Shown here piece by piece: positions 1 to 64,000 of a stretch of 64,000 nucleotides of DNA. The translations under genes and the position numbers were made by a program. Each line of letters opens with the position of its first letter. Position 1 is the stretch's first letter. A model generated the notes under the pieces. It was not told the origin of the DNA. It was given only the letters and a program-made list of their open reading frames with translations, and did not search any database. Source of the stretch: Alphaproteobacteria bacterium (GTDB lineage: Bacteria > Pseudomonadota > Alphaproteobacteria > ATCC43930 > CGMCC-115725); NCBI GenBank assembly GCA_028871055.1, contig JAGWON010000003.1:1-64000 (forward strand), given 5' to 3'.

Positions 1-212
1 ATGACGTCGCGCCACCACACGAACATGACGCCGAGCACGCCGAGCACGCCCGCGACCATGAACCACGGCGGGCCGCCGTGCAGCCACCACACTGTGCCGC
101 CGGTGAGCAGGCCGGCGACGGCGGCGCCGACCAACGGCCACGGGCTGGGATCGACGAGATGATAGGGATGCTTGTGGCCGGCGTGGCCTGCGGCATGGCT
201 GGTTTCGGTCAT
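1..212 (-). CDS. ctaE: Cytochrome c oxidase subunit III, N-terminal part (cut by window edge)
   Basis: Reading leftwards from ATG at 212 gives about 70 residues beginning MTETSHAAGHAGHKHPYHLV, followed by DPSPWPLVGA and a first membrane helix, then a second helix before the window edge. The short His-rich start followed by the PYHLVDPSPWP motif is characteristic of subunit III of heme-copper cytochrome c oxidase, a seven-helix inner-membrane subunit that stabilises the catalytic core. It is the last visible gene of the minus-strand oxidase operon, just downstream of ctaG, which is the usual alphaproteobacterial order. The remaining roughly 200 residues lie outside the window. Confidence 0.9.
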   Translation of the reverse strand, partial: MTETSHAAGHAGHKHPYHLVDPSPWPLVGAAVAGLLTGGTVWWLHGGPPWFMVAGVLGVLGVMFVWWRDV

Positions 213-222
213 GGCATATCCT

Positions 223-816
223 TCAGCGAAGCGGTACCGGGGAACCGGACGACAGGGAAGCGGTCTGGCCGCCGCCGCCCTGATCCTTGGCGCGGAACAT
301 GGTGTAGCTCAACGTGATGGTGTCGACATCCCTGTCGTTGGGGTCACTGACGATATCGGGATCGACGAAGAACGTTACCATCAAGTCCTTGCCCTCGCCG
401 GGAGCGAGATACTGTCTGGTGAAGCAGAAGCATTGCAGCTTGTCGAAATAGAGTCCGGCTTGGTTCGGCGTGACGTTGAAGGTGGCGGTGCCGGTGACCG
501 CGGTCGTGCCGCGGTTGACCGCGCGATAGGCGACCGTCTTGGTCTCGCCCGGGTGAACCTCAACCGCGTTCTGAAGCGGGCGGAACTCCCAGCCGAGGTT
601 GGGCGCGGTATTGGCGTCGAAGCGGACGGTAATGACCCGGTCGGAAACCGCCCGGCGCGGCGCGGCGTCGGCGCGCTGCGTCGTGCCATTGTAGCCGGTG
701 GCAGCGCAGAATAGGCGATAGAGTGGCACCGAGGCCGCAACCAGCCCCAGCATGCAGCCGACCACCAGCAGCAATCCGCCGAGCGTCCAGCGCTTGCCGC
801 GCCACCGAGGGCTCAC
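223..816 (-). CDS. ctaG: Cytochrome c oxidase assembly protein CtaG (Cox11)
   Basis: About 197 residues. An N-terminal signal anchor (about residues 10-32) is followed by VPLYRLFCAATGYNGTTQ, the typical Cox11 juxtamembrane motif, and then an immunoglobulin-like periplasmic domain. The copper-binding CFCF motif is present (KLQCFCFTRQYL). Cox11 delivers copper to the CuB site of subunit I. The start is taken as GTG at 816, which overlaps the preceding gene's stop in a GTGA junction and has a G-rich ribosome site at good spacing. An in-frame GTG at 822 is the alternative. It lies between coxF and ctaE, as expected for an assembly factor encoded in the oxidase operon. Confidence 0.95.
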   Translation of the reverse strand: MSPRWRGKRWTLGGLLLVVGCMLGLVAASVPLYRLFCAATGYNGTTQRADAAPRRAVSDRVITVRFDANTAPNLGWEFRPLQNAVEVHPGETKTVAYRAVNRGTTAVTGTATFNVTPNQAGLYFDKLQCFCFTRQYLAPGEGKDLMVTFFVDPDIVSDPNDRDVDTITLSYTMFRAKDQGGGGQTASLSSGSPVPLR

Positions 817-947
817 GACCACACCCCCAGACGCACCAGGGCAATCAGGTAGAACAGCGCCACGACCCCGAGCAGCAAGAGCAGCAGGGCCCGATTGCGG
901 GACCGGATGCGGCGCTGGCGCTCGTCCATGAGCGCGATCTCGCTCAT
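813..947 (-). CDS. Small membrane protein of the cytochrome oxidase operon (CoxF-like)
   Basis: A 44-residue protein starting [20 protein letters not shown], with one hydrophobic helix (about residues 20-40) and a short tail. Its ATG overlaps the ctaB stop by four bases (ATGA), and its stop runs into the ctaG start, so it is clearly coupled into the operon. Small one-helix proteins at exactly this place, between ctaB and ctaG, are known in alphaproteobacteria as CoxF and are thought to take part in oxidase assembly. The assignment rests on position, size and topology, since so short a protein has little diagnostic sequence. Confidence 0.8.
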
Positions 948-1894
948 GCCCCGAAGCCCGCGACGCCGCCCGCGAGGAGCCCGGGCGCGCGGTCGATCGC
1001 CATCAAGGCGAACAGCAGGAAGAGATAGAGGATCGAGAAGCCGAACATGCGCCGCGCTGCGCGATCGCCAGCGTCGCGGCAGACGGCGAGCGCGCACAGC
1101 GTGAACAGCGCCGACAGCACGAGCGCCGCGCCGCCATAGAGCCAGCCGGTGGCGTGCAGCAGCGCCGGCGCCACGGCAACCGGCCATAGCACCAGGGTAT
1201 AGAGCAGCATCTGCTTCTTCGTCTCCGCCTTGCCAGCGACGACCGGCAGCATCGGCACGCCGGCCTTGGCGTAGTCGCCGGCGCTATAGAGCGACAGCGC
1301 CCAGAAATGCGGCGGTGTCCAGAAGAAGATGAGCGCGAACAGCGCCAGCGCAGCGACGCTGATGTCGCCGGTCACTGCGGCCCAGCCGATCATCGGCGGA
1401 AAGGCGCCGGCAGCGCCGCCGATAACGATGTTCTGCGGCGTGCGGCGCTTGAGGCCGATGGTATAGACGAAGACGTAGAAGCCGATCGCCAGCGTCAGCA
1501 AAAATGCCGCCGCCCCGTTGACCGCGAGACCCATGACGATGACCGAGCCGACCGCCAGCACCGCGCCGAAGCCGAGCGCCTCGCCCGGCGCCATGCGACC
1601 GGCCGGCAGCGGCCGGCGGCGCGTGCGCTCCATCAACGCGTCGATGTCGCGCTCGTACCACATGTTGATAGCGCCAGCGGCGCCGGCGCCCACGGCGATG
1701 CACAGCACCGCGACCGCCGCGAGCAGCGGATGGAGATGGCCGGGCGCGAGGTAAAGCCCGACGAAGCCGGTGAACACCACCAGCGACATCACCCGCGGCT
1801 TGAGCAGCGCGACGTAGTCGCCGACCGCGGCACCGAAGTCGTGCGGCGTCGCGCGCGACAGCGCGGCGGCGGTATCGAGCGCCGGCGGGCTCAT
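944..1894 (-). CDS. ctaB: Protoheme IX farnesyltransferase (heme O synthase)
   Basis: 316 residues with multiple membrane helices. It carries the UbiA-superfamily aspartate-rich motif [21 protein letters not shown] (about residues 78-98) and a second motif region near [19 protein letters not shown]. It transfers a farnesyl group to heme B to give heme O, the precursor of the heme A used by subunit I. The start ATG lies three bases after the ctaD stop, and the stop overlaps the next small gene by four bases. Length is normal for CtaB/CyoE. Confidence 0.96.
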
Positions 1895-1897
1895 CGC

Positions 1898-4403
<2,506 letters not shown>

Positions 4404-4536
4404 CCCTTCGCCCTCGCCTGATCCGATGCGCCGTCGCGACCCGCGACGGCGGAAGCGGGACGCTACACGAAAGCACTATGCCGCGAAATGGCTCGCAACC
4501 GGCCTGTCATAGCGAACGGGACCGCACGATGCCAAC

Positions 4537-4565
4537 CGCAACGTTGCGACTTTATGCCGCATAAA
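4537..4565. promoter_or_regulatory. Two adjacent perfect palindromes between ctaC and tldD
   Basis: The 267-base divergent intergenic region holds CGCAACGTTGCG (4537-4548, a perfect 12-base palindrome). Two bases on is TTTATGCCGCATAAA (4551-4565, 7-base arms around one central base). Such dyads are typical of dimeric regulator sites. They lie about 135 bases before the ctaC ATG and 105 bases before the tldD ATG. The identity of the regulator is unknown. Confidence 0.4.
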
Positions 4566-4670
4566 CCAGCTTGCAACGCCCAAATTCCGCAGCGTTGACG
4601 CTGGTCGAAACGACCCTGGCACCCTATGTCTGTTTCTGGCAAGAAGCGGTGACCGGGAAGGAGCCGAAGC

Positions 4671-6104
4671 ATGACCGATCTGGCCCGCGCGGAGGGGCTG
4701 TTTTTCGCCGGCACCGGCATGGATCGTGCGCGTGTCGACCGGATCGTCCGCGATTCGCTCGCCGGCATGGACGACGGCGAACTGTTCCTCGAATGGAGCC
4801 AATCCGAGGCGCTCGCCCTCGACGACGGCCGCATCAAGAGTGCGAGCTTCGATCAGTTGCAGGGCTTCGGCCTGCGCGCACTGTCGGGCGAGGCCGCCGG
4901 CTACGCCCACGCTTCGGAGCTGTCTGAGGAGGCGATCCGCCGCGCCAGCGAGACCGTACGCGCGGTCAAGCATGGCCACGGCGGCGTGCTCGCGGCGCCG
5001 CCACCTGGCACCAACCGCCAGCTCTACACCGACGCCAATCCGCTCGGGCTCGTTCCGTTCGACGCCAAGACCAAGCAGCTGATGGAGATCGACGCTTATG
5101 CGCGCACCAAGGACCGGCGCGTCAAGCAGGTGATGGCGTCGCTGGCGGGCGAATGGCGCGCCATCGAGATCATCCGCGCCGACGGCGAGGCCCATGCCGA
5201 CATCCGCCCGCTCGTGCGGCTCAACGTCAGCGTCGTGGTCGAGGAAAACGGCCGGATGGAGGTGGGCAGCCACGGCGCCGGCGGCCGCGTCGAATACGCG
5301 CGCTATCTCGATCCGGCGCAATGGCGCGCCCAGGTCGACGAGGCGCTGCGCCTGGCGCTGGTGAACCTGACCTCGGTGCCGGCGCCGGCGGGCGAGATGA
5401 CCGTCGTACTCGGGCCGGGCTGGCCCGGCGTGATGCTGCACGAGGCGGTGGGACACGGCCTCGAGGGCGACTTCAACCGCAAGAAGACTTCGGCCTTCAC
5501 CGGACTGATCGGACAGCGTGTCGCGGCGCCGGGCGTCACCGTCGTCGACGACGGCACGCTCAAGGACCGGCGCGGCTCACTCACCGTCGACGACGAAGGC
5601 ACGCCGAGCTCGTGCACCACGCTGATCGAGGACGGCATCCTCAAGGGCTACATGCAGGACCGGCTCAACGCCCGGCTGATGAACATGCGGCCGACCGGCA
5701 ACGGCCGGCGCCAGAGCTATGCGCATGCGCCGATGCCGCGCATGACCAATACCTATATGCTCGCCGGGCCGCATGACCCGGCCGCGATCATTGGTTCGGT
5801 CAAGCGCGGCGTCTATGCAGTCAATTTCGGCGGCGGCCAGGTCGACATCACCTCGGGCAAATTCGTGTTCTCGGCCTCCGAGGCCTACCTGATCGAGGAC
5901 GGCAAGGTCGGCGCCGCGCTCAAGGGCGCAACGCTGATCGGCAACGGCCCGGACGCGCTGACCAAGATCACCATGATCGGCAATGACCTGAAGCTCGACG
6001 ACGGGGTCGGCACCTGCGGCAAGGACGGCCAGGGCGTGCCGGTCGGCGTCGGCCAGCCGACGCTGCGGATGGATGGCCTCACGGTGGGCGGCACCGCCGC
6101 ATGA
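4671..6104 (+). CDS. tldD: Metalloprotease TldD
   Basis: 477 residues, the normal length. The zinc-binding motif of the TldD family is present as MLHEAVGHGLEGD (about residues 260-272), followed by the conserved FNRKKTSAF and the glycine-rich C-terminal region. TldD forms a cytosolic heterodimer with TldE/PmbA and degrades or trims unfolded peptides passing into its chamber. Its partner pmbA lies at 12.6 kb on the same strand, so both subunits are in this window but not in one operon. A GGAAGGAG ribosome site precedes the ATG. It overlaps the next gene by four bases (ATGA). Confidence 0.97.
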   Translation: MTDLARAEGLFFAGTGMDRARVDRIVRDSLAGMDDGELFLEWSQSEALALDDGRIKSASFDQLQGFGLRALSGEAAGYAHASELSEEAIRRASETVRAVKHGHGGVLAAPPPGTNRQLYTDANPLGLVPFDAKTKQLMEIDAYARTKDRRVKQVMASLAGEWRAIEIIRADGEAHADIRPLVRLNVSVVVEENGRMEVGSHGAGGRVEYARYLDPAQWRAQVDEALRLALVNLTSVPAPAGEMTVVLGPGWPGVMLHEAVGHGLEGDFNRKKTSAFTGLIGQRVAAPGVTVVDDGTLKDRRGSLTVDDEGTPSSCTTLIEDGILKGYMQDRLNARLMNMRPTGNGRRQSYAHAPMPRMTNTYMLAGPHDPAAIIGSVKRGVYAVNFGGGQVDITSGKFVFSASEAYLIEDGKVGAALKGATLIGNGPDALTKITMIGNDLKLDDGVGTCGKDGQGVPVGVGQPTLRMDGLTVGGTAA

Positions 6105-8038
6105 GGTTGCCCCGGCGAGCGTGCGCCGGCGTCGTTGCCACGGCCCTCGCCTTCGCCTTCATCCGCGCCGCTGTCGCCTGCGATTTCGCCCATGCGCCGA
6201 CGACGCGCTGGCACGCCATCGGACAGGACGGCCGCGCATGGCTGGTCGATCCGTGCGGCAGCCGCACCTTCTCGATCGGCGTCAACGTGCTCGACGACGG
6301 GCTTTCCGGCGCCAGGCTCGACCGGCCACATTACGACTGGCGCGCGCACTATGCCTCGCTCCACGATTGGATCGTGGCGACCGATGCGCGGCTGCGCGGG
6401 TGGGGCTTCAACGCCGCCGGCGCCTGGTCGTTGCCGCCGCAGGAGCTTCGCCTGCCGACCGTCGTCGATCTCGAACTCGGCCGGCTCGCGCGCTTCCACT
6501 GGTTCGACCCCTTCCAACCCGACATGGCGGCGATCATGGACACGGCAGCGGTCAAGCTGACCGCGCCTTACCGCCACAGCGCCTATCGCATCGGCTATTT
6601 CTCCGACAACGAGGTCGGCTGGTGGAGCGGCGCGCTCTTCACCTTCTATTCGGGGAAGCCGGCCGCGAATTACACCAAGCAGCGGCTCGTCGCCATGCTG
6701 CGCGCGCGCTACCACGACGATTGGCGGCGCTTCGCGCGCGATTTCGTGCCGCCCGCCGGCGTGACCTCGTGGCCCGGCCTGCTGGCGACCCGCCGCGTGA
6801 CCCGGCTGCGACCCGGCGGCGACGGCGCCGCGGCAATCGCCGAGTGGACCGGCATCGTCGCCCGGCACTACTACGCGCTGGCCGCAGCGGCGATCCGCAA
6901 GGCCGATCCGGGCGCGCTCTATTTCGGCGACCGGCTGCCGATCTACTACGATCCGGCGGCGATCCGGGCTGAGGCGCCCTATGTCGACGTCATTGCCACC
7001 AATTACAACGTCGATAGCCCGGAGGGCTGGATCGCGCCTTATTTCTTCGACGGGTTGCGCCGGCTGTCGGGCGACAAGCCCGTGCTGATCTCGGAGTGGT
7101 TCTATGCCGCGCACGAGAACCGCACCGGCAACCGCAACAACGGCCACCTGATGACGGTGGATACCCAGGCGGAGCGCGCCGCGGGCGCCGCGGCGGCGGC
7201 CCGCAACTTCTCTGCCCTACCGGAAATTTTGGGCATCCACTGGTTCCAGTACTACGACTACCCGGTCGGCGGACGGCAGGACGCCGAGGACTACAATTTT
7301 GGACTGGTCGATATCGAGGATCGGCCGTATGCGCGGCTGGTGGCCGCGCTCGCCGCGGTCGATCGCGAACTGCCGTCGCTCCATGCTGCCGCCGCGCCGG
7401 CGGCGCGCCAGCGCCGCGATGCGATCCGCGTGCCGCGCGCGGCGATCGATATCGCCACGCCGTCGTTGATCGACTGGCCGAAGCTGGCGTCGCTGCTGCC
7501 GCCGCTTGCGGCGGCGCCCGGCGACGTACCCTTCGGCGAGGTCTATCTTGCCTGGAATACGCGCGGCATCGCGCTTGCGACCATCGGCCAGGATTACTAC
7601 GACCTCGGTGTGCTCGCCTATAAAGGCGACTTCCCGCTGAGCGAGGCCTATCGCGTCGAGCTCGATCTCGATGCCGGCGCGGGACCGCGACGCTTCACGC
7701 TCTATTTCATCCCGCCCAAGGGCAAGACGCGCAACTATCCGCCGATGAAGCCGCTGCTGTGCGTGGGCTCGCCGCGCGCGCACGAGGGCGCGGCCTGCCC
7801 GCCGGTTCCCGGCGGCCGGGTGCATTATTTCGGCGCCGACCAGCCGCGCATCGTCGCCGACGCGCTGATCCCATGGGCGGCGCTCGGTATGTCGGGTCCG
7901 CCCGAATCGCACCGCATCAGGCTCGAAGTCTCGGCGCAAAGCTGGTTCCGGGCGCGCTGGATGTCGCTGTCGGGCCTGCCGCCCGAAGCGAGTGCGGCCG
8001 ATCCCGGCGTCTGGGCGACGGCGACGCTGGTTCAGTAG
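6101..8038 (+). CDS. Secreted GH50/agarase-like glycoside hydrolase with C-terminal carbohydrate-binding-like domain
   Basis: 645 residues. A signal peptide ends near AVAC (about residue 27). The next segment, DGRAWLVDPCGSRTFSIGVNV, matches the opening of GH50-like clan GH-A enzymes. The barrel shows GYFSDNEVGWW (N-E pair near residue 170, candidate acid/base), PVLISEWFY (E near 333, candidate nucleophile) and GIHWFQYYDYP followed by DYNFGLVDIEDRPY, all in the order seen in agarase-like families. Residues about 470-645 look like a CBM9/DOMON-type beta-sandwich. The start ATG overlaps the tldD stop (ATGA), implying translational coupling. The substrate cannot be told from sequence. The 3' end overlaps convergent gshA by seven bases. 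Confidence 0.7.
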   Translation: MRLPRRACAGVVATALAFAFIRAAVACDFAHAPTTRWHAIGQDGRAWLVDPCGSRTFSIGVNVLDDGLSGARLDRPHYDWRAHYASLHDWIVATDARLRGWGFNAAGAWSLPPQELRLPTVVDLELGRLARFHWFDPFQPDMAAIMDTAAVKLTAPYRHSAYRIGYFSDNEVGWWSGALFTFYSGKPAANYTKQRLVAMLRARYHDDWRRFARDFVPPAGVTSWPGLLATRRVTRLRPGGDGAAAIAEWTGIVARHYYALAAAAIRKADPGALYFGDRLPIYYDPAAIRAEAPYVDVIATNYNVDSPEGWIAPYFFDGLRRLSGDKPVLISEWFYAAHENRTGNRNNGHLMTVDTQAERAAGAAAAARNFSALPEILGIHWFQYYDYPVGGRQDAEDYNFGLVDIEDRPYARLVAALAAVDRELPSLHAAAAPAARQRRDAIRVPRAAIDIATPSLIDWPKLASLLPPLAAAPGDVPFGEVYLAWNTRGIALATIGQDYYDLGVLAYKGDFPLSEAYRVELDLDAGAGPRRFTLYFIPPKGKTRNYPPMKPLLCVGSPRAHEGAACPPVPGGRVHYFGADQPRIVADALIPWAALGMSGPPESHRIRLEVSAQSWFRARWMSLSGLPPEASAADPGVWATATLVQ

Positions 8039-9396
8039 GCCTGCTCGTCGTAGAGCGGCTCGATCCGGCCGCCCCAGCGCGCGTTGAACTCATCGACCAG
8101 CAGCTCGGCGGGCGTGCGGCCGCGCTCGGCGATCTCGAACAGCGGCTCGAGATAAATGCGCTCGTCGTCCTTAGTGGCATCGAGCTCTGCCCGTCGGCGC
8201 AACCCGTCGCGCGCGATCACCAGCATGTCGAGCGCCCAGTCCTTGAGCGCGCGGCCGCGGAACGGCATCGCCAGGCCCTGTCGCGGTACGGCCGTATGCA
8301 GCGCTTCGCGCTCGGCCGAGGTCCAGTCCGCGACCATCGCCGCGGCACTATCGAGCGCCGTCTGGTCGTAGAGCAGGCCCACCCATAGGGCGGGCAGCGC
8401 GCAGAGCCGGCGCCACGGACCGCCGTCGGCACCGCGCATCTCGAGGAATTTCTTGAGGCGAACCTCGGGAAACGCCGTGGTCAGGTGGTCCGACCAATCG
8501 CCCAGCGTCGGCAATACCCCCGGCAACCCGGGCAGCTTGCCCTCGAGAAAATCGCGGAAGCTTTGCCCGGCGACATCGATATATTGGTCGTCGCGATAGA
8601 CGAAGTACATCGGCATGTCGAGCATGTAATCGACATAGCGCTCGAAACCCATGCCCGGCTCGAACACGAAAGGCAGCATGCCGCTGCGGTCGGGATCGGT
8701 GTCGGTCCACACCTGGCTGCGATAGCTGACGTAGCCGTTGGGCTTGCCCTCGGTGAAGGGCGAATTGGCGAACAGCGCCACCGCCAGCGGCTGGAGCGCC
8801 AAGCCGACGCGGAACTTGGTCACCATGTCGGCTTCGTCGGCAAAATCGAGATTCACCTGCACCGTGCAGGTGCGCAGCATCATGTCGAGGCCGAGCTTGC
8901 CCTTCTTCGGCATGTAGCGGCGCATGATGGCGTAGCGCCGCTTCGGCATCCACGGCACGTCCTCGCGCCGCCACTTGGGATCGAATCCGAGCCCGAGCAT
9001 GCCGAGATCCAGCTCCTCGGCAACCTCGCGCACCTGGCGCAGATGGCGATGCAGCTCGCCGCAGGTCTCGTGCAGCGTCGTCACCGGCGCGCCCGACAAC
9101 TCGAACTGGCCGCCAGGCTCGAGCGAGATCGCGCCCTGGCCCTCGGAAAGCCCGATGAGATTGTCGCCGTCCATCACCTTCTGCCAGCCGAAGCGTTGCA
9201 GGCGCTCGAGCAGCGCGCGGATGCCGTCGGCGCCGTCATAGGGCGGTCGCGACAGATCGCGCCGGCGGAAGACGAATTTCTCGTGCTCGGTGCCGATGCA
9301 CCATTGCGCGCGCGGCTTGCCGCCCGAGGCGAGATATTCGACCAGCTGGCGCTTGTCGGTGACGGGCGCGCCGCCGGATTGCGAGGGAGCCGACAT
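8032..9396 (-). CDS. gshA: Glutamate-cysteine ligase, GCS2 (plant/alphaproteobacterial) type
   Basis: 454 residues, the usual length for the class found in alphaproteobacteria and plants. Motifs include WCIGTEHEKFVFRR near the N terminus (glutamate/ATP site), SLEPGGQFELSGAP, and the central MRTCTVQVNLDF and VWTDTDPDRSGMLPFVFE stretches. It joins glutamate and cysteine in the first step of glutathione synthesis in the cytoplasm. It lies 33 bases downstream of rsmE on the same strand, a pairing common in alphaproteobacteria. Its 3' end overlaps the upstream-strand hydrolase gene by seven bases. Confidence 0.95.
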   Translation of the reverse strand: MSAPSQSGGAPVTDKRQLVEYLASGGKPRAQWCIGTEHEKFVFRRRDLSRPPYDGADGIRALLERLQRFGWQKVMDGDNLIGLSEGQGAISLEPGGQFELSGAPVTTLHETCGELHRHLRQVREVAEELDLGMLGLGFDPKWRREDVPWMPKRRYAIMRRYMPKKGKLGLDMMLRTCTVQVNLDFADEADMVTKFRVGLALQPLAVALFANSPFTEGKPNGYVSYRSQVWTDTDPDRSGMLPFVFEPGMGFERYVDYMLDMPMYFVYRDDQYIDVAGQSFRDFLEGKLPGLPGVLPTLGDWSDHLTTAFPEVRLKKFLEMRGADGGPWRRLCALPALWVGLLYDQTALDSAAAMVADWTSAEREALHTAVPRQGLAMPFRGRALKDWALDMLVIARDGLRRRAELDATKDDERIYLEPLFEIAERGRTPAELLVDEFNARWGGRIEPLYDEQAY

Positions 9397-9429
9397 CAGA
9401 ACCCAAACGTGTTGCGAAAAGCTGGACGG

Positions 9430-10179
9430 TTAGCGCGACCGGGCCGCGGACCAATCCCCGATCATCGCCTGGACCACCGCCAGCGCCGCAAGCGCCGCGG
9501 TGTCGGCGCGCAGCACGCGCGGGCCCAGACCAACGGCGCAAACAAACGGCAGCCGGCGCAGCAGGTCAAGCTCCGAATCTGCGAAGCCGCCCTCCGGACC
9601 GATCAACACGCCGCCGGCCGCGCCGGCGACGTCCTTGAGCGCCTCAGCGATCGGCGGCGATTGGCCGGTCTCGTCGCAGAAGACGAGTCGGCGGCCGGAA
9701 CCCCAATCATCGAGCAGCGCCGCGAGCTTCATCGGCGCGCGGAGCACCGGCACGGTCAGGCGCTCGCTCTGCTCCGCCGCTTCGATCATGTTGGCACGCA
9801 GCCGGCCAAGGTTGAGCCGGCTCACCACCGTTCGCGCCGTGACAACGGGACGCAGCTCGGAAACGCCGAGTTCGGTCGCCTTCTCCACCAGAAAGTCGAT
9901 GCGCGCGCGCTTCACCGGCGCGAAGCACAGCCACAGATCGCCCTCGCCGCGCTGCGGCCGGCGGCGCGCGACCAGTTCCAGCGTGCATACGCGAAGACCG
10001 GCCTCGGCGATGCGGGCGTCGAATTCGCCGTCGCGGCCGTTGAATATCGCGAGCGCGTCGCCCCGCTTCATGCGCATGACCGACAGCAGGTAATGCGCCT
10101 GGCCGGCGGTGACCTGAACGCTGGCGCCGGGCGCGAGGTCGGACTCGACGAAAATCCGCGTCATTCTGCGGTAGGCCAT
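9430..10179 (-). CDS. rsmE: 16S rRNA (uracil1498-N3)-methyltransferase
   Basis: About 249 residues. SPOUT-class motifs are clear near the C terminus: GVLIGPEGGFADSELDLLRR and VGLGPRVLRADTAALAALAVVQAM, which form the knotted SAM site. The N-terminal PUA-like part includes HYLLSVMRMKRGD. It methylates U1498 of 16S rRNA. The start is taken at MAYRRMTRIF (10179). A second ATG (MTRIF, 10164) is equally possible and neither has a strong ribosome site. It is transcribed with gshA and is divergent from ubiA. Confidence 0.93.
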   Translation of the reverse strand: MAYRRMTRIFVESDLAPGASVQVTAGQAHYLLSVMRMKRGDALAIFNGRDGEFDARIAEAGLRVCTLELVARRRPQRGEGDLWLCFAPVKRARIDFLVEKATELGVSELRPVVTARTVVSRLNLGRLRANMIEAAEQSERLTVPVLRAPMKLAALLDDWGSGRRLVFCDETGQSPPIAEALKDVAGAAGGVLIGPEGGFADSELDLLRRLPFVCAVGLGPRVLRADTAALAALAVVQAMIGDWSAARSR

Positions 10180-10231
10180 AGTCGGATACTGCCACACTTT
10201 TATGACAGCCGGCCCGCGGGCAAGATGGGGC

Positions 10232-11125
10232 ATGACCGACATCCGGAGCGGCGACTGGGTCGACCGCTGCACCCCGGCATCGTGGCGGCCCTATCTGCGG
10301 CTCGCCCGGCTCGACCGGCCGATCGGCACCTGGCTGCTGCTGTTTCCGGGCTGGTGGGGCGTGGCGTTGGCGGCCAAGGGCTGGCCGGACTGGCGGTTGA
10401 TGGCGCTGTTCGGCATCGGCGCGGTCGCCATGCGCGGCGCCGGCTGCACGCTCAACGACGTCGCCGACCGCGACTTCGACGCGCGCGTCGCCCGCACGCG
10501 GACGCGGCCGATCGCCAGCGGCGCGATTTCGGTGAAGCAGGCGATCGCGTTCATGGCGTTCGAGCTCGCGATCGGCGCGGCGGTGCTGCTGACGTTCAAC
10601 CGCGCGGCGATTTTGCTCGGCTTCTTGGTGCTGTTCCTGATCGGCACGTACCCGTTCATGAAGCGGATCACCTATTGGCCGCAGTTCTTCCTGGGCTTGA
10701 ACTTCAACTGGGGCGCACTGCTCGGCTGGGCGGCCGTGCGTGGCGACCTCGCGTGGCCCGCCGCCCTGCTCTATATCGGCGGCATCAGCTGGACGCTCGG
10801 CTACGACACCATCTATTCCCACCAGGACAAGGAGGACGACGCGCTCATCGGGGTGAAGTCGTCCGCCTTGGCGCTCGGCAAGCGTACGCGGCCGTTCCTA
10901 TTCGTCTTCCATGTCGGCGCCGTGGCGCTGTGGGCGGCGGCGGGCGCCCTCGCCGCGGATTCTTGGCCATTCTGGCTTGGCCTCGCCGTGGCAGCGGCGC
11001 AGCTCTTCTGGCAGGCCGCCACCGTCGATACCGACGATTCAGCGGATTGCCTCGCCAAGTTCCGTTCCAACCGCATCGTCGGCTGGAGCCTGCTCTTGGG
11101 CATCGTCGCCGCGCATGTCGTTTGA
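10232..11125 (+). CDS. ubiA: 4-hydroxybenzoate polyprenyltransferase
   Basis: 297 residues with eight or nine predicted membrane helices. The two aspartate-rich prenyl-diphosphate motifs are present: NDVADRDFDARVARTRTRPIASG and DTIYSHQDKEDDALIGVKSSA. It prenylates 4-hydroxybenzoate in ubiquinone synthesis in the inner membrane. The ATG at 10232 (MTDIRSGDW) is preferred over an upstream in-frame ATG at 10202, because a GGGG run sits just before it and UbiA proteins normally begin close to RLDRPIG. It overlaps the next gene by 11 bases. Confidence 0.95.
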   Translation: MTDIRSGDWVDRCTPASWRPYLRLARLDRPIGTWLLLFPGWWGVALAAKGWPDWRLMALFGIGAVAMRGAGCTLNDVADRDFDARVARTRTRPIASGAISVKQAIAFMAFELAIGAAVLLTFNRAAILLGFLVLFLIGTYPFMKRITYWPQFFLGLNFNWGALLGWAAVRGDLAWPAALLYIGGISWTLGYDTIYSHQDKEDDALIGVKSSALALGKRTRPFLFVFHVGAVALWAAAGALAADSWPFWLGLAVAAAQLFWQAATVDTDDSADCLAKFRSNRIVGWSLLLGIVAAHVV

Positions 11126-11756
11126 GTGGGACTTCATCCGCGCCAACACTGCGGTCGCCTCGCCGCCGCTGGTGCCGGAGATCCGGCTCCATCTCGCCAC
11201 CGCGGTCACGCCACTGTGGCAGGCGACCGAGGCAACGCTGCAACAGACGCAGCTGCCGCCGCCCTATTGGGCCTTCGCCTGGGCCGGCGGCCAAGCGCTC
11301 GCGCGGCATCTGCTCGACCATCCGGCGCTGGTGGCCAGCCGTCGCGTGCTCGACTTCGGCGCCGGCGGCGGCATCGTCGCAATCGCCGCGGCGAAGGCAG
11401 GCGCACGGGTCGTCGCTGCCGAGTGCGATCGCTTCGCCGTCGCCGCGATTGCGCTCAACGCGGCGCTCAACGGCGTTACCGTCGCCGTTGAGGCTGGCGA
11501 CGTGCTCGCCGACGCCGGGCGATGGGACGCGGCGCTGGCGGGCGACATGTGCTATGAGCGGCCACTGGCCGAGCGCCTTGTGTCATGGCTCGCGGCGCAG
11601 GCGCGCGACGGCGCGCTCGTTCTGCTCGGCGATCCCGGCCGCGCCTATCTGCCGGCAAGCGGACTTACGGCGCTGACGCGCTATTGGGTGCCGACGCCGC
11701 TCGAGCTCGAGGACCGCGAGGTGCGCGAGACCACAGTGTGGCGGCTCACCGCCTAG
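11115..11756 (+). CDS. METTL20-type methyltransferase, probable ETF-beta lysine methyltransferase
   Basis: 213 residues. A class I SAM fold is shown by VLDFGAGGGIVAIAAAKAGA and AGDMCYERPLAERL. The N terminus (FIRANTAVASPPLVPEIRLHLA), the motif PPYWAFAWAGGQALARHLLD, and the end LLGDPGR...TTVWRL line up in order with human METTL20 (ETFBKMT), which methylates lysines of the electron-transfer flavoprotein beta subunit. Bacterial homologues of this enzyme are known in alphaproteobacteria. The ATG lies inside the ubiA 3' end (11-base overlap), so translation is probably coupled. An rRNA- or L11-methyltransferase label, often given automatically, is less likely because of the METTL20-specific motifs. 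Confidence 0.8.
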   Translation: MSFEWDFIRANTAVASPPLVPEIRLHLATAVTPLWQATEATLQQTQLPPPYWAFAWAGGQALARHLLDHPALVASRRVLDFGAGGGIVAIAAAKAGARVVAAECDRFAVAAIALNAALNGVTVAVEAGDVLADAGRWDAALAGDMCYERPLAERLVSWLAAQARDGALVLLGDPGRAYLPASGLTALTRYWVPTPLELEDREVRETTVWRLTA

Positions 11757-12539
11757 GTCGCCTGCGTCGCCCCGCCATCCGCCGTGTCGTCGAGCAGATG
11801 GCGGAGGTAGCGCTCAGGCTCGGCGAGGAACGCCCGATAAGTGCGGTAATGCTCGGTCGCCTGATAGGCGATCTCGTGCATCTCGCCGTGATCGAGCGAC
11901 AAGATGGTCGCGTTGGGATAGGCGGGGATGACCGACGAATGCGACACGATGATCGCCTGGACCTGACCCGAGCGATGCCAGCGGTGCAACAGCGTCAGGA
12001 ACGCCATCTGACGCGAGGGCGATAGCGCCGCCTCGGGCTCGTCGAGCAGGAAAATCGCGCGCTCCGCGGTTTCGAAGCGATGCTGGAAGAACCCGAGAAA
12101 CGCTTTGCCGTGACTCATCGCGTTGAGGTCGCGGTCGCCGTAGCGCCGCGATCCCACCTGATCGAGATGGCTGGCGAGATTGAAGAAACTCTCGGCGCGG
12201 GAGAAGACGCCCTGGCCGACCTTGGGCTTCCAGCCGAGGCAAAGCGCCTGATGCAGTGTGTCGTCGCCCGCGGCGGCGATCCGGTGATCACGCGCGCCGC
12301 CGCCGCGGCTGAAGCCGCTCTGGACGGCGATAGCTTCGAGCAGCGTCGACTTGCCGGTGCCGTTCTCGCCGACGAAGAACGTGATCGGCAGCGTGAAATC
12401 GATCCGGAAGCGCGGCATGGGCGAAAATCGGCAGGGTATACGGAAACTCGCCAGCGACGACGCGGTCGGGCAGCAGCTCGACCGAGCGCATAAAGGGCGC
12501 CGCAATTCGGGCGCTGCGGCGATCGGCGGACTTAGCCAT
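11753..12539 (-). CDS. COG3910-like AAA family ATPase with an apparent N-terminal frameshift
   Basis: The main frame gives MPRFRIDFTLPITFFVGENGTGKSTLLEAIA (written from about 12418), with Walker A GENGTGKST, AIFLLDEPEAALSPSRQ (signature plus Walker B) and IIVSHSSVIPAYPNA. These are hallmarks of the small ABC-like ATPases of COG3910. The expected N terminus of this family (F-R-VELLPDRV-FPYTLP) is present, but in a different frame, from ATG 12539 through FMRSVELLPDRVVAGEFPYTLPIFAH. The frame switches between about 12400 and 12425. The gene is therefore either frameshifted, or translated only from 12418 without its N-terminal strand. It is convergent with the methyltransferase gene, overlapping by four bases. 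Its function is unknown. Confidence 0.75.
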
Positions 12540-12639
12540 GGAGCGTTCTACCCCTAGCACCGCCCGATATCGGCACAAAGCGCCGCATTGCGCAGCTTGC
12601 CGCTGGCAGCCGGCATCGGCGACCGCTTATGATGGTGGC

Positions 12640-13983
12640 ATGCCGAAATTCCTCGATCCGCTGGCGCTGCTCGGCGACCTGGTGAGCCGCGCGCGTCAGG
12701 CCGGCGCCGACCAGGCCGATGCGGTGCTGATTGACAGCATTTCGCTGTCGCACGCCCGGCGCCTCGGCCTGCTCGAGAAGCTCGAGCGGGCCGAAGCCTT
12801 CAACCTCGGCCTGCGCGTGATTCTCGGCAAGCGCCAGGCGATCGTCTCGGCCAACGACCGCGACGCCGATCATGGCAGGGAGCTGGTCGGCCGCGTGATC
12901 GCGATGGCGCGCAGTGTGCCGGAGGATCCCTATTGCGGCCTCGCCGATCCCGCCGAGCTGGCGAAGCAGTTTCCCGATCTCGAGCTCGCAGACCCCGTCG
13001 AACCCACGCCCGCGCTGCTGGCCGAGCGCGCCGGCGTCGCCGAGGAAGCGGCGCTCGCCATCAAGGGCGTGACCAACTCTGAGGGCGCACAGGCAGGGTG
13101 GTCGCGCAACCGGATGGCGCTAGTCGGTTCCAACGGCTTCGCCGGCACCTACGCCGCCACCGGCCACGCCATCGCGGTCGCAGTGCTTGCAGGCAACGGC
13201 ACGACGATGGAGCGCGACGACGATTGGGATTCCGCGGTGTTCGGCGCCGACCTGAAATCGCCGTCGGCAATCGGCCGCAAGGCCGGCGAGCGCGCGGTGC
13301 GTCGCCTCGGCGCGCGCAAGATGCCGACCGCCAAGGTGCCGGTGGTGTTCGACCCGCGCGTGTCGTCCTCGCTGCTACGCCACCTGAGCGGCGCGATCAG
13401 CGGCCCGTCGATCGCGCGCGGCACCTCGTTCCTCAAGGATAAACTCGGTCAGCCGGTGTTGCCGCGCGGCATCACCGTCGTCGACGATCCGCACATGATG
13501 CGCGGCCACCGTTCGGCGCCGTTCGACGGCGAAGGCGTGGCGACGGCACGGCGCGACGTGGTCGCTGACGGCGTGCTGCAGACCTGGCTGCTCGACCTCG
13601 CTTCGGCGCGCCAGCTCAGGCTCAAAACCACTGGCCACGCGCGGCGTGGCACATCCGCTCCGCCCGGGCCGGCGCCCGCCAATCTCTATCTCGTGCCCGG
13701 TGCGTTGACGGCGCAGGAGCTGGTCGGCGAGATTGCCAGCGGCTTTTATGTCACCGAGCTCATGGGCATGGGCGTCAGCGGCGTGACCGGCGACTATAGC
13801 CGCGGCGCGGCCGGCTTCTGGATCGACAACGGCGTTCTCGCCTTCCCGGTCAGCGAAGTCACCGTCGCCGGCAACCTCAAGGACATGTTCCTGCATCTGA
13901 CGCCGGCGAGCGACCTCGAGTTCCGTACCGGGATCGATGCGCCGACGGTGCGGATCGACGGCATGACTGTGGCTGGCGCCTGA
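12640..13983 (+). CDS. pmbA: TldD/PmbA family protein PmbA (TldE)
   Basis: 447 residues, the normal length for PmbA/TldE. Family features include FNLGLRVILGKRQAIVSAND at the N terminus, MERDDDWDSAVFGADL in the middle, and the C-terminal GFYVTELMGMGVSGVTGDYSRGAAGFWIDNG. It lacks the HExxxH zinc motif, as expected of the non-catalytic TldE partner of TldD. The start at 12640 (MPKFLDPL) has a GGTGG ribosome site. An in-frame upstream ATG at 12538 would add 34 atypical residues. The gene stands alone, about 6.5 kb from tldD. Confidence 0.94.
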   Translation: MPKFLDPLALLGDLVSRARQAGADQADAVLIDSISLSHARRLGLLEKLERAEAFNLGLRVILGKRQAIVSANDRDADHGRELVGRVIAMARSVPEDPYCGLADPAELAKQFPDLELADPVEPTPALLAERAGVAEEAALAIKGVTNSEGAQAGWSRNRMALVGSNGFAGTYAATGHAIAVAVLAGNGTTMERDDDWDSAVFGADLKSPSAIGRKAGERAVRRLGARKMPTAKVPVVFDPRVSSSLLRHLSGAISGPSIARGTSFLKDKLGQPVLPRGITVVDDPHMMRGHRSAPFDGEGVATARRDVVADGVLQTWLLDLASARQLRLKTTGHARRGTSAPPGPAPANLYLVPGALTAQELVGEIASGFYVTELMGMGVSGVTGDYSRGAAGFWIDNGVLAFPVSEVTVAGNLKDMFLHLTPASDLEFRTGIDAPTVRIDGMTVAGA

Positions 13984-14095
13984 CCCGCCGTTGCCGCCTT
14001 GCCAGTGCCGTCGCTTCGTTAACAGTGCAACCGGCGCGGCGCGCCATGCTATGATCGCACCCTAAACCCCAGGTTTTGCAGAGGATTCCGGTCGC

Positions 14096-15913
14096 TTGAG
14101 CCTCGAAGCTACGCCGCACGACGCCGCGAGGGAGCGGCCGACCACCCTGCCGTTGCTGCGCCGGCTGATCGGCGAATTCCTGCGCCCCTATGTCGGGCGG
14201 TTGGTGGCCGCGCTGGCCTGCATGGGCTTGATGGCCGGCGCCACTGCGACCAACGCCTGGCTGATGCAGCCGATGCTCGACCGCGTCTTCGTCGCGCACG
14301 ACGCCCGGCTGCTGCTGGTGATTCCGGCGGCGATCGTCGTTCTCGCTTTCATCAAGGGCTTCGCCAATTACGGCCAGACCGTGCTGATGACCGGCGTCGG
14401 CCAGCGCGTGGTCGGCGACGTGCAGGCGGCGCTGTTCGCCAGAATCATGCGCGCCGACCTCGCCTTCTTCCACGCCAACCCGACCGGCACGCTGATTTCG
14501 CGCTTCACCACCGATGCGGCCATGCTGCGCGCCGCGGCGACCGACCTCCTGGCCAATATCGGCAAGAACGCGGTTACCGCCGCGTTCCTCGGCGCGCTCA
14601 TGTTCTATCAGGATTGGCGCCTGGCGCTGATCGCGGTGGCAGCGTTTCCCATCGCCTTCCGGCCGCTGGCCACCATCGGGCGCCGCATGCGGCGCGTTTC
14701 GGCCAACACCCAGGCCGAGGTCGGGCTGTTCATGACGCTGCTCAACCAGACGTTCCAGGGCGCGCGGCACGTCAAGGCTTACGGCATGGAGTCGTACGAG
14801 TCGTCGCGCGTGCTGCGGATCGTCCGCAACCTAGTCAAGTTGATCGACCGCGCGGCGCGGACACGCTCGATCGCGTCGCCGCTCATGGAGACGCTCGGCG
14901 GCATCGCCGTGGCGCTGGTGATCCTCTACGGCGGCCATCAGGTGTTGATCGGCGCGCGCACGCCGGGCACGTTCTTCTCGTTCATCACCGCGCTGCTGCT
15001 CGCTTACCAGCCGCTCAAGAGCTTGGCCGGTCTCAACGCCAGCCTGCAGGAAGGCATGGCCGCGGCGCAGCGCATCTTCGACGTGCTCGACATCGAGCCC
15101 GCGATCAAGGACGCACCAGACGCCAAGCCGCTCGCGATCGAGGGCGGCGAAATCCGCTTCCGCGACGTGCACTTCATCTATGCCAACGGCACGGAGGCGC
15201 TGCGTGGCGCATCGCTGACGGTGCCGGCCGGCAAGCGCGTCGCCCTGGTCGGATCGTCGGGCGCCGGCAAATCCACCATCCTGAATCTCGTTCCGCGCTT
15301 CTACGACGCAACCGCCGGCAGCATCACCGTCGACGGCCAGGCGGTGCGCGACGTCACGCTGGCGAGCTTGCGCGGCGCGATCGCGCTCGTCAGCCAGGAG
15401 ATCATGCTGTTCGACGACACGATCAAGGCGAACATCGCCTACGGCCGGCTGGGCGCGTCGGACGCAGAGATCGTCGCCGCCGCCAAGGCCGCCGCCGCCG
15501 ACGAGTTCATCCGCGGCCTACCGCAAGGCTACGAGACCATGGTCGGCGAGCACGGCATCAAGCTGTCGGGCGGTCAGCGTCAGCGCATCGCCATCGCCCG
15601 CGCCATGCTCAAGAATGCGCCGATCCTGCTCCTCGACGAGGCGACGTCGGCACTCGACACCGAGTCCGAGCGCCACGTTCAGGCCGCGTTGAACGCGCTG
15701 ATGCAGGGCCGCACCACGGTGGTGATCGCGCATCGCCTGTCGACGGTGACTGGCGCCGACCTGATCTACGTGATCGACAACGGCCGCGTCGTCGAGCAGG
15801 GCACGCATGCCGAGCTGCTGCGCCAGCAGGGAGTCTATGCGCGCCTCTACGCGCTGCAATTCGCCGACCAGGCGGAGGACGAGCCCTCGCTGCGCGCCGT
15901 CCGGGCGTTCTAA
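14096..15913 (+). CDS. msbA: MsbA-like lipid A/LPS ABC exporter, fused permease and ATPase
   Basis: 605 residues. An N-terminal six-helix exporter domain (about 20-310) is followed by an ATPase domain with Walker A GSSGAGKST, signature LSGGQRQRIAIARAML and Walker B ILLLDEATSALD. The start is probably the TTG at 14096, with GAGG 11 bases before it. The first ATG would fall inside the first membrane helix. It is the first gene of a run with a DUF374 acyltransferase, waaA, lpxK and an LpxL-like gene, which argues for an MsbA role of flipping lipid A core across the inner membrane. A TATGAT box lies upstream at about 14050. Confidence 0.88.
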   Translation: MSLEATPHDAARERPTTLPLLRRLIGEFLRPYVGRLVAALACMGLMAGATATNAWLMQPMLDRVFVAHDARLLLVIPAAIVVLAFIKGFANYGQTVLMTGVGQRVVGDVQAALFARIMRADLAFFHANPTGTLISRFTTDAAMLRAAATDLLANIGKNAVTAAFLGALMFYQDWRLALIAVAAFPIAFRPLATIGRRMRRVSANTQAEVGLFMTLLNQTFQGARHVKAYGMESYESSRVLRIVRNLVKLIDRAARTRSIASPLMETLGGIAVALVILYGGHQVLIGARTPGTFFSFITALLLAYQPLKSLAGLNASLQEGMAAAQRIFDVLDIEPAIKDAPDAKPLAIEGGEIRFRDVHFIYANGTEALRGASLTVPAGKRVALVGSSGAGKSTILNLVPRFYDATAGSITVDGQAVRDVTLASLRGAIALVSQEIMLFDDTIKANIAYGRLGASDAEIVAAAKAAAADEFIRGLPQGYETMVGEHGIKLSGGQRQRIAIARAMLKNAPILLLDEATSALDTESERHVQAALNALMQGRTTVVIAHRLSTVTGADLIYVIDNGRVVEQGTHAELLRQQGVYARLYALQFADQAEDEPSLRAVRAF

Positions 15914-15916
15914 CGA

Positions 15917-16660
15917 ATGGAGTGGCTGAAGCGGGTCCTGCGCCGGGACGGGGTACGGCGTTTCCTGTGCTGGCTGGTCTCGCTCTATATCCGCCTGGTG
16001 CGAGCGACGGGCGCGTGGACGGTGGAGGGCGCCGCAATCCCGGCCGCATTCCATGCCGCCGGGCGGCCGTTCATTCTCGCTTTCTGGCATGGACGGCTGC
16101 TGATGATGCCCTGCGCCTGGCCAAGGCGGGTGCCGATCCACATGCTGATCTCGGGCCATCGCGACGGTCGCATCATCGCCGATGCGGTGCGGCATTTCGG
16201 CATCGATTCGATCGCCGGCTCGACGACCGCGGGCGGCTCGGGAGCGCTGCGCGGCATGGTCCGCCATCTCAATGCCGGCGAGTGCGTCGGCATCACGCCG
16301 GACGGCCCCGACGGCCCGGCGATGCATGCCTCCTCCGGCATCGTCGCGGTGGCGCGATTGGCCGGCGCGAGCATCGTGCCGCTCGCCTACGCCACCCGGC
16401 GGCGGCGCATCCTCGGCACCTGGGACCGTTTCCACCTGCCGTTTCCTTTCTCGCGCGGCGTTTTCATCTGGGGTGAGCCGATCGAGGTGCCGGTGGAACT
16501 CGACGACGTCGGCGCCGAGCGCTGCCGCGCCTTGATCGAACGGCGGCTCAACGCCATCACGGCGGAGGCCGACCGCCGCGTTGGCCGCGAGCGCGTCTCT
16601 CCCGGAACGCTGTCGCGCCAGGCGCTGCGCCGCATGCAGCGCCAGGACGGTCGCGGATGA
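15917..16660 (+). CDS. DUF374 lysophospholipid acyltransferase-like protein
   Basis: 247 residues with an N-terminal hydrophobic segment. The family motifs are FWHGRLLMMPCAWP, SGHRDGRIIADAVRHFG, GSTTAGGSGALRGM and GITPDGPDGPAMHA, which place it in the DUF374 branch of the LPLAT superfamily. Proteins of this branch occur almost always beside waaA and are thought to act in lipid A or LPS assembly, though the exact acceptor is not established. It begins three bases after the msbA stop and overlaps waaA by four bases. Confidence 0.88.
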   Translation: MEWLKRVLRRDGVRRFLCWLVSLYIRLVRATGAWTVEGAAIPAAFHAAGRPFILAFWHGRLLMMPCAWPRRVPIHMLISGHRDGRIIADAVRHFGIDSIAGSTTAGGSGALRGMVRHLNAGECVGITPDGPDGPAMHASSGIVAVARLAGASIVPLAYATRRRRILGTWDRFHLPFPFSRGVFIWGEPIEVPVELDDVGAERCRALIERRLNAITAEADRRVGRERVSPGTLSRQALRRMQRQDGRG

Positions 16661-17955
16661 GCCGGCTGCTGGCGCTCTACCGCGGCGGCACCACCGCGCT
16701 CGGGCCGCTGATCGCGCTCTTTCTCGCACGGCGCATGGCGCGCGGCAAGGAAGACCCCGAGCGCTTCGCCGAGCGCCAGGGCGTCGCCTCGCGGCCGCGG
16801 CCGGCGGGCCCGCTGGTCTGGGTCCATGCCGCCAGCATCGGCGAGGCGATGTCGATGCTGTCGGTGATCGACCGGCTGCTGGTCGAACGGCCGCATCTGT
16901 CGGTGCTGGTCACCACCGGCACCGTGACTTCGGCGCGCCTGCTCGCCAACCGCCTGCCGGGCGACCGCGCCTGGCACCAATATGTACCGGTCGACCGCTA
17001 TACCTATGTCCGCCGCTTCCTCGAGCATTGGCGGCCCGATCTCGCCCTCTGGGTCGAGTCCGAGATGTGGCCCAACCTCATTGCCGAGACCAACCGTTTC
17101 GGCGTGCCGCTGTTGTTGCTCAATGGGCGCATGTCGGCGAAATCGTTCCGCGGCTGGCAGCGCGTGCCCGGCATGATCGGGCCGCTCTTGGCGAGCTTCG
17201 ACCTGTGCCTCGCCCAGGACGACGCCCAGGCCGCGCGGCTGAAGCAACTCGGCGCCGCTGGCGCGGCCTCGGTCGGCAATCTCAAGGCGGCGGCGGCGCC
17301 GCTACCGGTCGACCAGGGTGACCTCGCGCGCCTGGCCGCAGCGCTCGCCGGCCGCACCATCTGGCTTGCGGCCTCGACGCACCCGGACGAGGAGGAAGCC
17401 GCCGCCCTGGTCCACCGCCGCCTAAGGCCCAAGCATCCCAATCTGCTGACCATCGTCGCGCCGCGCCACCCGGCGCGCGGCGCCGAGATCGCGCACCTGC
17501 TCGAGGCCCAGGGCCTGCGCGTCGTCCGGCGGTCGCGCGACGAAAGGATCGAGCGTACGGTCGACATCTATCTCGCCGATACGCTCGGCGAACTCGGCCT
17601 GTTCTATCGCCTCGCCGGCATCGCCTTCATCGGCGGCTCGCTCGCGCGCAAGGGCGGCCACAATCCGATCGAGGCGGCGCTGCTCGACTGCGCCATCCTG
17701 CACGGCCCCGACATGAGCAACACCGCCGGCGCGACCGAAGCGCTCGCCGCCGCCGGCGCCTCGGTCGAAGTGCACGACGCCGAGGCGCTCGCCCACGCAG
17801 TCGGGCGGCTGATCGACGATCCGGTCGAGCGCGCGGCACGCGCCGCCGCCGCCGCGGGCATCGCCGCCAACAATCGCACAGTGCTCGACGCGGTGATGAA
17901 ACGCATCGCACCGTGGCTCGACCGCCTGTCGCCCCATGCCGCCAAGCGCGCCTGA
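16657..17955 (+). CDS. waaA: 3-deoxy-D-manno-octulosonic acid (Kdo) transferase
   Basis: 432 residues. After a short membrane anchor come the WaaA motifs RQGVASRPRPAGPLVWVHAASIGE, VTTGTVTSARLLANRLP, ESEMWPNLIAE, LLNGRMSAKSFRGW and FIGGSLARKGGHNPIEAA. It adds Kdo residues to the lipid IVA precursor on the cytoplasmic face of the inner membrane. The ATG overlaps the previous stop by four bases, and the 3' end overlaps lpxK by 20 bases, so the operon is tightly coupled. Length is normal. Confidence 0.95.
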   Translation: MSRLLALYRGGTTALGPLIALFLARRMARGKEDPERFAERQGVASRPRPAGPLVWVHAASIGEAMSMLSVIDRLLVERPHLSVLVTTGTVTSARLLANRLPGDRAWHQYVPVDRYTYVRRFLEHWRPDLALWVESEMWPNLIAETNRFGVPLLLLNGRMSAKSFRGWQRVPGMIGPLLASFDLCLAQDDAQAARLKQLGAAGAASVGNLKAAAAPLPVDQGDLARLAAALAGRTIWLAASTHPDEEEAAALVHRRLRPKHPNLLTIVAPRHPARGAEIAHLLEAQGLRVVRRSRDERIERTVDIYLADTLGELGLFYRLAGIAFIGGSLARKGGHNPIEAALLDCAILHGPDMSNTAGATEALAAAGASVEVHDAEALAHAVGRLIDDPVERAARAAAAAGIAANNRTVLDAVMKRIAPWLDRLSPHAAKRA

Positions 17956-18916
17956 GTTCTGGGCGCGGCGCGGCGCGCTGTCGCTACTGCTGGCGCCGTT
18001 CGGCTGCGTCTATGACGCAGCCGGCGCCATGCGCCAAGCGATCGCTCGGCCCTATCGCGCGCCCGTGCCGGTCATCTGCGTCGGCAATCTGGTGGCGGGC
18101 GGCGCCGGCAAGACGCCGATCGTCGCGAATTTGGCGACTCGCATCGCCGCGCGTGGCATTGCCGTCCATGTGTTGAGCCGGGGCTATGGCGGGACGCTGC
18201 CCGGCCCGGTGCGCGTCGACCCCGATCGCCATACGGCAGCCGAAGTCGGCGACGAACCGCTGATGCTGGCGCAGCGTGCGATCGTGTGGGTGGCACGCGA
18301 CCGTGCGGCCGGTGCCTGGGCCGCAGTGGCCGCTGGCGCGCAGGCGATCCTGATGGACGACGGTCTGCAGAATCCGACGCTGGCCAAGGACTTGGCGCTA
18401 GTCGTGCTCGACGGCGGCTACGGTTTCGGCAACGGGCGCGTGATGCCGGCGGGTCCCTTGCGCGAGAGCATCGCGCGCGGTCTGGCGCGCATCGACGCGG
18501 TGGTGATGCTCGGCGCCGACGAGACCGGTGCCGCGTCGCGGCTCGGCACGATCCCTGTGCTGCACGCCGAGCCGCGCCCGTCGACGGCGAACCTCGCGGG
18601 CCGTGCGCTCCTCGCCTTCGCCGGCATCGGCCGGCCGCAGAAATTCTTCGATCATTTCCCCAAGGCCGGGGCGCGGCTGGTAGCGGCGCGCGGCTTTCCC
18701 GACCACCATCCGTACGACGAGCGCGAGATCGACGAACTTGCCGCGGCGGCGCGACGCGCCGATGCCGCACTGATCACCACGGAAAAGGACTGGGTGCGGC
18801 TGTCGCCGGCGTGGCGCACGCGCATCGAATATCTGCCGTTGACGACCGAATGGCGCGACGAGCGGGCACTCGATGCGCTGCTCGATCGCGCGCTCGAGCG
18901 CTCGGCGCATGGCTGA
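17936..18916 (+). CDS. lpxK: Tetraacyldisaccharide 4'-kinase
   Basis: 326 residues. LpxK features are the N-terminal FWARRGALSLLLAPFGCVYDAAGAMR, the P-loop GNLVAGGAGKTPIVANLA, HVLSRGYGG, ILMDDGLQNPTLAKDLALVVLDGGYGFGNGRVMPAGPLRE and ITTEKDWVRL. It phosphorylates the 4' position of the lipid A disaccharide at the inner membrane. It lies in order after waaA and before the LpxL-like acyltransferase, overlapping both. Confidence 0.96.
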   Translation: MPPSAPEFWARRGALSLLLAPFGCVYDAAGAMRQAIARPYRAPVPVICVGNLVAGGAGKTPIVANLATRIAARGIAVHVLSRGYGGTLPGPVRVDPDRHTAAEVGDEPLMLAQRAIVWVARDRAAGAWAAVAAGAQAILMDDGLQNPTLAKDLALVVLDGGYGFGNGRVMPAGPLRESIARGLARIDAVVMLGADETGAASRLGTIPVLHAEPRPSTANLAGRALLAFAGIGRPQKFFDHFPKAGARLVAARGFPDHHPYDEREIDELAAAARRADAALITTEKDWVRLSPAWRTRIEYLPLTTEWRDERALDALLDRALERSAHG

Positions 18917-19799
18917 GCGCGTCGGCGTCAAGCGCGTGCAGGACTGGACCGAAGGCCTGTTCGCGCGCCTCGCCTTCGCTTTCTTCCGGCTATTGCCGCT
19001 CGACGCCGCGTCCGCCCTGGGCGGCATGCTGGCGCGCGGTGTCGGCCCCCTGCTCGGCATCAGCAAGCGGGCGCGGATCAATTTGCGCCGCGCCATTCCC
19101 GATCTATCCGAGCCCGAGATCGCGCGCATCGTCCGCGGCATGTGGGACAATCTCGGCCGCGTCGTCGCCGAGTATCCACACCTTGGTGAATTCAAACTGT
19201 ATGACTCCGGCGGCCGCGTGACGGTCGAAGGGTTTCGCGAGATCGTCGACGCGCGCGGCCCCAAGACGCGTTTCATCTTCTTCTCGGCCCACTTCGGCAA
19301 CTGGGAGATCGCGACCTTGGCGGCGACGCAGGCCGGGCTCAAGGTGATCGAGATCTACCGCGCCGCCAACAACCCCTTCATCGACGAGATCATCAACGCA
19401 GCGCGCGGCGTCGTCGGCAGCGAACTGGTGCCCAAGGGCAGCGTCGCGGCACGGCGCGCCATCGGCGCGCTCGCCGCGGGCAAGCACATCTGCATGCTGG
19501 TCGATCAGAAGATGAACGACGGCATCGCGGTGCCGTTCTTCGGCCGCGACGCGATGACCGCGCCGGCGCTGGCGCGGCTGGCGCTGCGCTACGATTGCGT
19601 GGTGCTGCCGTGCCGCGTCGAGCGCATCGCCGGCGCGACCTTCCGCTTTGTCGCCGACCCGCCGATCGCGCTGCCGCGGACCGGCGACGCCCAGGCCGAT
19701 GTCAAACAGCTGATGACCGCGGTCAATGCGGCGGTGGAAGGATGGGTACGGCAGCGGCCAGAGCAGTGGTTCTGGCTGCACCACCGCTGGCCGGACTAG
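18909..19799 (+). CDS. LpxL/HtrB-type lipid A acyltransferase
   Basis: 296 residues. The acyltransferase H-x4-E site is present as FFSAHFGNWEIA, preceded by RINLRRAIPDLSE and followed by LVDQKMNDGIAVPFFG and the C-terminal RPEQWFWLHHRWP, all typical of LpxL/LpxM-like secondary acyltransferases. It adds a fatty acyl chain to the Kdo-lipid A precursor. The ATG at 18909 overlaps the lpxK stop by eight bases. An upstream in-frame ATG exists but falls well inside lpxK. It ends the LPS operon. Its TAG stop shares a CTAG with the stop of the opposing SEC-C gene. Confidence 0.92.
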   Translation: MAERVGVKRVQDWTEGLFARLAFAFFRLLPLDAASALGGMLARGVGPLLGISKRARINLRRAIPDLSEPEIARIVRGMWDNLGRVVAEYPHLGEFKLYDSGGRVTVEGFREIVDARGPKTRFIFFSAHFGNWEIATLAATQAGLKVIEIYRAANNPFIDEIINAARGVVGSELVPKGSVAARRAIGALAAGKHICMLVDQKMNDGIAVPFFGRDAMTAPALARLALRYDCVVLPCRVERIAGATFRFVADPPIALPRTGDAQADVKQLMTAVNAAVEGWVRQRPEQWFWLHHRWPD

Positions 19800-20665
19800 C
19801 GGTGCCCCAGCTCAAGTTCAGCGTAGGAGGTTTCCAAGAATTTCTTTTGCCATGCTTTCTCGTCTTCGGACGGATCATATGCAAGCTCATACCCAAGTTC
19901 GTTCTCCCCGATTTTCTTCCAGTATCGCGGTTTTTCTACGTGTTTGAGAAACACAAGCTCAGTAACGACGTAAATAAGCCACGCAATACTGCGCATACTT
20001 GGAATAAGAAATCCTAACGACTCTTCGCCACGGCGGAATCGAATTAGCGGTTCAAATGCGGCATGCATCGTGCCGACGTGGACAAAACTATTGCTTAGCA
20101 GCCCATACAAGTACCCGATCGCGGGGATCGCTTTCTTGGCTTGCGCGACGGCATGTGTCGATTTCAATTTTTTCTGATGCAAGGCATCCAAAGCGCCCGC
20201 TTCGGTCATCAGAGTAATAATCGTGCAGAGCGCTTCCACGGCGTTGCGAACGAGGGCGCCGTATTGGCGGCGATACCCGTGCCGCGCTAAATCAACGCTC
20301 CCAATAAACGTTTCCTGCGCGGTCATCAGCAACCGTGCGCATGTTGGAATAAGCGTATCATCATCAGCTGCATGCTCGATTTGAAAACGCCATGAAATCG
20401 CGATAGCGTCGGCGTAAACCGCGCTGATTTCACGCAAATCGGCCACGCCTAATTCGTCAAACGACGCCGCAATTAACGGACCGTCACGGGTGAGCTGATT
20501 CAGAACTATATCGCGAGTAACGACAGCAATTTTTTTCTCGCGGTCGTTCCGAAAAACGGCCGCAATATTTTCGGGTTTTGGCCAGGGACGATTGAATCCG
20601 TGGCATACTTTGAATTTCTTGCCGCTGCCGCACGGGCAGGGATCATTTCGGCGGGGTTTGGTCAT
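19796..20665 (-). CDS. SEC-C motif protein with DUF5677-like helical region, compositionally atypical
   Basis: 289 residues. The N terminus is a zinc-binding SEC-C motif (NDPCPCGSGKKFKVCHG, residues about 7-23). The rest is mostly helical, with segments such as GALVRNAVEALCTIITLM and IGYLYGLLSNSFVHVGTMHAAF that resemble DUF5677-type proteins of unknown function. Codon use is visibly AT-richer than any neighbour, with many AAT, TTT and ATA codons, suggesting recent transfer. The start lies inside the 3' end of the M23 peptidase gene (23-base overlap), and the stop shares CTAG with the LpxL-like gene. No function is assigned. Proteins of this architecture sometimes lie near defence genes, but none is seen here. 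Confidence 0.8.
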   Translation of the reverse strand: MTKPRRNDPCPCGSGKKFKVCHGFNRPWPKPENIAAVFRNDREKKIAVVTRDIVLNQLTRDGPLIAASFDELGVADLREISAVYADAIAISWRFQIEHAADDDTLIPTCARLLMTAQETFIGSVDLARHGYRRQYGALVRNAVEALCTIITLMTEAGALDALHQKKLKSTHAVAQAKKAIPAIGYLYGLLSNSFVHVGTMHAAFEPLIRFRRGEESLGFLIPSMRSIAWLIYVVTELVFLKHVEKPRYWKKIGENELGYELAYDPSEDEKAWQKKFLETSYAELELGHR

Positions 20666-21491
20666 GCACTAAGTTGGCACTGTCGGGCATCGGCCCAACG
20701 GCGAGGGCTGGGTCAAGCCGAATCCCGTTCCAGAACAGCTCCCAATGTAGGTTCGGGCCGGTGGCGCGGCCGGTCACACCGAGGTCGCCGATAATCTGGC
20801 CCTGCGTCACGCGGTCACCAAGCCGCACCGCGATGTGCTGGAGATGCACGTAGAGCGTCGACAGCCCGTAGCCGTGATCGATGACGACGGCGCCGCCGGC
20901 GAAGAAGGGGCCGGACTCGGCGAGGCTGACGATTCCGGCGTCGGCCGCCTTGACCGGCGTGCCGGCCGGCGCGGTGACGTCGACGCCCAGATGCGGCTGC
21001 CGCGGCTGGCCGTGGAGGAAGGTCTGGCTGCCATAGACGCCCGTGATGGTTCCGATCACCGGCCATTCGAGCGGCGCCGCGAAAGCGACGCTGTCGCTCT
21101 GCCGCCCGAAGGCTTGGTCGATCTCGGCCGTCTCGCGCCTGGCGCGCGCCGCCGTCTCGGGCGGCGGCGTCACCTCCGCGGGCGGCAGGTTCTCGACCCG
21201 ACGCACGCCGTAGTGCCGCCGGACGATGTCGAGCACGCGATGAACGCGCGAGCCATCGCGGAGGATCACGTCGAGGCTTGCGCGGGGCGGCGCATCGCAG
21301 CCGAAGCCGAGGATGAAATGTCCGTCGGGTGCGACGCGCACCGGCCTGCCGTCGAGGGTCACCCGCGCGCCGGGCCCGGCAAAGCCGCGAATCAGCGCGC
21401 CCTGGGTGAGCGTGCCGTCGAGGGTGAGGTTTCGGGCAACCGCCGCCGCCGCGATGGAGCAAAGCACCGCAACGACGGCAAAGCGTCTCAC
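20643..21491 (-). CDS. M23 (LytM) family peptidase-like protein, exported
   Basis: 282 residues with a signal peptide (about 1-19) and an N-terminal beta-rich region (about 20-130). The LytM domain has HLGVDVTAPAGTPVKAADAGIV, GYGLSTLYVHLQHI and TGPNLHWELFWNG. Zinc-ligand positions in HxxxD and the second His of the HxH motif are present, but the first His of that motif is Asn (NLH), so catalytic activity is uncertain. M23 proteins cleave peptidoglycan cross-bridges, or, when degenerate, activate amidases. The start is GTG at 21491, overlapping the xseA stop in a GTGA junction. Confidence 0.88.
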   Translation of the reverse strand: MRRFAVVAVLCSIAAAAVARNLTLDGTLTQGALIRGFAGPGARVTLDGRPVRVAPDGHFILGFGCDAPPRASLDVILRDGSRVHRVLDIVRRHYGVRRVENLPPAEVTPPPETAARARRETAEIDQAFGRQSDSVAFAAPLEWPVIGTITGVYGSQTFLHGQPRQPHLGVDVTAPAGTPVKAADAGIVSLAESGPFFAGGAVVIDHGYGLSTLYVHLQHIAVRLGDRVTQGQIIGDLGVTGRATGPNLHWELFWNGIRLDPALAVGPMPDSANLVHDQTPPK

Positions 21492-22936
21492 AGCAGCTTG
21501 CCCTGTTCGCGCCTGGGCGGTGACGCCTTCGCCGGCCTCGGGACGTCGCGGCCGACGGCGCGTGCCGCGACCTTGCCGTCGTGGAACTCGAGCGCGAGAT
21601 CGGCGCCCGGCACGACCGCCTCGGCCGAAGTCAGCACCGCGCCCTTGGCGTCGCGCACCAGCACGTAGCCGCGCTCCAGCACCTTGTCCTGGGCCTGGCG
21701 CCAGTTGGCGAGCCGGCCGGCGCAGCCGGCCAGCGCAATCTCGCGCTGCTGCAGCAGGCGGGCCACTGCCGGCGTCAGCCGCTCGGCGTCATCGGCGACG
21801 GCGTCGCGCAGCCGTCCGATCTCGCGCTCGAGCACGTCGCGCCGCAGCATCCGACCGAGCGCCTGCAGGGTCTGACGGCGCAGGCGGAACAGCGCCACGA
21901 TACCGTTGCGCAGCCGCTCGGCGCGGTCGTCGAGCCGCTGCATCGCGTTCTCGATCAGGCCGCGCGGATCAGGCAGGCCGCGCGCCAGCCCCTCGACGCG
22001 CAGGAACTTGTCGTCCATGAAGCGCGCCAGCGCCTGCGCCAGCCGGTGCGAGTAGGCCGCGAGATCGGCGGCGAGATCGAGCCGCACCGGAACCGCCATC
22101 TCTGCGGCGGCGGTCGGCGTCGGCGCGCGCCGGTCGGCGGCGAAATCGATCAGCGTCGTATCGGTCTCGTGCCCCACCGCGGCGATCAGCGGGATGGTGC
22201 AGGACGCGACGGCCCGCACGACGATCTCCTCGTTGAAGGCCATCAGGTCCTCGATGCTGCCACCGCCGCGCGCGACGATCAGCAGATCGGGCCGCGGCAC
22301 CGCGCCGCCGCCGTCGAGTGCGTCGAAGCCGGCGATTGCCGCGGCGATCGCCTCAGCCGCACCCTCGCCCTGGACCGGCACCGGCCAGACCAGGACGCGG
22401 CGCGGAAAGCGGTCGGCGAGGCGGTGCAGGATGTCACGGATCACCGCGCCGGTCGGCGAGGTGACGACGCCAATCACCTCGGGCAAGAACGGCAGCGCGC
22501 GCTTGTGCGAATCGTCGAACAGCCCTTCCGCCAGGAGCTTCCGCTTGCGCTCCTCGAGCAGCTTCAGGAGCGCGCCGATGCCGGCGAGCTCGATCGCTTC
22601 GATGACGAGCTGGTACTTCGAGCGGCCGGGATAGGTCGTCATCCGGCCGGTGCTGACCACCTCCATGCCGTCTTCGGGCTTGAGCGCGAGCCGGCCGAAC
22701 GCCGTCCGCCAGATCACACCGTCGAGGCACGACTCGGCATCCTTCAGCGTCAGATAGCAGTGACCGGAGCTGACCCGCTTGCAGCCCGAAACCTCGCCGC
22801 GCACCCGGACATGCCCGAAATCGGTTTCAAGCGTCCGCTTAACCGCTTGGGATAGCTCGGAAACCGTGTATTCGGGCAGGTTGGGACGGAGCCCGGCGGG
22901 GCCCGCGACCACGGTCGGCGAGTGGCTTTCCGTCAT
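21488..22936 (-). CDS. xseA: Exodeoxyribonuclease VII large subunit
   Basis: 482 residues. The OB-fold N terminus reads PEYTVSELSQAVKRTLETDFGHVRVRGEVSG. The catalytic region has GVVTSPTGAVIRDILHRLADRFP and LLIVARGGGSIEDLMAFNEE, then AVGHETDTTLIDFAADRRAPTPTAAAE. The C-terminal half is a long helical coiled region. With the small subunit XseB it degrades single-stranded DNA. It is divergent from purD, with only 72 bases between them, and is coupled to the downstream M23 gene. Confidence 0.96.
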   Translation of the reverse strand: MTESHSPTVVAGPAGLRPNLPEYTVSELSQAVKRTLETDFGHVRVRGEVSGCKRVSSGHCYLTLKDAESCLDGVIWRTAFGRLALKPEDGMEVVSTGRMTTYPGRSKYQLVIEAIELAGIGALLKLLEERKRKLLAEGLFDDSHKRALPFLPEVIGVVTSPTGAVIRDILHRLADRFPRRVLVWPVPVQGEGAAEAIAAAIAGFDALDGGGAVPRPDLLIVARGGGSIEDLMAFNEEIVVRAVASCTIPLIAAVGHETDTTLIDFAADRRAPTPTAAAEMAVPVRLDLAADLAAYSHRLAQALARFMDDKFLRVEGLARGLPDPRGLIENAMQRLDDRAERLRNGIVALFRLRRQTLQALGRMLRRDVLEREIGRLRDAVADDAERLTPAVARLLQQREIALAGCAGRLANWRQAQDKVLERGYVLVRDAKGAVLTSAEAVVPGADLALEFHDGKVAARAVGRDVPRPAKASPPRREQGKLL

Positions 22937-23008
22937 TGCGCGCTATGATACAAGAGCGCCCCCATACGGGGAAACGGGCCGGATATAGACCTTTGCGAGG
23001 AGAGCCGC

Positions 23009-24322
23009 TTGCGGGTGCTGGTGGTCGGATCGGGCGGACGCGAGCATGCGCTGTGCTGGGCGATCTCGTCGTCGCCGCTGTGCGACACGCTGTTCTGCGC
23101 GCCGGGCAATCCCGGCATCGCCGACGAGGCCGCGTGCGTCGCGATCGCGCCGACGGACATCGACGGCGTTCTCAAGCTGTGCCAGCAGGAGAGAATCGAT
23201 TTCGTGGTGATCGGCCCCGAAGGGCCGCTGGTCGCCGGATTGGTCGACAAACTCGAGGCGGCCGGCATCGCCGCCTTCGGTCCGACCGCGGCCGCCGCCG
23301 CGCTCGAAGGCTCCAAGGCCTTCGCCAAGGATCTCTGCGCCAAGTACAACATTCCGACCGCGCCCTACCGGCGCTTCACCGATCCGGCGGCGGCCAAGGA
23401 CTACATCAAGAAGCATAAGGCGCCCATTGTCGTTAAGGCCGATGGTCTGGCCGCCGGCAAGGGCGTGACGGTGGCGACGACGACGCGCCAGGCGCTCGCC
23501 GCGGTCGACGCCGCGATGGTGGCGAAGAAGTTCGGCGGCGCCGGCGCCGAGATCGTGGTCGAGGATTTTCTCGAGGGCGAGGAAGTGAGCTTCTTCGCCC
23601 TGGTCGACGGCAAGCGCGCGCTCGGCCTCGCTTCGGCGCAGGACCACAAGCGCGTCGGCGACGGCGACACCGGTCCCAACACCGGCGGCATGGGCGCCTA
23701 TTCGCCGGCGCCGGCGCTGACGGCCGAGCTCGAAGTGCAGGTGATGGAGAAGATCGTCCTGCCGACAGTCCACGCCATGCGCGACGAAGGCCGACCGTAC
23801 AAAGGCGTGCTTTATGCCGGACTGATCCTCACCAAGGACGGGCCGCAGATCATCGAATACAACTGCCGCTTCGGCGATCCGGAGTGCCAGGTGCTGGTGC
23901 CGCGGCTCAAGAGCGATCTGCTGCCGGCGCTGATCGCCGTGCATGACGGCGAGCTCGAGGATTTCGACCTGCGCTGGCGCGACGAAGTCGCGTTGTGCGT
24001 CGTCCTCGCGGCCAAGGGCTATCCCGGCACGCCGGTCAAGGGCAGCGAGATCCGCGGCCTCGACGGCGCCGCCGGCGCCGACACGTCCGTCAAGATTTTC
24101 CACGCCGGCACCAAGCGGGTCGGCGAAAAGCTGATCGCCGACGGCGGCCGCGTCTTGAACGTGGTCGCGCGCGGCCGCTCGGTGCGCGAAGCGCAGAAGC
24201 GCGCCTACGCGGTGGTCGACAAGATCGATTGGCCGCAAGGCTTCTGCCGCCGCGATATCGGCTGGCGCGCCATCGGCCGCCGACGCGCCTCAGCGCCGGT
24301 CAGCGAAAAAGCGCCGCAATAG
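23009..24322 (+). CDS. purD: Phosphoribosylamine-glycine ligase (GAR synthetase)
   Basis: 437 residues. ATP-grasp features are LVVGSGGREHALCWAI, FVVIGPEGPLVAGL, IVVKADGLAAGKGVTVA, GPNTGGMGAYSPAP and IEYNCRFGDPECQVL. It catalyses the second step of purine synthesis. The start is a TTG at 23009, with GAGGAG a few bases upstream and the conserved N terminus LRVLVVGSGGREHA beginning at that codon. The 3' end overlaps convergent tadA by 33 bases. Confidence 0.97.
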   Translation: MRVLVVGSGGREHALCWAISSSPLCDTLFCAPGNPGIADEAACVAIAPTDIDGVLKLCQQERIDFVVIGPEGPLVAGLVDKLEAAGIAAFGPTAAAAALEGSKAFAKDLCAKYNIPTAPYRRFTDPAAAKDYIKKHKAPIVVKADGLAAGKGVTVATTTRQALAAVDAAMVAKKFGGAGAEIVVEDFLEGEEVSFFALVDGKRALGLASAQDHKRVGDGDTGPNTGGMGAYSPAPALTAELEVQVMEKIVLPTVHAMRDEGRPYKGVLYAGLILTKDGPQIIEYNCRFGDPECQVLVPRLKSDLLPALIAVHDGELEDFDLRWRDEVALCVVLAAKGYPGTPVKGSEIRGLDGAAGADTSVKIFHAGTKRVGEKLIADGGRVLNVVARGRSVREAQKRAYAVVDKIDWPQGFCRRDIGWRAIGRRRASAPVSEKAPQ

Positions 24323-24745
24323 CGCGCCGGCGCGCGTCGCGTCGATGCCGCCATAGATCTCCGGCCGGTGATGGCAGGTCGGCTGCTGGAAGAAACGCGA
24401 ACCGTGCTCGACCGCGCCGCCCTTGGGATCGCTGGCGCCGAAATAGAGTCGCCGGATGCGCGCCAGCGCGATGGCGCCGGCACACATCGCGCAGGGCTCG
24501 AGCGTGACGTAGAGATCGCAATCGTCGAGGATCGGCCGGCCGCGCTGGCGCGCGCCCTCGCGCAACGCCAGCAGCTCGGCGTGCGCGGTCGGATCGGCGA
24601 GTTCCTCGACGCGGTTGGCGGTCTGCGCCAGCACCACGCCGGACGCATCGACCAGCACCGCGCCGACCGGCACCTCGCCCGCCTGCGCGGCGCGCTCGGC
24701 CACCGCCAGCGCCAGCGCCATCGGCTTCACCGGTTGATCGGACAT
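24290..24745 (-). CDS. tadA: tRNA-specific adenosine deaminase
   Basis: 151 residues with the cytidine/adenosine deaminase zinc site TAHAELLALREGAR and LEPCAMCAGAIALARI, plus VYGASDPKGGAVEH-like IRRLYFGASDPKGGAVEHGS. It converts the wobble adenosine of tRNA-Arg (ACG) to inosine. The start is set at ATG 24745 (MSDQPVKPMALALAVAERA). An upstream in-frame ATG at 24799 adds 18 atypical residues and would reach past the divergent gene's start. The coding end overlaps purD tail-to-tail by 33 bases. Confidence 0.95.
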   Translation of the reverse strand: MSDQPVKPMALALAVAERAAQAGEVPVGAVLVDASGVVLAQTANRVEELADPTAHAELLALREGARQRGRPILDDCDLYVTLEPCAMCAGAIALARIRRLYFGASDPKGGAVEHGSRFFQQPTCHHRPEIYGGIDATRAGALLRRFFADRR

Positions 24746-24792
24746 GCGGCTTCCTTGCCGCTCGCGCGGCGCAGTCATAGATTGGCGCCAGC

Positions 24793-25509
24793 ATGGCACA
24801 GCCGGTCATCGGCCTCACCCTCGATCACGAGCCGCCGGGCGGCTATTCCAAGACCCATCCGTGGTACGCGTTGCGCGAGAACTATTGCGAAGCGGTGGCC
24901 GAGGCGGGCGGGCTGTCGGTGCTGCTGCCGCACGAGCCGGAACGCGCCGGCGATTACCTGGCGCTGCTCGACGGCCTGATCGTCACCGGCGGCGCCTTCG
25001 ACGTCGATCCGGCGCTGTTCGGAGCGCAAACCAAGCACGCGAGCGTCTCGCTCAAGGCGCGGCGCACCGAATTCGAACTCGCCATCTGCCGCCGCGCGTT
25101 GGCGAAGAATCTTCCCGTGCTCGGCATCTGCGGCGGCGAGCAGCTGTTGAACGTTGCGCTCGGCGGCACGCTGGTCCAGCACATTCCCGACGAGGTGAAG
25201 GACGCGCTGGCGCACGAGCAGCCTAATCCGCGCACGGAGCCCGGCCATGCGGTGGCGATCGCGGCGGGCACGCTGCTGCGCCGCATCACCGGCCTCGGCG
25301 AGATGCGGGTCAACAGCGCGCATCACCAAGCGATCAAGGATGCCGCGCCCGGCCTGGTCGTCGATGCGGTCGCGCCCGACGGCGTGATCGAGGGCATCGA
25401 GGACCCGAAGCGGCGCTTCGTGCTCGGCGTGCAGTGGCATCCGGAGTACCGCCTGAGCGAGGGCGACACGCGCATCTTCGCCGCCTTCATCCAGGCCGCG
25501 CGCGGCTGA
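24793..25509 (+). CDS. Class I glutamine amidotransferase-like (peptidase C26, PuuD-like) protein
   Basis: 238 residues. The nucleophile elbow is LGICGGEQLLNVALGG, with Cys near residue 116. The His-Glu pair appears in VLGVQWHPEYRL. LIVTGGAFDVDP matches the C26 family, which includes gamma-glutamyl-GABA hydrolase PuuD. Members hydrolyse gamma-glutamyl amides in the cytosol. No other putrescine-pathway gene is near, so the natural substrate is uncertain. It is followed four bases later by rsmD on the same strand. Confidence 0.87.
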   Translation: MAQPVIGLTLDHEPPGGYSKTHPWYALRENYCEAVAEAGGLSVLLPHEPERAGDYLALLDGLIVTGGAFDVDPALFGAQTKHASVSLKARRTEFELAICRRALAKNLPVLGICGGEQLLNVALGGTLVQHIPDEVKDALAHEQPNPRTEPGHAVAIAAGTLLRRITGLGEMRVNSAHHQAIKDAAPGLVVDAVAPDGVIEGIEDPKRRFVLGVQWHPEYRLSEGDTRIFAAFIQAARG

Positions 25510-25513
25510 ATCC

Positions 25514-26092
25514 GTGCCGCGCATCATCGCCGGCAAGCATCGCGGCCGGAAGCTGGCGTCGCTCGCCGGCGGCACGGTGCGGCCGACGTCGGGCCGCGCC
25601 CGCGAGGCGGTCTTCAACATCCTGGCGCATGCCGGTTTCACGCCGCGGCCGCCTTACGAGGACGCCTTCGTGCTCGACGCCTTCGCCGGCAGCGGCGCCC
25701 TCGGCCTCGAGGCGCTGTCGCGCGGCGCACGCTTTGTGACGTTCATGGAGCGCGATCGCACGGCGCGCGCCGTGCTGGCAGCCAATATCGCGGCGCTCGG
25801 CGCCGAGCGGCAGACCACGGTGCTGACCGGCGACGCCCTGAGACCGCCGCGTGCCAACGCGCCGGCGTCCCTGGCGTTTCTCGATCCGCCTTATGCCGAG
25901 GATTGGGCCGCGCCGGCGCTCGCCGCGCTAGCCGCTTCCGGCTGGCTCCAGCCTGATTCACTGGCGGTCGTGGAATTGCCGGCCAAGCGCGCCTTCGCGC
26001 CGCCGGTCAGATTCACGCCGCTCGACGAACGCCGCTACGGCGCGGCCAAGATCGTGTTCCTGCGCTATTCCGCCGCCACGGCCGCGGGCTGA
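25514..26092 (+). CDS. rsmD: 16S rRNA (guanine966-N2)-methyltransferase
   Basis: 192 residues. RsmD motifs are PRIIAGKHRGRKLASLAGGTVRPTSGRAREAVFNIL, VLDAFAGSGALGLEALSRGA (SAM site), FMERDR and the N6/N2-methylase catalytic LAFLDPPYAEDW. It methylates G966 of 16S rRNA. The start is GTG at 25514, four bases after the preceding stop. The 3' end overlaps convergent panE by 28 bases. Confidence 0.95.
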   Translation: MPRIIAGKHRGRKLASLAGGTVRPTSGRAREAVFNILAHAGFTPRPPYEDAFVLDAFAGSGALGLEALSRGARFVTFMERDRTARAVLAANIAALGAERQTTVLTGDALRPPRANAPASLAFLDPPYAEDWAAPALAALAASGWLQPDSLAVVELPAKRAFAPPVRFTPLDERRYGAAKIVFLRYSAATAAG

Positions 26093-27090
26093 ATCGCGTC
26101 GTCCTGTGTCGGACGATCGTAGAGCCGCAACGCCTCGGCCCGGTGCTGGATCAGCGCCAGCACCACGTCGAGCGTCGGCGTCGGCACCTCGACCAGCCGG
26201 CCGAGCTCCTGCACCGCCGTCACCAGCGCGTCGATTTCGAGCGGCCGGCCGCGCTCGAGATCCTGGAGCATCGATGTCTTGTGCGCGCCGACCTTGCGCG
26301 CGCCGTCGAGGCGGCGCTCGAGATCGACGCGGAAGCGGACATTGAGGCGCTCGGCGATCGCCTGCGCCTCGCTCATCATGGCGCGCGCGACGGCGCGCGT
26401 GCCGGTCTCGCCGCACAGCACGTCGAGCGTCGTGCCGGTGAGCGCGCTGAGCGGATTGAGGCAGAGATTGCCCCACAGCTTGAGCCAGATCTCGTCGCGG
26501 ATGCGGTCGAGCACCGGCGCCTTGAGCCCCGCCGCGGCGAAGACCGCCGACAGGCGCTCGCAGCGCGGGGTGGACTCGCCCGACGGCTCGCCGATCGGAA
26601 AGCGGTCGCCGTAGACGTGCTCGACCACGCCCGGCGCCACCAACTCGGTTGCCGGATAGACGACGCAGCCAATGGCGCGCTCCGGTCCGAGCACGGTCCA
26701 CTGCCGCCGGCCCGGATCGACGCTGGCGATGCTGCGGTTCTCCCACGGACCCGGCTGGCGATGGAAATACCAGTACGGGACGCCGTTGACCGCGGTGACG
26801 ATCGCGGTCTCCGGACCGAGCAGCGGTGCGAAGTATTTGAGCGCCGCGTCGATCTGGTTGGCCTTGAGCGTCACGATGACGTAGTCCTGCGGGCCGAACT
26901 CGGCCGGATCGTCGGTCGCCGGCAGCCGCACGACGGTCTCCTTGCCGTCGGCGCGCAGGGTCAGACCATGAGTGCGGATCGCTGCCAGGTTGGCGCCGCG
27001 CGCGACCAGAGACACCTCGGCACCCGAAGCCGCGAGCTTCGCACCCAGGAACCCCCCGATCGCGCCAGCGCCGAACACGCAGATCTTCAT
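26065..27090 (-). CDS. panE: Ketopantoate reductase (2-dehydropantoate 2-reductase) family protein
   Basis: 341 residues. The N-terminal Rossmann motif is KICVFGAGAIGGFLGAKLAASG. The family signature includes YVIVTLKANQI, VTAVNGVPYWYF and EIWLKLWGNLCLNPLSALTG (catalytic Lys in KLWGN). PanE reduces ketopantoate to pantoate in pantothenate synthesis. Paralogues with other substrates are common, so the symbol is tentative. Start 27090 is favoured because GGAG lies seven bases ahead. An ATG at 27102 (MEKPMK) has no ribosome site. It follows aceA by 23 bases on the same strand, and its 3' end overlaps rsmD. Confidence 0.88.
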   Translation of the reverse strand: MKICVFGAGAIGGFLGAKLAASGAEVSLVARGANLAAIRTHGLTLRADGKETVVRLPATDDPAEFGPQDYVIVTLKANQIDAALKYFAPLLGPETAIVTAVNGVPYWYFHRQPGPWENRSIASVDPGRRQWTVLGPERAIGCVVYPATELVAPGVVEHVYGDRFPIGEPSGESTPRCERLSAVFAAAGLKAPVLDRIRDEIWLKLWGNLCLNPLSALTGTTLDVLCGETGTRAVARAMMSEAQAIAERLNVRFRVDLERRLDGARKVGAHKTSMLQDLERGRPLEIDALVTAVQELGRLVEVPTPTLDVVLALIQHRAEALRLYDRPTQDDAIQPAAVAAE

Positions 27091-27113
27091 CGGCTTCTCC
27101 ATCGCTGCTGGCC

Positions 27114-28424
27114 CTATTCGGCCGCCACCGCCTCGTCGGGATGGAGGGTGTCGTGGAACTGCGCCGTCTCGGTCGAGCCCGCCATGGCCGTGGTCGCCGA
27201 TCTGCCGCCCGACAGCGTCGTCGCCACCGCGTCGAAATAGCCGGTGCCGACCTCGCGCTGGTGCTTGACCGCGGTGTAGCCGTGTGCCTCGGCGGCGAAT
27301 TCCGCCTGCTGCAGTTCGGCATAGGCGGCCATGCCGCGCGCCTTGTAGTCGCGCGCCAGTTCGAACATGCCGTGGTTGAGCTGGTGGAAGCCGGCCAGGG
27401 TCACGAACTGGAACTTGTAGCCCATCGCGCCGATCCGCGACTGGAACTCGACGACGTCGCCGGCCGCGAGCTTCTTCTTCCAGTTGAACGACGGCGAGCA
27501 GTTGTAGGCGAGCAGTTTGTCGGGGAAGTGATGATGGATCGCCTCGGCGAAGCGCCGTGCGTCGTCGAGATTGGGCTCCGACGTCTCCCACCAGACGAGA
27601 TCGGCGTATTCGGCGAAGGCGAGGCCGCGCGCGATCGCATAGTCCTTGCCGACGCCGGGTTTGACGCGGAAGAAGCCTTCCGGCGTGCACTCACCAGTGA
27701 GGAATTTTTGGTCGCGCGGATCGATGTCCGAAGTCAGCAGTTGCGCCGAATCGGCGTCGGTGCGCGCGAACAGAACTGTCGGCACACCTTCGACGTCGGC
27801 CGCAAGCCGCGCTGCGTTGAGGGTGCGGACAAACTGGCTCATCGGCACCAGGACCTTCCCGCCGAGATGGCCGCATTTCTTCTCGGCGGCCAGTTGATCC
27901 TCGAAGTGGACGCCGGCGGCGCCCGCCTCGATCATCGCCTTCATCAGCTCGAAGGCGTTCAAGGGCCCGCCGAAGCCGGCTTCGGCGTCGGCGACGATCG
28001 GCGCGAAGAAATCGACATCGCCGCAACCTTCCAGATGCTGGATCTGGTCGCCGCGCTGGAAGGCGCGGTTGATCCGCCGAACGACGTCGGGCACCGAGCT
28101 CGCAGGATAGAGGCTCTGGTCGGGATACATCTGGCCAGCGTTGTTGGCGTCGGCGGCGACCTGCCAGCCCGACAGATAGATGGCCTTGAGTCCGGCCTTG
28201 ACCTGCTGCAATGCCTGGTTGCCGGTGAGCGCGCCCAGCGCCGCGACGTAGGGTTCGGCATGGAGCAGCTGCCACAGCCGGTCGGCACCGCGCTCGGCGA
28301 GCGTATGGCTGACGCGCAGCGAGCCGGTCAGCCGGCGCATCTGGTCGGCGGAATAGTCGCGCTTCACGGCGCGCCAGCGGTCGGCAACCGGGTGGACGAC
28401 GGTTTCGGCAGGCCGGTCGTTCAT
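27114..28424 (-). CDS. aceA: Isocitrate lyase
   Basis: 436 residues, the short bacterial form. Catalytic and metal motifs are present: [56 protein letters not shown], the catalytic-loop [11 protein letters not shown], and [12 protein letters not shown]. It splits isocitrate into succinate and glyoxylate for growth on acetate or fatty acids. The ATG at 28424 has GGAGG six bases ahead. It is divergent from an RamB/ScfR-type regulator across a 155-base AT-rich region and is followed by panE. Malate synthase is not in the window. Confidence 0.97.
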
Positions 28425-28436
28425 CACGAACCTCCA

Positions 28437-28568
28437 TCCAAAAAACGGTAGAACCGGTGATGAGATTTACATTGCACTTGCGAAGTTTCTACCCTCGGCG
28501 ATAATGAAATTAGTAAAACATGTGCATTTTCATGCAAATTATTGTGCGGTTTGTAAATTTGTAAACCG
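28437..28568. promoter_or_regulatory. Shared aceA/regulator control region with candidate operators
   Basis: This AT-rich divergent region contains a near-palindrome at 28547-28568 with arms CGGTTT and AAACCG that also holds two copies of TTTGTAAA in tandem. It sits directly before the regulator's GGAGG. Further TTGCA-like half-sites are TCATGCAAATT (28530-28540) and, on the minus strand, TTCGCAAGTGCAAT (28472-28485). RamB and ScfR/PccR regulators recognise TTTGCAAA-type motifs, so these are plausible sites for autoregulation and aceA control. The binding itself is inferred. Confidence 0.5.
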
Positions 28569-28579
28569 ATGGAGGCTTG

Positions 28580-29998
28580 ATGACGGCCCGCAAGACCTTG
28601 CTCGGCCAGAAGATCCGGCGCCTGCGCCAGGACCGCGGCCTGACCCAGCAGCAGATGGCCGGCGAGTTCGGCATCAGCGCCAGCTATCTCAACCTGATCG
28701 AGCACGACGAGCGGCCGGTGACAGTGTCGCTGCTGCTGAAGCTCGGCGAGAAGTTCGGCGTCGACCTCAACGCGCTGACCGACGACGCCGAGCGCCAGCT
28801 CGCCGCCGCGCTGAGCGAGGTGTTCGCCGATGCCGGATTGCGCGAGGGCGGCGTCGACAGCGACGAGATCGCGCGGCTGGTGGCCGCCGCGCCGCGCGCC
28901 GCGCGCGCCATCGCCGATCTCTACCGCGCGCTGCGCGCCGCGCGCGACGATGCCCAGGCGCTCAACATCGATCTCTCGGGCGGCCGGACCCGCCGGGTCG
29001 TGCTGCCGACCGAGGAGGCGCGCGATTTCTTCGAGGCGCGCCGCAACTATTTCCCCGCGCTCGAGACCACGGCCGAGACGCTGCATCCGGCGGCGGGCAC
29101 CGATCTTGGCCGCGCCTTGAGCGAACGCTTGGCGCGGCAGCATGGCGTCACGGTCGAGATCGCGACGGTCGATACCATGGCCGGCGCCCTGCGCCGCTTC
29201 GAGCTGCGCAACCGGCGCTTGAACCTGTCCGAAGCGCTGCCCATCGCCAGCCGCAACTTCCACCTCGCCTACCAGATCGGCCTGCTCGAGGCGCGCGACG
29301 CGATCGGCGAAGCGATCCGCACCGCCAAGCTGTCGGCGCCGGAGAGCGAGATGCTGTGCCGCATCGGGCTCGCCAACTATTTCGCCGGCGCCGTGCTAAT
29401 GCCCTATACGGTGTTTCTCGAAGCGGCGCAGGCCGAGCGCTACGACATCGAGCGGCTGATGAACCGCTTCGGCGTCTCGTTCGAACAGGCGGCGCATCGC
29501 CTGTCGACCCTCAACCGGCCGGGCGCCGCCGGCATTCCCTTCTTCTTCGCCCGCGCAGACATCGCCGGTAACATCAGCAAGCGCTTCTCCGCCGCGGGCT
29601 TCCACTTCTCGCGCTACGGCGGCGCCTGCCCGCGCTTCGTCGTGCACGAGGCGTTCGCCACGCCCGGCCTGATCCGCCGCCAGATCGCGCGGCTGCCCGA
29701 CGGCGCGACGTTCTTCTGCGTCGCGCGGACGGTGGAGAAGCCGGGCGGTGGCTTCCACGCGCCGTCGGGCCACATGGCGGTGGTGCTGGGCTGCGACCTC
29801 GCGCGTGCCGCCGAGATCGTCTATGCCGACGGGCTCGACCTGGGGCGCGCCGAGCCGGCGACTGAGATCGGCGTCGGCTGTCGCCTGTGCGAGCGCGCCG
29901 ATTGCCGCCAGCGCGCCTTCCCGCCGCTGCAGCACCGGCTGGTGGTCGACGAGGCGGTCAAGGGCCCGTCGGCCTACGCCTTCCGGCCGCAGCGCTAG
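28580..29998 (+). CDS. RamB/ScfR-type (short-chain acyl-CoA) XRE family regulator
   Basis: 472 residues. An N-terminal helix-turn-helix (about 8-62: [32 protein letters not shown]) is followed by a helical linker, then an IrrE/DUF955-like domain whose metalloprotease HExxH is not intact ([10 protein letters not shown] region). A C-terminal DUF2083 domain ends in the Cys cluster [17 protein letters not shown]. This is the architecture of RamB (glyoxylate-cycle control in actinobacteria) and of ScfR/PccR regulators of alphaproteobacteria, which sense acyl-CoAs. It is divergent from aceA, a strong hint to its target. ATG 28580 is chosen because GGAGG lies four bases ahead. TTG at 28577 is too close. 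Confidence 0.88.
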
Positions 29999-30725
29999 CT
30001 AGCGCGCGGCGCGCGGCAAGGTCCGCCGCATAGGCCGCCCAGCCCTTGGCACGCAACGCGCAGGCGTCGCAGTCGCCGCAGCCATGGCCCCAATCGTGGA
30101 GCGAGCCGCGCACGCCGCGATAGCAGCTGTGGGTCTCGCGGCGGATGAGATCGATCAGCGCCATGCCACCGAGGCTTTCGGCGAGGCGCCAGGTCGCCGC
30201 CTTGTCGATCCACATCAGCGGCGTCTCGAGCGCAAGCCGCGTATCCATGCCGAGGTTGATCGCCGCCTGCAGCGCCTTGATCGTGTCGTCGCGGCAATCG
30301 GGATAGCCTGAGAAATCGGTCTCGCACATGCCGCCGACGACGTGCTTGAGACCGCGCTGATAGGCGACGATGGCGGCGAAGGTGAAGAAGACGAGATTGC
30401 GGCCGGGCACGAAGGTCGCCGGCAGACCGTCCGGCCGCTTGACTAGCGGCAGGTCGGCGGTCAGCGCGTTTTCGCTCACCCGGCCCAGAACGTCGAGCGC
30501 GATCACGCGATCCGGACCGAGCCGCGCCGTCCATTCGGGCCGAAGCGCCGCCAGCTGGCGCCGGATCGGCTCGCGCAGCTCCATCTCGATGCCGTGGCGC
30601 TGACCGTATTCGAAGCCGATGGTTTCGACGCGGCGGAAGCGGTCGAGCGCCCAGGCGAGACAGGTGGTGGAGTCCTGGCCGGCGGAGAGCAGGACCAGCC
30701 CGGTATCGGGATCGAGCGCGGACAT
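29958..30725 (-). CDS. queC: 7-cyano-7-deazaguanine (preQ0) synthase
   Basis: 255 residues. The PP-loop reads [16 protein letters not shown], with Ala where SGG is usual. The zinc site is HSCYRGVRG...[16 protein letters not shown]. QueC converts 7-carboxy-7-deazaguanine to preQ0 for queuosine synthesis. It starts three bases after mutL and is the last gene of pgi-mutL-queC. The 3' end overlaps the convergent regulator gene by 41 bases, so about 13 C-terminal codons are shared with opposing code. Confidence 0.94.
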
Positions 30726-30728
30726 CGG

Positions 30729-32513
<1,785 letters not shown>

Positions 32514-32516
32514 GGC

Positions 32517-33791
32517 CTATTGTGCCTTGGCCGGGCCTTTCTCGCCAAGGTACTGACGCGCGAGCACCTTGCCTTCCTCGACCGCCGGCTGATCGAAGGC
32601 GTTCACGCCCCACAGATCGGCGGCGATGATGGTCTCGAGCATGTAATGCATGAGCAGCGCGCCGATCGACTCGGCGTCGAGTCGCGGAAGCGCGAAGACG
32701 CGAGTCGGACGGCCGTTGCGGATCAGGGTCTGCGCCGTCGCACGCTGCTCGGCGTCGATCAGGTCGCCCATCCGCTTGCCAGCGAGATAGGCGAGGATTG
32801 CATCGGGCAGCTTCGCCGGCATGCGCGGTCCTTTGCCCGCCTGATCGAGCATCACCAGCGAGAACATCTTGTCGGCGGGTCCGGCGAGATAGAGCTGGAG
32901 CTGGCTGTGCTGGTCGACGGTGCCGACGGCGCGGATCGGCGTCGTGCCTTTGCCGTCCTTGCCCAGGCTTTCCGCCCACAATTGCCGGAACCAGAGTCCG
33001 AAATGCGCTAGCCGGTCGACATAGGGCATGATCACCGTGTTGGCGACGCGGTGCCGCTCGTTGAGCGCGACCGCGATGGCGGCGCCCAAGGCCGGCGCGG
33101 CGTCGCGCGGGTGCCTGGCGGCGAGCGTGGCATCGAGCACCGTGTCGGCGCCTCGCCGCAGCTTGACGACGTCGACGCCGGCGATCATCGCCGGCAGCAG
33201 CCCGACGTTCGACAGCACCGAATAGCGGCCGCCGATGCCGGGGTCGTGGTCGAGGATGCGCAGCTTGCGCGCGCCGGCGAGCGCGCGCAGCGGATTGGGC
33301 TTCGGCTCGGTGACGACGATGGTGCGCGCGCCGTTGCGCTTGCCGAGCCAGTCCATGCAGGCGAAGAACTGCACCAGCGTCTCGGCGGTGCCGCCCGATT
33401 TGGAGATGGCGACGAGGCCGGTCTTGGTCGGATCGAGGGCATCGAACAGCAACGCGAAGCTGTGCGGATCGACGTTGTCCATGAAATGGATGCGGGTGCG
33501 GTCGGGCGCGGCGAGTGCGACCAGCGTCTGGCCGCCCAGGCTGGAGCCGCCGGTGCCGAGCACGATCACGTCTTTGAGCTTGCGGAACTCGGCGGCGAGC
33601 GGCTCGAGCTGGGCGATATCGTCGCGGCGCGCCGGCAGGCCGAGCAGCGGCAGGCTGCCGTCCTGGCGTTTCCGCGCCAGCGCCGGCAACGAGGGTGCGG
33701 CACGGCGCAAGGCGTCGTCGAGCTCGGTCGCGGTGAGCCCGTTCTTGCAGGCCTCGGCGAGACAGCCATTGATGTCCTGGCGATAGGTCAC
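32517..33791 (-). CDS. pgi: Glucose-6-phosphate isomerase
   Basis: About 424 residues, shorter than the 550-residue enterobacterial form but typical of a compact alphaproteobacterial type. SIS-domain motifs are VIVLGTGGSSLGGQTLVAL, VAISKSGGTAETLVQFF, GIGGRYSVLSNVGLLPA, AVGTVDQHSQLQLYL and NAFDQPAVEEGKVLARQYL. It interconverts glucose-6-phosphate and fructose-6-phosphate. GTG at 33791 is preferred, since GGGAGG ends directly before an alternative GTG at 33800 and gives normal spacing only to 33791. It is first of pgi-mutL-queC. Confidence 0.94.
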   Translation of the reverse strand: MTYRQDINGCLAEACKNGLTATELDDALRRAAPSLPALARKRQDGSLPLLGLPARRDDIAQLEPLAAEFRKLKDVIVLGTGGSSLGGQTLVALAAPDRTRIHFMDNVDPHSFALLFDALDPTKTGLVAISKSGGTAETLVQFFACMDWLGKRNGARTIVVTEPKPNPLRALAGARKLRILDHDPGIGGRYSVLSNVGLLPAMIAGVDVVKLRRGADTVLDATLAARHPRDAAPALGAAIAVALNERHRVANTVIMPYVDRLAHFGLWFRQLWAESLGKDGKGTTPIRAVGTVDQHSQLQLYLAGPADKMFSLVMLDQAGKGPRMPAKLPDAILAYLAGKRMGDLIDAEQRATAQTLIRNGRPTRVFALPRLDAESIGALLMHYMLETIIAADLWGVNAFDQPAVEEGKVLARQYLGEKGPAKAQ

Positions 33792-33951
33792 CGGTGTCAC
33801 CCTCCCGGAACGCCCGGTCCGGTAATCAACGTACTCAGGATCCCTTTAGATCAGCACCGTTTGCAATGGAGCGAGGGCGAAGGTCGCAATGGCAACCCGC
33901 CGGACGGCGTGACCGGCGCTGCCCCCGCCGGCGCGTCTCACCCCGACGGCC

Positions 33952-34578
33952 CTAGAACAGCCAATTGAAGAAGCCTTTGTTGTCCTGCTTGGTGCGCTCG
34001 ATCGTCGGCTTCGGCGCGGCGGCTGCCGTGGTCGTGGCCTGGCCGGCGGCGGTCGCACCGTTGGCGCCTTCCTCGCGCAAACGCTCAGTTTCGGCGGTCG
34101 GATCGATCACCTGGTCCGGGGTTACCGGCGGCGTCCGCCAGAACAGCAGCCGCTCGGTCAGGGTGTTGCTGTTGGCCGCCGACCGGTCGTCGCTGTTGAC
34201 GAGCTGGCGGATGTTCCGCGGCGCGTTGGCGGCGCCCGCATCCTGCAGCAGCGCGCTCTCGCCCGGACTGCGCGCCTTCGCAGGTGGCAAGGTATCGAGC
34301 TTGTCGGCGCCAGCGCGAAACACCGTGGCTTGCGCCTGCGCCGTTGGCGACAATTGTTGCGTCGGCGCGGCGCCGGGCGTCGGCGGTCGCAAGGTGTAGT
34401 CAGGCGGAATGGCGAGCGGCGCGCTCGTGGTGACGTCGAACTCGTCGGGCACGACCTTTTCCATGCCCAGACCGCGCTTGACGTCGGTCCAGGTGCTGCA
34501 GCCCGAGACCGCCAGCGCCGCGAGCGCCAGCGATGCACAAAGCGGAATTGCGGATAAGCGAAACCGGCCCAAAACCAT
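33952..34578 (-). CDS. bamF: DUF3035 lipoprotein, BamF-like beta-barrel assembly subunit
   Basis: 208 residues. The signal peptide ends in a lipobox LAVSGCSTW (Cys near residue 27). The mature part begins WTDVKRGLGMEKVVPDEFDVTTSAPLAIPPDYTLRPP, which is the conserved block of DUF3035 proteins, identified in Caulobacter as BamF of the outer-membrane protein assembly complex. The remainder is low complexity. The ATG at 34578 follows a G-rich run. It lies 35 bases downstream of lspA, whose product processes lipoproteins, at the end of ribF-ileS-lspA. Confidence 0.88.
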   Translation of the reverse strand: MVLGRFRLSAIPLCASLALAALAVSGCSTWTDVKRGLGMEKVVPDEFDVTTSAPLAIPPDYTLRPPTPGAAPTQQLSPTAQAQATVFRAGADKLDTLPPAKARSPGESALLQDAGAANAPRNIRQLVNSDDRSAANSNTLTERLLFWRTPPVTPDQVIDPTAETERLREEGANGATAAGQATTTAAAAPKPTIERTKQDNKGFFNWLF

Positions 34579-34613
34579 AACCACGCCCCCAACCAAGAAG
34601 CGGAAAAGCTTAC

Positions 34614-35075
34614 CTAATTTCGCCGGCCTTCGCCAAGCAATCCGTCCACGGCGATGAAGAAAACACCCAGGCAGATGGCGGCATCCGCGACGTTGAAGGC
34701 GAACCAGTGCAGCCCGCCGAGGTGAAAATCAAGGAAATCTACGACCGCGCCGCGGGCCAGCCGGTCGATGATGTTGCCGACCGCCCCGCCGATCACCAGG
34801 CCGATGGCGATTTGTAAGTCGCGCTCGCGGGCGCGCGACAGCCACCACAGCAGCCCCGCGACGATGGCGGCGGCGAGCGCGGCGAAGATGAGCGTGCCGC
34901 CGCCGCCATTGAACAGGCCGAAGCTGACGCCGCGGTTCCAAGCCATGACCAGGTTGAAGGCCGGAAAGACCGTGAACACGTCGGACGAACGGGCGGCGAA
35001 GAAGCCGACCACCCAGGCCTTGACCAGCTGATCGATCGCCACGACGGCGGCGGCGACCGCGAGACCGCGCCGCAT
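34614..35075 (-). CDS. lspA: Lipoprotein signal peptidase
   Basis: 153 residues with four membrane helices. The catalytic aspartates are in GNIIDRLARGAVVDFLDFH and WFAFNVADAAICLGV, and the N-terminal VAIDQLVKAWV and MAWNRGVSFGLF are conserved. It cleaves prolipoprotein signal peptides in the inner membrane. The ileS stop and lspA start share one base (TGATG), a common ileS-lspA coupling. The lipoprotein gene bamF follows. Confidence 0.96.
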   Translation of the reverse strand: MRRGLAVAAAVVAIDQLVKAWVVGFFAARSSDVFTVFPAFNLVMAWNRGVSFGLFNGGGGTLIFAALAAAIVAGLLWWLSRARERDLQIAIGLVIGGAVGNIIDRLARGAVVDFLDFHLGGLHWFAFNVADAAICLGVFFIAVDGLLGEGRRN

Positions 35076-37996
35076 CAGGCCGCTTCGCCGCGCGCGCCGA
35101 TCACGCCGGCGCAGCGCCGGCACAGATCGGGATACGCCGGATCGCCGCCGACCTCGGGCAGCACCCGCCAGCAGCGTGCGCATTTCTCGCCGACGGCCCG
35201 CTCGACCACGACGGCGACGCCGGGTACGTCGGGCAGCGCGAAGGCGCCCACCGGCGGCGGGCCGGAGGCGAACGAAGCCGCCGAGGTAATACAAAGCTCC
35301 GCCGGATCGACACCGGCGAACGCCGCCTGCGCCTCGGCGTCGGCGTAGATACCGACCGCGGCCTGCAGGCTCGAGCCGAGGAATTTTTCGGCCCGCTTCA
35401 GCTCGATCGCGCCAGTGACGACGCGGCGGACGTCGCGGATGCGCGTCCACTTGCGGCCGAGCGCTTCGTCGCGCCAGGCCGTCGGAATGTCGGGATAAAG
35501 CTGGAGATGGATGCTGCGGTCGTCGCCATTGCCGTGGCGGGAGAGCCACGCTTCCTCCGCGGTGAAGCAGAGGACCGGCGCCAGCCAGCGGACGAGAGCG
35601 TCGAATACGCGATCGAGCACCGTGCGCGCGGCGCGGCGGCGCTCGCCGTCGAACGGATCGCAATAGAGCGAATCCTTGCGTACGTCGAAATAGAATGCCG
35701 AAAGGTCGACGGCGCAGAAATTATGTAGCTCGGTGAACATGGTGTGGAAGTCGTAGGCCTCGACCGCTGCGCACACGACGCCGTCGATCTCGCGCAGGCG
35801 ATGCAAAACCCAGCGCTCGAGCTCAGGCATGTCGGCCGGCGCGACGCGCTCGCGCTCGGCGAAGTCGTTGAGCGCGCCGAGCAGATAGCGCAGCGTGTTG
35901 CGGAGCCGCCGATAGATCTCGCTCTGCTGCTTGAGGATCTCGGGGCCGATGCGCAAATCGTCGGCGTAGTCCGCGGCGACCACCCAGAGTCGCAGGATGT
36001 CGGCGCCGCTTTTTGCCACCACGTCCTGCGGCGAGGTGACGTTGCCGAGCGATTTCGACATCTTGTGCCCCTGCTCGTCGAGGACGAAGCCGTGCGTCAG
36101 CACCGCCTCGTAGGGCGCGCGGCCGCGCGTGCCGCAGGCTTCGAGCAGCGAGGAATGGAACCAGCCGCGATGCTGGTCCGAGCCCTCGAGATAGAGCGAA
36201 GCTGGCCAGGCGAGGTCGGAATCCTTGCGTGGCTCGAGCACGAAGGCGTGGGTCGAGCCGGAATCGAACCACACGTCGACGATGTCCTTGACCTGCTCGT
36301 AATCCGCCGGATTGCGGTCGGGGCCCAGGAATTCGGCCGGATTCCGCGTGAACCAGGCATCTGAGCCGTCCCGTTCGAAGGCGGTGGCGACGCGATCGAC
36401 GACCGCCTGATCCCTGAGCGGCGCGCCGGTCTTCTTGTCGACGAAGACAGCGATCGGCACGCCCCAGGCGCGCTGGCGCGAGACGCACCAGTCGGGCCGG
36501 GTTTCGATCATGGCGCGGATGCGGTTGCGGCCCTGCGCGGGAATCCAGCGCGTCGCGTCGATCGCGGCGAGCGCGGTCTCGCGTAGCGTCCGTCCGTCCG
36601 CGCCCTTGATGTCCATGCCGATAAACCATTGCGGCGTGGTGCGGAAAATCAGCGGCGCCTTGGAGCGCCAGGAATGCGGATAGGAATGAATCAATTTACT
36701 TTCGGCAAGAAGCGCGCTCGCCTGCTTCAGCGCCGCGATCACGGCCGCGTTCGCGTCCCCCTCCTTGCCGTTGGGCTTGAAGACGCGCTTGCCGGCGAAG
36801 AGTGGCAGCGAGGCGACGTAGCTGCCGTCGGCCGCCACCGTCTCGGGCACCGCGATGCCGTGCTTCTGGCCGAGCTCGAAATCGTCGGCGCCGTGGCCCG
36901 GCGCCATATGGACGAATCCGGTGCCGTCAGTGGCGGTGACGAAATCGCCCGGCAGAAGCGGCACCGGAAAGTCGTAGCCGCCGTTCGTCCCTGCAAAACC
37001 GCTGAGCGGATGGCGGCAGACCGTGCCGGCGAGCTCGGCGCCCTTCAGCACCATCAACATGTCGGCCTTGAAGTCGAGAGTCGCTTCGAGCTCGGGCCAG
37101 CGCGTCTCGGCAACGACGATGTGCTCGCCGGGCTTGAGCGGGCTGTGGCCGCCGACCTCGCGCACGCGCAGCACCAGATAGGCGATCTCGGCGCCGTAGG
37201 CGATAGCGCGATTGCCCGGCAGGGTCCACGGCGTCGTCGTCCAGATGACGATCGACGCGCCCTTGATCTCGCGATTGCCGGGCACGGCCACCGGAAACTT
37301 GACCCAGATCTGGATCGAGGTGTGATCGTGGTATTCGATCTCGGCCTCGGCCAGCGCCGTCTGCTCGACCACCGACCACATCACCGGCTTGGCGCCGCGA
37401 TAGAGCAGGCCGTTCATCAGGAACTTGCCGATCTCACGCGCAATCTGAGCTTCGGCGGCGAATTCCATCGTGGTGTAAGGATGCTCCCAGTCGCCGATGA
37501 CGCCGAGGCGCTCGAACTCGGTGCGCTGCACGTCGATCCAGTGACGGGCGAAATCACGGCATTCCTTGCGGAACTCGACGATAGGCACCGCGTCCTTCGA
37601 CTTCTTCTTGGCGCGGTATTCCTCCTCGATCTTCCACTCGATCGGCAGGCCGTGGCAGTCCCAACCCGGCACGTAGACGGCGTTCTGGCCGCTCATCTGC
37701 TGCGCGCGGTTGATGATGTCCTTGAGGATCTTGTTGAGCGCGTGGCCGATATGGAGATTGCCGTTGGCGTAAGGCGGCCCGTCGTGGAGGATGAATTTCG
37801 GCCAGCCCTGCGACGCCGCGCGCTGGCGCGCCCACAGGCCGACGCGCACCCAGCGCTCGAGCATCGCGGGCTCGCGCTTGGGCAGCTCGCCGCGCATGGC
37901 GAATTGGGTGTCCGGCAGGAAAACGGTGGCGCGATAATCCCTACCCGGATTGGCGCCGGAATCCGCCGATGAGTCGTCAGCCATGGCGTTGGTCAT
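35075..37996 (-). CDS. ileS: Isoleucyl-tRNA synthetase
   Basis: 973 residues. Class I motifs are PYANGNLHIGHALNKILKDI (HIGH) and GHKMSKSLGNVTSPQDVV (KMSKS), with an editing domain between (WTTTPWTLPGNRAIAYG). The C-terminal zinc finger has CARCWRVLPEVG and PDLCRRCAGVIG. It charges tRNA-Ile in the cytoplasm. It begins 36 bases after ribF and is coupled to lspA. A second in-frame ATG at 37984 is possible, and neither start has a strong ribosome site. Confidence 0.98.
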   Translation of the reverse strand: MTNAMADDSSADSGANPGRDYRATVFLPDTQFAMRGELPKREPAMLERWVRVGLWARQRAASQGWPKFILHDGPPYANGNLHIGHALNKILKDIINRAQQMSGQNAVYVPGWDCHGLPIEWKIEEEYRAKKKSKDAVPIVEFRKECRDFARHWIDVQRTEFERLGVIGDWEHPYTTMEFAAEAQIAREIGKFLMNGLLYRGAKPVMWSVVEQTALAEAEIEYHDHTSIQIWVKFPVAVPGNREIKGASIVIWTTTPWTLPGNRAIAYGAEIAYLVLRVREVGGHSPLKPGEHIVVAETRWPELEATLDFKADMLMVLKGAELAGTVCRHPLSGFAGTNGGYDFPVPLLPGDFVTATDGTGFVHMAPGHGADDFELGQKHGIAVPETVAADGSYVASLPLFAGKRVFKPNGKEGDANAAVIAALKQASALLAESKLIHSYPHSWRSKAPLIFRTTPQWFIGMDIKGADGRTLRETALAAIDATRWIPAQGRNRIRAMIETRPDWCVSRQRAWGVPIAVFVDKKTGAPLRDQAVVDRVATAFERDGSDAWFTRNPAEFLGPDRNPADYEQVKDIVDVWFDSGSTHAFVLEPRKDSDLAWPASLYLEGSDQHRGWFHSSLLEACGTRGRAPYEAVLTHGFVLDEQGHKMSKSLGNVTSPQDVVAKSGADILRLWVVAADYADDLRIGPEILKQQSEIYRRLRNTLRYLLGALNDFAERERVAPADMPELERWVLHRLREIDGVVCAAVEAYDFHTMFTELHNFCAVDLSAFYFDVRKDSLYCDPFDGERRRAARTVLDRVFDALVRWLAPVLCFTAEEAWLSRHGNGDDRSIHLQLYPDIPTAWRDEALGRKWTRIRDVRRVVTGAIELKRAEKFLGSSLQAAVGIYADAEAQAAFAGVDPAELCITSAASFASGPPPVGAFALPDVPGVAVVVERAVGEKCARCWRVLPEVGGDPAYPDLCRRCAGVIGARGEAA

Positions 37997-38032
37997 AGGC
38001 GGACGGCACCGCGTCGGTCAACGGAAAGGGCG

Positions 38033-38983
38033 TCACGGTTCGGGCTTTTCGCCCGCCAGTGCGCGGCGCGCCTGGGCGATGTCGTCGCCGATCTGCACCT
38101 TGAGCGCTTCGAGACCGGCGAAGGCCGCATCGGGACGCAGGTGCTCGACCAGCGCCACGCGCAAGTGCCGGCCATAGAGATCGCCGGCGAAATCGATGAG
38201 ATAGGCCTCGAGGCCGAGCGGATACGCGCCCAGCGTCGGTCGCGTGCCGACATAGGCGGCGGCCGGAAACCAGTCGGTGCGCTTGCCGTCTTCGATGCCG
38301 GCGAAAGCGGCGTAGATGCCCGACGCCGGGCGCAGGTAGTCGGCGAGCGGCAGGTTGGCGGTGGGATAACCCAAATCCTTGCCGACGCCCGTATCGTGCT
38401 CAACCCGGCCGTCGATCTCCCACCAGCGGCCGAGCAGCTTCGCCGCCTCGCGCGGCCGCGCGCTAGTCAAATGCTCGCGGATGCGGGTCGAGGAATAGAT
38501 CTCGCCGGCGGGCGCCATGACGCGCTCAACCACGATGACGGCGAAGCCGCGTGCCGGCGCCACTTTGAGCAGGAACTCGGCGGTGCCGCGGCGCTGATTG
38601 CCGAAGACGAAATCGTCGCCGACGACGACGTGGCGCGCGCCGAGGCCGCGCACCAGGATGTCGTCGACGAACTGCTCGGCGGTGCGCTTGGCGAATTCAC
38701 GATCGAAATGCAGCGCGAACAGCAGATCGACGCCGAGCGCCTCGATGTGTCGGGCCTTGCTGCGGAACGGCGTGAGCCGAAAGGGCGCTGCCGCCGGATG
38801 GAAGACTGCGTAGGGATGCGGCTCGAAGGTGAGCACGGCGTGCGGCGCGCCGGCGGCGCGCGCCGCGCGGCCGGCGGCGGCGATCACTGCCTGGTGGCCG
38901 GGGTGGAGGCCGTCGAAATTGCCGATGGCAACCGCGGCGCCGCGATCCGCGTCCTCGGCGCGCTCGTGTCGGAAGATGCGCAC
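38033..38983 (-). CDS. ribF: Bifunctional riboflavin kinase/FAD synthetase
   Basis: About 316 residues. The adenylyltransferase half has AVAIGNFDGLHPGHQAVIAAA, FEPHPYAVFHP and FALHFDREFAKRTAEQFVDDIL. The kinase half has GKDLGYPTANLPLADYLRPASGIYAAF and DFAGDLYGRHLRVALVEHLRPDAAF. It makes FMN and FAD. The start is GTG at 38983 (VRIFRHERAEDAD), where homology begins. In-frame codons upstream run through unlike sequence. The ribosome site is weak. It follows maoC by about 80 bases and precedes ileS. Confidence 0.94.
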   Translation of the reverse strand: MRIFRHERAEDADRGAAVAIGNFDGLHPGHQAVIAAAGRAARAAGAPHAVLTFEPHPYAVFHPAAAPFRLTPFRSKARHIEALGVDLLFALHFDREFAKRTAEQFVDDILVRGLGARHVVVGDDFVFGNQRRGTAEFLLKVAPARGFAVIVVERVMAPAGEIYSSTRIREHLTSARPREAAKLLGRWWEIDGRVEHDTGVGKDLGYPTANLPLADYLRPASGIYAAFAGIEDGKRTDWFPAAAYVGTRPTLGAYPLGLEAYLIDFAGDLYGRHLRVALVEHLRPDAAFAGLEALKVQIGDDIAQARRALAGEKPEP

Positions 38984-39063
38984 GGAAGCAAACCTATCGC
39001 GGGACGCGGGCGGACGGATAGGGCGGCATTGCGGCCCGAGTCGGTGCGCCGCCGGCGTGGAGG

Positions 39064-39522
39064 CTAGGCGGCCGCGTTTCGGCGCGACGGCACCATGACG
39101 AGGGCTTCGCCGTCGATGACCACCAGGTCGCCGACGCGGCATACCGTCGTCAGCCGGACGCGCTTCTTGGCGGCGTCAATATCGGCGACGGTGACCTGCG
39201 CCTCGATCGTGTCGCCGATGCGCACCGGCGCGCGGAAGGCGAGCGACTGGGTCAAATAGATGGTGCCCGGGCCGGGCAGGATGGCGATCACGGTTGACAG
39301 GAAGCTCGCCGACAGCATGCCGTGGGCGACACGGCCCTTGAAGCGGGTGGTCTTGGCGAATTCTTCGTCGAGGTGGAGCGGGTTGTGGTCGCCGGTCAGG
39401 TCGGCGAATTCCCGCACGTCGGCCTCGCTGACGGTGTGGAAATAGGACGCCGTCATGCCGACCGTCAGGTCTTCGAGGGCATAGGCCCGGCGCGTCGCGA
39501 CGCGTTGTCGAATATCATCCAT
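39064..39522 (-). CDS. MaoC family (R)-specific enoyl-CoA hydratase-like protein
   Basis: 152 residues with the hot-dog hydratase motif FADLTGDHNPLHLDEEFAKTTRFKGRVAHGML, containing catalytic Asp and His, followed by FLSTVIAILPGPGTIYLTQSLAFRAPVRIGD. Such (R)-hydratases (PhaJ type) feed (R)-3-hydroxyacyl-CoA into polyhydroxyalkanoate synthesis. The ATG at 39522 has GGAG at good spacing. Gene order maoC-ribF-ileS-lspA is common in alphaproteobacteria. The upstream region holds two copies of a GCACA-type repeat that may be a regulator site. Confidence 0.9.
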   Translation of the reverse strand: MDDIRQRVATRRAYALEDLTVGMTASYFHTVSEADVREFADLTGDHNPLHLDEEFAKTTRFKGRVAHGMLSASFLSTVIAILPGPGTIYLTQSLAFRAPVRIGDTIEAQVTVADIDAAKKRVRLTTVCRVGDLVVIDGEALVMVPSRRNAAA

Positions 39523-39545
39523 GAACCAACTCCGCGTTTCCGCAC

Positions 39546-39570
39546 CTTTTGTGCAGCGCACATTAAAGCG
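39546..39570. promoter_or_regulatory. Candidate operator copy 1 upstream of maoC
   Basis: The core TGTGCAGCGCACA (39550-39562) is a perfect inverted repeat of 5-base arms around AGC, preceded by a T-run and followed by TTAAAGCG. A similar block lies 119 bases away (39665-39690). TGC-spacer-GCA dyads beside T-runs resemble PhaR sites of polyhydroxyalkanoate genes, which would fit the adjoining PhaJ-like hydratase. No phaR is in view, so the link is inference. Confidence 0.4.
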
Positions 39571-39664
39571 CGATACGCGGCCCGGCAAGTGGCTGCACAG
39601 ATTCGCCGGTAAGAACGGGTGGTTTAGGCAATGGGTCGCAGCGGTCGCCATCTTGTCACCGTGA

Positions 39665-39690
39665 CTTTTTCGCAACGGCACAATAAAGCG
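39665..39690. promoter_or_regulatory. Candidate operator copy 2, upstream of the Rieske gene
   Basis: CTTTTTCGCAACGGCACAAT (39665-39684) followed by AAAGCG repeats the design of the block at 39546-39570: T-run, TGC or CGC half, GCACA half, then A-rich AAAGCG. The remaining intergenic stretch 39523-39769 shows no coding potential. Confidence 0.35.
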
Positions 39691-39769
39691 GCAGAGCCCT
39701 TCCCGGGCCGGTGCGCCGGCGCTAGTCTCGCCTCGGCTGCGCGCCGCGCCGTCTCCGGGGATTCGTCGA

Positions 39770-40804
39770 TTGGACTCTGACACCGCCGCCTTGCGCGACA
39801 TGTGGTATTTCGCCGTGCCGGGCCACGCCCTCCGGCGCGGCCGCATGCTGGCGCGCACGCTGCTGGGCGAGCCGGTGCTGCTCGGCCGCGACGCCGACGG
39901 TGCGCCATTCGCCTTGCGCAACGTCTGCCCCCATCGCGGCATCCTGCTGAGCTACGGCGCGTTCGACGGGCGCGAGGTCGAATGCTGCTATCACGGCTGG
40001 CGCTTCGATACCGCCGGACGCTGCACCGCGATCCCGTCGCTCACCGAGGGGCAGAAGCTGGCGCTCGACCGGATTCGGGTCGGCGCATATCCGGCGCGCG
40101 AGATCCAGGGCAACGTCTGGTTGTTCTTCGGCGACGATCCCGGCACCGCGCCGCCGCCGCCCGTGATTCCCGAGATCGGCGAGGCCGTACCCAAATTATT
40201 CGAGCGCATGCGCGTGCCTGCTACGATCGATCACGCCGTCGTCGGCTTGATAGATCCGGCGCACGGCGCCTTCGTCCATCGCGCTTGGTGGTGGCGGTCG
40301 CGCGAATCGATCCACGAGAAGGCCAAGGCCTTCGCCGCCAGTCCCTACGGCTTCACCATGCTGCGCCACGCGCCGTCATCGAACGCAAATGCTTACAAGC
40401 TGCTCGGCGGCGCGCTCGAGACCGAGATCAGCTTCCGCCTGCCGTCGACGCGCATCGAGCACATTCGCGTCGGCCGCCGCTTCGTCGCCAGCCTGACCGC
40501 GGTGACGCCGCTGAGCGACACCGAGACCGAGGTCAATCACGCGATCTATTGGGACGTACCGTGGCTTTCGGCGCTGAAGCCGGCGCTGCGCCCCTACGTC
40601 CGCGCGTTCCTCAACCAGGATCGGCGGGTGATGGTGATGCAGAGCGAAGGGCTGAAGCACAATCCCACGCTGACGCTGATCAACGACGCCGACACGCAGG
40701 CCAAATGGTATTACCGGCTGAAGCAGGAATACCGCCGCGCCCGCGCCGCCGGCCGCGAATTCGCCAATCCGGTCAAGGGCCGCGTACTGCGCTGGCGCAG
40801 TTGA
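39770..40804 (+). CDS. Rieske non-heme iron oxygenase, alpha-subunit (VanA/Pdo-like)
   Basis: 344 residues. The Rieske [2Fe-2S] site is NVCPHRGILLSYG and ECCYHGWRFD (residues about 50-80). The mononuclear iron site is GLIDPAHGAFVHRAWWW, a D-x2-H-x4-H pattern. This is an oxygenase of the ring-hydroxylating superfamily. The substrate is not evident and no reductase or ferredoxin gene adjoins. The likely start is TTG at 39770, with GGGG ten bases ahead. The next in-frame ATG (MWYFAVPGH, 39800) is a credible alternative because homology begins there. It is divergent from maoC. Confidence 0.88.
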   Translation: MDSDTAALRDMWYFAVPGHALRRGRMLARTLLGEPVLLGRDADGAPFALRNVCPHRGILLSYGAFDGREVECCYHGWRFDTAGRCTAIPSLTEGQKLALDRIRVGAYPAREIQGNVWLFFGDDPGTAPPPPVIPEIGEAVPKLFERMRVPATIDHAVVGLIDPAHGAFVHRAWWWRSRESIHEKAKAFAASPYGFTMLRHAPSSNANAYKLLGGALETEISFRLPSTRIEHIRVGRRFVASLTAVTPLSDTETEVNHAIYWDVPWLSALKPALRPYVRAFLNQDRRVMVMQSEGLKHNPTLTLINDADTQAKWYYRLKQEYRRARAAGREFANPVKGRVLRWRS

Positions 40805-40868
40805 CGCGCCGCTCGCCGCGCCGCCGGCCCGACGATAGAATGAGCGCCGCACAGCCGGGAGATTGGCG

Positions 40869-41276
40869 ATGATGGACGGTGCGACGCAGGACGCGTCTGA
40901 GGTTCTGGCGGCGCTGCGCTTCAGCGGCGACGGGCTGATTCCCGCGGTGGCGCAGCAGCACGACAGCGGCGAGGTGCTGATGCTCGCCTGGATGAATCGC
41001 GACGCGGTGGCGGAGACGCTCAGGACCGGGCGTATCTGCTATTGGTCGCGCTCGCGCAAGCAGCTCTGGCGCAAGGGCGAGAGCTCGGGCCACGTGCAGC
41101 GCCTGATCGAGTTGCGCGTCGACTGCGACGGCGACGCGCTGCTGGTGCTCGTCGACCAGAGCGGCGTCGCCTGTCACACCGGCACGCGCAGCTGCTTCTT
41201 CCGCGCGGCGCGCGGCGGCAAGCTGAGCGAGATCCAGAAGCCGAGCGGAGCGATGGCGCCGGGCGAGACGCGCTGA
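40869..41276 (+). CDS. hisI: Phosphoribosyl-AMP cyclohydrolase
   Basis: About 135 residues. HisI motifs are [40 protein letters not shown], the metal-binding [14 protein letters not shown] and [12 protein letters not shown] with the catalytic cysteines. It opens the ring in the third step of histidine synthesis. ATG 40869 has GGGAG seven bases ahead. An ATG three bases later is equivalent. No other his gene is in the window, so the pathway is scattered. Confidence 0.95.
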
Positions 41277-41680
41277 TGGGCCCGGCATCACGGGCCCGGA
41301 TTGCCTGCTCCCGCAGACGCCCGCGACCGCGTGCCGTCACGCCGACCCGCATTAGCTTCATCCGGAAGGCCGAAACCCGGGGGAATTACGGAGAACGCGA
41401 ACGGGAATCACCGGCCCCGCGTGACATTACTGCCACAGGTGCAAGCTTCGTACGAAACCGACACAGGAAAGCCATCATTCTTGGCATCATGTTATCCTTG
41501 TCCGTCATGCCACTGCGATAGGGTGTCACGCGCTGCTGCGCGGATTCCGGCAGACTGCGGGAACCTCTGTCGACGGTTTTTTGCTGGTAAGCTTGGTGCT
41601 GAGTTCACGTCGCGCCGACGGTGCCATCGCACGGCAATTCGTCGGAGCCGGATTGAAAACAAAGCAATGGGGATCGAACC
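41277..41680. other. 404-base stretch without a recognisable gene
   Basis: Between hisI and the OmpA-like gene I see no coding frame with convincing codon bias or ribosome site, and no tRNA-like fold. It is less GC-rich than its neighbours (for example around 41460-41520) and must hold the promoter of the downstream lipoprotein gene, but no clear -35/-10 pair stands out. Confidence 0.5.
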
Positions 41681-42568
41681 ATGAAAAGTTTCAGCTCGTA
41701 CGGTAGGTATCTCGTCCTCCTGGCCGTCGGATTGATGATCGCAGGCTGCTCCGGCTGGTCATACAGCCCGCCGCTACGCGGCAATTTCTACTCGTATCAC
41801 ATCACCCTACCAAACGCGCAGGGAACGCCGGCGAGCGGGAGCCCGTTCACTCAGGCCCTTGCGCACGACTATGCCGACTTCGCCGGTGCGTTGATCAACA
41901 AGGAAGGCATTCGCGACGATTCGGATTACTTCGCGCGCAAGAGCCTCGCCGCCGGCCGCGGCGAGGTTGTGCCGCCGGAAAACGTCGGCAATTGGTCGAT
42001 CGTGACACCCTGGAACGCGACCGAAGGTTATCCGCAGATCCTGAATGCGGCGCGCGCGCGCCTCGTCAGGGTGCTCGATGCCGGCGCCCGCGAGCGTCAG
42101 CCGCAACTCGCCGCTCGCGTGCAGGTCGACTTCGACTGCTGGGTCGAGCATATGGAGAAGTCGTGGTGGACGGCGATGACCGGTCCTTGCCACAACGAAT
42201 TCTTCGCCGGACTCGCCCAGCTCGAGGGCAAACCGGTGATGAGCGAGTACCGGGTCTATTTCGAGTTCGACAAGTACAACCTGACACCGGAAGCGCTGCA
42301 GACGTTGCAGCAGGTTACGGCGCGCGCGAAGGCCGATCCGAGGATGCGGATCCTGCTGGTCGGTCACGCCGACGCCGCCGGCACCGACGCGTACAACATG
42401 GGGTTGTCGCATCGCCGGGCGGACGCCGTGCGCGGCCAGCTCCAGCGTGACGGCGTATTGCGGAACCGCGTGGACGAGCGCTGGGTCGGCAAGCGCCAGC
42501 CGCTGGTGCCGACGCCAGACGGCGTGCGCGAGCCGCGCAATCGCGTCGTCGTGATCACGCTCCACTGA
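41681..42568 (+). CDS. OmpA family lipoprotein
   Basis: 295 residues. The signal peptide ends in a lipobox LMIAGCSGW (Cys near residue 24). A central region of unknown fold (about 30-185) is followed by an OmpA peptidoglycan-binding domain: YRVYFEFDKYNLTPEALQTLQQV, LLVGHADAAGTDAYNMGLSHRRADAVRGQLQRDGV. The family anchors the outer membrane to peptidoglycan. An intrinsic terminator follows 40 bases downstream. It is unlike Pal in its long central part. Confidence 0.9.
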   Translation: MKSFSSYGRYLVLLAVGLMIAGCSGWSYSPPLRGNFYSYHITLPNAQGTPASGSPFTQALAHDYADFAGALINKEGIRDDSDYFARKSLAAGRGEVVPPENVGNWSIVTPWNATEGYPQILNAARARLVRVLDAGARERQPQLAARVQVDFDCWVEHMEKSWWTAMTGPCHNEFFAGLAQLEGKPVMSEYRVYFEFDKYNLTPEALQTLQQVTARAKADPRMRILLVGHADAAGTDAYNMGLSHRRADAVRGQLQRDGVLRNRVDERWVGKRQPLVPTPDGVREPRNRVVVITLH

Positions 42569-42599
42569 GGCGCCGTCGACGCCGCAGCGGACGTTTGTC

Positions 42600-43910
42600 C
42601 TAAGCCGGCAGGGAGGCGGGCCATCGCTCGCCTCCCTGTTCTTTTGCGCGCGCGGCGCCGGCGGCGGCGCGCAGTACGAGCTGCATCGCGGTCTCGGGCT
42701 GCAGGGGATCGAACAGCGCGACGCCGACGCCGACGCCGAACGGCAGGTCGGCGCGGCCGATGAGCGACGCCAGCCGCGCCGCCGCCGCTTGCAGCGCTGT
42801 GGCGCGCGTCCAGGCGCCGGCGGCGTCGATCCGCTCGATCCACAACACGAATTCGCCGCCGCCGAAGCGCGCGATCAGATCGCCCGGCCGCGTGTGCTCG
42901 CGCAGCAGGACGGCAAGCGCGGTCAATACCGAATCGCCGATGGCGGGACCGCGCAGCGCATTGATGAGCTTGAGATTGGTAACGTCGACGTAGAGCAGCG
43001 CGGCCGACGGCGTGGTCCGATCGATGCGGCTCAGGCGGCGCGCGAACTCGTCGAAGAACGCGGTGCGGTTGGCGACGCCGGTGAGATGGTCGGTGCGCGA
43101 GAGATGATCGATGCGTTCGCGCGCCTCGATCTGTGCCAGCACGATGCCGAGATGGTCGGCGACCTCGCCGAGCAGCGTGTGGTCGAAATTGTCGAACGCC
43201 GCGCGCTCGCCGCTCCGCCACAGCAGCACGGCGCCCTTGCCTTCGCCGCGATAGACCACGGCCTGCGCCGTGAATTGCGCCGCGGCATGGGTCAGCGCCG
43301 CACAGCCGTCGCGCTCGAGCGCGGCGCGCAGGGCCGGCAGCGCCGCCGCCGGCGGCTTGGCACCCCAGCCGGCTGCCGTGCGCATCGACCCGTCGCCGCC
43401 ATAACGAAAAACCGCGCCGCCGGCCGCGCCGATGGCGAGACCAAGCGCGGTCAGGGCCGCGGTGAGCGCGGCTTCGGGTTGCGGCTCGTCACGCACCGCG
43501 CGCACCACGTGACGCAGCAATCCGCCGCGTTGACGCGCTTCGTTGAGGGCGACGTCGCGCGCATGCGCGTCGGCCATGTCGCGCGCGATCCCGCGCGCGC
43601 CATTCCAGACGCCGGTCGCGTCGAAGACCGGCCGGGCCCAGATTGCTAGCGCGACAGTGCCGCCGGACGAATCGCGAAAGCCGACGGCCTCAGCAGCCGC
43701 CGGCGCGGTCGCGGCGAAGCGTTCGGCATCGGCCGGATCGGCGAGAAAATCGGCGAGCTTGCGGCCAACAAGCGCCTGCGCCGGCCAGCCATGGACCAGA
43801 CGGGGCGCGGCGAAGACGAAGCGGCCGGCCGAATCGATCTCCCAGGCGAAGTCGCCCGCGATCTCGACGAAGTCGCGAAATCGCCGCTCGGCTCCGAAGC
43901 GCTCATCCAT
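42600..43910 (-). CDS. PAS-GAF-GGDEF domain protein with degenerate GGGEF active site
   Basis: About 436 residues. A PAS fold (residues about 5-115: FRDFVEIAGDFAWEIDSAGRFVFAAP) is followed by a GAF-like domain (about 130-270) and a GGDEF domain (about 280-430) beginning RTDHLTGVANRTAFFDEFARRL. The signature reads RFGGGEFVLWI where GG(D/E)EF is normal. Loss of the acidic third residue predicts little or no diguanylate cyclase activity. It is cytoplasmic, as no membrane segment is seen. ATG 43910 is chosen over TTG 43925. It is convergent with the OmpA gene, and the last 15 codons contain that gene's terminator stem. Confidence 0.88.
   Translation of the reverse strand: MDERFGAERRFRDFVEIAGDFAWEIDSAGRFVFAAPRLVHGWPAQALVGRKLADFLADPADAERFAATAPAAAEAVGFRDSSGGTVALAIWARPVFDATGVWNGARGIARDMADAHARDVALNEARQRGGLLRHVVRAVRDEPQPEAALTAALTALGLAIGAAGGAVFRYGGDGSMRTAAGWGAKPPAAALPALRAALERDGCAALTHAAAQFTAQAVVYRGEGKGAVLLWRSGERAAFDNFDHTLLGEVADHLGIVLAQIEARERIDHLSRTDHLTGVANRTAFFDEFARRLSRIDRTTPSAALLYVDVTNLKLINALRGPAIGDSVLTALAVLLREHTRPGDLIARFGGGEFVLWIERIDAAGAWTRATALQAAAARLASLIGRADLPFGVGVGVALFDPLQPETAMQLVLRAAAGAARAKEQGGERWPASLPA
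42609..42645 (+). terminator. Intrinsic terminator of the OmpA-family gene, inside the opposing CDS
   Basis: CAGGGAGGCG (42609-42618) and CGCCTCCCTG (42629-42638) form a perfect 10-base stem with a 10-base loop, followed by TTCTTTT. It lies 40 bases after the OmpA gene's stop and within the last coding residues (region GERWPASLP) of the convergent GGDEF-type gene. Confidence 0.8.
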
Positions 43911-44010
43911 GATCTCGACCCCCAACGCGGCGAGGCTACGCCGCCGGGATTTATCAAACCCTTAAGCGTTAACTGTGTTCGGCGATGAAATACGCCGCGC
44001 GACGCGGCGA

Positions 44011-44853
44011 TCAGTGCGCGAGCAGAACCGGGATGCCGGCGTTGAGGATGACGTGCCGCGTGGCGCCGCCGAAGATCATCTGGCGGAGACGGCTCTGCGT
44101 ATAGGCGCCCTTGACCAGCAGATCAGCCTGCATCGCCCGCGCCTCGTCGAGGAAAATCTCGCCCGGCGGCTTGTTGCCGACGGCGATGTGGCGCGCCGCC
44201 GATTCGATCCCGTGCGCCTTGAGGTTGCGCACGAGCTCGTCCGCGGCCGGTCCGGGCACGAACGCGCCCTCGACGCTGACCACCTCGACGCGCACCGCCC
44301 GCTTCAGGAACGGCATGGCGAAGGCGACCGTGCGCGCCGTCTCGGTGCTGCCGTTCCACGCCACCAGGATGCGCTCGCCCAGCGCGGCAGGCACCGCCTT
44401 CGGCGCCATCAGCACCGGCCGCCCGCTTTCGAACAGCGCGTCCTCGAGCGTCGCCTCGGCGAACGAGGCGGCCTTGTTCGGCTGCTCGACCACGATCAGG
44501 TCGTAGACGCGGCCGAGCGTTCCGACGATGGCGTTCTGGCGGCCGGCTTCCTCGCGCCATTCGGCGCTCACGCCGCCGCCGGCGCCGGCGCCGAGCGCGA
44601 TTCCGCGCCTGCGCATCACCGAATTAAAGAGGTTGCGCGCCTGTTCGCGCCGCTCGGCGCCCTCGCGCTCGAGCGTGCGGTCGACCTCGGACGAGATCGA
44701 GAATCCCATCTCGCCGCCGAAGACGACGGCGTATTCGCTCGCCAGCGCGTTGAGCCCGGTGATCTTGCTGTCGAATCGGCGCGCCGCCAGCACCGCGGCT
44801 TCGAGCACCGCCTCGGCGGCCCCGTCGCCCACCACCGCGAGAATCGTTTTCAT
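44011..44853 (-). CDS. Tandem universal stress protein (UspA family)
   Basis: 280 residues with two Usp folds. The first begins MKTILAVVGDGAAEAVLEAAVLAARRF and the second ERILVAWNGSTETARTVAFAMPFL, which ends with LLVKGAYTQSRLRQMIFGGATRHVILNAGIPVLLAH containing the G-x2-G-x9-G-(S/T) type nucleotide loop. Such proteins bind ATP or act in stress survival. The ATG at 44853 follows a GGAGGGCGG ribosome site. It is divergent from the dehydratase gene. Confidence 0.93.
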   Translation of the reverse strand: MKTILAVVGDGAAEAVLEAAVLAARRFDSKITGLNALASEYAVVFGGEMGFSISSEVDRTLEREGAERREQARNLFNSVMRRRGIALGAGAGGGVSAEWREEAGRQNAIVGTLGRVYDLIVVEQPNKAASFAEATLEDALFESGRPVLMAPKAVPAALGERILVAWNGSTETARTVAFAMPFLKRAVRVEVVSVEGAFVPGPAADELVRNLKAHGIESAARHIAVGNKPPGEIFLDEARAMQADLLVKGAYTQSRLRQMIFGGATRHVILNAGIPVLLAH

Positions 44854-44936
44854 CCGCCCTCCGCCCCGTCGCGCGGGCATTATACCGATGGCGCGCCGCC
44901 GGCCCAAGCCCGCGCGGCAGGCGCACCGGCAAGCGG

Positions 44937-44965
44937 TTGACAGGCCGAAGCGATGCGGTTTCGAT
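44937..44965 (+). promoter_or_regulatory. Candidate sigma-70-like promoter for the IlvD/Edd gene
   Basis: TTGACA (44937-44942) is a perfect -35 box, with TTCGAT (44960-44965) 17 bases later as a weak -10. Transcription would then begin about 44972, which supports the start at 45007 rather than an in-frame ATG at 44953. Confidence 0.4.
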
Positions 44966-45006
44966 GGCGGCGCCATCCCGGCGGCCCATCGCTGGCGGAG
45001 ACGATC

Positions 45007-46698
45007 ATGGCCGATCCCAGCGGGCTCGCCCGCGGCCTGACCCAATACGGTGACCGCGATTATGCGCTCTATCTGCGGCGCTCCTACGCGCGCTCGATGG
45101 GCTATTCGCCGGCGATGCTGGCGCGGCCGATTGTCGGCATCGCCGACACCGGCAGCGGTTTCAATTCCTGCCATCGCCTGGTGCCCGAGCTGATCGAGGC
45201 GGTGAAACGCGGCGTCATCGCGGCGGGTGCGCTGCCCCTGCCCTTCCCGACGATCTCGCTGGGCGAGGTCTATCTCAATCCGACCAGCCTCTATCTCCGC
45301 AACCTGATGGCGATGGACACCGAGGAGATGATCCGCGCCCAGCCGATGGATGCGGTCGTGCTGATCGGAGGCTGCGACAAGACCGTGCCGGCGCAGATCA
45401 TGGGCGCGATCTCGGCCGGCGTGCCGGCAATCCAGCTCGTCACCGGGCCGATGATGACCGGGCGCTACGGCGGCGAGCGGCTCGGCGCCTGCACCGATTG
45501 CCGCCGCTTCTGGGCGCGCTTCCGCGCCGGCGAGATCGACCGCGCCGAGATCGAAGGCATCGAGAACACGCTCGCGGTCACCGCCGGCACCTGCGCGGTG
45601 ATGGGCACGGCGAGCACGATGGCGGTGATCTCCGAGACGCTCGGCATGATGCTGCCCGGCACGGCGGCGATTCCGGCCGTGCATGCGGATCGATTGCGTG
45701 CCGCCGAGGCGACCGGCACGGCGGCGGTCGATCTCGCGCGCTGCAAGCTCGCGCCCGCCCAGGTCGTCACCAAACGATCGATCGAGAACGCGCTGCGCGT
45801 GCTGCTGGCGATCGGCGGCTCGACCAATGCGGTGCTGCATCTGGCGGCGATCGCCGGGCGGCTCGGCCTCGAGTTCCCGCTCGAGCGCTTAAACCGCTTT
45901 TCCGACGCGACGCCGGTGCTGATCGACCTGAAGCCGACCGGCGAGCATTACATGGAGGACTTCTTCGCCGCCGGCGGCGTCGGCGCCGTGCTGCGGGAAC
46001 TCAAACCGCTGTTGCATCTCGATTGCCGCGCCGTCACCGGCGAGACGCTGGCCGCGCGCCTCGCCGAGGACGCAGGCTTCGTCGACCGCCGCATCATCCG
46101 CACCGCCGGGGCGCCGCTCCAGCAACAAGGCGGCCTCGTCGCCCTGTTCGGCAGCCTGGCGCCCAGGGGCGCGATCTTGAAGCGCGCCGCCGCCGATCCA
46201 AATCTCTTCGAGCGCGAAGGCCGCGCCGTGGTGTTCTCGTCGCTCGAAGATGTGGCGCGGCGCATCGACGACCCGGCGCTCGATGTTGCGCCCGACGATT
46301 TCCTGATATTGCAGAACGCCGGACCCGCGAGCGCCGCGGGCATGCCGGAAGCCGGCTCGCTGCCGATCCCGGCGAAGCTCGCGCGCGCCGGCGTCAAGGA
46401 CATGGTGCGGATCTCCGACGCGCGGATGAGCGGCACGGCCTATGGCACGGTGGTGCTGCACGTCGCGCCCGACGCGGCGAGCGGTGGACCGCTGGCCAAA
46501 GTCCGAAGCGGCGACCGTATTCGCCTGAGCGTCAAGGAGCGCAAGCTCGATGTGCTGGTCGATCCGGCGGAGTTGGCGCGCCGGCCGGTGCCGCCGCCGG
46601 TGATGCCGGCACGCGGCTATGCCCGGCTCTATCACCAGCACGTGCTGCAGGCCGATCAGGGCTGCGATTTCGATTTCCTGCGCGGTGCACGCGCCTAA
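45007..46698 (+). CDS. IlvD/Edd family dehydratase (sugar-acid or dihydroxyacid type)
   Basis: 563 residues. The iron-sulfur cysteines are in GSGFNSCHRL, VLIGGCDKTVPAQIMGA and LGACTDCRRFW. TAGTCAVMGTASTMAVISETLGMMLPG and ISDARMSGTAYGTVVLHVAPDAASGGPLA are family signatures. GACTDCRRFW resembles pentonate (arabonate/xylonate) dehydratases more than IlvD proper, but the substrate is not settled. The start is set at ATG 45007 (GGAG seven bases ahead). An ATG at 44953 would add 18 Arg-rich residues. A RidA gene follows by 19 bases, matching a need to clear reactive enamine or enol intermediates. Confidence 0.88.
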   Translation: MADPSGLARGLTQYGDRDYALYLRRSYARSMGYSPAMLARPIVGIADTGSGFNSCHRLVPELIEAVKRGVIAAGALPLPFPTISLGEVYLNPTSLYLRNLMAMDTEEMIRAQPMDAVVLIGGCDKTVPAQIMGAISAGVPAIQLVTGPMMTGRYGGERLGACTDCRRFWARFRAGEIDRAEIEGIENTLAVTAGTCAVMGTASTMAVISETLGMMLPGTAAIPAVHADRLRAAEATGTAAVDLARCKLAPAQVVTKRSIENALRVLLAIGGSTNAVLHLAAIAGRLGLEFPLERLNRFSDATPVLIDLKPTGEHYMEDFFAAGGVGAVLRELKPLLHLDCRAVTGETLAARLAEDAGFVDRRIIRTAGAPLQQQGGLVALFGSLAPRGAILKRAAADPNLFEREGRAVVFSSLEDVARRIDDPALDVAPDDFLILQNAGPASAAGMPEAGSLPIPAKLARAGVKDMVRISDARMSGTAYGTVVLHVAPDAASGGPLAKVRSGDRIRLSVKERKLDVLVDPAELARRPVPPPVMPARGYARLYHQHVLQADQGCDFDFLRGARA

Positions 46699-46717
46699 CC
46701 AACGGGAGAAGAACGCG

Positions 46718-47098
46718 ATGAAGATTCACAATCCGGCCTCCTCGGCGCCACCGAACGGTCCGTATAGCCTAGGTATCGAGATCCCCGCTGGCCAGCACGT
46801 GCTGTTCGTTGCCGGCCAGGTGCCGGTGGCGAAGGACGGCAGCACGCCGCAAGGCATCAAAGCACAAGCTGAGCAGGTCTGGCGCAACATCATCGCCGTG
46901 CTCGAATCGGCGGGGATGAGCGTCGAGAACCTGGTGAAGGTCAACCACTACCTGACCAAGGCCGAGAATATTCCAGGTTACAGCGAGGTCCGGAGCAAAA
47001 TGCTGGGCGCGGCGCGGCCGGCCTCGACCATGATCGTGGTGCAATCGCTGGTGAAGCCCGAATGGCTGGTCGAGGTCGAAGCCACCGCGGCGAAGTAG
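46718..47098 (+). CDS. RidA family reactive-intermediate deaminase
   Basis: 126 residues with YjgF/RidA features: PNGPYSLGIEIPAGQHVLFVAGQVPVAKDGSTP, IAVLESAGMSVENLVKVNHYL and the catalytic-Arg-region LGAARPASTMIVVQSLVKPEWLVEVEATA. RidA proteins hydrolyse 2-aminoacrylate-type imines and enamines. GGGAGAA precedes the ATG. It lies 19 bases after the IlvD/Edd-type dehydratase and is likely co-transcribed. Confidence 0.94.
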   Translation: MKIHNPASSAPPNGPYSLGIEIPAGQHVLFVAGQVPVAKDGSTPQGIKAQAEQVWRNIIAVLESAGMSVENLVKVNHYLTKAENIPGYSEVRSKMLGAARPASTMIVVQSLVKPEWLVEVEATAAK

Positions 47099-47140
47099 CA
47101 CATATCTCGCAATCCGGCTCGTCTCCGCTTTGTGCGTCGT

Positions 47141-47213
47141 GTCATTGCGAGTGAAGCGAAGCAATCCAGCTTCTTCATCTGGATTGCTTCGTCGCTGTGC
47201 TCCTCGCAATGAC
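47141..47213. repeat. REP-like palindromic intergenic repeat
   Basis: Arms GTCATTGCGAG (47141-47151) and CTCGCAATGAC (47203-47213), plus inner arms GAAGCAATCCAG (47158-47169) and CTGGATTGCTTC (47179-47190), form a long imperfect hairpin with a nine-base loop. The GTCATTGCGAGG/GAAGCAATCCAG pattern is a widely scattered intergenic element in alphaproteobacteria. It lies between the RidA gene and the convergent PLP-enzyme gene and could also end transcription. Confidence 0.85.
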
Positions 47214-47233
47214 GGTGCCGACCGGAGCCGCGC

Positions 47234-48400
47234 CTAGCGCTTGCCGCGCGCGTCGACCGGCCAGAGCTCGACCAGCGTGTCGCGATCGACGACGTGATAG
47301 AGGTCGTGCAGGTTGACGGTCGGATCGCAGTGCGGCGTGACGCATTCGATCACGCTGCCGAGCGCCGGCCGCGTCGCGCCCACCGGCACGAACAACTTGC
47401 CGTGCTCGTCGCCGAAGAATTCATAGCGGCTGCCGGGTGGCGCGCCGCGCGCCGGCTCGGGCGGCGGCCCGTCGGTGGCGAAGCTCTTGAGCCCGGCGTC
47501 GGTGACGACGTAGTCGGGCTGGTTGACGCTGACTACCGCCGTCGCCACGAAGAGTGCAGTCTCGAACGGCAAGGCGTTGCGGCCGTCGGTCAGCGCGCGG
47601 CGGTATTCCACGTCCATGAAGACGTAGGAGCCGACCTGGAGCTCGGTGAAGATTCGCGCCTCGGGATCGAGATCGAAGGTGCCGGTGCCGCCGCCGGTGA
47701 CCACCGACGCCGGCAGGCCGTCGCGCGCGAGAGCCTGCAACAGGTCGCGCAGCCGGTCGGCCAGGCGCAGCGTGCGCTCGCGCCGCTCGGCGCGAGCCGG
47801 CACGTGCTGCAAATGGCCGGCATAGGCTTGGATGCCGGCGAAGGCCAGGCCGGGCGCGGCGCGCACCACTTGTGCGAGCTTCGGCGCTGCGTCGAATGTG
47901 CAGCCGGTGCGACCCTGTCCGGCGTCGACGTCGACGAAGACCGCGAGCGGCGCCGGCGCATCGCGCAACGCGACGCTCAGCGCGGCGACATTGTCGGGGT
48001 GATCGACGACGGCGCTCAAGCCGCGATGCGGCGACCGCGCGAGCGCCACCAGGCGCGCGATCTTGGCTGCCGTCGTTGCCGGCGAGGTGACGTGCACACC
48101 GGGAATGTTGGCGCGCACCATGATCTCGGCCTCGCCGAGTGTGACGCAGGACACGCCGAGCGCGCCGGCCGCGACCTGGCGTCGCGCGATCACGACCGAT
48201 TTGTGCGTCTTGACGTGTGGCCGGAGAGCGATTCCGGCGGCGCGGACATGCGCCGCCATCGCCGCGATGTTGCGGTCGAGTGCCGCGCGATCGACCACCA
48301 GCGCCGGCGTGTCGAGCGCGGCGCGGCCGCCCGGACGGCCGAGCAGCCTGGCGTTCGGGCTTGATAACGGCGATGCCGACACGGCCGCCCTCGCGTTCAT
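47234..48400 (-). CDS. DSD1 family PLP-dependent enzyme (D-threonine aldolase/D-serine dehydratase-like)
   Basis: 388 residues. The alanine-racemase-like N terminus has LDTPALVVDRAALDRNIAAMAAHVR and the PLP-lysine motif RPHVKTHKSVVIARRQ. A TGGGTGTFDLDP stretch follows, and the C-terminal metal site is IECVTPHCDPTVNLHD (His and Cys ligands). Members of this family are D-threonine aldolases, D-serine dehydratases or related 3-hydroxy-D-amino-acid lyases. The exact reaction is not decidable here. The ATG at 48400 is taken over a GTG at 48403, and no strong ribosome site is seen. Confidence 0.9.
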   Translation of the reverse strand: MNARAAVSASPLSSPNARLLGRPGGRAALDTPALVVDRAALDRNIAAMAAHVRAAGIALRPHVKTHKSVVIARRQVAAGALGVSCVTLGEAEIMVRANIPGVHVTSPATTAAKIARLVALARSPHRGLSAVVDHPDNVAALSVALRDAPAPLAVFVDVDAGQGRTGCTFDAAPKLAQVVRAAPGLAFAGIQAYAGHLQHVPARAERRERTLRLADRLRDLLQALARDGLPASVVTGGGTGTFDLDPEARIFTELQVGSYVFMDVEYRRALTDGRNALPFETALFVATAVVSVNQPDYVVTDAGLKSFATDGPPPEPARGAPPGSRYEFFGDEHGKLFVPVGATRPALGSVIECVTPHCDPTVNLHDLYHVVDRDTLVELWPVDARGKR

Positions 48401-48486
48401 CACTTTTTAAGCATAACCGCAAGCGCCGCCAAAGAGGTTAACCCGGCGCTAAGCCGACTGCGACTACCCTCTGGGGTTGAGGCATT

Positions 48487-50613
48487 TTGCCTCTCGCACC
48501 GGGGATTGCCGTGTGGCGTTTCGCCAAGCACGTTGAAGCGGGGCTCGTTCCTGCGGGCATCGCCAGCCTGTCGCGCGGCCGGTGGCTCGTGTCCCGCATC
48601 CTCGTGGTGACCACCCTACTGGTGGCGCTGCTGCATGCGGCCAACGGCGTGTTCGTCTATCACTTCTATTCAACCACCGCCGCGCGCGAAGCCGAGGCTC
48701 GCGAGGCGACCGCGACGTTGCTGGCCGAGCAGGCCAGCCACACGCTGACGGCGATCGATCTGACCATGGAGACGGTCGCGGCCAAGCTCCAGGCCCGGTT
48801 GAACGGCGGCCCGCTCACCATGGCCGACCAAGCCCTGCTCAAGGAAGAGAGCGGGCGCGTGCCGCACGTGGGTGCGCTGCTGGTGCTCGACCGCCGCGGC
48901 CGGGTGGCGCTCGATTCGGCCCGCTATCCGCCGGTGCCTCGCAATCTGGCGGACGAGTCTTATTTCACCGCGCTCGCGACCCCGGGCGCTACCGGGCCGT
49001 TCATCGGTCATCGCGCCTTCGGACCCAATGCCTCGCCCTATTTCAGCATGAGCCGGCCGATCTTCGGTCCGCAAAACCGCCGGATCGGCGCCGTCGTCGC
49101 CATCGTCGACCCGTCGTATTTCGCCGCCCTGCCCGGCACGCTGTCGAACGCCGCGGCGGCGGCGTATCTGGCGCGCAAGGACGACGACACGATCCTCGCC
49201 GGCGAGACGGGCGCCGGCGGCAGCGTTCCCGCCACGGCCCGCGCGCTCCTGGCGCAGCACGCCGGCGGCGTCACGAGCATCCGCGACATCGCCGGCTTCC
49301 CGCTGCGGATGATCGTCGCCGGGCCGCCGCCCGGCGCCGCGCCCGCCTTCCGCAATTTCGTCGTTTTCGACGTGATGGTCATGGCCGTCGTGACGGTGGT
49401 GGCGCTGTGGCTCGCCTGGCGGCTCACCAACGAGGAGCGCGCGCGCAGCGCCGCCGAGGACCGCCTGCGCGACGCCATCGAAAGCACGCCCGGCGGGTTC
49501 GCGCTTTACGACGGCGGCGACCGGCTGGTGCTGTGCAATCGCACCTACGTCGAATATTACACGCCGGCGGTGCAGCCGCTGGTCGTGCCCGGCGCGCGCT
49601 TCGAGACCATTGTCCGGCTGGTGGCCGAAGGCGGCGGCTGGGCCGAGGGCACCGACGAGAAATCGCAGCTGGCGCTGGTCGAACGGCGCCTCGCCGCGCA
49701 CCGCGAGGCCGCCACCGAGCTCGTGCAGCATTTGCGCGACGGCCGCTGGTTGCTGACGCGCGAGCGCCGCACCAAGGACGGCGGCATCGCCTGCTTCTAT
49801 ACCGAGATCACCCGCCTGAAACAGCAGGAGGAGGCGCTGCGGCGCAGCGAGCAGCTCGAGCGCGAGGCGCGCGAGACCGCCGAACGCGCCGATCGCGCCA
49901 AGAGCGCGTTCCTGGCGACGATGAGCCACGAATTGCGCACGCCGCTGAACGCGGTGATCGGGTTTTCGCAGATCATCGAGCAGGGGATGTTCGGGCCGCA
50001 GCCAGCGCGCTATCGCGAGTATGCGACGCTGATCCGGCGCAGCGGCGAACACCTGCTGACCATCATCAACGACATCCTGGACATCGCCAAGCTACAGTCG
50101 GGCAAGACCGAGCTGCGGCTGGAGAGCGCGGCGCTGGCGCCGATCGTCGACGAGGCGGTGCGGCTGGTGGCGCCGCGCGCCGAGGCCGCCGGCCTGACCC
50201 TGGTCCAGGACATCGCCGCCGACATGCCGCCGGTGCGCGTCGATTTGACCCGCATCCGTCAGGTGCTCCTCAACCTCCTGTCGAACGCCATCAAGTTCAC
50301 CCCAGCGGACGGCACGGTCACGATCACGGCGCGCCCTGGAGCGGGCGCGGTCGAGATCGCCGTCGGCGACACCGGCATCGGCATGGCCGCCGCCGACATC
50401 CCCAAGGCGCTCGAGCCCTTCGGCCAGATCGCCAACGCCATGACCCGGGCGCACGAGGGCACCGGCCTCGGCTTGCCGCTATCCAAGAGCCTGGTCGAGC
50501 TCCATGGCGGCCAATTCTCGATCAAGAGCGCCCCCGGACAAGGCACCACCGTGACCGTCACCCTGCCGGTCGACGAGGCGGCGCCGGCCCGCGCCTTGCG
50601 TGGCGTGGGCTAG
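48487..50613 (+). CDS. Membrane sensor histidine kinase (Cache-like sensor, PAS, HisKA, HATPase)
   Basis: 708 residues. A membrane helix (about 37-58) and a second (about 292-315) enclose a periplasmic double-Cache-like sensor region. A PAS domain follows (about 325-440, AIESTPGGFALYDGGDRLVLCNRTYVEYY). The kinase core has HisKA FLATMSHELRTPLNAVIGFSQII (His near 480), then IRQVLLNLLSNAIKF (N box), GDTGIGM and GTGLGLPLSKSLVELHGG. No receiver or response regulator adjoins. The start may be TTG 48487 (GAGG ahead) or GTG 48511. The neighbouring repeat GGTTAACC occurs upstream. Confidence 0.92.
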   Translation: MPLAPGIAVWRFAKHVEAGLVPAGIASLSRGRWLVSRILVVTTLLVALLHAANGVFVYHFYSTTAAREAEAREATATLLAEQASHTLTAIDLTMETVAAKLQARLNGGPLTMADQALLKEESGRVPHVGALLVLDRRGRVALDSARYPPVPRNLADESYFTALATPGATGPFIGHRAFGPNASPYFSMSRPIFGPQNRRIGAVVAIVDPSYFAALPGTLSNAAAAAYLARKDDDTILAGETGAGGSVPATARALLAQHAGGVTSIRDIAGFPLRMIVAGPPPGAAPAFRNFVVFDVMVMAVVTVVALWLAWRLTNEERARSAAEDRLRDAIESTPGGFALYDGGDRLVLCNRTYVEYYTPAVQPLVVPGARFETIVRLVAEGGGWAEGTDEKSQLALVERRLAAHREAATELVQHLRDGRWLLTRERRTKDGGIACFYTEITRLKQQEEALRRSEQLEREARETAERADRAKSAFLATMSHELRTPLNAVIGFSQIIEQGMFGPQPARYREYATLIRRSGEHLLTIINDILDIAKLQSGKTELRLESAALAPIVDEAVRLVAPRAEAAGLTLVQDIAADMPPVRVDLTRIRQVLLNLLSNAIKFTPADGTVTITARPGAGAVEIAVGDTGIGMAAADIPKALEPFGQIANAMTRAHEGTGLGLPLSKSLVELHGGQFSIKSAPGQGTTVTVTLPVDEAAPARALRGVG

Positions 50614-50670
50614 GGGCGGGCTGACCGCCGCCGCCCCGCCGTGCTAGAAAGCAGGGTTGAGGAGCGGTGC

Positions 50671-50838
50671 ATGAACAGGTCCAACCGCAAGTGGCGACGT
50701 CGAGTGCTCGGTACCGTCGTTGGCGTGCTGACGGTGTTCTTGCTGGCGCGTTGCAACGACGGCGTGCACGGCTCGGCGAACGCCAGCGGCAGCGATCGCG
50801 GCTCGGCCGGACAAATCCGGCTCGGCCTGCCGTTCTGA
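50671..50838 (+). CDS. Small hypothetical protein, possible exported peptide
   Basis: 55 residues, starting MNRSNRKWRRRVLGTVVGVL. The basic N terminus, one hydrophobic stretch and the following LLARCND resemble a short signal or lipobox-like segment, but the lipobox (LARC) is poor. A strong GAGGAG lies six bases before the ATG, which is the main support. It follows the kinase by 57 bases and is convergent with the next gene. No homologue is recognised. Confidence 0.45.
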   Translation: MNRSNRKWRRRVLGTVVGVLTVFLLARCNDGVHGSANASGSDRGSAGQIRLGLPF

Positions 50839-50852
50839 GCGACAGCGGGACT

Positions 50853-51437
50853 TTAGCGCGAGGAGGCGTGCAGGCGCCGCGCCGGCACGGCCATGGGCCG
50901 GGGCTGTGGACGCGGCGCGACAGCCGGCCGCAGCGGTGCGACTGCGAATCCGGAGACCGGTTGCGGCGCTGTCGCATGCTCGAGCCGCTCGACCAAGGCG
51001 CGGTTCGCCGCCATCAGCACATCCATCTGCCGCAGACGCGAGTCGAGTGCGGCCCGGCCGTTGTCGCGCGGCGCGACCGGTGCCGGGCAATAGGCGCGAT
51101 CGCCGCCGTGGTCGCGACCGGCGGCCGTCATCGCCGGTGCGTGGCGCGGCGCGGTCGGAACGTAACGCTCCTGCCAGCGCGGGTCGTAGAAATCCCCCGT
51201 CTGGCGGCGGCGGCGGAAGCTGCCGATGGCGAGCACGCCGACCGTGGCGGCGACGACGGCGCCCCACATGATGGCGATGCCGTAGGCGATCTCCTGCGCG
51301 CCCGAGGTCGGCGGGAACAGCGCGACCAGCGGATCAAGCGAGATGATCAGGAACAAGCTCACCGCCGCGCCGCTGACCGCCGCGAGCAGGAACAGCAGGA
51401 ACGACGTGCCGAAGCCGATGCCGGACGAAGACCGCAT
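50853..51437 (-). CDS. Hypothetical membrane protein with two helices
   Basis: 194 residues. Two adjacent membrane helices (about residues 8-32 and 48-72) are followed by a Pro/Arg/Ala-rich cytoplasmic tail with one predicted helix (ALDSRLRQMDVLMAANRALVERLEH). The ATG at 51437 (MRSSSGIGFG) with AAGGG before it is preferred to an upstream in-frame ATG (51530) in AT-rich leader. No family recognised. Confidence 0.65.
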   Translation of the reverse strand: MRSSSGIGFGTSFLLFLLAAVSGAAVSLFLIISLDPLVALFPPTSGAQEIAYGIAIMWGAVVAATVGVLAIGSFRRRRQTGDFYDPRWQERYVPTAPRHAPAMTAAGRDHGGDRAYCPAPVAPRDNGRAALDSRLRQMDVLMAANRALVERLEHATAPQPVSGFAVAPLRPAVAPRPQPRPMAVPARRLHASSR

Positions 51438-51499
51438 TGCAGAACCCTTATCCGGAGAATGGGACGAGCCGGTCGCCGCCATTCGCGAATCCCTCCTCA

Positions 51500-51625
51500 T
51501 TCTTTTATGGTTAAAACGCTGCGAATACAAGAAAAATATAGTTAATTACTTTGTCAAATATGGTTAATACTATTTAATCAAAGTAATAAAATGTAAGCTC
51601 TCTATGGTTAATATTAATAAAGCGT
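51500..51625. promoter_or_regulatory. AT-rich leader with three TATGGTTAA copies
   Basis: This is the most AT-rich stretch of the window. TATGGTTAA occurs at 51506-51514, 51559-51567 and 51603-51611, spaced 53 and 44 bases, with a TTAATATTAA palindrome overlapping the third. It lies upstream of the two-helix membrane protein gene and probably contains its promoter and a regulator site. Confidence 0.45.
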
Positions 51626-51686
51626 CGGAAGGATTGACCGGCGCCGCGAGGCGCGACGTCAAATCGGCCGACGCGCCGGCAAGCGT

Positions 51687-52802
51687 TCAATAGCCCGGAT
51701 GGCTGAGATCGAGCAGCGGGAAGGCCGACAGCACGTGTGGCGGATAAACCGGCGGTGCCGCGATCACCATCTCGCGCTTGAGTTCGGCGTAGCGCGTCGC
51801 GCCCAGCAGGCCGAGGCACATGCGGATCTCGGTCTCAAGCAGCTCGAGCACCCGAAGCACGCCGGCGTCGCCCGCAGCGGCTAGGCCATAGCAATAGAGC
51901 CGGCCGATGCCGACCGCGTCGGCACCCAGCGCCAGCGCCTTGACCACGTCGCTGCCGCGGCAGAAGCCACCGTCGACGACGATGCGCGCGCGCCCCTTCA
52001 CCGCCGCCGCCACCTCGGGCAGGACGTCGATCGCGCCGCAGCCGTGGTCGAGCTGGCGGCCGCCGTGATTCGAGACGTAGACGACCGCCGCGCCGAGCTG
52101 GCAGGCGAGCTCGGCGTCCTCGGCGGTGACGATGCCCTTGAGGATGATCGGGATGTCGTGCCTGGCCTTGAAGCGGGCGACGTCGTCCCAGTCGAACGCC
52201 GCCTGGAAGCGCTCCATCTCGGCCACCACCTGGCCCCGGCCGCCGATGACATAGCGCTTGGCGATGTCGCGCTCGCGCCTGCTGTACAGCGCGGTGTCGA
52301 CGGTGAAGCAGAAGGCCTCGTAGCCATTGTCGATCGACCGCCGGCCGTAATCGTCGACCCACTCCATGTCGCCGCGCACGTAGAGCTGGAAAATCCGGCG
52401 GCAAGCCGGCGCGGCCTTGGCGGTCGCCTCGAGTCCGGGCTTGGCGACCGAGCTGACGACCATCGGCACGCCGAACGCGGCAGCGGCGCGCGCGACGGCG
52501 GCGGTGCCTTCGGCATTGAGATTCTCGATCGAGCCGATCGGCGCTAGCACGACGGGCAGCCGCGCCGGCTTGCCGAAGACCTGTGCCGTGGCGTCGACCC
52601 GCGACACGTCGCGCAGCACACGCGGCCGGAAGCCGAGGCTGTCGAGCGCCAGTCGGTTGCGCCGGATCGTGGTCTCGCTCTCGGCCGCGCCGGTGAGATA
52701 ATCCCAGAAATTCGTCGGCAGGGCGTTGCGCGCTGCACGGACGATCTCGTGCAGCGTGGCGTAGCGCCCGCCGAGGCCGCTGTCGGCCGTCGTTTCGGTC
52801 AT
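51687..52802 (-). CDS. FMN-dependent alpha-hydroxy acid dehydrogenase/oxidase
   Basis: 371 residues. Family motifs are FWDYLTGAAESETTIRRNRLALD, LPVVLAPIGSIENLNAEGTAAVARAAAAFGVP, the catalytic VYVSNHGGRQLDHGCGAIDVLPE (His-Gly-Gly-Arg) and VVDGGFCRGSDVVKALALGADAVGIGR. It oxidises a 2-hydroxy acid such as lactate, glycolate or mandelate using FMN. The exact acid cannot be fixed. The ATG overlaps the upstream hydrolase stop (ATGA), so the pair is coupled. Confidence 0.92.
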   Translation of the reverse strand: MTETTADSGLGGRYATLHEIVRAARNALPTNFWDYLTGAAESETTIRRNRLALDSLGFRPRVLRDVSRVDATAQVFGKPARLPVVLAPIGSIENLNAEGTAAVARAAAAFGVPMVVSSVAKPGLEATAKAAPACRRIFQLYVRGDMEWVDDYGRRSIDNGYEAFCFTVDTALYSRRERDIAKRYVIGGRGQVVAEMERFQAAFDWDDVARFKARHDIPIILKGIVTAEDAELACQLGAAVVYVSNHGGRQLDHGCGAIDVLPEVAAAVKGRARIVVDGGFCRGSDVVKALALGADAVGIGRLYCYGLAAAGDAGVLRVLELLETEIRMCLGLLGATRYAELKREMVIAAPPVYPPHVLSAFPLLDLSHPGY

Positions 52803-54559
52803 TTGGATTTCCTTTGCCGGATCGGCCGCGCCGGAATGACCGGCAGCAGCAGGTAGGGTGCCGCGCCGGCACCGAAATGCAGCGTGGTGCGGCCGCCGAA
52901 GAGCGCAACCGGCCGGTCGCGCGGATCGTCGTGCACGAACGGGCCGCAGCCGCGCATCGGATGTTTCATGTTGGAGAGCCGGGCCGGCAGGCCGGCATGT
53001 TCGTAGTCGCGGCCGCGCACCGACAACCCCAGGCGATAGCCCTTGGGCACGACGATCGAGGTCGGCCACAGCTCGATGTCGAGCGTCACCGAGCGGCCGG
53101 GCTTCAACGGCTCGATCCGATCGTGCGTGTGATAAGGCCGCCAGCGGCGAGTGAGACGGCGGTCGAAGCGGCGGTGCGAGGCGCGCAGCCAGCCCTGCGC
53201 CACCGGCGTGTGCGGATCGAGCGCGCCTTGGAACGCGACCTCCTTGCCGGCCGGATCGAACAGCAGCAGCACCAGAAACAGATCGGCATCGGCGGTCGAG
53301 GACGCGACGACGAGCCTCGCGGCGACAGGCCCAGTGATCTCGGTCTCGCGATCAACCGGCTCGGACATGAAGGTGATGCCGTCGCCGAGCGCGGCGAATT
53401 CGAGCGCGGCCTTTTTCCGCGCCGGCGTCGTGCCGAGCGTCAGGTCGGGCCGGAGGTGGAGCTTGGTCCAGCGCGTGCGCTTCAAGGGCCATTCCTTCTC
53501 GAAGCGCTCGACGAAGCGGTCGACGTGCCGCACTTGGAGCCGCACCCTCGGCTCCTTGTCCCAGCCGTTCTTCTCGCCTTTGAGGAAATAGCCGAAGAAG
53601 CGCTTCTGCAGGCCGACGCCGTAATCGGTGTAGAACTCGACCCAGTGCGTGCCGCCGTGGGCCTCGAGCCATTTGTGCCGCGACGCCGCGCGCGTGAAGG
53701 CCTCGAAGTTGCCGCGCGGATGCAGGCCTTGCCCGCCCCAATTCGCCGCCGACAGGAACGGCACCGTGACCTTGTCCCAGCGCGCCGAGCGCGCCCGGTG
53801 CCAGGCATCGTCGAGCGGATGCGCGAGGATGTCGTTGCCGAAGTCGCGGCGGTTGGCGGCGAGCTCGGCCTCGCTCAGCGTTTCCGGGCCGCACACCAGA
53901 TCGCCGGTGATGGCGCTCTTCGGGCCGCGCGCGCCGAGCCCGTGCTGCACCGACTTCACCTGCATGTCGTACCAGCTGGCCCAGAAGGTCGACAGGATGC
54001 CGCCGTGATGGCTCGCATCGCGGTAGAAGTCGGCAGAGCCCTCCCAGGCGCAGATCGCCGCCAGGTGCGGCGGCCGCCGCGACGCCACGGTCCACGCATT
54101 CATCGCGTAGTACGAGATGCCGTTGATGCCGACCTTGCCGTTGCACCAGGCCTGGCGCGCGACCCATTCGATGCAGTCGTGGAAATCGCGGCTCTCGCGC
54201 GGCGAGAAATGGTCGATGGTGCCAGGCGAGCGGCCGGCGCCGCGCGAATCGACGCGCACACAGGCATAGCCGTCGGGCACCCATTTCTCGGGATCGGCGA
54301 CCTCCCAGTTCTGGTACTTGTTCGACGAACCCGCGGTCACGTCGGGATGGTTCTTCGCCATGATCTCCCAGGCGGTCGGATAGCCGTCCTGGAACGCGAG
54401 GCCCTTGGCGTAGGGTCCATAGGTCACGATCGCCGGCACCTTGCCGGCGTCGGTCGGGCGGAAGACATCGGCGCGCAGTATCACGCCGTCGTTCATCGCG
54501 ATCGGCACATCCCAATCGATGTGCATGCCGTCACGGATTTCGTTCTGCGCCCCTGTCAT
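52799..54559 (-). CDS. CocE/NonD family hydrolase (X-Pro dipeptidyl-peptidase-like acyl hydrolase)
   Basis: 586 residues. The alpha/beta-hydrolase core (about 15-340) has VRVDSRGAGRSPG, the nucleophile elbow VGINGISYYAMNAW (Ser near residue 142) and GGTHW with the likely catalytic His. The C-terminal jelly-roll domain spans about 360-580. Members hydrolyse esters or amide bonds such as cocaine or beta-lactam side chains. The natural substrate here is unknown. GGGGAGG precedes ATG 54559. It is divergent from the ABC transporter and coupled to the FMN oxidase gene, suggesting one degradative step after another. Confidence 0.9.
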   Translation of the reverse strand: MTGAQNEIRDGMHIDWDVPIAMNDGVILRADVFRPTDAGKVPAIVTYGPYAKGLAFQDGYPTAWEIMAKNHPDVTAGSSNKYQNWEVADPEKWVPDGYACVRVDSRGAGRSPGTIDHFSPRESRDFHDCIEWVARQAWCNGKVGINGISYYAMNAWTVASRRPPHLAAICAWEGSADFYRDASHHGGILSTFWASWYDMQVKSVQHGLGARGPKSAITGDLVCGPETLSEAELAANRRDFGNDILAHPLDDAWHRARSARWDKVTVPFLSAANWGGQGLHPRGNFEAFTRAASRHKWLEAHGGTHWVEFYTDYGVGLQKRFFGYFLKGEKNGWDKEPRVRLQVRHVDRFVERFEKEWPLKRTRWTKLHLRPDLTLGTTPARKKAALEFAALGDGITFMSEPVDRETEITGPVAARLVVASSTADADLFLVLLLFDPAGKEVAFQGALDPHTPVAQGWLRASHRRFDRRLTRRWRPYHTHDRIEPLKPGRSVTLDIELWPTSIVVPKGYRLGLSVRGRDYEHAGLPARLSNMKHPMRGCGPFVHDDPRDRPVALFGGRTTLHFGAGAAPYLLLPVIPARPIRQRKSK

Positions 54560-54695
54560 TTTCGTTCCTCCCCCGCCGCGTCCCGACCGCCGGCAAAATC
54601 GGCTTGCCGGCCGGGGCGAGATGATACAGTTTCCCGCCGCGGCCGCCACAACGGGGTTGGTCGAAAGACGGACGGCGGGAGACTAAAGGCGCGGC

Positions 54696-55520
54696 ATGGC
54701 GCGTAGCAAATCGGGGCCGGGCGCCTTGGAGGGCGGCGCGCTGTTCTCTTGGCGTGGGCGCAGCGTGCGCCGCGGCCTGACGGCGCTCGTCGTCGTCCTG
54801 GTTGGCTGGGAGATCCTCGGCCGCACGGTGCTCGACAATCCACTGTTCTTCGCGCCGCTGTCGCAGGTCGCGCTCGCCGCCGTCAAGCTGTGGCAGTCGG
54901 GCGAGCTGCCGCGCGACATCGCGGTGAGCTTCACCGAGCTCGCCTACGGCATGGTGGCGTCGGTGATCGTCGGCGTCGTCATTGGCGTGCTGCTCGGCAT
55001 CAGCCAGCGGCTGCGCGATTACACGGAACTGTTCATCATCGCGCTCTATGCCACGCCCCTGGTGGCGGTCGCTCCGCTGCTGATTCTTTGGCTCGGGATC
55101 GGCGTCGTCTCGAAAGCGGCCGTCGTATTCCTGACCGCGGCCTTCCCGGTGCTGATCAACACCGCCGCCGGCGTGCGCGGCGCCGACGCGCAACTGGTCG
55201 AGGTGGCGCAAGCCTTCGCCGCGACGCGCGCGCAAGTTGTGCGCAAAGTGCTGGTGCCCGCCTCCGTGCCGTTCATGCTGACCGGCGTGCGGCTGGCCAT
55301 CGGCCGCGGCATCGTCGGCGTCGTCGTCGGCGAGTTGTTCGGCGCGCGCGCCGGCCTGGGCTATCTCATCTTCACCGCCGGTCAGACCTTCGACGTGCCG
55401 TCGCTGTTCGTCGGCGTGCTGACCCTGGCGCTGGTGGGCGTCGGGCTGACGCTCGCGGCCGCCGCGGTCGAGCGCCATGCGTTGCGCTGGCGGCGGCCGG
55501 CCCTGGACGCCACGCCATGA
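54696..55520 (+). CDS. ABC transporter permease, NitT/TauT (SsuC) family
   Basis: 274 residues with about six helices. The permease EAA-like loop is VEVAQAFAATRAQVVRKVLVPASVPFMLTGVRLAIGRG, typical of SsuC/TauC. It forms the membrane channel of an importer for a sulfonate-, nitrate- or similar small molecule. It is followed by the ATPase and binding-protein genes on the same strand. Its stop overlaps an ATG (55517) of the next, damaged gene. Confidence 0.92.
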   Translation: MARSKSGPGALEGGALFSWRGRSVRRGLTALVVVLVGWEILGRTVLDNPLFFAPLSQVALAAVKLWQSGELPRDIAVSFTELAYGMVASVIVGVVIGVLLGISQRLRDYTELFIIALYATPLVAVAPLLILWLGIGVVSKAAVVFLTAAFPVLINTAAGVRGADAQLVEVAQAFAATRAQVVRKVLVPASVPFMLTGVRLAIGRGIVGVVVGELFGARAGLGYLIFTAGQTFDVPSLFVGVLTLALVGVGLTLAAAAVERHALRWRRPALDATP

Positions 55521-56282
55521 GCGCGCGGCAGCCGTCACGATCGACAACCTGGGCATGCGCTTCGCGGCGGCCGACGCGGCGCACGATGTCTTCAGCGGCG
55601 TCAACCTGACGATCCAGCCCGGCGAGTTCTTCGTCATCGTCGGCCCGTCGGGCTGCGGCAAGACCACTTTGCTGCGGATCGTTCAGGGGCTGATCCAGCC
55701 GACCTCCGGCCGCGTCCTAGTCGGCGATGTACCGATCACCGGTCCAGGCACCGACCGCGGCTTCGTTTTTCAGCAGGACTCGCTTTATCCGTGGCGGACG
55801 GTCGCGGCCAACGTGGTGTTCGGACTCGAGCTCCAGGGCGCCGCGCCGGAAACCGCGCGCGCCCGCGCGCGACAGCTGATCGAGCTGGTCGGCCTCGCGG
55901 GCTACGAGCTGCACTATCGCACCAGCTGTCGGGCGGCATGCGCCAGCGCGTCAATCTGGCGCGCGCCATGGCGATCGAGCCGCAGATCCTGCTGATGGAC
56001 GAGCCCTTCGCCGCGCTCGACGCGCTGACCCGCGCGGCGATGCAGCAGGAACTGCTGCGCATCGTCGCCGCCGCCAAGACGACGGTGATCTTCATCACCC
56101 ACCAGATCGAGGAGGCGGTGCTGCTCGCCGACCGCGTCGCGGTGATGAACGCGCGTCCGGGCCGGATCAGACGGATGCTGACGATCGACTTTCCCCGGCC
56201 ACGCGATCCGGCTATCAAGCGAAGCGTGCCGTTCCAGGAATACGCCGGTGAACTCGAAGGGCTGATCGGCCATGCCGATTGA
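55517..56282 (+). pseudogene. NitT/TauT-type ABC transporter ATPase, frameshifted near 55918
   Basis: The first part reads VTIDNLGMRFAAADAAHDVFSGVNLTI and Walker A GPSGCGKTTLLRIVQGL, with Q-loop FVFQQDSLYPWRTV. It then leaves frame after GLAGYELHY. The next frame resumes exactly with HQLSGGMRQRVNLARAMA (signature), ILLMDEPFAALDALTR (Walker B) and VIFITHQIEEAVLLADRV. Adding one C between TAT and CGCACC at 55918 restores TAT CCG CAC CAG and one protein. The ATG at 55517 (ATGA overlap with the permease) is also one base out of frame with VTIDNLG, so a second indel near 55530 is possible. Either a decayed gene or base errors. Confidence 0.85.
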
Positions 56283-56303
56283 CGACAGGGAGGGAGACAA
56301 GCG

Positions 56304-57290
56304 ATGGGATTCCACGAGCATAACGGCGCGGTGAAGCGCATCCTGCTTGCGGCGGCGATCGCCGCCGGCATGTCGGCCGGCCATTCGGCGCAGGCGCTCG
56401 AGCCGCTGGCGATGACCTACGTTCCCGCCAACGCCGTCTATTGGGATCTCGACGTCGCCATCGAGCGCGGCTTCTTCCGCGACGAGGGCTTTTCGCCCTC
56501 GATCGTCTCGATGCAATCGTCGCCCGGTGGCATCCAGGAAGCGGTCGGCCATTCGGTCCAGCTCGCCGGCGGCTCGCCCGAGCCGTCGATCGAGGCCTAT
56601 GAACACGGCGCGACCGATATCGGTTTCATCGGCGCGCCTGTGCGCGGCGTCGACTGGACGCTGAACGTCTTGCCATCGATCAAGTCGCTCGCCGACCTCA
56701 AGGGCAAGACCATCGGCGTGTCGGCGATCAAGGGCGGCGAGCTCGCATTGACGCGCGCGCTGCTCGCCAAGGGCGGACTCAAGCCGGGCGACTACGATGT
56801 CATCCAGGTCGGTGTGTCGCCGCTGAAGCTGGCGGCGATGAAGCGCGGCTCGATCGCCGCCGCGGCGCTCTTCCAGCCGTCGGGCCTGCTCGCCCGGAAG
56901 ATCGGGTTTCCGGTGCTGATCGATTTCACCACCGTACCCAGCTATCCCTATCCGACCTATACCGTCGGGCGCAGCTGGGCGCACGCGCAAAACAACGGCA
57001 AGCGCCTGGCGCGCGCCATCGTGCGGGCACAGAAATGGCTGGCGGACCGGCACAATCGCCAGGACGCCATCGCCGTCCTCGGCAAATACACCAAGTCGAC
57101 GCCCGATATCCTGAACGCCACCTACGACATGTATTTCGTCAAGCCCAAGATCATGGACGGCGACGGCAAGCTCGACCTTGCCGGCATGCGCCGCCTGCTG
57201 GCGATCATCAAGGCGCAGGGCGATCTTTCCGGCACGCCCGATCCTGGGACGTTCGTAATTCCGGCGGCCGATGGCGGGCTCTACCGCTAG
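56304..57290 (+). CDS. ABC transporter substrate-binding protein, NitT/TauT type
   Basis: 328 residues. A signal peptide ends near GHSAQA (residue 31). The periplasmic-binding fold of the SsuA/TauA/NMT1 kind is shown by DLDVAIERGFFRDEGFSPSIV, SGGSPEPSIEA-like LAGGSPEPSIEAYEHGATDIGFIG and LADLKGKTIGVSAIKGGELALTRALLAKGGL. It captures the ligand of the permease/ATPase encoded just before it. The ligand is unknown. GGGAGG precedes the start. Confidence 0.9.
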   Translation: MGFHEHNGAVKRILLAAAIAAGMSAGHSAQALEPLAMTYVPANAVYWDLDVAIERGFFRDEGFSPSIVSMQSSPGGIQEAVGHSVQLAGGSPEPSIEAYEHGATDIGFIGAPVRGVDWTLNVLPSIKSLADLKGKTIGVSAIKGGELALTRALLAKGGLKPGDYDVIQVGVSPLKLAAMKRGSIAAAALFQPSGLLARKIGFPVLIDFTTVPSYPYPTYTVGRSWAHAQNNGKRLARAIVRAQKWLADRHNRQDAIAVLGKYTKSTPDILNATYDMYFVKPKIMDGDGKLDLAGMRRLLAIIKAQGDLSGTPDPGTFVIPAADGGLYR

Positions 57291-57427
57291 ACCGGCGTGC
57301 CGCCCGACGGCACCGTCGTCATGGCCGGACTTGGCCGCGGCCAGAGCGAAAAAAGAAGGCGGCGGTCCGGCATAGGACCGAACCGCCACCCTGCCCCTTG
57401 GGGGAGGCATCAACTGAGGGGACGGCG

Positions 57428-57454
57428 CCGGACCCGGAGGGCTGCCGGGTCCGG
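57428..57454. terminator. Perfect 10-base hairpin after the binding-protein gene
   Basis: CCGGACCCGG (57428-57437) and CCGGGTCCGG (57445-57454) form a perfect stem with a seven-base loop. A smaller hairpin, CGGTCC and GGACCG (57363-57380), lies just before it. There is no T-tract, so a rho-independent terminator is uncertain. A transcript-stabilising hairpin is the alternative. The remainder of 57291-57571 shows no gene. Confidence 0.45.
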
Positions 57455-57571
57455 GCGATCGTCGATCGCAGCCGTCGCGTGGCGGGCACACTGTGCCGCA
57501 TTCCCCATGACGCTAACGTGACGCGCCGGTGGCGCTTCGGTGACAGCAGCGGTGGATAACGCGCAGCGCGC

Positions 57572-58567
57572 TCAGCACGGACCGGCCACCGCCGCCGCAA
57601 ACGAGCGGGCCACGGCTTCCCGATCGAGGCTGCGGGTGATGAGCATGAGCCGCGTGCGGAGGTCGGTATCGGGCCAGCGCGCCAGCGCCACTGGCGGATG
57701 GATCAGGTGCTGCACCGCGTTGAGCGAGACCGGACCGGCGTAGCCCGCAACGTTCGCGAGACCCTTGAGCCGCAGCAGCGCTGGCCCCTTGAACGCGGCC
57801 AGTGCCTCGATCCAGGCGGCGAGCGCCGGCCACGCGACTGGCCCTTCGTGCGTGAGCGCGAAGCTGGAGATGCCGTGATGGCGCAGCAGATGATCGGGCG
57901 ACGAATCGTGCGCGTGGTCGTGCCCATCCACTGTCGGAATTTCGCGCGGCGCTACTATCGATGCCGCGAACAGAATTTCGGGCGCCACCGCGCCGTTGAG
58001 CGCAGCGACGATCGGCGCCGACGGATTAAGCGCGCGCAGCTGCGCCTCGGCCGCGGCGCGCGCGGCCGGCGCGACCAGGTCGGTCTTGGTCAGCACCAGC
58101 GTATCGGCCAGCGCCGCCTGCTTCGCCGATTCGTAATGCGCCGCGAGCTGCGATGCGGCGTTGACCGCATCGACCGTGACCACCACGCGGTCGAGCCGGA
58201 CCAGCGTCGCGAGCTGCGCGTCCCCCATCAGCGCCGCGATGATCGGCGCCGGATCGGCGAGGCCGGTGGTCTCGACCGCAATGCGATCGAAGCGCGGGAT
58301 CTCGCCACTGCGCGCGCGCGCGTCGAGCGAGACGATGGTGTCGGTCAGGTCGCCGCGCACCGTGCAGCAGACGCAGCCGCTCTTGAGCAGGACCGCATCC
58401 TCGAACGCGGTCTCGATCAGCAGATGGTCGAGGCCGATCTCGCCGAACTCGTTGACGATCACGGCGGTGTTGCGGAGCGCCGGTTGCCGCAGCAACGCGT
58501 TCAACAGCGTCGTCTTGCCGCTGCCGAGAAAGCCGGTAACGAGCGCCACCGGCGCCGGTACGGACAT
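57572..58567 (-). CDS. CobW/COG0523 family GTPase
   Basis: 331 residues. Walker A is GFLGSGKTTLLNALL, the metal-binding motif is SGCVCCTVRGDL (CxCC), and the GTP-specific motif is LVLTKTDLV. A His-rich stretch (DGHDHAHD) precedes the C-terminal CobW domain. COG0523 proteins deliver metals such as zinc or cobalt to client proteins. The client is not evident. ATG 58567 is preferred because AAGGAG lies six bases ahead. An ATG at 58573 directly abuts the AAGGAG. It is divergent from a solute-binding protein gene. Confidence 0.92.
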   Translation of the reverse strand: MSVPAPVALVTGFLGSGKTTLLNALLRQPALRNTAVIVNEFGEIGLDHLLIETAFEDAVLLKSGCVCCTVRGDLTDTIVSLDARARSGEIPRFDRIAVETTGLADPAPIIAALMGDAQLATLVRLDRVVVTVDAVNAASQLAAHYESAKQAALADTLVLTKTDLVAPAARAAAEAQLRALNPSAPIVAALNGAVAPEILFAASIVAPREIPTVDGHDHAHDSSPDHLLRHHGISSFALTHEGPVAWPALAAWIEALAAFKGPALLRLKGLANVAGYAGPVSLNAVQHLIHPPVALARWPDTDLRTRLMLITRSLDREAVARSFAAAVAGPC

Positions 58568-58602
58568 CGCCATCTCCTTGCCGTTCCTAGAATTTTCCCC
58601 GG

Positions 58603-58630
58603 TTTGCAACGCCTGCCGCTCTGCTAAGAT
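58603..58630 (+). promoter_or_regulatory. Weak candidate promoter for the second binding-protein gene
   Basis: TTTGCA (58603-58608) and TAAGAT (58625-58630) are spaced 16 bases and lie 45 bases before the ATG at 58675, in a short divergent gap. Confidence 0.3.
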
Positions 58631-58674
58631 CGCGCCAAGCGGCGAATGCCGCAATAACGAGCAAAGGGGAGGAT

Positions 58675-59706
58675 ATGATCCGAATTCGTCATGCCGCTGT
58701 CGCCTGCGCCGCCGCCGTCGCCATCGCGTCGATTGCCGCCGCTGGCGCGCAGGCCCAGAGCCCGCTCCCGATCAACGTTGGCTGGGTGCAGACGCCCGGA
58801 CACTTGGCGCCGCTGCTCGACGCGCTGGCGCAGAAGCACCCGGAGGTCATGCCGCACGACGGCAAGACCTATATCGCAAAGGCCCTCCGCTTCAAAGGCA
58901 CGACGCCCCAGATCGAGGCGATGGCGGCCAACGAGCTCGAGGTCGCCTCCTTCGCGCCGTCGGCGCTGGCGCTCGCCATCACCAACGCGCACCTCGACGT
59001 GCGCGTCGTCTCCGACGTCATCCAGACCGGCGCCCACGGCTATTTCGATCAGCCCTACATGGTCCGCAAAGACGGACCGATCAAGACGATCGCCGACGTC
59101 AAGGGCAAGCGCATCGCCACCAACACCGTCGGCTCGGCGAGCGACGCCGCGATGCGCGTGATGTTCCACAAGCACGGCATTCAGGACAACCAGTTCACCA
59201 CCGTCGAGGCTAATTTCGCCAACATGGTCTCGATGATCGAGGACAACAAGGTCGACCTGATCGCCGTCATGCCGCAGTTCGAGCACCGGCTGGCCGTGGC
59301 CGGCAACTACCGGACGCTGTTCACCATGGGCCAGGCCATCGGCCCGTCGCAGACGGTGCTATGGGGGATGCGCGCCGACTTCATCAAGGCGCACCGGGCC
59401 GTGATGGTCGATTTCTTCGAGGATCACATCCGCGGCGTGCGCTGGTTCCTCGATCCGAAGAACCACGCCGAGGCGCTGACGATCGCCGAGCAGGTCACCA
59501 AGCAGAAGCCCGAGGACCTGGCCTATGCCTTCACCAAGAAGGACTTCTACCGGTCGCCCGATTGCAAGCCCAACATCGCGGCGGCGCAGGCGGACATCGA
59601 CGAGGCGGTCAAGCTCCACGTCCTGCCGAAGGCGGTGAAGCTCGAGCCGAAATACGTCGATCTGTCGCTGATCGAGGACGCCAAGCGCCGCATCGACGGC
59701 AAATAA
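58675..59706 (+). CDS. ABC transporter substrate-binding protein (second, unlinked to permease)
   Basis: 343 residues. A signal peptide ends near AGAQAQS (residue 28). The fold resembles TauA/SsuA-like periplasmic proteins (INVGWVQTPGHLAPLL, IKTIADVKGKRIATNTVGSASDAAMRVMFHKHGI, FANMVSMIEDNKVDLIAVMPQFEHRL). No permease or ATPase gene follows, so it either serves the importer 2 kb upstream or is an orphan. A strong GGGGAGGAT precedes the ATG. Confidence 0.88.
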   Translation: MIRIRHAAVACAAAVAIASIAAAGAQAQSPLPINVGWVQTPGHLAPLLDALAQKHPEVMPHDGKTYIAKALRFKGTTPQIEAMAANELEVASFAPSALALAITNAHLDVRVVSDVIQTGAHGYFDQPYMVRKDGPIKTIADVKGKRIATNTVGSASDAAMRVMFHKHGIQDNQFTTVEANFANMVSMIEDNKVDLIAVMPQFEHRLAVAGNYRTLFTMGQAIGPSQTVLWGMRADFIKAHRAVMVDFFEDHIRGVRWFLDPKNHAEALTIAEQVTKQKPEDLAYAFTKKDFYRSPDCKPNIAAAQADIDEAVKLHVLPKAVKLEPKYVDLSLIEDAKRRIDGK

Positions 59707-59757
59707 CTGATTGGATACACGAGGCCCGATCCGGTCGAATGGAATCGAACTTCATTT

Positions 59758-59835
59758 CGTCGCCCCCGCGAAAGCGGGGGCCCAGGAGCGAGCGCTATGC
59801 AGTTGCCCTGGACCCTGGCTTCCGCCGGGGCGACG
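59758..59835. repeat. REP-like palindromic repeat with GAAA-capped hairpin
   Basis: The left arm begins CGTCGCCCCC (59758-59767) and is matched imperfectly by GGGGCGACG near 59827-59835. Inside, CCCCCGC-GAAA-GCGGGGG (59763-59780) is a perfect 7-base stem with a GNRA tetraloop. CCCGCGAAAGCGGGGG elements are common dispersed repeats in alphaproteobacterial intergenic DNA. It lies between the binding-protein and LVIVD genes (59707-59932), with no gene otherwise visible there. Confidence 0.8.
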
Positions 59836-59932
59836 GAGAGTGTTTCGATCGGACTGGTTAGGGCTCTATGGCACCGCGCCCCGCCGGGCGCGGCGTCGTT
59901 TTGACCATTAGCTCCGAGGACCCGCGCCCGCC

Positions 59933-61141
59933 ATGCCCGCCCAAGCCCACAACATGAAACTCCTCGCCCATCACGATCTCGCCGGCTTCGGTGGCATCGG
60001 CGAGGGCATGAGTCTGCAGCTCGCTCACGACGGCCGCCGCATCCTCTATCTCGCGCATGAATCGGCGCCGAAGAACTTCACCGCCGTCGACGTGAGCGAT
60101 CCGCGCAATCTCAAGCTGGTGGTGCAGACCGATTTGCCGCACAAGCAGGTGCGCTCCAACTCGCTCGAGGTCTGCGGCGACATCCTTGCCGTCGCCTACC
60201 AGACGGCGCAGCACGGCCTCAAGCCCGCCGGCGTTGAGCTGTTCGATATCGGGAATCCGGAGCAGCCCAAATCGATCGCCTTCTTCGACTGCTCGGGCGA
60301 GTTCTCGCGCGGCGTGCACCAGCTCTGGTTCGTCGACGGCAAGACCGTGCATTTCTCGGGCGGCGCGCCCGACTTCAAGCCGCGCAACAAGCTGGACGAC
60401 CAGTTCTATCGCGCCATCGACGTGAGCAGGCCGGCCGAGCCGCGCGAGATCTGCCGCTGGTGGATGCCGGGCCTGGCTGACGGCGACAGCGCGCCGCCGC
60501 CGCCGCGCCATCCGAAATTCGATTCCGGCTTCCGCACCCACAACACCAACGTCTATCCCGACCGGCCGGATCGCGCCTATCTGGGTTACATCGATGGCGG
60601 CGTGTGGATTCTCGACATCGCCGACAAAGCCAGGCCCAAGCCGGTCGGCCACTGGAATCCGCATCCGCCTTTCCCCGGATTCACGCACACGGCGATGCCG
60701 CTCCTCGACCGCGACCTGCTGGTGGTGAGCGACGAGAGCGTGCGCGACAAGGCGGCGGACTGGCCGAAATTGGTCTGGATTTTGGATATGCGGCGCGAGG
60801 ACAACTTGGTGAACCTGGCGACCCTGCCGCTGCCGTCCGTCGAAAAACAGCGAAACATTGGCGGTCGCTACGGCGCGCACAACATGCACGAGAACCGGCC
60901 GGGCCCCGCGTTCCGCTCGAGCAGCCTGATCTTCGGCAGCTATTTCAACGGCGGCGTGCGCGTGCACGACATCAGCGATCCATTCCAGCCGAAGGAGGTC
61001 GCCTATTTCGTGCCCGAGCCGCCAGCGCGCTCACCCGCCGGCGCGGCGCAGATCAACGACGTCTATGTCGACGAGAACGAGATCGTCTACGCCGTCGACC
61101 GCTTTGCCGGTGGACTCTATACGCTGGAAGCGAATCTCTAG
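59933..61141 (+). CDS. LVIVD-repeat beta-propeller-like protein
   Basis: 402 residues without a clear signal peptide. Repeated segments such as NFTAVDVSDPRNLKLVV, VELFDIGNPEQPKSIAFF, GGVWILDIADKARPKPVGHW and GGVRVHDISDPFQPKEVAYF are LVIVD-type repeats, which build a propeller. GFTHTAMPLLDRDLLVVSDE and HNMHENRPGP are conserved in this group. No enzymatic function is known. The start may be ATG 59933 or MKLLAHHD at 59954, and neither has a good ribosome site. The 3' end overlaps the next, convergent gene by four bases. Confidence 0.82.
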   Translation: MPAQAHNMKLLAHHDLAGFGGIGEGMSLQLAHDGRRILYLAHESAPKNFTAVDVSDPRNLKLVVQTDLPHKQVRSNSLEVCGDILAVAYQTAQHGLKPAGVELFDIGNPEQPKSIAFFDCSGEFSRGVHQLWFVDGKTVHFSGGAPDFKPRNKLDDQFYRAIDVSRPAEPREICRWWMPGLADGDSAPPPPRHPKFDSGFRTHNTNVYPDRPDRAYLGYIDGGVWILDIADKARPKPVGHWNPHPPFPGFTHTAMPLLDRDLLVVSDESVRDKAADWPKLVWILDMRREDNLVNLATLPLPSVEKQRNIGGRYGAHNMHENRPGPAFRSSSLIFGSYFNGGVRVHDISDPFQPKEVAYFVPEPPARSPAGAAQINDVYVDENEIVYAVDRFAGGLYTLEANL

Positions 61142-61782
61142 CGCGCCGGCTCGATCGCCAGGTTGCGCGTGCCGAAGGGACTCTGCGGCAGCTTCACGCC
61201 GCGCCAGAAGTCGTGGAACGGCTCAGGCAGCTTCGCCGCGAGTGCGGCCGCGTCGGCGAGATCGGCGGCCGCGAGCTCGATCATATTCACGCCCGCAATC
61301 GTGAGTCGCGCGAGCTCGTCGCGGCGCTTGGCGCGGCGGCCGCCGGGCAGCTCGATCGCGATAAAGCTCGCGCCGGTCCAGAAGGCGAAATCGGCGCGTA
61401 CGGCGCCGTCGCCCGCCGGCAGCTGCGCAGAAGGCAACGGACGCAGCGCGGCAAAGCTCCAGTCTGCGGGTGCGAACAAGCCGCCGCCCGCCGCGGTCAG
61501 TTCGCGCCGCGCCGTCTCGCCCGCCAGCGCGACGGATAGCGAGGCAAAATAGGCGTCGAGGAATTGCCGCGGCGGCCTGGCCCACAGGTCGCAGAGCGAC
61601 TGCAAATGCTCGCGCAGGAAATCGAGCCGCGAAGCGGTCGTGTCGAGGCGGATGAGATCGGGCGGCTCGGCGAAGGGATAGAACCCGTCGCTCAGGCGAA
61701 GCGGCGTGCCACGCCGTAGTTCAATCGCGGGCGCGCCCTCGCCGCTCGCCGCGCCATAGGAGATCCGGAAGAATTCGGCCAC
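61138..61782 (-). CDS. Hypothetical protein with a possible degenerate nuclease-like segment
   Basis: 214 residues, soluble, Ala/Leu-rich. The segment RADFAFWTGASFIAIELPGGRRAKRRDEL spaces an Asp and a Glu as in PD-(D/E)xK nucleases, but the lysine is not in the usual E-x-K place, so this is only suggestive. It lies 49 bases downstream of cydX on the same strand and may be read through from the cyd operon. No family recognised. Confidence 0.65.
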   Translation of the reverse strand: MAEFFRISYGAASGEGAPAIELRRGTPLRLSDGFYPFAEPPDLIRLDTTASRLDFLREHLQSLCDLWARPPRQFLDAYFASLSVALAGETARRELTAAGGGLFAPADWSFAALRPLPSAQLPAGDGAVRADFAFWTGASFIAIELPGGRRAKRRDELARLTIAGVNMIELAAADLADAAALAAKLPEPFHDFWRGVKLPQSPFGTRNLAIEPAR

Positions 61783-61831
61783 GCCCGATTAAGGCCCGGG
61801 CGGACCGATCCTGGCAAGCGTCGGCGCGGCG

Positions 61832-61933
61832 TCAGCGTGCGTCGTCGTCGTGCCGCACCTCGAGCCACATGGCGTTGAGCACGGCGAAGGCGCACGCCAA
61901 TCCGAGGCCCAAAACCCAGCTGAAATACCACAT
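61832..61933 (-). CDS. cydX: Cytochrome bd oxidase small subunit CydX
   Basis: A 33-residue protein beginning MWYFSWVLGLGLACAFAVLN, with one membrane helix and an acidic-basic tail. The MWYFSW start is diagnostic of CydX, a helix that stabilises the CydAB oxidase and its heme. It begins ten bases after the cydB stop, preceded by GGAGG. Its size places it below usual gene-calling limits. Confidence 0.93.
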   Translation of the reverse strand: MWYFSWVLGLGLACAFAVLNAMWLEVRHDDDAR

Positions 61934-61943
61934 CGGGGCCTCC

Positions 61944-63086
61944 TTAGTAGCTGTTGGTCTCGCCTTCGATCTGCCCGGCTGAGACGCGGCCGCGCAGCAC
62001 GCGATAGACGAAGGCGGTATAGAGCAGGATGATCGGCATGAAGATCAGCGTCGCCACCAGCATGATGACCAGCGTGGTGCGGCTCGACGAGGCGTCCCAC
62101 ACCGTGAGGCTCATCGACGGATCGAGCGACGACGGCAGGATGAAGGGGAACATGCTGACGCCGGCGGTTGCGACGATGCCGGCGACCGACAGGCCGCTGC
62201 AGAAGACGGCGAGCTTGTCCCACTTGAGCGCCAGCGCCAGCGCCGCCAGCGCCGCTCCGGCGAAGCCCAGGCCGGGCACCACGCGAAGCCATGGCAGTGC
62301 GCGGTAGTTGTCGAGCCAGGCGCCGGCGGCCTGGACCGCCTGCTTGCCGACCGGATTGGACGGCCCGTCATGCGCCAGCACGCCGACGATGCGATAGCCG
62401 TCGAGCCGCGTGGCCCACCAGCCGGCGAGGGCGAAGAGGACGATGACGACGAGCGCCGACAGCGCCGCCGCAAGGCGCGCGCGCTCGGTCACCGGCGACG
62501 CCGCCTTCGATGCCAGGAACGCGCCGCCGTGCATCGCCAGCATCGCCACCGAGACCAGGCCGGCCAGAACCGCGAACGGCCGGAACAAGCCGAGCAATCC
62601 GCCATCGTAGATCATGCGCAGATCGCCGTCGAAGCGGAACGGCACGCCCAGGAGCGCGTTGCCGACGGCGACGCCGAAGACCAGCGCCGGCACCAGCCCG
62701 GCGACGAACAGCGCCCAGTCCCACAGCGTGCGCCAGCGCGGCGCCGCGTGCTTGCTGCGGTACTTGATCGCCACCGGGCGCAGGATCAGCGTGCACAGCA
62801 CCAGGAACATGGCGAGGTAGAAGCCGGAGAACGCGACCGCATAGACCATCGGCCAGGCGGCGAAGATCGCGCCGCCGCCGAGGATGAGCCAGACCTGGTT
62901 GCCTTCCCAGACCGGGCCGAAGCTGTTGATGACGATGCGGCGCTCGGCGTCGTTGCGGCCGAGGAACGGCAACCAGATGGCGGCGCCGAGATCGAAGCCG
63001 TCCATTACCGCGAAGCCCGCCAGCAGCACGCCGAGGAGCAGCCACCATAGGACGCGCAGCGTCGCGTAGTCGAGGAGATGCGCCAT
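61944..63086 (-). CDS. cydB: Cytochrome bd ubiquinol oxidase subunit II
   Basis: 380 residues with eight or nine membrane helices. Family features include LRVLWWLLLGVLLAGFAVMDGFDLGAA near the N terminus, FGPVWEGNQVWLILGGGAIFAAWP, and TLWDWALFVAGLVPALVFGVAVGNALLG. CydB is the structural partner of CydA in the quinol-oxidising bd oxidase, which has high oxygen affinity and pumps no protons. It lies nine bases after cydA and ten before cydX. Confidence 0.97.
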   Translation of the reverse strand: MAHLLDYATLRVLWWLLLGVLLAGFAVMDGFDLGAAIWLPFLGRNDAERRIVINSFGPVWEGNQVWLILGGGAIFAAWPMVYAVAFSGFYLAMFLVLCTLILRPVAIKYRSKHAAPRWRTLWDWALFVAGLVPALVFGVAVGNALLGVPFRFDGDLRMIYDGGLLGLFRPFAVLAGLVSVAMLAMHGGAFLASKAASPVTERARLAAALSALVVIVLFALAGWWATRLDGYRIVGVLAHDGPSNPVGKQAVQAAGAWLDNYRALPWLRVVPGLGFAGAALAALALALKWDKLAVFCSGLSVAGIVATAGVSMFPFILPSSLDPSMSLTVWDASSSRTTLVIMLVATLIFMPIILLYTAFVYRVLRGRVSAGQIEGETNSY

Positions 63087-63095
63087 GGTTCCCTC

Positions 63096-64000
63096 CTACT
63101 CTGCGGGCTGCGCGGCACGGTCCGGCGCCGCGCTCGAGCCGAAAGCGGCAGGGCCGATCCGGACGTATTTCATCATCAGGTAGAGTTCGACCACGGCGAG
63201 CGCGCTGTAGAACACGACGAAGCCCAGCAGGCTGGTCCACACGGTGCCGGCCGAGACCGACGAGGCCGAGAGGAAGGTCGGCAGCACGCCATCGATCGTC
63301 CACGGCTGGCGCCCGTATTCGGCGACGAACCAGCCGAGCTCCGATGAGATCCACGGCAGCGGCAGCGACCATAGCGCCGCCGTCAGGAACCAGCGATGGC
63401 GGTCGAGCCGCCGCCGCGCCGAGAGGTAGAAGGCGAAGGCGAACAGCGCGACGAAATAGAATCCGATCGCCACCATGAAGCGGAACGACCAGAACAGCGG
63501 CGCCACGCCTGGCACCGTATCCCACGCCGCCTTCTCGATCTCGGCCGGCGTCGCGTCAACGACCTTGGGGGTGTAGCGCTTCAACAGCAGCGCATAGCCG
63601 AGATCGTGCTCGTTGGTCGTGAAGGCGGCGATGGCCGCAGAATCGCCTGGATGGACGCGCAGCGTCTCGAGCGCGCCGTAGGCGGCGATGCCGTGCTTGA
63701 TGCGCTCGGCGTTGTCGGCGACGAGGTTGACGATGCCCGGCACCTCTTCGTCGGTCGAGCGCGTCGCGATCAGCCCCAGCGCCCAGGGCACCCGGATGCC
63801 GAAATGGGTGGTGCGCCCGGCAACGTCGGGAAAGCCGAAGACGGTGAAGCTGGCGGGCGGCGCCTCGGTCTGCCAGTCCGCCTCGATCGCCGCGATCTTC
63901 ATCTTCTGGTTCTGCGACGCGGTGTAGCCGCTCTCGTCGCCGAGCACGACGACGGACAGCGCCGAGGCGAGGCCGAAGCTCGCGGCCACGGTCATCGAGC
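63096..64000 (-). CDS. cydA: Cytochrome bd ubiquinol oxidase subunit I, C-terminal part (cut by window edge)
   Basis: About 300 residues of the C-terminal part. GDESGYTASQNQKMKIAAIEADWQTEAPPA is the conserved CydA block with the quinol-binding Q-loop region. WSFRFMVAIG and GRQPWTIDGVLPT follow. The reading frame continues off the window, so the ATG at 63995 is internal. CydA binds hemes b558, b595 and d and oxidises quinol. It is the first visible gene of cydA-cydB-cydX. Confidence 0.96.
   Translation of the reverse strand, partial: SMTVAASFGLASALSVVVLGDESGYTASQNQKMKIAAIEADWQTEAPPASFTVFGFPDVAGRTTHFGIRVPWALGLIATRSTDEEVPGIVNLVADNAERIKHGIAAYGALETLRVHPGDSAAIAAFTTNEHDLGYALLLKRYTPKVVDATPAEIEKAAWDTVPGVAPLFWSFRFMVAIGFYFVALFAFAFYLSARRRLDRHRWFLTAALWSLPLPWISSELGWFVAEYGRQPWTIDGVLPTFLSASSVSAGTVWTSLLGFVVFYSALAVVELYLMMKYVRIGPAAFGSSAAPDRAAQPAE

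Follow-up and report, generated by a model that had tools for sequence, protein, structure and literature searches.

A single-base frame break in an SsuB/TauB-like ABC importer ATPase gene of an alphaproteobacterial draft genome: consensus error or very recent inactivation

Results and discussion

The ATPase gene of an ABC importer, located between the genes for the permease and the substrate-binding protein, contains a single frame change between positions 55917 and 55920. All positions without a contig prefix refer to the window, the stretch of 64,000 nucleotides of contig JAGWON010000003.1 that was analysed as a whole. Related loci carry the gene uninterrupted, and residues and codon usage are preserved on both sides of the break. 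Two explanations come into question for the break: a flaw in the consensus, to which we lean slightly, or inactivation in the very recent past. The same pair of readings, very recent decay or assembly error, had been put forward in the initial annotation and is supported here. The locus consists of the following parts.

54696–55520, plus strand: ABC importer permease, intact, 274 aa (Pfam PF00528, E 3.7e-29; orthologues in loci L010, L029 and L030)
55477–55995, plus strand: open frame with the N-terminal portion of the ATPase (homology over 55534–55917; Pfam ABC_tran positions 2–96; translation)
55517–55520, plus strand: ATGA overlap of the permease stop codon and an out-of-frame ATG (sequence and frame check; ATGA also in L010 and L029, in frame there)
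55918–55919, plus strand: frame break; the alignment shows one base fewer here than in three orthologues; switch of the codon model at 55925
55920–56282, plus strand: C-terminal part of the ATPase in another frame (Pfam ABC_tran positions 106–137; 64–69% identical to three orthologues)
56304–57290, plus strand: substrate-binding protein (NMT1/SsuA-like), intact, 328 aa (Pfam PF13379, PF09084)

Family membership and gene neighbourhood

The N-terminal part of the ATPase matches PF00005 at positions 2–96 (E 8e-18), so that the half with Walker A and Q-loop is present, while the C-terminal part matches positions 106–137 (E 1.7e-9) and supplies the half with the LSGG signature, Walker B and the switch histidine. 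The two halves are thus complementary parts of ABC_tran, which has 137 profile positions in all. Translation confirmed the earlier statement that both halves retain their motifs: we take GPSGCGKTT to be Walker A and FVFQQD the Q-loop region in the N-terminal part, and LSGGMRQ, LLMDEPF and FITH to be the signature, Walker B and the TH switch, respectively, in the C-terminal part.

The best family matches of both halves are importer ATPases of the SsuB/TauB/NrtD type (NCBIfam PRK11248 for taurine, SaoA and ntrCD). The gene order permease, ATPase, binding protein is the same as in L029 and L030. Unlike ATPases of this type, the gene in the window is split by a one-base break, and its halves fall far below the equivalog cut-offs. 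For PRK11248 they score 118.6 and 110.4 against a cut-off of 357 bits, a whole-protein threshold that half a protein can hardly reach, and for SaoA, with each half scored alone, 108 and 110.9 against 360 bits. The permease yielded matches of the SaoP/TauC/SsuC type in NCBIfam, again below the cut-off. Judged by its best matches, the broken gene belongs with the ordinary ABC importer ATPases of the SsuB/TauB-like kind; with each half this far below the cut-offs, no substrate is assigned. We find no novel feature in it.

A second, distinct SsuA/NMT1-like substrate-binding protein is encoded on the same strand about 1.4 kb downstream (58675–59706); between it and the importer lies a gene for a CobW-type GTPase in the opposite orientation. 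On the other side, a hydrolase of the X-Pro dipeptidyl-peptidase S15 family (52799–54649, minus strand) is divergent from the importer operon. A promoter scan yielded no promoter-like sites. Three terminator-like sites were found compared to 1.4 in shuffled sequences, none of them bearing on the break.

Evidence for the frame break

The sequence at 55915–55925 reads TAT CGCACCAG, matching its earlier quotation. Together with the following eight bases, this string occurs once in the window when up to two mismatches are allowed. The stretch from VTIDNLG to GLAGYELHY lies in one frame (open at 55477–55995), and the stretch from HQLSGGMRQ to GHAD in another (55791–56282); GLAGYELHY shares the frame of 55477 and 55534, HQLSGGMRQ that of 55791 and 55920. 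The frame of the N-terminal part continues past the break to a stop codon at 55993–55995, and the gene does not form one continuous frame of about 250 residues.

In a DNA alignment of the window with three orthologues, a one-column gap is present in the window only, directly after the TAT at 55915–55917. A codon-usage model without homology input places the frame switch at 55925 and the beginning of the ATPase coding region at 55522. The model was fourth-order and three-periodic and was trained on this genome, with the window included in the training set. The alignment bears out the claim of the initial annotation that one base is missing at 55918; the codon model is an independent signal of the break.

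Both halves keep their motifs and their constraint, as a recoded gene would, and programmed −1 ribosomal frameshifting could in principle yield a full-length ATPase from the two frames. However, the break occurs in none of the three orthologues, and homology leaves only about 55918–55919 for the shift. The bases at 55912–55923 (CAC TAT CGC ACC) lack any X XXY YYZ heptamer, with no base repeated more than twice in a row, and no slippery heptamer was found at the shift site on inspection of 55905–55930. We therefore regard programmed frameshifting as highly improbable, and give equally little credence to a full-length ATPase made through a frameshift of an unrecognised, non-canonical type immediately upstream of the LSGG signature. 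It is exceedingly improbable that two separate half-proteins form a split ATPase. Both halves are indeed open frames with intact motifs, but in the frame of the C-terminal part the first ATG, GTG or TTG from 55860 onward is ATG 55938, already past the LSGG signature. The upstream start GTG 55791 would add 43 unrelated residues, and none of the three orthologues is split. Recoding and a split protein are thus unlikely: no slippery site is seen, the break is not conserved, and the second half has no suitable start codon.

Comparison with related loci

The closest locus, L010, was found in genome G019 and shares 74% DNA identity with the window over permease and ATPase. Among the named genomes three loci were found. 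Two were treated as orthologues, L029 (Rhodospirillales bacterium) and L030 (Burkholderiaceae bacterium), both from named metagenome-assembled genomes; the third, L031, has 25% identity and was not used. The gene length in relatives had been suggested as a check: in L010, L029 and L030, the gene after the permease encodes the ATPase without interruption, with 258, 255 and 272 residues, respectively. A binding protein with 40–41% identity to that of the window follows the ATPase in L029 and L030. In L010, the first open reading frame of 150 residues or more beyond the ATPase is encoded on the opposite strand and appears unrelated on visual inspection, and no binding protein like that of the window is among the open reading frames listed for this locus. 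The other-strand frame (L010:3084–4253) resembles a phosphate-binding protein by eye.

At E ≤ 1e-60, the permease has a match in two of the 39 genomes searched within the family, namely in this genome itself and in G019. None of the three other genomes of the same genus (listed completeness 100, 96 and 85%) has a match at this threshold, so that the locus seems dispensable in the genus, a point in favour of a real deletion. No second copy of the ATPase gene was seen elsewhere in the genome, the next match by E-value being 70% identical over 549 bases. Eleven other places in the genome match the C-terminal part at E ≤ 1e-20, with no stop codon inside, which likewise fits a real deletion. None of the titles seen in the literature addresses this question; this concerns those titles and is not a claim of absence from print.

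Constraint on the broken gene

Over 240 gap-free columns, the ATPase of the window has 8 lineage-specific residues (one in the N-terminal and seven in the C-terminal part), compared to 13 in G019, 15 in L029 and 15 in L030. An excess of changes at conserved residues, which would mark a pseudogene under relaxed selection, is therefore not seen in these columns. The corresponding values for 260 columns of the permease are 8, 15, 16 and 22. Such counts are lowered for the window and G019, the nearest pair of the four in the permease, yet G019 still has more than the window.

The identities to L029 and L030 are close to those of the intact orthologue of G019: 50.8 and 54.8% for the N-terminal part of the window's ATPase, versus 50.4 and 44.1% for G019. 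For the C-terminal part they were 64.2 and 66.7%, versus 68.4 and 65.8%. Between window and G019, the protein identity is 61.7% for the N-terminal part, 69.2% for the C-terminal part and 66.1% for the permease. The G + C content at third codon positions is 0.875 in both ATPase halves, 0.909 in the permease and 0.869 in the binding protein. The broken gene thus bears no clear trace of relaxed constraint. Differences from G019 at second codon positions amount to 0.227 in the N-terminal and 0.171 in the C-terminal part, which is higher than in the permease (0.151), and a slight loosening in the N-terminal part is conceivable from these values.

Start of the ATPase gene

The initial annotation had also suspected a second frameshift at the gene start. 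The ATG at 55517 is indeed out of frame with VTIDNLG: it lies 17 nt before the GTC of this motif, and translation from it would reach a stop after 30 codons. The second frameshift was not established, though, since an in-frame ATG is available at 55477, within the permease gene, from which the present sequence is open. Another in-frame ATG is present at 55555, and a start there would remove the first strand. In L010 and L029, the ATPase can start at the ATGA overlap with the permease stop codon. In L030, the open reading frame begins upstream of the permease stop (4752 versus 4789), which makes 55477 possible as the start in the window. A second frameshift is possible but unproven, and would be real only if 55517 is the true start.

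Frame breaks in the rest of the genome

The genome is a draft of 33 contigs. In the part scanned (contigs C16, C19, C5 and C8; 807,275 of 3,072,200 bases, or 26%), which contained 780 coding segments, abrupt frame switches on the same strand were flagged nine times. The detector recovered 117 of 150 planted one-base insertions or deletions. A first coding model, based on the longest open reading frames, had learned shadow frames and was discarded. The model retrained on 457 kb including the window gave 21 rows when run on 457 kb, most of them judged ordinary gene ends. On 807 kb, a start-codon filter left three rows and dropped the switch at 55925, apparently due to the downstream ATG 55968, while tightening the first rule gave the nine rows used here.

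Three of the nine were accepted by eye: 55925 in the ATPase gene, C16:89616 and C19:237028. The second affects a chromate-transporter gene (PF02417; C16:89208–89781, corresponding to L035:5208–5781, minus strand), whose halves match profile positions 2–41 and 41–163 and whose shift is opposite in sense to that of the ATPase gene (one base more, or two fewer). The third break (C19:236598–237143, plus strand) is probable; its second frame spans only 95 bp, and Pfam gave no match at E ≤ 0.001 for its first part.

Among the remaining switches, C16:137450 was rejected as one open frame of biased composition, and C16:199877, C19:18693, C19:154277 and C19:332310 as what appear to be normal genes that adjoin or overlap each other. 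C16:198164 was rejected on the same grounds as a judgement call. At C16:198164 and C16:199877, no start codon lies within −90 to +30 of the switch; C16:199877 has an ATG further on. Frame breaks are rare in the part of the genome examined, and the break in the ATPase gene is isolated there rather than one of many indel errors.

Consensus error or real mutation

Frameshift artefacts and recent pseudogenes both occur in draft bacterial genomes. Like these, the gene in the window has a single isolated one-base break with its other residues kept, and no feature distinguishes it from them. We give about an even chance to the reading that one base is missing through a consensus or assembly error, in which case the living cell would carry an unbroken gene and a working importer of permease, ATPase and binding protein. 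All three orthologues read through the site, and the ATPase of the window has fewer lineage-specific residues than any of them. Its near-equal identities to L029 and L030 in comparison with G019, the matching third-position G + C content of the two halves and the draft state of the genome point the same way. A local consensus flaw accounts more easily than decay for an otherwise well-preserved gene with one one-base break and perhaps a second 400 bp away, and the error is slightly favoured for this reason. If 55517 is the ancestral start, two breaks 400 bp apart in an otherwise little damaged gene stand against three accepted in 807 kb, which poor local consensus explains better than decay.

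On the other hand, the missing base adjoins a run of at most two bases in the nearest orthologue and no long homopolymer. The low background, given the sensitivity of the detector, indicates a sequence of good overall quality, which counts against an error. No accepted break lies in a clearly essential gene, as real pseudogenes would also look.

A real, very recent single-base deletion that inactivated the ATPase has somewhat less than an even chance. The importer would then be dead or using another ATPase, with decay barely visible yet. The frame break is present in the sequence and the genome has few others, as expected for a real deletion, but clear signs of relaxed constraint are lacking and permease and binding protein are intact. 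If the start is shifted as well, it would moreover be odd for a gene with so few substitutions to have been hit twice.

Implications for the importer

Taken together, the finding is mostly a matter of annotation hygiene: gene callers will annotate the locus as a pseudogene or as a truncated ATPase, and this sequence by itself is no reason to count the transporter as lost. Some importers share ATPases. That the importer would lack its ATPase, as initially proposed, was not established: it requires the break to be present in the living cell, and given ATPase sharing and the eleven other matches to the C-terminal part, it would not follow at once even from a real mutation. If the break is indeed present in the cell, the importer would have been caught at the very start of its loss.
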